Origin: an uncultured Methylococcaceae bacterium
GTDB lineage: Bacteria; Pseudomonadota; Gammaproteobacteria; Methylococcales; Methylomonadaceae
Reading direction: 5' to 3'
NCBI GenBank assembly: GCA_903839855.1
Contig: CAIMEB010000074.1
Location: 1-39,297, forward strand
DNA length: 39,297 nt
In this document: positions 1-39,297 of the stretch, piece by piece
Position numbering within the stretch: position 1 is the stretch's first letter
How the letters are laid out: every line of letters begins with the position of its first letter
Program-made: the position numbers and the translations under genes
Notes under the pieces: model-generated
Told to the model about the DNA's origin: nothing
Databases searched by the model: none
The model's input: the letters and a program-made list of their open reading frames with translations, nothing else

Positions 1-275
1 AATCATGAAATTCATGTTTTTGAGGTTATTTTATGTTGTTTCAAATAAAATAAAACATAACACATTGATTTATAATAAACTTAAATTACTCCTGTTTAAT
101 TTAAAATCAACAAGTTATAAAAACTTGAACATCGAGTTATATTTTAATTTTTATAAGCCACGAATCCTATTTTCTAAGAAGCTTATTAAGCATGGCTACC
201 CGCTTAAAGTGGATGGCCAAAGTTTTTACAGGACAATTATTATAACCAGTTCTTAGGATAACAACACCTAAACCA
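1..275. other. AT-rich left edge, no recognised gene
   Basis: This stretch is visibly richer in A and T than the genes that follow. An open frame runs from an ATG at 5 to a TAG at 254-256 (83 codons), but its translation is mostly Lys, Asn, Ile, Leu, Phe and Tyr, as expected from chance AT-rich sequence, and I recognise no motif. It could be the tail of a decayed gene or non-coding DNA. It stops 19 bases before nspC. No promoter could be placed with confidence. Confidence 0.3.
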
Positions 276-1418
276 ATGGACTTTCAAACAATTAAAAACC
301 AAGCCTCTTGCACACCTGCCTTTATTCTAAATGCGGATGCAATGATGAACAACCTACAAATTCTTAACACATTGCGCCAACAGTGTGGCTGTAAAATATT
401 ATATTCCATCAAAGCCCTGCCCTTATCGACTGTACTGGAGATTGCTAAGCCTTTTATTGATGGCTTTTCTGTCAGCTCTTTATTTGAAGCGAAACTGGCT
501 AATGAAATATTAGCGGGTCATGGTAGCCTGCATTTAACCACGCCTGGCATCCGATCCGATGAATGGCAAGAATTAACTGACTTAATCACCCACCTCAGTT
601 TTAATTCATTAACACAATACCAACGCTTTTCAAGCATACCCTCCCCGCAAACGTCTCATGGGATTCGTGTTAACCCCAAACTATCTTTTCTTAAAGATGA
701 TCGGTTTAACCCCTGTCGCCCTCATTCAAAGCTAGGCATCGATATCGATGTCTTATGGCAATCTTCTGATATCAATCAGGTTAAGGGTCTGCATATCCAT
801 AATATATTCTCATCGACTGACTTTACACCGCTGATTAAAACAATTGAGAAACTCCGTCAATATTTTGGAGGAGATCTGGCTCAACTGGACTGGTTGAACC
901 TGGGTGGGGGTTATTTGTTTAATCAAATTAATGACCATCGCCCGTTCATTAAATTAGTCGCTAATCTTAAGCATGACTATAATCTGGATGTTTTTATTGA
1001 GCCGGGCAAAGCCATCATTGATAACACCGGCTATTTAGTCACTTCCGTGATTGACCTATTTGTGAGTGATGGTAAAACCATCGCTGTGCTTGATACCTCT
1101 ATCAATCATCACCCTGAAGTATTTGAATATCAACGTCAGCTTGAATTACATGAACAGGTTGCTAAGGGTAGAAATTCAGTCATTTTGGCCGGAAGCACTT
1201 GTTTAGCCGGGGATCTTTTCGGAGAATATCAGTTTAATGAACCTTTGAACATCGGTGACAAGCTGGTTTTTAAAAACTGTGGTGCGTACAGTCTCATTAA
1301 AGCCAACCGCTTTAATGGCTATAATTTACCCAGCATTTATCGCTACCAAAACCAGCAACTCACAAAGATAAAACAATTCGATTATCAGGATTATCGTCAA
1401 CAATGGTTGGCGAATTAA
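276..1418 (+). CDS. nspC: Carboxynorspermidine/carboxyspermidine decarboxylase
   Basis: PLP-dependent fold-III (alanine-racemase-like) decarboxylase that removes CO2 from carboxynorspermidine or carboxyspermidine, the last step of the aspartate-semialdehyde route to norspermidine or spermidine in the cytoplasm. The PLP lysine is K46 in the YSIKALPL motif. A glycine-rich segment (LNLGGGYLF, about residue 210), FIEPGKAI (about 245), the CLAGDLFGEY active-site motif (about 310) and a FKNCGAYS motif near the C-terminus follow in the family order. The length, 380 residues, is normal for NspC. The ATG at 276 has no well-spaced Shine-Dalgarno. The usual partner, a saccharopine-dehydrogenase-like carboxynorspermidine dehydrogenase, is not in the 275 bases upstream. 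Diaminopimelate or ornithine decarboxylase is less likely because the CLAGD and FKNCGAYS motifs are NspC-type. Confidence 0.9.
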   Translation: MDFQTIKNQASCTPAFILNADAMMNNLQILNTLRQQCGCKILYSIKALPLSTVLEIAKPFIDGFSVSSLFEAKLANEILAGHGSLHLTTPGIRSDEWQELTDLITHLSFNSLTQYQRFSSIPSPQTSHGIRVNPKLSFLKDDRFNPCRPHSKLGIDIDVLWQSSDINQVKGLHIHNIFSSTDFTPLIKTIEKLRQYFGGDLAQLDWLNLGGGYLFNQINDHRPFIKLVANLKHDYNLDVFIEPGKAIIDNTGYLVTSVIDLFVSDGKTIAVLDTSINHHPEVFEYQRQLELHEQVAKGRNSVILAGSTCLAGDLFGEYQFNEPLNIGDKLVFKNCGAYSLIKANRFNGYNLPSIYRYQNQQLTKIKQFDYQDYRQQWLAN

Positions 1419-1446
1419 TCTCAACTTTATATCAAGGCCTGCAAAC

Positions 1447-1618
1447 ATGAAAGCTAATTATGACTGCAAAAGGTCAACCCGATGTACTTAATTATGAAGA
1501 GGTAAAAGAACCCAAAATTTCTAGTCCCTCTCAAATTAAAGTTAAGCTACAAAGCTCTGGTGTTAATCCGATTGATACTAAGATCAGGAAAAATATGACT
1601 ACAATTAATAACGCTTGA
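1447..1618 (+). pseudogene. N-terminal remnant of a zinc-type alcohol dehydrogenase / quinone oxidoreductase
   Basis: From the ATG at 1460 an open frame of 52 residues reads like the N-terminus of the NADPH:quinone reductase / zinc-binding dehydrogenase family: MTAKGQPDVLNYEEVKEP, then a segment ending SSGVNPIDTKIR. It then runs into unrelated residues and a TGA at 1616-1618. An upstream ATG (1447) encodes MKA, the usual start of these proteins, but it is one base out of frame with the 1460 frame. The copy therefore seems to carry a one-base frameshift near codon 4 and to lack everything after about residue 45, including the Rossmann domain. It sits between nspC and rarA on the same strand. 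The frameshift and truncation are seen directly; the family assignment is from motif recall. Confidence 0.65.
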
Positions 1619-1653
1619 ATGATGCTTGCCCGTATTCATCTGCTTGATTTATG

Positions 1654-1659
1654 TATAAT
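1654..1659 (+). promoter_or_regulatory. Possible -10 box for rarA
   Basis: A consensus TATAAT lies 45 bases before the rarA start codon, just after the dehydrogenase remnant. No good -35 hexamer is found at 16-18 bases upstream, so this rests on the -10 match alone. Confidence 0.3.
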
Positions 1660-1704
1660 AGTCAGAAAGAATCCAGATGTGATGATGTATGTTCAAATTA
1701 ATAT

Positions 1705-3003
1705 ATGTTTGATGAATTAACAAAACCCCTAGCAGAGAGAATGCGACCCCAATCTCTAGGTGATTACGTGGGTCAAACACATATTCTAAAAGCAGGCAAA
1801 CCCCTTTATGAAGCGGTTGCCTCTGGAAAATTACATTCTATGATTTTCTGGGGCCCACCCGGTACAGGAAAAACCACCCTAGCCAGACTGATTGCTAAAC
1901 ATTCTGATGCTGAATTCATGCCTATTTCTGCGGTATTATCAGGCGTTAAAGAAATTAGAGCCGCCGTGAGTGCAGCCCAAAAAATTCAACTTGAACAACA
2001 CAGACGGACTATATTATTTGTCGATGAAGTCCATCGGTTTAATAAATCTCAACAAGATGCCTTTTTACCCCATGTAGAAGAGGGTACGATTTATTTCGTT
2101 GGTGCAACCACTGAAAACCCTTCCTTCGCCCTCAATAATGCACTCTTATCCAGAGCGCGTGTTTATGTTTTAAATGCACTAACTCCTGATGATTTAAAGA
2201 GCCTGATTGATAAAACATTAACTGACCCCTTGAAAGGTTTAGGTAATTTAGACATTAAAATGTCCGAAGACATTAAACATCAATTTGCTGAAGCAGCGGA
2301 TGGAGATGCTAGAAAACTCTTAAACTTGCTTGAAATTGCGGTCGAACTAGCCGCTTCAAAAAACAGTACAACGATTGATGAAGCCTGCGCCAAAGAAGTT
2401 TTAGTGGGAGGCGTTAGACGCTTTGATAATCAGGGTGAAGAATTTTATAACCAGATTTCCGCCTTACATAAATCAGTCAGAGGCAGTTCACCTGATGCCG
2501 CACTATATTGGTTATGCAGAATGATGGATGGTGGCTGTGACTTGACTTATTTGGCCAGACGGATTGTCAGAATGGCTTCAGAGGATATTGGTAATGCGGA
2601 TCCTAGAGCCTTACAAATAGCTATTAATGCTTGGGAAGCACAAGAACGCCTGGGCAGTCCTGAAGGTGAATTAAGCCTAGCGCAAGCGGTTGTGTATTTA
2701 GCCTGTGCGCCTAAAAGTAACGCCGTCTATACGGCCTATAAGGCCGCCAAACTGGATGCTCAACGAAGTGGTAGTCTGGGTGTTCCAGTACACTTAAGAA
2801 ATGCACCGACAAAACTGATGCAGTCTCTGGATTACGGTAAACAGTATCGTTACCCCCATGATGAGCCAGAAGCTTATGCGGCAGGAGAAACCTATTTGCC
2901 CGATCAACTGATGGGTACTCGTTATTACCAGCCCGTTGACCGGGGTTTAGAAATTAAAATCAAAGAAAAATTAAAACACCTGCAAGCATTGGACAAAAAC
3001 TAA
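1705..3003 (+). CDS. rarA: Replication-associated recombination protein A (AAA+ ATPase)
   Basis: RarA/MgsA is a clamp-loader-like AAA+ ATPase that acts at stalled replication forks and single-stranded DNA ends; homologues are the eukaryotic WRNIP1/Mgs1 proteins. Walker A is GPPGTGKT at residues 50-57, Walker B with DEVH is at about 103-110, and the sensor-1 region GATTENPSF follows near 131. The C-terminal half carries the MgsA tetramerisation domain, with the conserved HLRNAPTKLM and QYRYPHD motifs near the end. Length 432 is close to the usual 430-450. The gene ends 3 bases from the end of the convergent ppdK gene. In E. coli rarA follows ftsK and lolA; here it is near ftsK but opposite in direction and with ppdK in between. 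Confidence 0.95.
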   Translation: MFDELTKPLAERMRPQSLGDYVGQTHILKAGKPLYEAVASGKLHSMIFWGPPGTGKTTLARLIAKHSDAEFMPISAVLSGVKEIRAAVSAAQKIQLEQHRRTILFVDEVHRFNKSQQDAFLPHVEEGTIYFVGATTENPSFALNNALLSRARVYVLNALTPDDLKSLIDKTLTDPLKGLGNLDIKMSEDIKHQFAEAADGDARKLLNLLEIAVELAASKNSTTIDEACAKEVLVGGVRRFDNQGEEFYNQISALHKSVRGSSPDAALYWLCRMMDGGCDLTYLARRIVRMASEDIGNADPRALQIAINAWEAQERLGSPEGELSLAQAVVYLACAPKSNAVYTAYKAAKLDAQRSGSLGVPVHLRNAPTKLMQSLDYGKQYRYPHDEPEAYAAGETYLPDQLMGTRYYQPVDRGLEIKIKEKLKHLQALDKN

Positions 3004-3006
3004 CGA

Positions 3007-5757
3007 CTAATCAATCCTATAGTCATCCTCTAATAATTTTGCATGAGCCGCTGCCAATCTGGCAATCGGTATCCTAGGTGCTGAACATGAGACATAGTCC
3101 AGTTTAATATGATGACAAAAACGAATCGATTGAGGGTGTCCACCCTGTTCACCACAAATACCTATCGAAATATCTGGACGAGTCCGGTGTCCCGAATCAG
3201 ACGTCATTTTCATTAATTGCCCAACGCCTTTAGCGTCCAGCACTTCGAAGGGATTGTCTTCAAGGAGACCGGTTTCATTGTAAAGCGGCAAGAACTTGTT
3301 TTCTGCATCTTCCCGAGAGAATGAAAATGTAGCTTGCGTTAAGTCGTTAGTACCAAATGAGAAAAACTCGGCCACTTTGGCCAACTCAGCTGCACGCGTA
3401 CAGGCTCTGACAGTTTCAACCATTGTTCCAAATTTAAAATCTAAAACAATTTCATACTTTCTTTCAACTTCTTCCCGAATTTGATCCACATAGACCTTAA
3501 CCGCTTTCAGCTCGTTTACAGTAATTACCTGAGGCACCATAATTTCAGGCAATATTGGTATGCCTTCCTTAATACAGAGTGCTGCTGCTTCCAGTATGGA
3601 GCGAACCTGCATCTGATAAATTTCAGGATAGGTCATACCTAAGCGAACCCCGCGATGACCTAACATGGGATTGACTTCGTATAATTCTTTAACTTTCTTT
3701 AGCATCAATTCCTTTTTAGCAATGGCTTTATTAATCACATCCTCATTTAATTGATTAAACGGTACGGGAAGACTAATTAGTGAACCTAAAGTATCCAAGA
3801 CCACTTGTTGTCCTTGTATCATCACCTTGTAGGATTTTAAGGCCTTTATTTCATCCTCTAACTGATGTTCACTGGGTAAAAACTCATGCATTGGGGGATC
3901 TAACAAGCGTACTGTCACAGGATAAGGTGACATAGCCTCAAAGATTTGTTTAAAGTCATCACGTTGAATAGGTGATAATTTACTTAGAGCCGCTTCTCTG
4001 GTCTCTTTGTTATCCGCCAAAATCATATCAATGACTAAAGGTAATCGATCAGAAGCGTTAAACATCCGTTCTGTTCGACATAAACCAATGCCTTTAGCAC
4101 CATAACTTAATGCGATCCGAGCACGCTCAGGCGTATCGACATTGGCATGAACTTCTAATTCGGCGAACTCATCCGCCCAAGCTAATAAGGTCTTCAGTTC
4201 ATCAGAGAATGACGGCTCAATGGTTGCAATCTTGCCTATGTAAATAAAACCCGTACTGCCGTCAATCGTAATAATATCGCCTTCACGAATATGTAAATCA
4301 CCAATGATAGCCTGACGCAAGGTTACATCAATCTTAATATCTTCGGCCCCGGCAATACAGGCTTTGCCCATGCCTCTAGCAACGACTGCCGCGTGAGAGG
4401 TTTTCCCCCCTCGACTGGTCAAAATACCCTGAGCTGCAAAAAACCCATGAATATCTTCGGGCTTGGTTTCTTCTCTCAGCAAAATAACGGCTTCGCCTGC
4501 CCGTCCCATCAACTCGGCAGTATCCGCATCAAACACGCATTTTCCAAAAGCCGCGCCCGGAGAAGCTGGCAGACCTTGAGCCACCGAACTCGCATTATGA
4601 TTGGGATCTAATTGAGGGTGTAACAATTGCTCTAATAATTCCGGATTAATTCTTAATAACGCTTGCTCTTTACTGATAAGTCCTTCTGAAACCATTTCTA
4701 CCGAAGTACGAACCATCGCCACCGCGTTCATTTTGCCGTTACGGGTTTGCAGGCAATACAACTTACCGCACTCAATGGTATATTCGTAGTCCTGTACCTC
4801 GTGGTAATGCGCTTCAAGTTTATTACGTAAATCAACCAATTGTTTATAAAGCTCTGGCATTTCAGCGGCTAATTCTTGCACGGGTTTTGGCGTACGAATA
4901 CCCGCCACCACATCTTCACCCTGGGCATTCACCAGATATTCGCCATACATTTCATTAGCGCCGGTGCCGGGGTTACGTGTGAAACCGACCCCGGTTGCAC
5001 AATCATTACCTCGATTACCGAAAACCATAGCCACCACGTTAACAGCCGTTCCGTTAGCTATTTTAGGGGTAATATGAAACTCACGACGATAATCAACGGC
5101 TCGCTTTCCTGTCCAGGAGTTAAAAACCGCATTGATAGATAACTCCAACTGCTCGTAAACATCTTCTGGAAACGGTCTACCCGTCTCTTCTAACACTACC
5201 TGAAGAAATAACTCACTAATCTGGCGTAAATGTTCAGCATCAAGACCTATATCCGCCTTAATCCCAGCCTGCTTTTTGATCGCATCAAAATGTAAATCAA
5301 ATTTTTCATCCGCAATACCCAAAGCCACTTTACCAAATAGCTGGATAAATCGACGATAGGCGTCATAAGCAAATCGGGCATCACCCGTTTGTTTAATCAG
5401 CCCGTGTAAGGTTTGATTATTAAGACCTAAATTTAAGATAGTATCCATCATACCCGGCATTGAAATAGCCGAACCAGAACGGACTGAAACTAAAAGGGGG
5501 TTATCACCATCCCCAAATAACTTACCTGTTAACGACTCAATTTCTGAAACATGCCTCTTAACATCAGCCATCAATCCCTCAGGTAATTGATAATTTTCTA
5601 GATAATCAAGGCACGTATGCGTAGTAATTACGAAACCGGGCGGTACATTAAGGCCTATTTGAGTCATTTCACACAAATTGGCACCTTTACCACCTAGCAA
5701 CCCTTTGTTTTTTCCATCCCCTTGTAGGAAAGAATAGATATATTTCTCAATCATCAT
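3007..5757 (-). CDS. ppdK: Pyruvate, phosphate dikinase
   Basis: Interconverts pyruvate, ATP and phosphate with phosphoenolpyruvate, AMP and pyrophosphate. An N-terminal ATP-grasp domain (GGKGANLCEM near residue 22, SVRSGSAISMPGM near 90) is followed by the swivelling phosphohistidine domain (GGKTSHAAVVARGMG, catalytic His about 455) and a C-terminal PEP-binding TIM barrel with GTNDLTQ and the catalytic Cys in SCSAPRIP (about 891). All key residues are present. At 916 residues it is within the family range. The frame opens with a TTG at 5778 directly after the ftsK stop, but the ATG at 5757, behind a purine-rich CAGAGAAA, is the better start (MMIEKY); ATG 5754 is equally possible. It lies immediately downstream of ftsK and is probably co-transcribed with it. 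PPDK fits the pyrophosphate-linked glycolysis known in gammaproteobacterial methanotrophs. Confidence 0.95.
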   Translation of the reverse strand: MMIEKYIYSFLQGDGKNKGLLGGKGANLCEMTQIGLNVPPGFVITTHTCLDYLENYQLPEGLMADVKRHVSEIESLTGKLFGDGDNPLLVSVRSGSAISMPGMMDTILNLGLNNQTLHGLIKQTGDARFAYDAYRRFIQLFGKVALGIADEKFDLHFDAIKKQAGIKADIGLDAEHLRQISELFLQVVLEETGRPFPEDVYEQLELSINAVFNSWTGKRAVDYRREFHITPKIANGTAVNVVAMVFGNRGNDCATGVGFTRNPGTGANEMYGEYLVNAQGEDVVAGIRTPKPVQELAAEMPELYKQLVDLRNKLEAHYHEVQDYEYTIECGKLYCLQTRNGKMNAVAMVRTSVEMVSEGLISKEQALLRINPELLEQLLHPQLDPNHNASSVAQGLPASPGAAFGKCVFDADTAELMGRAGEAVILLREETKPEDIHGFFAAQGILTSRGGKTSHAAVVARGMGKACIAGAEDIKIDVTLRQAIIGDLHIREGDIITIDGSTGFIYIGKIATIEPSFSDELKTLLAWADEFAELEVHANVDTPERARIALSYGAKGIGLCRTERMFNASDRLPLVIDMILADNKETREAALSKLSPIQRDDFKQIFEAMSPYPVTVRLLDPPMHEFLPSEHQLEDEIKALKSYKVMIQGQQVVLDTLGSLISLPVPFNQLNEDVINKAIAKKELMLKKVKELYEVNPMLGHRGVRLGMTYPEIYQMQVRSILEAAALCIKEGIPILPEIMVPQVITVNELKAVKVYVDQIREEVERKYEIVLDFKFGTMVETVRACTRAAELAKVAEFFSFGTNDLTQATFSFSREDAENKFLPLYNETGLLEDNPFEVLDAKGVGQLMKMTSDSGHRTRPDISIGICGEQGGHPQSIRFCHHIKLDYVSCSAPRIPIARLAAAHAKLLEDDYRID

Positions 5758-5778
5758 TTTCTCTGTATTAAATCGCAA

Positions 5779-8076
5779 CTAATCTCTGCCGGGTGCTGGT
5801 GCTGGTGGTGCCAATACGACTCTTGAACCGTTAGATTCTGCGGCACTTACCACACCCGCTGCCTCCATGGCTTCAATCATAGTAGCGGCACGGTTATAAC
5901 CCACCTTAAAACGTCGCTGTACACTCGATATAGATGCCTTGCGCGACTCAGTTACAAACATAACGGCTTCATCATATAAAGCATCATTCTCTGAGTTATG
6001 ACCGCCATCACCACCACCGCTCATACTGAAGCCATCATTAGAGTCTGAAGATTCTCTAGTGATTTCTTCCAGATAATCCGGTGGCGCTGTTTGTTTTAAG
6101 AACTCAACAACACGATGTACCTCATGGTCATCAACAAATGCCCCATGCGCACGAATAGGAATACTCGTACCTGACGGTAAAAATAGCATATCGCCATTAC
6201 CTAATAATGCTTCTGCGCCGCCTTGGTCAAGGATAGTACGAGAATCAATGCGTGAGGAAACTTGAAAAGAAATACGGGTAGGTACATTTGCCTTTATCAA
6301 CCCCGTTAAAACATCAACAGAAGGACGCTGCGTTGCCAAAATTAAATGAATACCTGCAGCTCTGGCCTTTTGAGCTAAACGCGCAATTAACTCTTCAACC
6401 TTTTTACCGACAATCATCATCATATCGGCCAACTCATCGATAACGATAACAATACTAGGTAACTTAGTCAAAACCGGAAAAGACTCGCCGTCCTCTAAAG
6501 GATTTAATAATTGAAACATAGGGTCTCTAATCGATTCGCCTCTAGCGGTTGCTTCGTCAATAAGATGATTAAATCCGGCCAGGTTTCTAACTCCCATTTT
6601 TGACATTAATTTATAACGTCGTTCCATTTCAGCCACGGCCCAGCGTAACGCATTACTGGCTTCTTTCATGTCCGTAACAACCGGTGTTAATAAATGAGGA
6701 ATACCTTCATAAACAGATAACTCCAGCATCTTAGGATCGATCATGATTAACCGCACTTCTTGTGGCTTTGCCTTGTAAAGCAAACTTAATATCATGGTGT
6801 TGATGGCAACAGACTTTCCTGACCCTGTAGTACCCGCCACCAAGGCATGAGGCATTTTACCTAAATCAGCGACTAACGGTACGCCCGCAATATCCTTACC
6901 CATAGCGAGCGTGAGTAAGGATTTCGCATGTTCAAAGGCAGGTGAAACTAATAACTCACGCAGTGTGACCATCTCCCGTTCTCTATTCGGGATTTCCAGA
7001 CCCACTACTGATTTTCCGGGAATTATTTCTACAATACGCACACTCGTCACTGACAGTGCTCTAGCCAGATCTTTAGACAAGCTACTAATACGACTGACTT
7101 TTACCCCCGCAGCAGGCTGCAACTCAAAACGAGTAATCACTGGTCCTGGATGAAAGTCGACCACAACAACGGCCACATTAAAATCTGCCAGAATATCTTC
7201 AACTAATCGGGACATTTCTTCCAAATCAGCTTGAGAATAACCAATAACACGTGTATCTCTCTCATCTAATAAACTCAAAGAAGGCAACACGCCCTCGCTC
7301 TCGTTATAGCTAGAGACCGGCTGTTTTTGTGGCGTATAGATAACACTGTATTTTTCAATAGGCTCTACATTTCTTGCAACACTACGTTCTACTTTAACGG
7401 GTGCCTTTTTCTTGGCAACCGATTTCTCGGAAACCGCTTCAAACGAATGAGTAGAGTTGTCAATAGGCTCTTGTGAACTATCCATCGGCACAGATCCTAG
7501 AAATCGACAGGCCGTAACCGTATACCGACCAATAAGATCAATAAATCCAAGCCAGGAGAGTTCAGTTGCTAATGTAATACCAGACAATAACAGTACAATT
7601 AAAAATAATGTCGCCCCCGAATTACCAAATAAAACCAATACAGCATCGCCCGTTTCCTGACCCAAAATGCCGCCAGTACCTAACGGCAACTCAATCCCGA
7701 CCCTTAACAAATACAAATACAATAAAGCCGTACTCGCTACAATAGTCGCAATGGATCCCAGCCACTGTAAGGTTGTTGTAATTTTTTGCCGTTTTTGTCT
7801 GACTCGACCGTATAACAAATACCCATGCCAGCAAATAATCAATGGAAATAAGTATCCACATAACCCGAAAAAACTCAGTGTAAAGTCGGCAAGCCATGCA
7901 CCAGAAATTCCACAGGCATTATCCACTTTTTGACCAGTCCCACTGTGTGTCCACCCCCCATCCTCACTACTAAAAGTAATTAAAGAAATTAAGAAAAAAA
8001 CTGCAACCGCGAAAAAGGCCAAAACGGCAATTTCACGTACCCCCCGAAACGTTTTTTCTTCCATTACAGCAGACAT
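5779..8076 (-). CDS. ftsK: DNA translocase FtsK
   Basis: Septum-anchored DNA pump that clears chromosome ends from the division site and activates XerCD recombination at dif. About four hydrophobic segments lie in residues 15-180, then a short polar linker (about 195-270) and the motor domain: Walker A GTTGSGKS at 415-422 and Walker B IVIVIDE at 542-548. The C-terminal winged-helix gamma domain, which reads KOPS polarity sequences, is recognisable around 690-755 ([15 protein letters not shown]). At 765 residues it is the short form, without the long Pro/Gln-rich linker of the 1329-residue E. coli protein. It is transcribed away from trxB and runs straight into ppdK. A role in sporulation (SpoIIIE) is not suggested by the context. 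Confidence 0.96.
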
Positions 8077-8278
8077 AAATTATGATTCAAGATAGATTAG
8101 GATTAATTGAAGAAGGAATGTACATTACTAGATTGTCATTCTACATTATTATAGGACACAAAAAAATGCGACTTATTTTTAACTTGAGAAAATTTGCTAA
8201 TACAATAACATTTACCAAAAAAGGATTCACCCGCATAATTAACGACACCATCTTAATTTAACTAATAGATATCCAATT

Positions 8279-9243
<965 letters not shown>

Positions 9244-9272
9244 AATAATTAATTAGAAGCAATCTTACCTGT

Positions 9273-9305
9273 ATAGGGAGGGGAAATAATATCTTCACTC
9301 CCTAT
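9273..9305. terminator. Hairpin between convergent trxB and epimerase genes
   Basis: ATAGGGAG at 9273-9280 pairs with CTCCCTAT at 9298-9305, an 8-bp perfect stem with a 17-base loop. It sits between the 3' ends of two convergent genes, where a two-way terminator is expected, but no T-run follows on either strand, so intrinsic termination is uncertain. Confidence 0.35.
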
Positions 9306-9330
9306 GCAAATAATAGGTAGCCTGATTTCA

Positions 9331-10254
9331 TCATCCCATAGACGTATGTTCTAACAACTCTCTTAAACCGTTATGTAAACTTACTGTCTTATTGACAGAA
9401 AACTCATTTTTCATTACCAAGGGTCTTACAGAGGAATAAGGTATATCACCAATTCTGGCAGGTTTGTGTTCCACACTAATGGGATACTCGACTATATCAG
9501 AAAATAGTTGAGTAATTTCCAGTATAGTTACACTATGACCAGTCGCTATATTTACGACCCCCTGCTTTGTCGATACTAATGCGGCACAATTCGCATGAGC
9601 AACATCCTTTACATAAATAAAATCGCGGGTTTGCAAGCCGTCCCCAAACAGGGTGAATGACTGTTGCTGCCTAGCCCACGCAGCAAACTTACTAATAACG
9701 CCAGAATAAGGTGAGTCAGGATTCTGACGTGGCCCATAAACGTTAAAGTATCGAAGTCCAATTGTCGAAATGTTATACAACTGTCTAAATAATGTTGCAT
9801 ATTGATCCATCACTAGTTTTTCGAGTCCATAGGGTGATAATGGAACTGTTTTCGAGTCTTCCGTTAGTGGCAACTCAAGAGGGATTCCATAAACTGCTGC
9901 ACTAGAGGCATGAACAACCCGCGCTACCCCCGCTAACCTTGCCGCATCAAGTACATTAAGAAAGCCCGTTACATTAATCGAATGAGAAATTAATGGATCC
10001 TGAATTGATATAGGTACTGAAACTTGGGCAGCGAGATGCAGAACGTGAGTGATACCCTTCATACAGGCAGCCAGACAGGTGTTATCCCGTGTATCCCCAT
10101 GCACAAACTCTAGGGAGTTATGATGCATCGGTATATTTTCAAGACTTCCCGTACTTAAATTATCTAAAATACGAACCTTAGCTCCATTTTCCAATAAAGC
10201 ATCAACCGTATGAGACCCAATAAATCCAGCACCACCGGTGACTAGTACAAACAA
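9331..10254 (-). CDS. NAD-dependent nucleotide-sugar epimerase/dehydratase (extended SDR)
   Basis: Extended short-chain dehydrogenase/reductase of the sort that epimerises UDP-sugars for surface polysaccharides. The NAD motif GGAGFIGS is at residues 7-14, the catalytic Ser lies in SSAAVYG (about 118-124), and Tyr/Lys lie in YGLEK (about 143-147). The GLRYFNVYGPRQ motif after it is typical of UDP-glucose/UDP-GlcNAc 4-epimerases of the WbpP/Gne kind. At 307 residues it is slightly short but complete. The start is a TTG at 10254, placed directly before the Rossmann motif and 7 bases after AAGGAA (complement of 10262-10267); no ATG would leave the fold intact. The exact sugar cannot be told from sequence, and the protein differs clearly from the GalE encoded at 18760-19809. 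Upstream on the same strand are the NTF2-like gene and glnS. Confidence 0.85.
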   Translation of the reverse strand: MFVLVTGGAGFIGSHTVDALLENGAKVRILDNLSTGSLENIPMHHNSLEFVHGDTRDNTCLAACMKGITHVLHLAAQVSVPISIQDPLISHSINVTGFLNVLDAARLAGVARVVHASSAAVYGIPLELPLTEDSKTVPLSPYGLEKLVMDQYATLFRQLYNISTIGLRYFNVYGPRQNPDSPYSGVISKFAAWARQQQSFTLFGDGLQTRDFIYVKDVAHANCAALVSTKQGVVNIATGHSVTILEITQLFSDIVEYPISVEHKPARIGDIPYSSVRPLVMKNEFSVNKTVSLHNGLRELLEHTSMG

Positions 10255-10305
10255 GGGATAATTCCTTAAGTGTTTATTGTTTAAATTTTCAGTTGATAAA
10301 ATCGG

Positions 10306-10719
10306 TTAACCCGTCGTCACCTGAGCGATCCAATCTTGCAGATTATAATAATTGGTTATACGAGCAACCTTATTATCACGAATTTCGAAAAAGGCGCCGG
10401 CTGGTAAACGATACGTCTGCCCATTGGCTTCCGGCAAGCCTTCATCGGTCTTAACATATTCACCTAAAACCACAAACTCTGCTGAGGCGCGTTTGCCGTC
10501 CTCAGTAGCCATTATCACCATTTCTACAAGCTGTTCTTTATAATTGGTATTCATACCGCCCATAAACAAAGTAAAGGCCGCTTTGCCAATCTCCCTTCTG
10601 CCTTGATTGATGTCATGGATCACATCATCCGTCAACAAGTTTAAAAAAGTCGCCATATCACCACCATTAAAAGCGGCATAATAGCGTTCTACGAGATTAA
10701 TACTGTCTTGTTGACTCAT
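10306..10719 (-). CDS. NTF2-like / ketosteroid-isomerase-related protein
   Basis: Small alpha/beta cone (SnoaL/NTF2-like superfamily) protein of 137 residues. The opening ERYYAAFNGGD, the LTDDVIHD motif near residue 30 and the late GAFFEIRDNKVARITNYYN strand pair are typical of the ketosteroid-isomerase-related subgroup. No enzymatic activity can be assigned with confidence; many members bind small hydrophobic ligands. It lies between glnS and the epimerase gene on the same strand, with 123 bases to glnS and 51 bases to the epimerase, so it may be part of the same transcript or have its own promoter in the gap after glnS. Confidence 0.75.
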   Translation of the reverse strand: MSQQDSINLVERYYAAFNGGDMATFLNLLTDDVIHDINQGRREIGKAAFTLFMGGMNTNYKEQLVEMVIMATEDGKRASAEFVVLGEYVKTDEGLPEANGQTYRLPAGAFFEIRDNKVARITNYYNLQDWIAQVTTG

Positions 10720-10842
10720 CTAATTGATCCGAAGTTATTATCTAAAAATTCGTCTATTTTATTTCCTAACTTTTTTAAGTGCAAGCAAAAAGCACTCGAA
10801 TTGCGGGAATATTTTTTCAACGCCCGTAATACCCGTTTTTAT

Positions 10843-12510
10843 TCAGTCCTTAGCCCAGCCACCTTCCCGTAAAGTCACGGTACGATTAAACACCAATTTT
10901 CCGTCAATACTGTCTATCGCATCTAAACAAAAATAGCCGGTTCTTTCGAATTGATAACGATGCTCTACCGCTGCCTCTGCCAAACTGGCTTCTACCCGAC
11001 AGCCTTCTAAAACTTCTAAAGAATCATGATTAATAACATCTAAAAAGTTCTCTTCATTATCAGGATTGGGGACTGTAAACAAGCGATCGTACAAACGAAT
11101 TTCAGCCACTTTTGAATGCGATTCTGATACCCAATGAATCACGCCTTTAACTTTACGGCCTTCAGGATTTTTTCCTAGCGTATCGGGATCATAGCTGCAA
11201 CGAAGTTCGGTAATAACGCCTTCAGCATTTTTAATTACTTCATTACATTTAATGACATAGGAACCCCGCAGTCGCACTTCTCCACCCTCGACCAGCCGTT
11301 TAAATTTGGGTGGTGGAACTTCGGCAAAATCATCCTGCTCAATTAAAATAACCTGAGTGAATGGGACATTGCGTTTACCTAACTCAGGCTTTTGTGGATG
11401 ATTACTAATCTCCAACTGTTCTATTTGCTCATCAGGGTAATTCTCAATAACAACACGTAAAGGTTGTAAGACTGCCATGGCTCTAAGCGCATTTTCGTTG
11501 AGATCTTCACGAATACAATATTCAAGCACACCCATTTCAATCCATGAGTTTTGCTTGGTCACGCCAATACGCTCACAAAAATCACGGATCGCTTTCGGTG
11601 TAAAGCCCGCACGACGCAAACCTGCCAAAGTCGGCATTCGAGGGTCATCCCATCCCTTGACGTGTTTTTCAGTGACTAACTGATTAAGCTTACGCTTACT
11701 GACAATGGTGTACTCTAATTGCAATCTGGCAAACTCAATTTGCTGAGGATGACAGGGTGTTTGCAATTTGTCTAAGACCCAATCATAAAGCGGCCGATGA
11801 TCTTCAAACTCCAAAGTACATAAAGAATGCGTAATGCCTTCAATGGCATCCGAGATACAGTGAGTATAATCGTACATCGGATAAATACACCATTCATCAC
11901 CGGTACGATGATGATGCACACGCCGAATTCGGTAGATGGCTGGATCACGCATATTAATGTTAGGGGATGCCATATCAATTTTGGCGCGTAACACAAACTG
12001 ACCATCTGCAAATTCACCCGCACGCATGCGTTGAAACAGATCCAGATTATCTGCAATTGAACGATTACGATCAGGACTTTCTTTACCCGGCTCCGTTAAA
12101 GTGCCGCGATAAGCCCTGATTTCATCAGCCGATAGACTATCAACGTAAGCCAACCCAAGCTCAATCAACTGCTCGGCATAATCATATAGCTGTTCAAAAT
12201 AGTCTGAGGCATTGTATAAACCCGCCCATTCAAAGCCTAACCATTTTACATCTCGCTCAATGGACTGCATGTATTCGATGTTTTCTTTTTCTGGGTTAGT
12301 ATCATCAAAACGCAGATTACACGTGCCATTAAACTCTGCCGCTATGCCAAAATTTAAACAAATCGACTTAGCATGACCAATATGTAAATAGCCATTCGGT
12401 TCAGGAGGAAAACGGGTAGCGACTTGGCCCTTGTTTTTGTTTTCTTTAAGATCATTAGTAACAATCTGACGAATAAAATTTGCAGAAGGCAGGGTATCGT
12501 TGGTGGACAT
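10843..12510 (-). CDS. glnS: Glutaminyl-tRNA synthetase
   Basis: Class I aminoacyl-tRNA synthetase that charges tRNA-Gln. The nucleotide-binding HIGH motif is at residues 43-46 within [16 protein letters not shown], and the KMSKS-type loop is VSKRKL near residue 270. The N-terminal [13 protein letters not shown] sequence and the C-terminal two-barrel anticodon domain are those of GlnRS, not of GluRS. Length 555 equals the E. coli enzyme (554). A complete GlnRS means the cell does not need the Glu-tRNA-Gln amidotransferase route for glutamine, as is usual in gammaproteobacteria. It follows a tusA-like gene on the same strand after 86 bases. Confidence 0.97.
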
Positions 12511-12596
12511 GGGTCTTTAATTATTTGAATGTTATTGAAGTCAGTCTAAGTCTAGAGGCTATAAGATTTATTATTAAGCCGCAACCTTATTTCTGA

Positions 12597-12827
12597 TTAT
12601 TTCTTTTTAATATAAAAAATCTGCTTATCATCCTGTTTTATCAAGTCAATGATTTGATGACCGGCCTGGTGAGTAAAAACGCCAAAATCTAAATGCGCCG
12701 CTGGATCGGTTGCTATCACTTTTACGACTTCACCACTTTCCATTAGCACTAATATTTTCTTTAAGCGTAATAAGGGTAAGGGGCACATTAAGCCACTGGC
12801 ATCAACTTCTTGGCTAAATTCAATCAT
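12597..12827 (-). CDS. TusA-like sulfur-carrier protein
   Basis: A 76-residue member of the TusA/SirA/YedF family. The conserved persulfide-forming cysteine is C15 in GLMCPLPLL, the family CPxP motif, and the fold ends with the expected amphipathic strands. In E. coli TusA passes sulfur from IscS to TusBCD for 2-thiouridine formation at the wobble base of tRNA-Lys, -Glu and -Gln. Its place just upstream of glnS, whose product charges one of those tRNAs, is suggestive, but relatives also serve molybdenum-cofactor and sulfur-oxidation pathways, so the exact role is not settled. It is divergent from cysG across about 76 bases. Confidence 0.85.
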   Translation of the reverse strand: MIEFSQEVDASGLMCPLPLLRLKKILVLMESGEVVKVIATDPAAHLDFGVFTHQAGHQIIDLIKQDDKQIFYIKKK

Positions 12828-12860
12828 TGTTTTTAGTTACTCATAAAACTGTAGATTGCT

Positions 12861-12866
12861 TATAAT
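12861..12866 (+). promoter_or_regulatory. Possible -10 box for cysG
   Basis: A consensus TATAAT lies 37 bases before the cysG ATG at 12904, with only a weak -35 (TTACTC, 12837-12842; 18-base spacer). It overlaps the region where a longer TTG-started cysG frame would begin, which argues for the ATG start. Confidence 0.4.
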
Positions 12867-12903
12867 ACCACTACCTAACGAATCTAAGAATCATCGCAAC
12901 GAA

Positions 12904-14298
12904 ATGGATTATTTCCCCGTTTTTGTCAAACTTCAAGATCAACCTTGCCTTGTTATCGGCGCAGGTGAAATCGCTGCCCGTAAAATTGAACTCTTGGCTC
13001 GTGCGGGCGCAAAAATTACAGTGATTGCTAATGATATTAGGCATCCCGTCTTAAGCCTGGAAAAAACCTATCAACTCACAATAATTCAGAAAACATTCTC
13101 CCCTGAAGACGTCTTAGGTTTCAGGCTAGTTATCTCAGCAACCGATAATAGAGAAACTAACCAGTTAGTCGCTAACACGGCTGAAGCGCAAAATATTCTG
13201 GTTAACGTAGTTGATAGCCCCGATTTGTGTCGGTTTATCTTTCCGGCCATTATTGACCGTTCGCCGATTATTGCAGCGGTTTCTTCAGGTGGAGCAGCTC
13301 CTGTATTAGCTCGCCTGCTTCGTGCCAAGATTGAAACCATTATTCCACCGGCTTATGGCAAATTGGCTCAACTGGCAGAACGCTATCGTGATGAGGTTAA
13401 AAAATTTATTAAAGAACCGTCACAACGGCGAATTTTCTGGGAAAACATCTTTCAGGGCTCCGTTGCTGAATTGGTTTTTTCAGGAAATGATCAAAATGCC
13501 GAGCATCAGCTAAAGCACATGCTCCACCAGCAAAGAGACGCAGAGATTCAGGGTGAAGTTTATCTGATAGGCGCAGGTCCAGGCGCGCCCGACTTATTGA
13601 CCTTTCGTGCCTTACGCTTAATGCAACAGGCCGATGTGATTGTTTATGATCATTTGGTTTCACCCGAGATTATTGATTTAGCCCGAAGAGACTCAGAAAA
13701 GATTTATGTCGGTAAGCAGCGCGATAAACATACCCTACCCCAGGAATCCATTAACACCTTACTGGCTGATCTGGCAAAAGCAGGGAAACGCGTGGTTCGT
13801 CTAAAAGGTGGAGATCCCTTTATTTTTGGTCGGGGGGGTGAAGAAATCGAAACTTTAATGGAGCAAGGCATTAACTTTCAAGTGGTGCCCGGCATTACGG
13901 CTGCCTCAGGCTGCTCTGCTTATGCGGGTATACCGCTGACCCACAGAGATCACGCCCAATCCTGTACCTTTGTCACTGGTCATTTAAAAGATAACTCTAT
14001 TAATTTAAACTGGGCTCAATTGGCTAAACCCAACCAGACTATCGTCATTTACATGGGTCTGGTCGGACTGGATAAGATTTGCCAATCCTTAATAGAACAT
14101 GGCAGCCCCAAAGACCTGCCTATTGCATTAGTTCAGCAAGGCACTACAGTCAATCAGCGCGTTGTTACCGGCACGTTGGTAACCTTTGCTGCCACTATTG
14201 CCCGTCTGGATATTAAACCACCCACATTAGTTATTATTGGCACCGTGGTCACCTTGCATGACAAGCTTAATTGGTTTAATAACAAGCCTATCCAATAA
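12904..14298 (+). CDS. cysG: Siroheme synthase (trifunctional)
   Basis: Turns uroporphyrinogen III into siroheme, the cofactor of sulfite and nitrite reductases, by SAM-dependent double methylation, NAD-linked dehydrogenation and iron insertion. The N-terminal precorrin-2 dehydrogenase/ferrochelatase half has the NAD motif GAGEIAARK near residue 19 and the [14 protein letters not shown] segment near 127. The C-terminal methyltransferase half starts at [14 protein letters not shown] (about 217) and carries [17 protein letters not shown] and [10 protein letters not shown]. Length 464 compares with 457 in E. coli. The frame is open to a TTG at 12856, but that would overlap the likely -10 box, and E. 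coli CysG begins MDYFP-like, so the ATG is preferred. Confidence 0.95.
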
Positions 14299-14356
14299 AA
14301 AATCAGTGATAAAGGGGAATACACTCCAATTCTTCGTACTTACAAAGCGCTTTATG

Positions 14357-14734
14357 GTATCAATAAGGTAGTTTTAGATATTAAAACGGGAGTTTTTGAT
14401 ACCTAAAAGGACAGGATTAGTATCAATAAGGTAGTTTTAGATATTAAATCGACAGTTTTTAATACCTAAAAGGACAGGATTAGTATCAATAAGTCTGCTT
14501 TTAGTATTAAATCGGAGGTTTTAGATATCAATAAGGATGGCTTTAATATCTAAAGCAAGAGCTTTGATATCTAAAAGTGTCTTATTGATATTTATAAGTG
14601 TTGAATTAATATCTAAACCCGCCTTATTGATATCTATAAGGCGGGTTTGGATATCAAAACGCCTGATTTAGATATCTATTAAGTGAGTTTTTAACGTTAA
14701 AAGCCTTTGTTAAGGTATCTTAAAGTGGCGTTTA
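14357..14734. repeat. Tandem array of eighteen imperfect 21-bp units
   Basis: Units begin at 14357, 14378, 14399 and so on every 21 bases to 14714, with no insertion or deletion across the array. The rough consensus is ATATCTAAAAGGNNGNTTTTA (R at position 1). Units 1-3 and 4-6 form a 63-bp higher-order duplication that agrees at 59 of 63 positions; units 1 and 4 are identical. Units 17 and 18 are the most diverged, and 14336-14356 may be a further decayed unit. Each unit has an A-run near position 7 and a T-run near position 16, roughly one helical turn apart. One frame on each strand stays in register through the array and reads as heptapeptides, broken by several stops. It lies 58 bases after cysG and 370 before miaB. 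Not a CRISPR: there are no spacers. Confidence 0.9.
14609..14654. repeat. 19-bp inverted repeat inside the 21-bp array
   Basis: Array units 13 and 14 form a near-perfect inverted repeat: 14609-14627 pairs with 14636-14654 with a single T-G mismatch, leaving the 8-base loop TGATATCT. The core arms are AAACCCGCCTTAT and ATAAGGCGGGTTT. This is the most GC-rich part of the array. No T-run follows on either strand, so it is not a standard terminator. Confidence 0.8.
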
Positions 14735-15104
14735 GGTCTACACAATCTTCTTTCATACGTATCTGCCTTTTGATAGAATAATTCCCTAGATATCAAATGA
14801 TGATGTCGGCTTACCTGGACATGACCTCAACTGAAATAAGACAGGTCATGAGTACACTCAAACAATTTTCAGGAAAAGAACCATGACCAAGCCTATCAAG
14901 ATGGAAACATTAGTCAAATAACTCAGTCTACCTTAGCTTTAAAACTGTCTCAGCTTAAAAACGCTCATTTAATTTAATAGAACTCCATTAACGTTTTTCT
15001 TGCTTAATCCTTGTTCAGGTTATAATGCTAGCTAAGAATAAATTATTTTTATTAACGCCTTGAGCAGTGTATGTTGCAGTTCTTATGAATTATCCAGATA
15101 AAAT
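14735..15104. other. Gap between the 21-bp array and miaB
   Basis: No gene is recognised. An ATG at 14797 opens a 29-codon frame (MMMSAYLDMTSTEIRQVM, then ten more residues) ending at a TGA, with no known motif. Inside it lies an 8-bp inverted repeat, CATGACCT at 14820-14827 and AGGTCATG at 14843-14850. The last hundred bases hold the likely miaB promoter. The stretch may be the decayed end of a former gene. Confidence 0.5.
15021..15026 (+). promoter_or_regulatory. Likely -10 box for the miaB operon
   Basis: A consensus TATAAT stands 78 bases before the miaB start codon. The best -35 is TTGCTT at 15000-15005, with a short 15-base spacer. It is the only good -10 in the gap and would serve the whole miaB-phoH-ybeY-corC run. 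Confidence 0.45.
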
Positions 15105-16457
15105 ATGACACAAAAACTTTATATTCAAACCAACGGTTGCCAAATGAACGAGTATGATTCCGACAAAATGCGGGATGTACTTCAAGCATCACATGGCTTT
15201 GAATTAACTGAAGATCCAAAACTAGCCGATGTTTTGTTATTAAACACCTGTTCAATTCGAGAAAAAGCCCAAGAAAAGGTTTTTTCGGCATTAGGCAAAT
15301 GGCGCAAGATTAAAGATAAACGCCCCGACGTTATCATTGGTGTAGGTGGTTGTGTCGCTAGTCAAGAAGGCGCTGCGATTCAAAAACGCGCACCTTTTGT
15401 AGATATGGTATTTGGACCGCAAACCTTACACCGCCTACCCCAACTACTTGAGCAGGTTCGTCATCAACATAAATCAGTCGTTGATATTTCTTTTCCTGAA
15501 ATTGAAAAGTTTGATGCCCTTCCCGAACCCCGTGCCGAAGGGCCTAAGGCTTTTGTTTCGGTGATGGAAGGTTGCAGTAAATATTGTTCATTTTGCGTAG
15601 TACCCTACACACGTGGTGAAGAAATTAGCCGTCCTCTGAATGATGTGGTAGCCGAAATCACTTCTCTGGCAAAACAGGGTGTTCGTGAAATCAATTTGTT
15701 AGGACAAAATGTTAATGCCTATCGCGGTGAAATGGAAGACGGTGATATTGCCGACTTTTCACTGTTATTACATTATGTCGCTGCGATTGACGGCATTGAC
15801 CGTTTACGCTTTACTACCTCTCACCCGGTTGAGTTTACGGATAGTTTGATTGAAGCATTTGCAGAGATTCCGCAATTGGTTGATCATTTACATTTACCCG
15901 TTCAAAGCGGAAGCGATTCGATTCTTAAAATGATGAAGCGAGGTCATACCATCGCTGATTATAAAGAAACGATTCGTAAACTCCGTGAAGTGCGACCTAA
16001 TATCAGTTTGTCATCAGATTTTATTATTGGTTTCCCCGGTGAAACAGAAACCGAGTTTGAAGAAACAATGGCATTTATCGACGAAGTGGGCTTTGATTTA
16101 TCGTTTAGTTTTGTTTATAGTCAACGTCCAGGAACACCAGCAGCTGAGTTACCCGATGATGTGACTGCTGAAGTAAAAAAGCACCGGCTCGAACGTTTCC
16201 AGAATCGCATTAATGAAATGGCTACTGAAATTTCTAATCAAATGATTGGAACCGTGCAAACTGTTTTGGTTGAAGGTCAATCTAAAAAGAATCCTTTACA
16301 AATGCAAGGTAGAACGGAAAATAACCGGGTTGTTAACTTTATCGGTCATCCCCGTTTAGCGGGTCAGTTTGTTGATGTACATATTGCCGAAGCCTTGCCC
16401 AATTCTTTGCGAGGCAGAATGGTTGAATCTTCCCTTGAAAAACTTATTACCAATTAA
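15105..16457 (+). CDS. miaB: tRNA-2-methylthio-N6-dimethylallyladenosine synthase
   Basis: Radical-SAM methylthiotransferase that adds the 2-methylthio group to i6A37 of tRNAs reading UNN codons. Two iron-sulfur clusters are expected: the N-terminal auxiliary cluster is held by C12 ([10 protein letters not shown]), C49 (NTCSIREKA) and C83 (GGCVAS), and the radical-SAM cluster by C157, C161 and C164 ([16 protein letters not shown]). A C-terminal TRAM RNA-binding domain covers about residues 380-445. Length 450 is close to E. coli MiaB (474). It heads a tightly packed run with phoH, ybeY and corC, the standard order in gammaproteobacteria. RimO, a paralogue, is less likely because the YTRGEE(I/T)SRP motif and this operon belong to MiaB. 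Confidence 0.97.
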
Positions 16458-16466
16458 TGGCTCATA

Positions 16467-17450
16467 ATGACAACATCCCAGGAAATTTCTTTACTCCCTG
16501 CCGATAATGAAAGATTATCAAACTTTTGTGGTGAACTTGATACCCATCTAAAACAAATTGAAAAGAGACTACAGGTTGAAATTGCTAATCGTGGTAATCA
16601 ATTTAAAGTAACCGGTCTGGAGTGCTCAGTTAAAGCCGCTTGTGCTGTCATGCAAAAACTCTTTGAAAGCACGGCTTATGAAGAGTTAACCGCTGAATTG
16701 ATTCATCTGGCCATGCAAGACTCTTCTATTGATCTGATCCTGGAAGCACCCAAGACCGAAGTAGACATTGAAAAACCGATTGCCATCAAAACAAAGTTTG
16801 GTTTGATTAAAGGTCGTGGCCCCAATCAACAGGCCTACTTAAAGAAAATCACCACACACGACATTAACTTTGGCGTCGGTCCAGCTGGAACAGGTAAAAC
16901 CTATCTGGCGGTTGCTTGCGCGATTGAAGCCTTGCAAACTGAACAGGTCAGAAAAATCATTCTGGTTCGTCCAGCGGTTGAAGCCGGTGAAAAGCTCGGC
17001 TTCTTGCCGGGTGACATGGCTCAAAAGGTTGACCCCTATTTACGCCCGCTTTATGATGCCTTATATGAAATGCTGGGCTTTGAACGGGTTGAGAAAATGA
17101 TTGATAAAGGTATTATCGAAGTTGCACCCCTGGCCTTTATGCGTGGACGTACCTTAAATGATGCCTTTATCATTTTGGATGAAGCACAAAATACCACGAC
17201 TGAACAAATTAAAATGTTTCTTACTCGTGTGGGTTTTGGCTCCACTGCAGTGATTACCGGGGATATTACCCAAATCGATCTGCCCTCAGAAAAAATGTCC
17301 GGCTTAAGACACGTTCTTGAAGTGCTTAAAGATATTGAAGGCATCAGCTTTACTCATTTTGCGGTTCGTGATGTTGTTAGGCATCCTCTCGTTCAACGCA
17401 TTGTTTCGGCTTATGAAGCCTATGAGAACAAGAACAAAACTGAACTATGA
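16467..17450 (+). CDS. ybeZ: PhoH-like ATPase (YbeZ)
   Basis: Cytoplasmic P-loop ATPase of the PhoH family, related to the helicase domain of superfamily I and linked to RNA metabolism together with YbeY. Walker A is GPAGTGKT at residues 138-145 and Walker B is IILDEAQN near residue 234. An N-terminal KH-like region (about 25-95) precedes the ATPase core, as in YbeZ rather than in the shorter PhoH. Length 327 is typical. It starts 9 bases after miaB and its last four bases overlap the ybeY start (ATGA), so translation of the two is probably coupled. Confidence 0.93.
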   Translation: MTTSQEISLLPADNERLSNFCGELDTHLKQIEKRLQVEIANRGNQFKVTGLECSVKAACAVMQKLFESTAYEELTAELIHLAMQDSSIDLILEAPKTEVDIEKPIAIKTKFGLIKGRGPNQQAYLKKITTHDINFGVGPAGTGKTYLAVACAIEALQTEQVRKIILVRPAVEAGEKLGFLPGDMAQKVDPYLRPLYDALYEMLGFERVEKMIDKGIIEVAPLAFMRGRTLNDAFIILDEAQNTTTEQIKMFLTRVGFGSTAVITGDITQIDLPSEKMSGLRHVLEVLKDIEGISFTHFAVRDVVRHPLVQRIVSAYEAYENKNKTEL

Positions 17451-17908
17451 ATTTTGTCGAAATTCAAACTATCCATCCGTCACCCGGTCAACCCACTGAT
17501 ACAGAAATTCAACATTGGGTTGATACCGCATTAACAGATTATCCAGACGATACCGAGATAGTTGTACGTATTGTCGATGTAAAAGAAAGTACTGAGCTTA
17601 ATGAAATATACCGTTTAAAATCGGGCCCAACGAATATACTCAGCTTCCCTGTTGAAATACCTGAAGAAATTGAACTCAACTTACTGGGAGATTTAGTCAT
17701 CTGTGCACCCGTTTTAGAAAAAGAAGCTTTAGATCAAAATAAAGCCTTACAAGATCATTGGGCACACATTATCATCCATGGCGTTTTGCATTTATTGGGA
17801 TACGATCATATTGAAGATGATGAAGCAGAATTAATGGAAGCTAAAGAGATCACTATTTTAAGTCACTTAGGTATAAAAAACCCTTATATACAGGAAGAAA
17901 ACGCATGA
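17447..17908 (+). CDS. ybeY: Endoribonuclease YbeY (16S rRNA maturation)
   Basis: Zinc-dependent single-strand RNase (UPF0054) involved in 16S rRNA 3'-end maturation and ribosome quality control. The metal-binding HGxxHLxGxDH motif is complete: H111, H115 and H121 in HGVLHLLGYDH. The preceding PTNILSFP segment (about 61-68), another family signature, is present. Length 153 equals the usual 150-155. The gene overlaps ybeZ by 4 bases upstream and corC by 4 bases downstream (ATGA in both cases). Confidence 0.96.
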   Translation: MNFVEIQTIHPSPGQPTDTEIQHWVDTALTDYPDDTEIVVRIVDVKESTELNEIYRLKSGPTNILSFPVEIPEEIELNLLGDLVICAPVLEKEALDQNKALQDHWAHIIIHGVLHLLGYDHIEDDEAELMEAKEITILSHLGIKNPYIQEENA

Positions 17909-18747
17909 GCGATGATCAACCTCCGAGTAGAACCGCCCCCCGTAAACGTTGGGTAGAAAGAATTAGCCAACTTTTTTCCGGGGAGCCTCACGACTTGGAC
18001 GATCTTCTCGATATTTTAAGAGAAGCGAGAGAAAACCAATTACTGGATACCGATGCCTTATCCATGATTGAAGGTGTTTTGCAGGTATCTCAGATGCGGG
18101 TGCGGGATATAATGATTCCCCGTGTGCAAATGGTTGTTTTGCCCAAACACGCTGAGCTAGAAACTATTTTTCCGCTCGTCATAGAATTTTGTCATTCTCG
18201 CTACCCTGTTATTGATGGCGATCGGAGTAAAGTAGTCGGTGTATTACTTGCCAAAGATTTACTCGCGCGAGTTTTGCAAAACAAAACCATGATGGTTCAG
18301 GATATTATGCGCCCTGCCTGTGTTGTTCCCGAAAGTAAACGCCTCAATGTCTTGCTTAAAGAATTACGTACCAATGGTAATCACATGGCGATTGTCGTGG
18401 ATGAATACGGTCAGGCATCCGGTCTGGTCACTATTGAGGATATCCTGGAAGAGATCGTGGGCGAGATTGAAGATGAACACGATGACCATGAAGATGAAGG
18501 TTATATTTTTCAGCGCAACTCGAATGAATATATGATTAAAGCATTGCTACCTATCGAGGAGTTTGACGAACATTTCTCTACTCATTTTACAACAGATGAG
18601 TATGACACGATTGGTGGCTTTATCCTAAGTCAACTTGAGCACATGCCAAAAAAAGGCGAAAGTGTGGTAGTTGACAACATGCGTTTTGAAGTCGTCCGAG
18701 CGGACAATAGACGGTTACACCTTATTAAACTTAAAATCAGCAAATAG
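17905..18747 (+). CDS. corC: CorC/HlyC-type CBS-domain protein
   Basis: Soluble protein of the CorC (YbeX) family: a short N-terminal segment, a pair of CBS domains (about residues 65-190; VRDIMIPRVQMVVL, then VVDEYGQASGLVTIEDILEEIVGEI) that bind adenosine nucleotides, and a C-terminal CorC_HlyC domain (about 205-278). It was first linked to cobalt and magnesium efflux, and later to ribosome metabolism through its operon. No membrane segment is seen, so this is not the larger membrane-bound CorB type. Length 280 compares with 292 in E. coli. The start overlaps the ybeY stop by 4 bases. The apolipoprotein N-acyltransferase gene lnt that usually follows is absent; galE follows instead. Confidence 0.93.
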   Translation: MSDDQPPSRTAPRKRWVERISQLFSGEPHDLDDLLDILREARENQLLDTDALSMIEGVLQVSQMRVRDIMIPRVQMVVLPKHAELETIFPLVIEFCHSRYPVIDGDRSKVVGVLLAKDLLARVLQNKTMMVQDIMRPACVVPESKRLNVLLKELRTNGNHMAIVVDEYGQASGLVTIEDILEEIVGEIEDEHDDHEDEGYIFQRNSNEYMIKALLPIEEFDEHFSTHFTTDEYDTIGGFILSQLEHMPKKGESVVVDNMRFEVVRADNRRLHLIKLKISK

Positions 18748-18752
18748 AGGAG
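18746..18752 (+). promoter_or_regulatory. Shine-Dalgarno that sets the galE start
   Basis: AGAGGAG ends 7 bases before the ATG at 18760 but only 1 base before the ATG at 18754, so the second ATG is the real start. The site overlaps the corC stop codon. Confidence 0.75.
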
Positions 18753-18759
18753 AATGATC

Positions 18760-19809
18760 ATGAGTCAGCAAACAATACTCGTTACCGGGGGAGCGGGTTA
18801 TATCGGTAGTCATGCTTGTGTCGAATTATTACAAGCGGGCTTTAATGTAGTAGTAGTTGATAATTTGGGTAACAGCAAGTTTGAAGCACTCCGTAGAGTT
18901 CAAGAAATTACCGGCAAAAACCTGTCGTTCTATCAAGCGGATATTCGGGACAAAGCGGCTTTAACTGAAATTTTCGCTAAAGAATCTCCCACCACAGTCA
19001 TGCACTTTGCGGGCTTAAAAGCAGTCGGTGAATCCTGCGAAAAACCCCTCCTCTACTATAATAATAATGTCTATGGCACTGTAATACTACTGGAAGTCAT
19101 GGAAGAAGCCAATGTCAGACAATTTGTATTTAGTTCTTCGGCGACTGTTTATGGTCAAACGAGCTTGACCCAATACAGTGAGGATTTTTCACTTGGCCCC
19201 ATTAACCCTTATGGTCGTTCAAAGGCAATGGTTGAAGATATCTTAAGAGATCTTTCGGCATCAGATAAAAATAATCCAGACAGGACACCTTGGAAAATCG
19301 CGCTATTACGTTATTTTAATCCTATCGGTGCTCATGAAAGTGGTTTGATCGGTGAAGATCCAAATGGTATTCCGAATAACTTAATGCCTTATGTTTCCCA
19401 AGTGGCTATTGGTAAATTACCACAATTATCGGTCTTTGGTGATGATTACCCAACACCCGATGGCACTGGGATTCGAGATTATATTCATGTCGTTGATTTG
19501 GTCAAAGGTCATCTTAGCGCAATCACGGCATTAAATAGCGATGCCTTTAAAGACGGTGGCTGTAAAGCTTATAACCTGGGTGCAGGTAAAGGCTACAGTG
19601 TACTTGAAATCATTGCTACTTTTGAAAGTGTGACCGGGAAAAAGATTAATTATAAAATTTCTCCTCGTCGCGCGGGTGACCTAGCGGAGTATGTTGCTAA
19701 CCCCGAGTTGGCATTAAAAGAACTCAACTGGAAAGTAGAAAAAAGCTTAAACGATATTGTAGCCGACACTTGGAATTGGCAGTCCAAAAACCCTCAAGGC
19801 TATCATTAA
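18760..19809 (+). CDS. galE: UDP-glucose 4-epimerase
   Basis: Interconverts UDP-glucose and UDP-galactose, supplying galactose for surface glycans and the Leloir pathway. The NAD motif GGAGYIGS is near residue 8, the catalytic Ser is in FSSSATVYG (about 122-130) and Tyr/Lys are in YGRSK (about 149-153). The HFAGLKAVGES segment and the RYFNPIGAHESG segment are hallmarks of true GalE. Length 349 is slightly longer than E. coli GalE (338). It follows corC after 12 bases, with a strong Shine-Dalgarno, and dnaQ follows at once, so it probably belongs to the miaB transcript at least in part. Confidence 0.95.
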   Translation: MSQQTILVTGGAGYIGSHACVELLQAGFNVVVVDNLGNSKFEALRRVQEITGKNLSFYQADIRDKAALTEIFAKESPTTVMHFAGLKAVGESCEKPLLYYNNNVYGTVILLEVMEEANVRQFVFSSSATVYGQTSLTQYSEDFSLGPINPYGRSKAMVEDILRDLSASDKNNPDRTPWKIALLRYFNPIGAHESGLIGEDPNGIPNNLMPYVSQVAIGKLPQLSVFGDDYPTPDGTGIRDYIHVVDLVKGHLSAITALNSDAFKDGGCKAYNLGAGKGYSVLEIIATFESVTGKKINYKISPRRAGDLAEYVANPELALKELNWKVEKSLNDIVADTWNWQSKNPQGYH

Positions 19810-19824
19810 GTGGCAGCAAACACG

Positions 19825-20547
19825 ATGAACCGCACCTTTACCAATCGTATCGTTATTCTTGATACTGAGACAACGGGACTTAATCCACAAGAAGGTCACC
19901 GAATCATTGAGATTGGTTGTGTAGAAATGATTAAACGTCGGTTAACCGGTCAGCATTTTCATGTTTATATTAACCCTGGGCGTGCTATTGATGAAGGTGC
20001 TATTGCCGTTCATGGTATTACAAACGAGTTTTTAAAAGACAAACCTTCATTTAATGGCATTGTTGAGGATTTTTTAGCCTTTATTAAAGGAGCTGAGTTA
20101 GTCATTCATAATGCTCCATTTGATGTTGGTTTTTTGAATCATGAACTCGCATTACTTAATCATAAAATAGGTTCCATTGAAAACTATACGGCTATCTTTG
20201 ATACCCTGGCTTATGCCAGAAAGAAGCATCCAGGACAACGCAACAGTCTGGACGCTCTTTGCAAACGCTATGGAATAGATAATAGTCACCGTGATTTACA
20301 TGGCGCATTGCTAGATTCTGAAATTCTTGCTGATGTGTTTCTATTAATGACGGGGGGACAATCCTCATTATTAGACGATATTCATTCTACCTTGGAGTCA
20401 TCCAATTCTGATAAAACAATTAAAAAAATTAATACCGAGCGTCCAGCACTTAAGGTGATACAGTGTAGCGATGAGGAATTGCTAGAACATGAAGGCCGCT
20501 TGAAGGATATTGAAAAAACAAGTAACGCTTGTTTATGGCTAAAATAA
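19825..20547 (+). CDS. dnaQ: DNA polymerase III epsilon subunit (proofreading exonuclease)
   Basis: 3'-5' exonuclease of the replicative polymerase, DEDDh type. Exo I is DTETTG with D13 and E15, Exo II includes D100 in NAPFDVGF, and Exo III has H159 and D164 in HGALLDSEILAD. After the nuclease domain, QSSLL (Q179-L183) sits where E. coli epsilon has its sliding-clamp-binding motif. The tail beyond it is the alpha-subunit-binding region. The frame is open back to a GTG at 19810, directly after the galE stop, but the ATG at 19825 gives a normal N-terminus (240 residues; E. coli 243). The usual neighbour rnhA is 9 kb away on the other strand. Transcription ends at the hairpin at 20551. Confidence 0.93.
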   Translation: MNRTFTNRIVILDTETTGLNPQEGHRIIEIGCVEMIKRRLTGQHFHVYINPGRAIDEGAIAVHGITNEFLKDKPSFNGIVEDFLAFIKGAELVIHNAPFDVGFLNHELALLNHKIGSIENYTAIFDTLAYARKKHPGQRNSLDALCKRYGIDNSHRDLHGALLDSEILADVFLLMTGGQSSLLDDIHSTLESSNSDKTIKKINTERPALKVIQCSDEELLEHEGRLKDIEKTSNACLWLK

Positions 20548-20550
20548 TAA

Positions 20551-20582
20551 AAAAGGGCTAGTAGAAGCTACTAGCCCTTTTT
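20551..20582. terminator. Two-way rho-independent terminator between dnaQ and the DEAD-box gene
   Basis: GGGCTAGTAG (20555-20564) pairs perfectly with CTACTAGCCC (20568-20577) around an AAG loop. The stem is preceded by AAAA and followed by TTTTT, so it works as a terminator on both strands. It lies 3 to 40 bases after the dnaQ stop and about 40 beyond the end of the convergent helicase gene. Confidence 0.92.
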
Positions 20583-20623
20583 GTTGATCTGTTGAGGCTA
20601 ACCCGTCTTAGCCTGGAGTCAAC

Positions 20624-22429
20624 TTATTCTTCTTTTGGCTTTGCACGACGCGAAGTAGAACTTATCCTTTTTTTGCTTTTATCGACGCGCTTAACAGCAT
20701 CGTCTACTGCTCTTTTACTACTTTCATCCAGCTTTGATATATTCAGTTGCTGCCCAGCGACTCTAATCTTTTTTAGTTCTTCAATTAATTCTTTGGGCAT
20801 ACCTGCGGGTAATTCAACGGTACTGTAATTTTCTTCAATTCTGATGCGGGCAATATGATCACCATCGATGCCGGTTTCATTAGCAATGGCACCCACAATA
20901 TTACCTGGCTTTACGCCGTGCGTATGGCCTACTTCGATACGGAATAGTTCCATTTCTACATTGGCACCACTACCAAAAACACGCTTAGGCTTACGCTCTC
21001 TATCTGGGCGATCCTCTCTTCCTTGACGATCTTCTCTTCTAGGACGATCATCTCTGTCTCTTTGTGGTCTATCATCCCTACTGTCGTAGGCTTTCTTAGG
21101 TAGATTTTGCAACAATAACGGCGTATCACCCTGAACTAATTTCGCTAAGGCAGAAGCAATTTCCAAAGCTGATACATTATGTTCCTGTTGGTACTGCTCT
21201 ATCAATTGGGTAAAAAAGCTTAGCTCTTGTACAGCCAGAGTATCCGTAATATTTTGTTTAAACCGTGAAATACGTTTGTTATTAATCACTTCAGTTGAAG
21301 GCAAGCCCATTTCTTCAACTTTTTGTTTAGTAGCTTTTTCAATATTACCTAACAGCTTTCTTTCTCTGGGCGCAATAAATAAAATGGCATCACCAGAACG
21401 TCCAGCACGTCCTGTTCTACCAATTCTATGAACATAAGACTCTGTATCATAAGGAATATCATAGTTAACAACATGCGTAATGCGATCCACATCTAAACCA
21501 CGAGCAGCAACGTCGGTTGCAATTAAAATATCCAACTTACCATTTTTCAAATGGGCAATGGTACGTTCTCGCAGAGCCTGTGACATATCACCATTGATAG
21601 CCGCTGCCGAATACCCGCGTGCTTCCAGTTTTTCTGCCAGCTCAATGGTCGCCGTTTTTGTACGGACAAAGATAATCATGCCGTCGAACGTTTCAGCTTC
21701 AAGGATACGGGTGAGCGCGTCTAATTTATGCACTCCACTCACCATCCAGAAGCGTTGACGAATATTTTCCGCAGAAGCAGTAGTCACTTTAATAGTAATT
21801 TGTGCTGGATCAGTTAAATATTCTTGAGCAATTTTACGAATAACCGACGGCATCGTTGCCGAGAACAACGCGATTTGAATATCGTCAGGAGTCTGTTCTA
21901 AAACCCATTCGACATCATCAATAAAACCCATGCGCAGCATTTCATCGGCTTCATCGAGTACTAAGACCTTAAGTGTATCAAGATTCAAGGTACCTTTACG
22001 CATGTGATCCATAACGCGGCCTGGAGTACCCACGACTACATGAGCGCCTCTTTTAAGTTGACGAAGTTGCGTACTGTAATCTTGTCCACCGTAGATTGGG
22101 ATTACATGAAATCCCTTCAAGTGAGCAGCATAACGCTGAAAGGCTTCTGCGACTTGAATTGCAAGTTCACGAGTGGGAGCTAAAACCAAGACCTGAGGAT
22201 CTTTTTGATGAAGATCTATTCTAGAAAGAATGGGTAATGCAAAAGCTGCGGTTTTACCGGTACCGGTTTGTGCTTGCCCTAAAACATCTTTGCCTTGCAG
22301 CATATAGGGTATAACTTGTGCTTGAATGGGCGAAGGTGTTTCATAACCGACATCATCCAGTGCTTTTAACACAGGGTCTATCAGTGCTAATTCACGGAAA
22401 GTGGGTAATGTAGAAACATCATTGGACAT
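20624..22429 (-). CDS. deaD: DEAD-box ATP-dependent RNA helicase (DeaD/CsdA type)
   Basis: RNA helicase of the DeaD/CsdA group, which unwinds structured RNA in ribosome assembly and mRNA decay, particularly in the cold. Motif I is AQTGTGKT at residues 53-60, motif Ia PTRELA near 85, motif II DEAD near 160, SAT near 190 and motif VI HRIGRTGRAGR near 335. An Arg/Asp-rich low-complexity stretch lies at about 450-490, and then a DbpA-like RNA-binding domain (FRIEVGHTHGVKPGNIVGAI) at about 498-570. A basic tail ends the 601-residue protein (E. coli DeaD 629). The AGGT six bases or so before the ATG is a modest ribosome site. Its 5' leader lies in the gap shared with dapA and could hold a cold-responsive element, but none is demonstrated. 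Confidence 0.93.
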   Translation of the reverse strand: MSNDVSTLPTFRELALIDPVLKALDDVGYETPSPIQAQVIPYMLQGKDVLGQAQTGTGKTAAFALPILSRIDLHQKDPQVLVLAPTRELAIQVAEAFQRYAAHLKGFHVIPIYGGQDYSTQLRQLKRGAHVVVGTPGRVMDHMRKGTLNLDTLKVLVLDEADEMLRMGFIDDVEWVLEQTPDDIQIALFSATMPSVIRKIAQEYLTDPAQITIKVTTASAENIRQRFWMVSGVHKLDALTRILEAETFDGMIIFVRTKTATIELAEKLEARGYSAAAINGDMSQALRERTIAHLKNGKLDILIATDVAARGLDVDRITHVVNYDIPYDTESYVHRIGRTGRAGRSGDAILFIAPRERKLLGNIEKATKQKVEEMGLPSTEVINNKRISRFKQNITDTLAVQELSFFTQLIEQYQQEHNVSALEIASALAKLVQGDTPLLLQNLPKKAYDSRDDRPQRDRDDRPRREDRQGREDRPDRERKPKRVFGSGANVEMELFRIEVGHTHGVKPGNIVGAIANETGIDGDHIARIRIEENYSTVELPAGMPKELIEELKKIRVAGQQLNISKLDESSKRAVDDAVKRVDKSKKRISSTSRRAKPKEE

Positions 22430-22750
22430 GGATTTACCTGTTTGGAGTATTTAGAATGCGCGTAGGGCGCGAGGAACATATTTGCTTATGTGGTCATTGT
22501 ACCTGATATTATTTACTTTTGCAGTAATAATGATAGCGCTGCTCTCGTCTATGTCATGTTTTTGTTGACTTTAAGTGCCGTGATTGATGCCATACTCAAT
22601 ACATTGCATACAATCTGGTATCGAATACATTAACACGATTAATATGCAATAACTTTTCATATTACACCTCCCTCGCAGTACCTTTTTTGGTAATTTGCTT
22701 GTTATAATGACATCTGTTTGTAACCACACCCATTCTGATCGAGAGAGTTC
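22430..22750. other. Divergent gap between deaD and dapA
   Basis: 321 bases with no recognised gene. The dapA side holds the extended -10 promoter. On the deaD side a possible -10 is TACAAT (complement of 22496-22501), with only a weak -35. A short GC-rich hairpin (GCGC arms around 22459-22471) lies in the presumed deaD leader. I see no repeat, riboswitch or mobile element. Confidence 0.5.
22700..22708 (+). promoter_or_regulatory. Extended -10 promoter for dapA
   Basis: TGTTATAAT is a perfect extended -10 (TGn followed by TATAAT) 42 bases before the dapA start. The -35 region is weak, as is usual for extended -10 promoters. It would also serve bamC and perhaps purL. Confidence 0.55.
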
Positions 22751-23629
22751 ATGATTCAAGGTAGTATCGTAGCGTTAGTCACACCGATGTTTGAAGACGG
22801 TGCTGTAGATAAAGGAAGTCTAAAAAGGTTAGTCCAGTTTCATATTGATGAAGGTACCGATGCACTGGTAGCGGTTGGCACCACTGGAGAATCTGCTACT
22901 TTAAGTGAAAAGGAGCACTGCGACCTTATTGAAGCTATTGTTAACTGTGCTGCAGGAAAAATCCCTGTCATTGCAGGAACAGGTGCAAACTCAACCACTG
23001 AGGCTATCAACTTAACCCGCAGAGCGAAAGAACTGGGCGCAGACGCCTGTTTAATTGTAACGCCTTACTATAATAAACCAACCCAGGAAGGCTTATATTT
23101 ACACCATAAAGCCATAGCAGAAGCAATCGATATTCCTCAGATTCTATACAATGTTCCCAGTAGAACTGCGTGTGACATGTTACCCGAGACGATAGGACGA
23201 CTTTCTAAAGTACCTAATATTGTAGGCGTAAAAGAGGCCACTGGTGACTTGTCAAGAGTTAATAAAATACGTGAATTAGTCGGTGATAATTTTGCAATCT
23301 ATACGGGTGATGATGCCACTAGTCTTGAGTTCTGTCTTTTGGGTGGCAATGGCACTATCACAGTGACCGGTAATGTTGCTCCACGCCTTGTTCACGAGAT
23401 GATTACAGCGGCTATAGGAGGTGATAAAAAGACAGCTCTGATGATCAATAGTAAATTAAAGAAGTTACATGAATATTTATTTATTCAATCAAATCCCATC
23501 CCGGTTAAATGGGCAGTTGCTGAAATGGGTCTAATGAAACGTGGCATTCGCTTACCTTTAACCTGGTTATCTGAAGAATGTTTTACATTTGTTCACGACG
23601 CAATGCGCAAAGCTGAAATTATAAAATGA
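22751..23629 (+). CDS. dapA: 4-hydroxy-tetrahydrodipicolinate synthase
   Basis: Condenses pyruvate with aspartate semialdehyde, the first committed step to diaminopimelate and lysine. The Schiff-base lysine is K161 (VGVKEATGD), with Y133 in LYNVPSRTACDM and Thr44-Thr45 in GTTGES; these match E. coli numbering. Length 292 equals E. coli DapA. GAGAGAG (22741-22747) precedes the ATG. The stop overlaps the bamC start by 4 bases, the same dapA-bamC pairing as in E. coli. In that species the enzyme is inhibited by lysine; no leader attenuator or lysine riboswitch is visible here. Confidence 0.97.
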   Translation: MIQGSIVALVTPMFEDGAVDKGSLKRLVQFHIDEGTDALVAVGTTGESATLSEKEHCDLIEAIVNCAAGKIPVIAGTGANSTTEAINLTRRAKELGADACLIVTPYYNKPTQEGLYLHHKAIAEAIDIPQILYNVPSRTACDMLPETIGRLSKVPNIVGVKEATGDLSRVNKIRELVGDNFAIYTGDDATSLEFCLLGGNGTITVTGNVAPRLVHEMITAAIGGDKKTALMINSKLKKLHEYLFIQSNPIPVKWAVAEMGLMKRGIRLPLTWLSEECFTFVHDAMRKAEIIK

Positions 23630-24414
23630 CATTAAACATACGTTCTATAAACATACGTTCTATTTTTATGGCAATATTGATGCTGCTTAATGTATCCGCT
23701 TGCACCTATATAAAGAGCTTATTTCCTGATAAAGAAAAGGACTATCAGTATACGACAGAAATTCCTCCACTGATAATTCCTGAAGACTTAAAGAAAAGTC
23801 AAATACCCAGCTTGAATTCTTCAACATCTGCTGCCGTTGCTGCAATATCAGATCTCCCCGTCGAAGAATCGAGTTATATTAGTACCAAACCAGACACCCC
23901 CGCCAAGGCTACTGATTCTCCTACACAACCCATTGCGCCTGAAAACTCGCCGGTATCACAAGCTATCTCTCCCGAAAATCTGGCTGACACTACCGATATA
24001 CCTATAACGGTCGAACCCACCAATATTAATGGCAAAAATGGTTTACGTCTCAATACACCCGCGACAAAATCTTGGCGTCTGGTTAATAAAGCCTTAAGTC
24101 GGAATGCGATTGAAATCATCGATCGTAATTTAGAAACGAAAATCTTCACCGTCCGTTTTATAACTGGGGGTAAGCCTGCTGAAAAAGACGATTCTTATTG
24201 GCATAACATAACATCAACATTAGATGAGGTTAAATCTGTATTGGGCATCACTAAGGAAACTGAACATGTTTATCTAATCAAGCTTGATGAAATCAATCAA
24301 CAAACTGATGTTAGCGTGCTAGACGAAAATAAAAACCCTATCTCGAACCCCGGTGGCACTAAATTATTGAGTGTTTTAGAAGGTACGCTTAAAAAAGAAC
24401 AAGCTGTTAAATAA
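23626..24414 (+). CDS. bamC: Outer membrane assembly lipoprotein BamC (NlpB)
   Basis: Lipoprotein partner of the BamABDE machine that inserts beta-barrel proteins in the outer membrane. The signal peptide has a basic N-region, a hydrophobic core and a lipobox VSAC with the lipidated Cys at residue 26. A long disordered Pro/Ser/Thr-rich region follows (about 50-130), then a helix-grip domain from about residue 140 (LNTPATKSWRLVNKAL). At 262 residues it is shorter than E. coli BamC (344), and the second helix-grip domain appears to be missing. The assignment rests mainly on the lipobox, the helix-grip motif and the position after dapA. The start overlaps the dapA stop by 4 bases, and codons 4-13 carry a 15-bp tandem duplication. 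Confidence 0.82.
   Translation: MTLNIRSINIRSIFMAILMLLNVSACTYIKSLFPDKEKDYQYTTEIPPLIIPEDLKKSQIPSLNSSTSAAVAAISDLPVEESSYISTKPDTPAKATDSPTQPIAPENSPVSQAISPENLADTTDIPITVEPTNINGKNGLRLNTPATKSWRLVNKALSRNAIEIIDRNLETKIFTVRFITGGKPAEKDDSYWHNITSTLDEVKSVLGITKETEHVYLIKLDEINQQTDVSVLDENKNPISNPGGTKLLSVLEGTLKKEQAVK
23634..23663 (+). repeat. Perfect 15-bp tandem duplication in bamC
   Basis: AAACATACGTTCTAT occurs twice back to back (23634-23648 and 23649-23663), in frame, so the signal-peptide N-region reads NIRSINIRSI. Being in frame, it lengthens the positively charged N-region by five residues without breaking the gene. Confidence 0.95.
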
Positions 24415-24441
24415 CCTAAATTCAATAACACTGTTATTCTC

Positions 24442-27400
24442 ATGCTAAAAATCTCTGGTACCTCTGCTTTATCTGACTTTCGTATAAAAAAATTACTCGC
24501 TGAACTGGGTACAATTGAATCAAATACAACGACAGTTTCCACACAGTTTATTTACTTTGTCGATATTGAACAAAATTTTAACGATCAGCATAAAGCAGTC
24601 CTGATGCAATTATTAACTGATGCTCATCAGAACACTGCTGAACGGAATAACGAGGATATCTACGTTCAAACTTTCCTGGTTGTTCCAAGATCCGGCACAA
24701 CTTCTCCCTGGTCAAGTAAAGCAACTGAAATCGTACAGCGTTGTGGGCTATCTTCCGTCATACGTATCGAACGAGGCATAGAATACACACTAACCTTTAC
24801 AAAGCGGGTAAGTCATGCTGTTAAACTTAGACTATCCAACGCTTTACATGACCGGATGACCCAATCAGTTATCTTTGACGGTGCCGCGCCTGAATTGTTT
24901 GCAAAACATCCGGTAAAACCCTTAGTCAGTGTCAACATCATTGGAGAAGGCCGCCCTGCCCTAGTTACCGCCAATAGCGAACTGGGCATGGCTTTATCAG
25001 AAGATGAAATTGATTACTTAACCAACAGTTTTACGCAACTCGGTAGAAATCCAACCGATGTTGAGCTAATGATGTTTGCCCAGGCCAACTCAGAACATTG
25101 TCGCCATAAAATTTTTAATGCTGCTTGGACAATTGATGGCGTTGAACAGGCTCAGTCCTTGTTCAGCATGATTCGTAATACAGCCACTCAAAGCCCTGAA
25201 GGTATTTTATCGGCGTATCACGATAACGCTTCGGTTGCCGTAGGCTCTGAAGCACAGGTTTTTATTCGTAATGCACTCACCGGAGAATATGGTTATGTGC
25301 AGGAAGATGCGCACTTTTTAATGAAGGTCGAAACCCACAACCATCCCACAGCTATCTCACCTTTTCCCGGTGCAGCAACGGGTTCAGGCGGTGAAATTAG
25401 GGATGAAGGAGCCACGGGTCGAGGATCGTCCACTAAAGCAGGTCTGACTGGCTTTTCTGTGTCTCATTTAAAAATCCCTGAGTTTATACAACCGTGGGAA
25501 CAAGACAATGGTAAGCCTGAACGTATTGCTTCGGCGTTGGACATTATGCTCCAAGGGCCCTTAGGCGGTGCAGCTTTTAATAATGAATTTGGTCGTCCTA
25601 ACTTAGCCGGTTATTTCCGTAGTTTTGAGCAATCCGCACCCGGTGACTCCCCCAATGAATTCAAAGGTTATCACAAGCCAATTATGATTGCAGGTGGCAT
25701 GGGTAATATTCGCCCTATGCTAATTGACAAGCACCCTATTCCTGCGGGATCGTTAATTATCATCTTAGGCGGCCCAGCCATGTTAATTGGTTTGGGTGGT
25801 GGTGCGGCTTCCTCGCAAGCATCAGGCTCAAGCTCTGAAGATCTTGATTTTGCTTCAGTACAACGTGAAAACCCAGAAATGGAACGGCGTTGTCAGGAAG
25901 TTATCAATCATTGTAACTCGTTAGGAGAGAACACTCCGATTATCTCAATTCATGATATTGGTGCAGGTGGTTTATCGAATGCCGTTCCTGAAATTATCCA
26001 TGATTGTGATCGTGGTGGTCGCTTTGAATTACGCAATGTTAATATTGCAGATAAAGGCATGTCACCCATGCAAATCTGGTGTAATGAAGCACAAGAACGC
26101 TATGTTGTTGCCATCAAACCAGAATCCCTTGAGCTGTTCGCCTCTTTCTGTGAACGCGAACATTGTCTATATGCCGTTATTGGTGAAGCAACCGAAGAAG
26201 AACATTTATCTTTAAATGATAACCTGTTAAAAGCTAAGCCTGTTGATATTCCTATGTCTGTTTTATTTGGCAAGCCACCTAAAATGCATCGTCAGGCTCA
26301 ACATCAAGTGCCTGATACACAAAAACTGGACTTTACCGGCATTAAGCTTAAAGAAGCTATTCAACGGGTATTATCTTTTCCAGCCGTAGCTGATAAAAGC
26401 TTTTTAATTCACATTGGCGACCGTTCTGTTACCGGCCTGGTCGCGCGCGATCAACTCGTAGGCCCTTGGCAAGTGCCCGTTGCTGATGTGGCAGTGACCG
26501 CGTCAGGTTTTTATGCACTGACGGGTGAAGCAATGGCGATGGGTGAACGCACCCCACTTGCGGTTATTAATGCAGCCGCCTCTGGTCGTATGGCAATCGG
26601 TGAAGCAGTGACCAATATTGCCGCAGCACGAATAGAGTCGTTGGGTAAACTTAAAATTTCTGCTAACTGGATGGCCGCAGCCGGCTTTCAAGGTGAAGAT
26701 GCGGCACTCTATGATACGGTTAAAACCGTTGGTTTAGACTTATGTCCTGCTTTGGGTATTGCGATCCCGGTCGGAAAAGACTCCTTGTCGATGAAAACAG
26801 TTTGGCAAGACAATGGAGTTGAAAAAATCATGTCATCACCGTTATCATTAATTGTGACGGCTTTTGCGCCAGTTTTGGACGTTACACAAACACTAACACC
26901 GCAATTAAAATGGCTAGAGACTGAAGAAACCAGTCTGCTAATCATTGATTTAGGACAAGCTCGCTTAGGTGGATCAGTTTTAGCTCAGGTTTACAATCAA
27001 ATCGGACATATTGATGAATGTCCAAACTTGGAGAATGCTGACTTGTTAATTGGCTTCTTTAAAGCCATCCAGTCACTCAACAGTCAAAGAAAAATCCTCA
27101 GCTATCATGACCGTTCAGACGGCGGTGTTTTGGCAACGCTGGCGGAAATGATGTTTGCAAGTCGCCTAGGCATCAACTTAACACTGGATGCCTTAGGCAA
27201 CGATGTTTTATCGGCTTTATTTAATGAAGAATTAGGCGCGGTTATCCAAGTTCGCACCCATGATTATGACGCACTGTTCGCTGAACTAAAGTCCTTCGGT
27301 TTAGGCGATCATAGCCATCTAATCGGTTCAGTTACCCAAACACAACACCTCACGATTAACTATCAGGGAAGTCTTATTTATTCAGCAAGCCGCGCTGAAT

Positions 27401-28344
27401 TACAAACTTCCTGGTCTGAAGTCAGCTATAGAATGCAAGCTTTACGAGACAATCCAGACTGCGCAAAGCAACAATTTGAACGCATTACCGATGATAATGA
27501 CCCCGGTTTGTCTGCTTCTTTAACGTTTGATATTAATGATGATATTACCCTACCTTATGCAGAGACTCGCCCCAGAGTGGCTATCTTACGTGAGCAAGGT
27601 GTCAATGGTCATGTCGAAATGGCTGCCGCGTTTGATCGTGCTGGCTTTACCAGTATAGACGTACACATGACGGATATTATTCATGGTCGCGTCAGTCTAC
27701 TTGACTTTACTGGATTAGTGGCCTGCGGTGGTTTTTCTTATGGTGATGTACTCGGTGCTGGCGGTGGTTGGGCCAAATCCATACTGTTTAACCCGCGAGC
27801 TAGAGAAGAGTTTAGTGCTTTCTTCCAACGTCCAGATACGTTTGGTTTGGGCGTTTGTAACGGCTGTCAAATGATGTCCGGTTTAAAAGATATCATTCCA
27901 GGCGCTGAACAGTGGCCGCGCTTTATGCGTAACACCTCAGAACAGTTTGAGGCAAGAGTGGCGATGGTTGAAGTTAAAAAATCACCCTCTATCTTCTTTA
28001 CCGATATGGAAGGCTCTAAAATGCCAGTAGCCATTGCGCATGGTGAAGGTAGAGCCGAATTTAGTTTCGATCCTCAGCAAGCTTTTGATGCAGAAGCGGT
28101 CGCATTATGCTATGTTGATAACTATGGCTCTGCAACCACTGACTTCCCTGCAAATCCTAATGGCTCACCCTTTGGAATTACCGGTTTAACAACGCTTGAT
28201 GGTCGTTTTACCATTATGATGCCGCATCCTGAACGTTGTTTTAGATCAGTCCAAAACTCTTGGTATCCTGAGGACTGGAGTGATTATGGTGCGTGGATGA
28301 GAATGTTCAGAAACGCCAAAGTGTGGTCACAAAACAAAAACTGA
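24442..28344 (+). CDS. purL: Phosphoribosylformylglycinamidine synthase
   Basis: Large single-chain FGAR amidotransferase of purine synthesis, which uses glutamine and ATP to turn FGAR into FGAM. The N-terminal and two ATP-binding (AIRS-like) domains include [13 protein letters not shown] near residue 215, [21 protein letters not shown] near 299-319, and [16 protein letters not shown] near 510. The C-terminal glutaminase has the nucleophile in [11 protein letters not shown] (about 1136) and the His/Glu pair in PHPERCFR (about 1263). The 1300-residue length fits the long gammaproteobacterial form (E. coli 1295), not the split PurLQS. It lies 27 bases after bamC, in the place where E. coli has purC. 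Confidence 0.98.
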
Positions 28345-28386
28345 AAATGAATTTTGGTTAGTATTTTAATCTTGCTACGATGACAA

Positions 28387-28836
28387 ATGATTTTAAATAG
28401 ACGTACCTACATTCAAAGATCTCTTGTGATACTTGTCATTATTACGATAATGACTATTCCTGATGTATTAATAGAGTTAATGGCTGAATTAGTCCATTTA
28501 ATTCTTGAGGTATTGGCAGAAGTTGCACATATCAGTTTTGAATGGATTGAGTCTATGCTTGATCATCTGATCGAACATGAATTACACACAGAGCTTCATG
28601 AAACACAGACCATTGTTTTTTACGTGATAGTGGCTATTTTAGCTGGATCACTCTATTTCTTGGCACGTCAAATGCCGCGACTTTATTTTTTCTTGCAAGA
28701 TAAAATACTCGTTTCCTGGACTTTTAATAAAGCCAGAGCAAAACTGTATTGGCATAGTCTATCTATCAATGAAAAAATAAAGTTGAGCTTAGTCACGTTA
28801 ATCGCGCTTTATATAGCTTCTTTCTTCTTTATGTAA
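28387..28836 (+). CDS. Small membrane protein with a Glu/His-striped helix, function unknown
   Basis: 149 residues, not recognised as a named family. Residues 12-29 are hydrophobic. Residues 30-72 form a long helix-like stretch in which Glu and His recur on one face: E30, E34, H37, E41, E45, H48, E52, E55, then H60, H64, H67 and H71. E34/H37/E41 and E45/H48/E52 form an exact 11-residue repeat. Two further membrane segments follow (about 75-95 and 131-149), with a basic loop between them (about 98-125). The polar stripe could bind metal or protons or drive helix packing; this is inference. It lies 42 bases after purL and 40 bases before the yajD-like gene, on the same strand. No strong Shine-Dalgarno is seen before the ATG. 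Confidence 0.7.
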   Translation: MILNRRTYIQRSLVILVIITIMTIPDVLIELMAELVHLILEVLAEVAHISFEWIESMLDHLIEHELHTELHETQTIVFYVIVAILAGSLYFLARQMPRLYFFLQDKILVSWTFNKARAKLYWHSLSINEKIKLSLVTLIALYIASFFFM

Positions 28837-28876
28837 CTCACGCTTATAACATCCTTTTGATAGACTCATTCACTTT

Positions 28877-29257
28877 ATGACACTAAAAAGAACAGTACCT
28901 AATAAAGATAAACTAAACCAAATTGTTACTGAAGCCAGACGCAATCAGGAATTGAGAGAACAATCTTATCGTGGTCAGGCGCTTAGACTTTATCCTTGGA
29001 TATGTGGTCGTTGCGCACGTGAATTTACCCATACTAATCTGACTGAATTGACTGTGCACCATAAAAATCACAATCACGATGACAACCCTTCTGATGGAAG
29101 CAACTGGGAGTTGCTTTGCCTTTATTGCCATGATAATGAACATTCTCGTTATGAAGAGACACGCTATGGCAGTGTCCAATCCAGCAAATCTAACACGAAT
29201 ACTGCAACTCACAATCCTTTTGCGGATCTAAAAAACTTATTGGGTACTAAAAAATAA
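28877..29257 (+). CDS. yajD: HNH-domain protein, YajD type
   Basis: 126-residue protein with an HNH endonuclease-like zinc fold. Paired Cys C43/C46 (CGRC) and C81/C84 (CLYC) would bind structural zinc, and the catalytic-type HNH core reads TVHHKNHNHDDNPSDGSNWELL (His 61-62 onwards). This exact motif pattern is that of E. coli YajD, whose biological role is unknown; being housekeeping-like and lacking a partner gene, it is unlikely to be a restriction or homing enzyme. It converges on rnhA with a 20-base gap and no terminator hairpin between. Confidence 0.85.
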   Translation: MTLKRTVPNKDKLNQIVTEARRNQELREQSYRGQALRLYPWICGRCAREFTHTNLTELTVHHKNHNHDDNPSDGSNWELLCLYCHDNEHSRYEETRYGSVQSSKSNTNTATHNPFADLKNLLGTKK

Positions 29258-29277
29258 TGTCTCAGTGGTATTCCGGG

Positions 29278-29715
29278 CTAACGTAATGAATCGATACCTA
29301 AATTAGCTAAAGCATCCGCTCTTTCATTACCGACATTTCCAGAATGCCCTTTTACCCATTTCCATTCAATTTTATGTTTTGTTATCACTGAATCCAGTCG
29401 CCGCCATAAATCCTCATTTTTTACAGCCGTCTTAGCAGCGGTTTTCCAGTCTCTTTTCTTCCAATTGGGTAGCCAATCTGTAATACCCTTCAGTACATAG
29501 CTTGAATCACTATTAAGTTGTACAGAACAAGGCTTTGTTAAGGCCTCCAATGCCTGTATTGCAGCCATTAACTCCATTCGGTTATTGGTGGTCTGTTTTT
29601 CAGCGCCATACATTTCTTTAAGTATACCGTTGTAGTTTAATATCACACCCCATCCACCAGGACCAGGATTTCCACGACAAGCACCATCAGTATAAATAAC
29701 GACTACATTAATCAT
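29278..29715 (-). CDS. rnhA: Ribonuclease HI
   Basis: Cleaves the RNA strand of RNA-DNA hybrids, removing R-loops and primers. All catalytic residues fall at the E. coli positions: D10 ([16 protein letters not shown]), E48 (NRMEL), D70 (LNSDSSYV), H124 (KGHSG) and D134 (ERAD). The basic handle region ([11 protein letters not shown], about 81-91) is present. Length is 145 against 155 in E. coli. Its start overlaps the end of the yafS-like gene by 8 bases, so the two are co-translated. The yafS-rnhA pairing is that of E. coli, but dnaQ, its usual divergent neighbour, lies elsewhere in this window. Confidence 0.97.
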
Positions 29716-30424
29716 GTTTTTCTATTTGAGCGACCGAGTTCAATGAATTCACTAATGTTAATTGCCTAGTAGCATTCTTCACTGGTGTTAAGGGAATAAT
29801 ATTATAACGGCGTTTTATCGCCTTGATAGCATAAGCAGTATAGAAATAAGAATAACCTTCACTAATAAACTTTCCTTGTTTAGAGGTGACAGAATCCAAA
29901 TTAAATTTTGAGGATATTGCTACTTCAAAATTTAACAGTTTTAGCCAATCCAGAATTCTTGATCTAAAAATAAAATGCCCCCCCCAAGAATCTGCCATTT
30001 TCTTATCCCATAAGAATTGATACCTCACCCAAAAACTCAAGGGATTAAAATTTAAGACAACTAAAACGCCTTCCGGTTTTAAAACTCTTTCAATTTCTCT
30101 CATAGTTTGAAACCTATGACTATCAAACTCTAATAAATGCGGTACGATGACCATATCCATGCTGTCTGTCTGTATTGGTAAGCAATAAGCTTTAGCCCTT
30201 ATTTTTCTAGCATTCTCACAACCCAAACCCTTCGCGTCCAGTATTGTATAATTCTTGTATAACGTACAATCAATAAAATCTCCTTCCCAGCCTAAGCCAC
30301 CAACCTGAAGAATATGTTGTTGGCAACTAACAGTAATGGACTTTTTTAAATAATCTGTTTCAAGCTCTTTTAATAATTTACCTCTCGGAGTTTGATACCA
30401 GGCAAACAAAAAATTACGTTTCAT
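29708..30424 (-). CDS. yafS: SAM-dependent methyltransferase, YafS-like
   Basis: Class I methyltransferase of 238 residues. The SAM-binding loop appears as [11 protein letters not shown] near residue 40, and the [11 protein letters not shown] segment (motif II/post-I region, about 89-99) is followed by [22 protein letters not shown] (motif III). The first loop is a degenerate version of the usual ExGxGxG, as in E. coli YafS. The substrate is unknown. It is upstream of rnhA and overlaps it by 8 bases; mltD is divergent on the other side. In E. coli gloB lies between mltD and yafS; it is not present here. Confidence 0.85.
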
Positions 30425-30453
30425 TAAACTTACTCACTACAATGTTAATTACG

Positions 30454-30488
30454 TTAATGATCTTTATATAAAAAAATGGTATCATTAA
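30454..30488. repeat. Inverted repeat between yafS and mltD
   Basis: TTAATGAT at 30454-30461 and ATCATTAA at 30481-30488 form a perfect 8-bp inverted repeat with a 19-base centre, in the 100-base divergent gap. It might be a regulator site or chance in AT-rich DNA. Confidence 0.3.
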
Positions 30489-30513
30489 AGTAACATAAAG
30501 AAACCATATACTT

Positions 30514-30517
30514 AGGA
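30514..30517 (+). promoter_or_regulatory. Shine-Dalgarno that sets the mltD start
   Basis: AGGA ends 7 bases before the ATG at 30525. The in-frame TTG at 30519 is only one base away from it and is too close to be the start. Confidence 0.65.
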
Positions 30518-30524
30518 TTTGAAG

Positions 30525-32216
30525 ATGATACGTGTTAATTTTAACAGGTTCGTTAATTTATTATTAATCACTCTATCACTAACAATCGTTGGTTGTTCTG
30601 AAGTACCCAAAGAACAATTAGACTTAAGTCAAGATAGTCCTATTCAACCTACCCAAAATAATAGCGATGTCAAACGACATCCCTACAAATTTAACAAAAC
30701 AGCATCGAACCATAAAAACACTGTTTGGGAGCGCTTGATTTCTCTTTATGCATTACCCGAAATTGACAATCCACGTGTTGATAGAGAGTTGTATTGGTAC
30801 CTAGAACATCCCGCTTCTCTGGCGATTATTCAGCAACGAGCCGAACCCTATCTTAACCATATACTTGACGAAATTGAAGCCAAAAATATCCCCGGGGAAC
30901 TCGCCTTACTGCCTGTAGTTGAGAGCGCTTTTTTGCCTGATGCTTATTCAAAGGCCGATGCCTCGGGTCTTTGGCAGTTTGTCCCTTCAACAGGTAAAGA
31001 ATATGGCCTTGAACAAAATGACTGGTATGATGGTCGTCGGGATATTTTTGATTCAACCAGGGCAGCAACCAATTATCTAAAAGAGCTTAGTGAAGATTTT
31101 AATGGTGACTGGCTGTTAGCGCTTGCTTCCTATAACTGTGGAAAAGGTCGGGTTAGAAAGTCAATTGATAAGAACACTAACCTCAATTTACCTACCGACT
31201 ATTGGTCATTGGATCTACCTGAAGAAACAGAAGACTATGTTCCGAGACTATTAGCGGTCGCTAAGATATTTGCTCATGCTGATGAATACAATATTCATCT
31301 CCAACATATTCCTAATAGACCTTATTTTGAAGTTATTGATATTCACTCCCCGCTAGATTTACACAAGGCGGCAGAACTGGCGCATACCTCTTTACCCCTC
31401 ATCAAAAAACTAAATCCTGGCTTCAATCGTAAAAGTACCGCGCCGCATGGCCCTCATAGATTATTAGTGCCTGTAGATCATGCACAAGCATTTAAGGAAA
31501 ATTTAGCATTACTTCCTTTCACAGAAAGAGTAACAGCACAATACGACGAAGAACCTGTCGTTGAGCGTCATTATCAAGAAAAACATCAGGAAGTAACAAG
31601 TCAAGCCAATGAAAAAATGAATAAGTCGTCGACCATTATTCATAAAGTTAAACCAGGTGAAAATTTAGAGTCGATTGCTAGAAACAACGATACGACTACC
31701 AAGCTACTTAGAATGGCTAATAATCTAAAAAGCGATGTCATACGCAGCGGTATGCAACTACAGATCCCTCAAGAGAGCAAATCAAAAATGAAACCGACGA
31801 TTGTTGCTTTTGCTGATGGTAAAATCACCCTTGTGGATAAACCACAAAAAGTTAAAACACCCAATACACAAAGCTATGAAATAAAAAAAGGCGATACTTT
31901 TTATAATATTTCTCAACGCTTTACAGTCACACCAAAAGATTTGGCTAACTGGAATAACCTATCTTTAGGTACAGCACTAATACCCGGAAAAAAATTAACC
32001 ATTAAAACGAGTGCGAATGCTCAGATAGCCAGTGCCTCCTCAATCCGCTTAGTTAGTTACACGGTGGGTAAAAACGACTCACTGATACAAATCTCTAAAA
32101 AATTCAATGTAAGTGTCGCTGACTTACGTAAAGCCAACGCTACGACCCTTATCAAGGGTCTTACTCCAGGGCAAAAATTAAAAATATTTGTCGATAACAA
32201 CTCTTTTTCTAGTTAA
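30525..32216 (+). CDS. mltD: Membrane-bound lytic murein transglycosylase D
   Basis: Outer-membrane lipoprotein that cleaves peptidoglycan glycan strands to 1,6-anhydro ends. The signal peptide ends in the lipobox IVGC (Cys 24). The SLT domain carries the catalytic Glu in VVESAF (about 133), followed by ASGLWQFVPSTGKEYGL and the ASYNCGKGRV motif (about 200). Three LysM peptidoglycan-binding modules follow, near residues 369-413, 448-490 and 506-550; E. coli MltD has two (452 residues against 563 here). The gene is divergent from yafS and 236 bases from pepA. Its length is accounted for by the third LysM and by low-complexity linkers. Confidence 0.95.
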   Translation: MIRVNFNRFVNLLLITLSLTIVGCSEVPKEQLDLSQDSPIQPTQNNSDVKRHPYKFNKTASNHKNTVWERLISLYALPEIDNPRVDRELYWYLEHPASLAIIQQRAEPYLNHILDEIEAKNIPGELALLPVVESAFLPDAYSKADASGLWQFVPSTGKEYGLEQNDWYDGRRDIFDSTRAATNYLKELSEDFNGDWLLALASYNCGKGRVRKSIDKNTNLNLPTDYWSLDLPEETEDYVPRLLAVAKIFAHADEYNIHLQHIPNRPYFEVIDIHSPLDLHKAAELAHTSLPLIKKLNPGFNRKSTAPHGPHRLLVPVDHAQAFKENLALLPFTERVTAQYDEEPVVERHYQEKHQEVTSQANEKMNKSSTIIHKVKPGENLESIARNNDTTTKLLRMANNLKSDVIRSGMQLQIPQESKSKMKPTIVAFADGKITLVDKPQKVKTPNTQSYEIKKGDTFYNISQRFTVTPKDLANWNNLSLGTALIPGKKLTIKTSANAQIASASSIRLVSYTVGKNDSLIQISKKFNVSVADLRKANATTLIKGLTPGQKLKIFVDNNSFSS

Positions 32217-32452
32217 GCCACTTCTTCACGACTTGTGTTCCACAATCAAATTTGACCCACCAGACTTCTTTGAGCATTTTACTTTACATTAAGCCCTTCA
32301 CTTGTCGTGTATTCGTAACGAAAACAGAGACTCTAGCTGTATAGCTGAGATATTGGTTGTATAATTATTGTCAACAGCTTGTTCTGATTAGGTCTCTCAT
32401 TAACGCCTGATCTCGATGAGATTATTAAACAGCCAATATTACGAGTTAAATT

Positions 32453-33940
32453 ATGGAATATGCTATAGAAACCTCCCCACTAGAAACTGTACAAAGTGAT
32501 TGTCTTATTGTTGGTGTTTATCTGGATCATCAACTAACTGCATCGGCAAATTTAGTTGACCAAAGTACCCAAGGCCTTATTAGCAAAATACTCAAGCGTG
32601 GCGATATTAGCGGTAAAGTTGGAGAAACTGTTTTGATCAATGCGATTCCTGAAAGCGCTATAGAACGAATCTTATTAGTTGGTCTGGGCGAAAACAAAGT
32701 ATTAACAGGCAAAAACTATATTAAGGCAGTACTCTCTGCCATTAATAACTTAAAAAAGACGCCCATAACAAATGTCGTTGTTGCACTGGCAGATGCGGAT
32801 GTTATAGCCCAAAATCGTCAATGGAAAACACGTCAGATTGTAGAAGTTTTCAGTGACGCGCTTTACCAATTCACTGCTTTCAAATCAAACAAAGAAACTG
32901 ATAGCAAAATTGAAAAAATAAGCATTACCTCTCCTGAGGCTGAACTTGGTTTTGCAGAATCAGGATTGCTTCAAGGAAAAGCGATTGCCGAAGGTATTAA
33001 TTTAACTAAACTCCTGGGCGACTTACCCGGCAACATCTGCACACCAAGCTATCTGGCTGAACAAGCCATTCAGCTCAGTATCACCTATCCAAGTCTTAAG
33101 GTTAGCATTCTTGAAGAAGCGGATATGGCAGAATTAGGCATGGGAGCCTTATTATCGGTATCACGTGGCAGTCGACAACCAGCAAAATTGATAACTCTGG
33201 ACTATCGCGGCGGAGAAGCCAATGCGAAGCCTATCGTACTAATAGGCAAAGGCCTTACTTTTGATGCCGGTGGCATATCGCTTAAACCCGGTCTAGGCAT
33301 GGATGAGATGAAATATGATATGTGCGGCGGCGCCTCAGTCTTGGGTACATTGTTAGCTGCGGCTCAGCTACAGTTACCGCTAAATATTGTCGGATTAATT
33401 CCTTCGTCAGAAAATATGCCGGATGGTGATGCCAACAAACCCGGTGATATTCTAACCAGTATGTCAGGTAAAACCATTGAAGTTTTAAACACTGATGCAG
33501 AAGGTCGATTACTGCTTTGCGATACCCTAACCTATGCAGAACGCTTTAATCCTGATGTGGTCATCGACATGGCTACATTAACAGGCGCGTGCCTCGTGGC
33601 ATTAGGCAGAATACCTAGTGGATTATTAGGTAACAGTGATGCTTTATGCAACGATTTACTCGCTGCCAGTGAAACCGCAAATGATAGCTTATGGCGTTTA
33701 CCGTTATGGGAAGAGTATCAGGAACAGTTAAAATCCAATTTTGCCGACCTGGCTAATATCGGCGGTAAAGATGCAGGTACGATTACTGCGGCCTGTTTCC
33801 TGTCTCAATTCGCAGAAAGTTTTAATTGGGCTCATCTGGATATTGCTGGTACTGCCTGGCGTACTGGAAATAATAAAGGTGCAACAGGACGTCCCGTGCC
33901 ATTATTAAGCCAATATCTGCTTAACCGAGCGTATGGCTGA
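32453..33940 (+). CDS. pepA: Leucyl aminopeptidase (PepA)
   Basis: Hexameric two-zinc M17 aminopeptidase of the cytosol; in E. coli also a DNA-binding protein in XerCD recombination at cer and in carAB control. The metal and catalytic residues are in place: K266 and D271 in GKGLTFDAGG, D289 in YDMCGGA, and D348 and E350 in NTDAEGRL. The N-terminal macro-like domain covers about residues 1-165. Length 495 compares with 503 in E. coli. The stop overlaps the holC start by 8 bases. A TATAAT at 32360-32365, 88 bases upstream, is the most promoter-like sequence in the 236-base leader, though with a poor -35. Confidence 0.96.
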   Translation: MEYAIETSPLETVQSDCLIVGVYLDHQLTASANLVDQSTQGLISKILKRGDISGKVGETVLINAIPESAIERILLVGLGENKVLTGKNYIKAVLSAINNLKKTPITNVVVALADADVIAQNRQWKTRQIVEVFSDALYQFTAFKSNKETDSKIEKISITSPEAELGFAESGLLQGKAIAEGINLTKLLGDLPGNICTPSYLAEQAIQLSITYPSLKVSILEEADMAELGMGALLSVSRGSRQPAKLITLDYRGGEANAKPIVLIGKGLTFDAGGISLKPGLGMDEMKYDMCGGASVLGTLLAAAQLQLPLNIVGLIPSSENMPDGDANKPGDILTSMSGKTIEVLNTDAEGRLLLCDTLTYAERFNPDVVIDMATLTGACLVALGRIPSGLLGNSDALCNDLLAASETANDSLWRLPLWEEYQEQLKSNFADLANIGGKDAGTITAACFLSQFAESFNWAHLDIAGTAWRTGNNKGATGRPVPLLSQYLLNRAYG

Positions 33941-34367
33941 AGTCAGCTTCTATATTCTTCCGTCAGAATCGATACAAGAACGCGATGAGTTTGCTTGCAA
34001 ACTCATCGAAAAAGCATACAGAAACCAAAGTTTTTGCTATGTACTTACCGATAATTTTGAACAGAGTAAATTACTGGATACCCTGCTCTGGACTTTTAGA
34101 GCAGGCAGTTTCATTCCACATCAAATTTATACCGGTCAATTGCCTGCTATTGAGAAAGTCATTTTAATTGGCTCGTTAGAAGTGCCAGAACAATGGAAGA
34201 ATACTATTATTAACCTGTCCTCCTATTGCCCGAATAACATCGAACACAGTGAACGTATCCTTGAAATTTTGGACAATAGCGAAGCGACAAAAACGCTGGG
34301 TAGACAACGTTATCGTCACTACCAACAAGCGGGCATCAACATAACAACCCATAAAATCGGGCATTAG
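33933..34367 (+). CDS. holC: DNA polymerase III chi subunit
   Basis: Accessory subunit of the clamp-loader complex that, with psi (HolD), links the replisome to single-strand-binding protein. The N-terminal EVSFYILPS strand, the aromatic SFCYVLTDN segment and [17 protein letters not shown] (about 48-64) match the chi fold. Length 144 compares with 147 in E. coli. It overlaps the end of pepA by 8 bases and is followed by valS after 62 bases, the standard pepA-holC-valS order, which strengthens a call that is otherwise made on a weakly conserved small protein. Confidence 0.9.
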
Positions 34368-34429
34368 AAGCATTAAAACCTATTATCCTGCTAAAATGCA
34401 GACCATTTAACAAATACAGACAGCTCTAC

Positions 34430-37240
34430 ATGGAAAAAACATACGCACCCCATTCTATAGAACAACGTTGGTATCAAACGTGGGAAGAGAAAGGCTATTT
34501 TGCCGCTAAATCAGAAGGTGAATCTTATTGCATTATGATTCCTCCTCCTAATGTCACAGGTAGTCTACACATGGGTCATGCTTTTCAGGATACCATTATG
34601 GACGCTCTGACCCGTTATCACCGCATGAAAGGCTTCAGTACGTTATGGCAACCGGGTACTGACCATGCAGGGATTGCCACCCAAATGGTGGTCGAACGCT
34701 TATGTAATGCCGAAGGCAAAACCCGTCATGATTATGGTCGGGAAGCCTTTCTTGAAAAAGTCTGGCAATGGAAAGAAGAATCCGGCGGCACCATTACTCG
34801 CCAGTTAAGACGCATGGGTTCATCTCTGGATTGGGAGAAAGAACGCTTTACCATGGACAAAGGCATGTCGGATGCCGTTCAGGAAGTCTTTATCCAATTG
34901 TATGAAGAAGGTCTGATTTATAGAGGCAAACGTCTTGTCAATTGGGACCCAGTATTACACACCGCTGTTTCTGATCTGGAAGTTTTATCAGAAGAAGAAA
35001 ATGGCTCCATGTGGCATTTACGCTATCCCTTATCCAATGGACAAGGGCACTTAATTGTTGCCACAACACGACCCGAAACCCTATTGGGTGATGCAGCGGT
35101 GGCGATTCATCCCGATGATGACCGATATAAACATTTACTCGGCGAGTTTGTCGTCCTGCCCTTAAGTGGTCGGTTAATTCCTATTATTGCTGATGAATAT
35201 GTAGACCCCGAGTTTGGAACAGGTTGCGTTAAGATTACACCTGCTCATGACTTTAATGACTATGAAGTCTGGACTCGTCATCGGCATACCTCCGTTATTC
35301 AAGCTTTACCTCATGGTGGCTTAATTAATATTTTAACCGTTGATGCGGCAATTCGTAACAATGCTGAAGATGAAGGCAATCTTATCCCGGTAAAATATTC
35401 TGGACTCGATCGTTTTGAAGCCCGTAAACAGATGGTGGCTGATCTAGATGCTGCCGGTTTACTGGAAAAAATTGCTGATCATAAATTAATGGTGCCCCGT
35501 GGTGATCGTACCAATAGCGTCATCGAACCCCTATTAACTGACCAATGGTATGTCAAAGTAGCTCCCTTGGCTGAACCAGCTATTGCAGCCGTTGAAAATG
35601 GCGACATCAAATTCGTCCCTGACAACTGGAAGAACACCTATTTTGAATGGATGCGCAATATCCAGGACTGGTGTATTTCCCGTCAGATTTGGTGGGGACA
35701 CCGCATTCCTGCCTGGTATGATGAATTAGGCAATACTTATGTAGGAAACTCTGAAGCCGCTATTCGTGAGAAACACAACCTACCTGCGGACTACGCGCTC
35801 AAACAAGACGAAGATGTCCTGGACACCTGGTTTTCGTCTGCTTTATGGCCATTCTCTACCTTAGGCTGGCCAGAAAAAACGCCTGAACTGGCTAAACATT
35901 ATCCCACCAGTGTACTGGTAACAGGCTTTGACATCATCTTCTTTTGGGTCGCCCGGATGATTATGATGGGGCTTAAATTTCAAGGCGAAGTGCCTTTTAA
36001 AGAAGTCTATATTCATGGCTTGGTACGTGATGCTGAAGGTCAAAAAATGTCCAAATCAAAAGGTAACGTCCTTGATCCTATCGATATTATTGACGGTATA
36101 GAATTGGATGCTCTGGTTGCTAAACGTATCTCTGGCATGATGCAACCGCATTTAGCCAAGAAAATTGAACAGGATACGCGCAAGCATTTCCCGGATGGCA
36201 TTCAATCTTATGGTACCGATGCGTTACGCTTTACTTTTGCGTCTCTGGCCTCTACCGGTCGTGATATTCGCTTTGATCTTGCGCGTACCGAAGGCTATCG
36301 CAACTTCTGTAATAAACTCTGGAATGCAGCGCGTTATGTGCTGATGAATACAGAAGAGTTTGATAATGGCTTAAGTGACGCACCTTGTTCTTACACCCAA
36401 GTGGATCGCTGGATTATTTCCAGACTTCATCAAGTCATAGCGACTACCAGCACTGCCATTGATAACTATCGTTTTGATTTAGCCGCACAAGCTATTTATG
36501 AATTTACCTGGAATGAATACTGCGACTGGTACTTAGAATTAGCTAAAATTTCATTGCAATCAGATGATGTAGACTTACAACGCGGTACTCGCAAAACTTT
36601 GTTGACTGTTTTGGAAACTGTGTTAAGGCTAGCACATCCTATAATGCCTTTTATCACCGAAGAAATATGGCAACGGGTTGCACCGTTGGCGGGTATTAAT
36701 GCTGAAACGATTATGTTACAAGCCTATCCTGTTAGCGATGAAGCGCAAATAGACAATAGTGCAATTGCTGAAACAAACTGGGTGATGAACTTTATTTTGG
36801 GTGTGCGTAGAATTCGGGGTGAAATGAACATCGCTCCAGGCAAACTATTGCCCGTATTATTACAAGATGGCTCACCCAGTGACCAAACTTTTCTAACGAA
36901 CAACACTTCATATTTAAAAAAGCTGGGGCGTTTAGAATCGATTACCTGGTTGAATCCGGCTGATGCAACCCCAGAATCAGCCATTGCTTTAGTGGGTGAG
37001 CTGAAGATATTAATCCCAATGGCAGGCCTGATTGATAAAGCTGCTGAACTAGCCCGATTAGAAAAAGAAATCCAAAAAATCGTCAATGATTTGCCACGAG
37101 TTGAGGGTAAATTAAGTAATCCAACCTTTATCGATAAAGCGCCTCCAGAAGTCATTGATAAAGAAAAAGCCAAACTGGCTGACTTACGTTCAACGCTAAA
37201 TAACCTTGAGCAACAAAAAGCCAAAATTCAGACCCTGTGA
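34430..37240 (+). CDS. valS: Valyl-tRNA synthetase
   Basis: Class I synthetase that charges tRNA-Val and edits threonine. The HIGH-type motif is HMGH at residues 47-50 ([13 protein letters not shown]), the editing (CP1) domain spans about residues 195-340, and the KMSKS motif is KMSKSKGN near 539. An anticodon-binding domain follows, and the C-terminal 70 residues are a coiled-coil arm rich in Lys and Glu ([12 protein letters not shown] and [11 protein letters not shown]), which contacts the tRNA. Length 936 compares with 951 in E. coli. Start ATG at 34430; there is no strong Shine-Dalgarno. Confidence 0.97.
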
Positions 37241-37258
37241 ATTAACCGCTAACCTAGC

Positions 37259-37295
37259 CAGATGATAACCTTAAGTACTTAAACGTTATCATCTG
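37259..37295. promoter_or_regulatory. Palindromic element with GTTATCAT motif between valS and pilB
   Basis: CAGATGATAAC (37259-37269) and GTTATCATCTG (37285-37295) form a perfect 11-bp inverted repeat around the palindrome TTAAGTACTTAA (37271-37282). No T-run follows. A third GTTATCAT is at 37362-37369, 41 bases before pilB. It may be a hairpin stabilising the valS mRNA end, or an operator for pilB. Confidence 0.5.
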
Positions 37296-37402
37296 TGCTA
37301 TGCTCTGGTAGAAATACCTAAGTCTATCCAGCACTTAATCACTGGGTTCTGAAGCGTAAGCGTTATCATTTATTAATGCTAGTCACTCAATAAGATCCGC
37401 TT

Positions 37403-39121
37403 ATGTCACCTACTGAACCAACAGACTGCCAACACAGTGGTTTTACTAAATACCTGATTACTGAAGGGCATTTAACAGAAAATCAAGCCAGCCGCTATTG
37501 TCAGGATGCACAAAATAATAACCAGTCACTTTTAAGTTATCTGACCACTCATAAACTGATTGATTGCAAAGCAGTCGCCTTAACCGCTTCTATTGAATAC
37601 GGCATTCCATTTCTTGATCTTGATGCAATCAACCTTATCACGTTACCTATTCATTTAATTAGTGAGAAACTAATTCGTAAACACAAGGCACTACCGCTTT
37701 ATTGTAGGGGTAAGACACTTTTTATCGCGATGTCTGACCCAACCAACCTGCAAGCCCTGGATGAAATAAAATTTCACAACCAATTGCATCCAGAAACCAT
37801 TCTGGTTGAAGAAGATAAACTTGCTAAAGCTATTGAAATTGCCCTGGACGTTGCTGACACCTCAATGGCTGAACTGCTTGAAGAGACTCTCGAAAATAAG
37901 AACCCTCATACCGCTCATCAAGAAAACACACCTCATTCAGCCATTAGCACCGATATTGATGATGCTCCGATTGTTCGCTTTGTTAACAAAATATTATTGG
38001 ATGCCATTAAACAAGGTGTATCAGACATCCACCTTGAACCTTATGAAAAAAAATTTCGGATTCGCTTTAGAGCCGATGGTATGCTTCATAAAGTCTCAAG
38101 CCCACCACCTGACACGGCTAACAGGATTATTTCCAGAATTAAAGTAATGGCTAAAATGGATATTGCCGAACGGCGTATTCCGCAAGATGGTCGTATAAAA
38201 ATAACTTTATCAAAGTTACAGGATATCGACTTTCGAGTGAATAGCTGCCCTACCCTGTTTGGTGAGAAAATTGTTTTAAGATTACTAGATCCTACCAACG
38301 CACAAATGGGTATTGAAAAACTAGGCTTTGAGCCGGAACAAGAAACTCTTTTTTTGAATGCGATTAACCGACCCTACGGCATGATTTTGGTAACAGGTCC
38401 CACAGGAAGCGGTAAAACTGTCACCTTATATACAGCACTCAATTTACTCAATAAAGTCGAATGTAATATCTGTACCGCAGAAGATCCCGTTGAAATTACG
38501 GTAGAAGGTATTAATCAGGTTAATGTAAATATTAAAGCCGGTTTAACGTTTGCTACTGTATTAAGAGCTTTTTTACGCCAGGATCCCGATATTATTATGG
38601 TCGGTGAGATTCGAGACCTGGAAACCGCTGATATTGCTGTTAAAGCAGCGCAAACGGGGCACTTGGTCTTATCAACGTTACATACTAACGATGCGCCACA
38701 AACTTTAAATCGACTTATGCAAATGGGTATCGAACCATTTAACCTAGTCTCTGCTGTTCTCCTGATTATGGCGCAACGTTTGGCTAGACGCTTGTGCAAT
38801 TATTGTAAAACTCCGGCTCACTATCCCGATCATTTGCTTATTTCTACAGGATTTAAAGTAGAAGAATTAAAGAGTCTTAGGTTATATTCTGCGGTTGGTT
38901 GCGAACAGTGTACGGCAGGTTATAAGGGTCGGGTCGGTATTTTTCAGATATTAACACTCAGTGATAATATGAGAACACTCATTCTTGAAGGTGGAAACGC
39001 TATGCAAATTGCGATACTGGCAAAATCTGAAGGCATCAATGATCTACGTGCTTCGGGTTTAAACAAGATCCGTCTCGGCATTACCAGCTTAGAAGAAGTT
39101 GATCGAGTCACCCGGGAATAA
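37403..39121 (+). CDS. pilB: Type IV pilus assembly ATPase PilB
   Basis: Hexameric ATPase that drives type IV pilus extension. An N-terminal MshEN-type domain (about 15-150; GIPFLDLD, ALPLYCRGKTLFIAMSDP) is followed by the secretion-ATPase core: Walker A GPTGSGKT near 332-339, the Asp box, Walker B GEIRDLETADIAVKAAQTGHLVLSTLHTNDA around 400-430, and a zinc-binding set of cysteines (LCNYCKTP, then CEQCTAGYKGRVG) near the C-terminus. Length 572 is typical of PilB (about 566). The MshEN domain and zinc motif separate it from PilT. GspE is possible in principle, but the sequence reads as PilB. Its usual followers pilC and pilD do not come next; a PepSY-type gene does. Confidence 0.9.
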   Translation: MSPTEPTDCQHSGFTKYLITEGHLTENQASRYCQDAQNNNQSLLSYLTTHKLIDCKAVALTASIEYGIPFLDLDAINLITLPIHLISEKLIRKHKALPLYCRGKTLFIAMSDPTNLQALDEIKFHNQLHPETILVEEDKLAKAIEIALDVADTSMAELLEETLENKNPHTAHQENTPHSAISTDIDDAPIVRFVNKILLDAIKQGVSDIHLEPYEKKFRIRFRADGMLHKVSSPPPDTANRIISRIKVMAKMDIAERRIPQDGRIKITLSKLQDIDFRVNSCPTLFGEKIVLRLLDPTNAQMGIEKLGFEPEQETLFLNAINRPYGMILVTGPTGSGKTVTLYTALNLLNKVECNICTAEDPVEITVEGINQVNVNIKAGLTFATVLRAFLRQDPDIIMVGEIRDLETADIAVKAAQTGHLVLSTLHTNDAPQTLNRLMQMGIEPFNLVSAVLLIMAQRLARRLCNYCKTPAHYPDHLLISTGFKVEELKSLRLYSAVGCEQCTAGYKGRVGIFQILTLSDNMRTLILEGGNAMQIAILAKSEGINDLRASGLNKIRLGITSLEEVDRVTRE

Positions 39122-39179
39122 GAATGCCCACTTTAATTAAACACATATTCCTAATTTAGATAATAAACTGTTCGTAACC

Positions 39180-39297
39180 ATGGATAACCTAATAACCCAC
39201 CTATTCACTAAAGTTAACTGGCTTAAAGTACACTTATATTTAGCATTACTGGTCGGCTTTCTTTTTGCGCTCATCGGACTTTCTGGCAGTATCAACG
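39180..39297 (+). CDS. Start of a PepSY-associated membrane protein (partial)
   Basis: The frame opens at an ATG 58 bases after pilB and continues past the window edge (39 codons visible). The visible part has a short amphipathic N-terminus, then one hydrophobic segment (VHLYLALLVGFLFALIGLSGS, residues 17-37) matching the first membrane helix of PepSY-TM/PiuB proteins, which have three or four helices and are often near siderophore or iron-uptake genes. The protein is truncated only by the window. The assignment rests on this one helix and is moderate. Confidence 0.55.
   Translation, partial: MDNLITHLFTKVNWLKVHLYLALLVGFLFALIGLSGSIN

Follow-up and report, generated by a model that had tools for sequence, protein, structure and literature searches.

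A previously unnamed multi-copy family of predicted small membrane proteins with an acidic/histidine stripe on a helix of variable length

Introduction

AcrZ, KdpF and EMRE are small membrane subunits of transporters. PilZ domains, which are found in membrane receptors, act in the cytosol, while SulP-carbonic anhydrase and DAB systems handle inorganic carbon. Hendecad coiled coils follow a 3-4-4 spacing, usually with a hydrophobic core. Here we describe a gene, labelled X in this analysis, at positions 28387-28836 of the window (the whole stretch of 39,297 nucleotides analysed, from an uncultured Methylococcaceae bacterium), along with its homologues.

Judged by gene neighbourhood alone, X recalls AcrZ, KdpF and EMRE as a small membrane protein associated with diverse transporters, but it is set apart from their descriptions by three predicted transmembrane (TM) segments, a long acidic/His helix and many paralogues. 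Some family members resemble PilZ membrane receptors in that a PilZ domain (PF07238) lies N-terminal to X, as in 11 of 120 copies, whereas the window protein comprises the membrane part only, for which there is no Pfam match. Several X paralogues sit in SulP-carbonic anhydrase or DAB clusters; however, by Pfam scans X shows no homology to SulP, Proton_antipo_M or DabA, and the window copy lies outside such clusters. Finally, the polar positions of X follow the hendecad 3-4-4 spacing, with a peak at 98 degrees per residue, but these are acidic/His sites repeated on a hydrophobic helix, which is the reverse of the usual hydrophobic core. A literature search at the level of titles and the openings of abstracts turned up no published description of this family.

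Results

Gene X and its genomic position

The predicted parts of X and the genes on either side of it are listed in Table 1. A same-strand purL lies less than 500 bases upstream in 27 of the 30 nearest X homologues, and yajD is downstream in 13 of these 30. Other ORFs near X (25.0-32.5 kb), which we take from their sequences to be rnhA-like, methyltransferase-like and LysM transglycosylase-like, complete this neighbourhood; no SulP, carbonic anhydrase or DabA adjoins X among the flanking ORFs of this interval. In one homologue (L067:6035-6646, on G474:C65), the X ORF opens in frame with a stretch that resembles the C-terminal part of PurL, as if this copy had moved together with a purL end. 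A promoter scan found three candidates, compared with 2.9 in shuffled sequences. Residues 106-149 (window 28703-28836), over TM3, have a weak match in PHROG to phrog_23420, a 'membrane protein' entry (E 9e-4).

Table 1. Coordinates of gene X, its parts and the adjacent genes in the window
Feature	Position	Strand	Basis and remarks
X, intact ORF	28387..28836	+	149 aa, ATG start; no Pfam or NCBIfam match
TM1, residues ~8-24	28408..28458	+	Hydrophobicity; low-confidence model helix 2-23
Amphipathic long helix with acidic/His stripe, residues 26-66	28462..28584	+	98-degree periodicity, stripe composition, low-confidence model helix 25-67
Repeat copy 1, E34-H37-E41	28486..28509	+	Sequence
Repeat copy 2, E45-H48-E52	28519..28542	+	Sequence, homologue comparison; E45 and H48 within length-variable stretch
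Conserved core E52-x2-E55-x3-D59-x3-E63	28540..28575	+	Counts over 163 homologues
TM2, residues ~75-95	28609..28671	+	Low-confidence model, conservation; conserved T73-Q74 just before
K/R-rich segment, residues ~96-126, assumed cytosolic	28672..28764	+	K/R content, conservation; conserved W122
TM3, residues ~127-148	28765..28830	+	Hydrophobicity; low-confidence model helix 127-148
purL	24442..28344	+	ORF list; immediately 5' of X, gap 42 bases
yajD (HNH nuclease)	28877..29257	+	NF008448 match; immediately 3' of X

A polar stripe on a hydrophobic helix

The initial annotation described an 11-residue repeat formed by E34/H37/E41 and E45/H48/E52, and exactly two E-x2-H-x3-E motifs are indeed present, at residues 34-41 and 45-52. 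Two such motifs spaced 11 residues apart appeared in 82 of 200,000 shuffles of residues 25-74, and any two motifs in 2,594 of 200,000, for a motif that was defined after having been seen. By a less post hoc measure, the six identical polar residues at lag 11, set against the best of lags 3-19, were reached by 434 of 5,000 shuffles. The lag-11 repeat on its own is therefore weak, and chance is not rejected for the lag alone. Polar residues between positions 26 and 63 peak at 98 degrees per residue, which corresponds to 11 residues per three turns. None of 5,000 shuffles matched this at any tested angle, which ruled out a chance origin of the polar stripe. The suggestion that E30, E55 and later Glu/His residues continue the polar face also held, as the pattern extends beyond the two named copies: E30, E41, E52 and E63 follow one another at intervals of 11 residues, and conservation is highest after the second copy, at E55, D59 and E63.

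Conservation of the stripe and of an acidic core

Homologues from all fetched loci provided 163 distinct sequences. For the stripe and length analyses, L152 (a false row) and L160 and L182 (true members whose domain was cut short in extraction) were left out, giving 160. At alignment-free offsets upstream of E52 (-22, -18, -15, -11, -7 and -4, counted inside the helix), 71% of residues across these 160 homologues are Asp, Glu or His (42% Asp/Glu and 29% His), with 22% hydrophobic residues, 5% Ser/Thr, 2.4% Asn/Gln and 0.3% Lys/Arg, while the positions between stripe sites are 90% hydrophobic. The 3-4-4 pattern of the window protein holds in these 160 homologues, and the 131 outside the direct near-relative loci have 36% Asp/Glu and 30% His at the stripe sites. 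Glu and His interchange at several of these sites; at offset -11, for example, 56 of the 160 sequences have Glu, 50 have His and 18 have Asp.

Free replacement of the Glu and His residues of the repeat was not seen for H37 (30/30), E41 (28/30) and E52 (30/30) in the 30 nearest homologues, whereas E34 (22/30), E45 (22/30) and H48 (10/30, with Asp in 12) do vary. Many homologues are altogether without the segment that holds E45-H48. Given this variation and absence, the repeat unit is a helix-length variant, with an invariant site downstream (E52, E55, D59 and E63). No variation was seen in this set of 30 at H37, E52, E55, D59, E63, T68, T73, Q74, V77, Y79 or K132. Across the 163 distinct sequences, E52 is found in 151, E55 in 145, Asp or Glu at 59 in 151, E63 in 139, Gln or Glu at 74 in 157 and W122 in 145. 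The spacing between E52 and E63 is 11 residues in 157 of the 163, and that between E63 and Q74 is 11 in 159. The part of the protein under the strongest constraint thus lies past the repeat, at E52, E55, D/E59 and E63, followed by Q74 and W122. The initial proposal that the charged residues have a job stands in part: the Glu/His face is under selection, as judged from 160 homologues, and may serve metal or proton handling or oligomer packing.

This conservation bears on whether X is an envelope metal-binding protein, whose stripe would use its His and carboxylate residues to hold Cu, Zn, Fe or Ca, with a role in transport, storage or sensing. Such a function would be compatible with the ExxH-like spacings of the window protein and with substitutions at stripe sites that are largely among Asp, Glu and His. 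However, residues at the strictly conserved core positions (52, 55, 59 and 63) are acidic rather than His (91% Asp/Glu and 0.9% His), the His sites are the variable ones, and no metal-handling neighbour recurs except FeoB, which two of 120 copies have on the opposite strand. Metal binding is an unlikely explanation.

Helix length varies in whole turns

The distance between D26 and E52 was 15 residues in 68 of the 160 sequences, 22 in 42, 26 in 45, 18 in three, and 11 and 33 in one each; L160 and L182, read by eye, have a distance of 22. All six lengths fall on the 3-4-4 series (0, 4, 7, 11, 15, 18, 22, 26, 29, 33). Given the extremes of 11 and 33, simple counting puts the chance that four different interior lengths all fall on this series at ~8 in 10,000 (5/5,985), a figure that treats lengths as independent draws and takes the alignment as correct. 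The window protein is of the 26-residue type; the stretch missing from shorter forms holds its second repeat copy. A tree constructed without the length columns indicated by parsimony that length changes at least 23 times. This tree contains all 163 rows, including the false L152 and the shortened L160 and L182, and has moderate support, with 59 of 160 inner branches open. In both L160 (4868-5428) and L182 (4286-4750), the stretch from the acidic core to the TQ motif is longer by ~13 residues. This counts against the whole-turn rule because 13 is not a whole-turn number. In both loci, the genes after X have counterparts in L078 that are TldD/PmbA-type. Across the family, the constant part is a short acidic cluster and the variable part is a D/E/H helix extension.

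Predicted topology and packing

The initial annotation of the window protein as a membrane protein was supported, and three TM segments are predicted. Some paralogues have PilZ fused at the N terminus, with PF07238 above cut-off in all three fusions scanned (L061, L064 and L065), and the loop after TM2 (offsets +44 to +75 from E52) contains 17.8% Lys/Arg, compared with 0.3% in the stripe. Based on the N-terminal PilZ fusion and the K/R-rich loop, we infer that the N terminus is inside, the acidic helix is periplasmic between TM1 and TM2, the loop is inside, and TM3 leads to a C terminus outside. The stripe helix (residues 26-66) would accordingly be on the periplasmic side. Its low Lys/Arg content would also be expected if the stripe simply faced solvent in the periplasm, given the positive-inside rule. 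An AlphaFold2 model from a three-sequence alignment featured helices at 2-23, 25-67, 72-95, 97-124 and 127-148 with low confidence (pLDDT 62.4, pTM 0.34). A Foldseek search of the PDB with this model of X gave no fold match (best E of 6.8), and PDB sequence searches gave no matches for A1 and a best E of 0.18 for A3.

Covariation analysis of 159 sequences (140 effective, with L210 also left out) identified the pairs 59-73, 58-77, 55-77 and 53-81, which hints that residues 53-59 pack antiparallel on residues 73-81, placing the core on TM2. Much of the covariation is likely to be noise, given 140 effective sequences and 62 of the 125 top pairs being at least 12 residues apart. It is possible that the stripe is a packing surface only, for an oligomer or a partner in helical assemblies or a complex scaffold, where acidic and His residues would hydrogen bond with each other and no ion would be handled. 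Whole-turn length variation and a 3-4-4 pattern are what helix packing needs, and the weak covariation between the core and TM2 is in line with this, but much of that signal is noise and the scarcity of Asn/Gln (2.4%) and Lys/Arg (0.3%) would be unusual for a neutral surface. We regard packing as the sole function of the stripe as somewhat unlikely.

Distribution of the X family

No known family had come to mind when the sequence was first annotated, which was borne out by database searches: the window protein had no NCBIfam match and no matching Pfam family at E values up to 5. When 65 family members were compared with Pfam, the best match was to Competence (PF03772; two members, E 1e-4) and the other 14 families were each matched by one member, while NCBIfam gave 11 families with one member each (best E 0.0029). 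X belongs to a previously unnamed, multi-copy family of predicted small inner-membrane proteins with three TM segments. Homologues were identified in 32 of 61 relatives (with the window's own genome counted). Within the order, a profile built on near relatives detected homologues in 196 of 301 genomes, and a broad profile did so in 190 of 251. Among the sampled genomes, X is confined to two families (f1 and f4) of one gammaproteobacterial order, where 35 of the 190 matching genomes belong to f4, and there are up to eight copies per genome (G615). Outside the order, there was no match among 369 and 274 sampled genomes of the class; the matches in each sample came from the window's genome and other members of the order. 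A sample of 299 genomes from the phylum gave two marginal matches besides the window's own, one with E 8.5e-4 (three stops) and one with E 9.2e-4. The latter (L152) was considered as a relative of X and dropped as an unrelated long ORF. A mobile or phage origin was rejected, as plasmids, phages and viral contigs gave no match, apart from the weak PHROG hit noted above.

An AMO/pMMO gene is present in 207 of 251 genomes of the order and two homologues come from uncultured Methylococcaceae bacteria, which indicates that the hosts of X include methanotrophs. Confinement to such an order could reflect a part in methane oxidation, such as a subunit of pMMO or of the intracytoplasmic membrane. However, among the 20 listed f1 genomes that lack X, the AMO/pMMO gene (PF02461) is present in 17, so X does not track this gene. 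In addition, other families of the order carry AMO/pMMO without a listed X, and no pMMO gene was found beside X among the proteins scanned. A pMMO partner was rejected on these patterns of presence and absence, and a part in methane oxidation is highly improbable.

Genomic neighbours of X paralogues

Neighbours were counted within three genes, on either strand, of 120 distinct copies with wide flanks. Labels correspond to phmmer matches to one representative each, most of which were identified by Pfam; the RND representative was named from its length and sequence, and PurL from its length, sequence and the window ORF list. The most frequent neighbours were SulP (17), outer-membrane efflux protein (OEP; 11), HlyD (10), response regulator (10) and PurL (9), followed by GGDEF/EAL type (DGC; 8), carbonic anhydrase (8), MFS, Usp, ABC and histidine kinase (5 each), DsbD (4), redoxin (3), RND (2) and FeoB (2, opposite strand). 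The neighbourhoods are diverse, including TldD/PmbA and autotransporter genes as well as DsbD and FeoB (on the other strand), and 103 of the 120 copies have no SulP within three genes. In L112, L120, L145 and L175, X lies between a DsbD-like gene and redoxin/cytochrome b561 genes, with the same order in three of the four and no redoxin match in L120.

Of 45 copies in 11 genomes, 12 have a SulP gene within 3 kb; 20,000 circular shifts gave 0.34 such copies on average and never more than 4. For this control, which covers the SulP neighbours, 73 match rows were merged to 66 genes, and the 11 genomes were picked after their contexts had been seen. SulP and carbonic anhydrase neighbours are found in several parts of the tree (seven changes), upstream of X in some cases and downstream in others. 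One same-strand run (L118:8075-17471) encodes carbonic anhydrase, Usp, SulP, X, Proton_antipo_M and DabA and is an inorganic-carbon cluster. X comes after a SulP protein in L070, L072 and L073, and Pfam analysis indicated that SulP is fused to a beta-carbonic anhydrase domain in L070 and L073. The gene for PEP carboxylase, an enzyme that uses bicarbonate, immediately precedes X in L161 and L184, and in L192 it lies two genes upstream.

On the tree, purL-linked copies are the nearest relatives of the window X, and the PilZ fusions form the neighbouring group. This proximity, along with GGDEF/EAL-type genes within three genes of 8 of the 120 copies, could reflect a c-di-GMP effector module, in which PilZ receptors would act through X in the membrane and free X copies would pair with separate PilZ or GGDEF/EAL proteins. 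However, PilZ is present in 11 of the 120 copies, only in long paralogues, and these are essentially one clade (two tree changes, one of which comes from a false row labelled by length), and the window protein has no PilZ domain. We consider a role of this kind to be improbable.

Discussion

Based on its sequence and gene context, we tentatively propose, with somewhat less than even confidence, that X is an accessory module or subunit of transport complexes, with ion handling by its titratable residues. Duplication would have brought the module next to a range of transport systems, several of which are related to inorganic carbon; of the other systems, MFS and RND transporters, like DAB, are usually proton-driven. 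X may dock on a transport complex as an accessory subunit, where the stripe on the periplasmic side would present a line of titratable residues to the partner and perhaps hold or pass protons or cations near the mouth of the transporter, with a helix length that is matched to that partner. The window copy follows purL and not a transporter gene. PilZ is found in its sister clade, and this copy may accordingly have a partner linked to signalling.

A bolder version, which we consider doubtful, is that X represents a new class of membrane module that acts as a surface relay for protons or cations, built from an acidic/His 3-4-4 helix that changes length by whole turns in evolution. Gene duplication would then have attached this relay to transporters of bicarbonate, to DAB pumps, to exporters driven by protons and to PilZ receptors within one lineage that includes methanotrophs.

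The X family is lineage-specific, reaches eight copies per genome, has no Pfam or NCBIfam entry and recurs beside genes for inorganic-carbon uptake. Its whole-turn length variation provides a natural series for studying how an ionisable membrane helix works. If X does tune such transporters, this would bear on CO2 and bicarbonate uptake by bacteria that include methane oxidisers.
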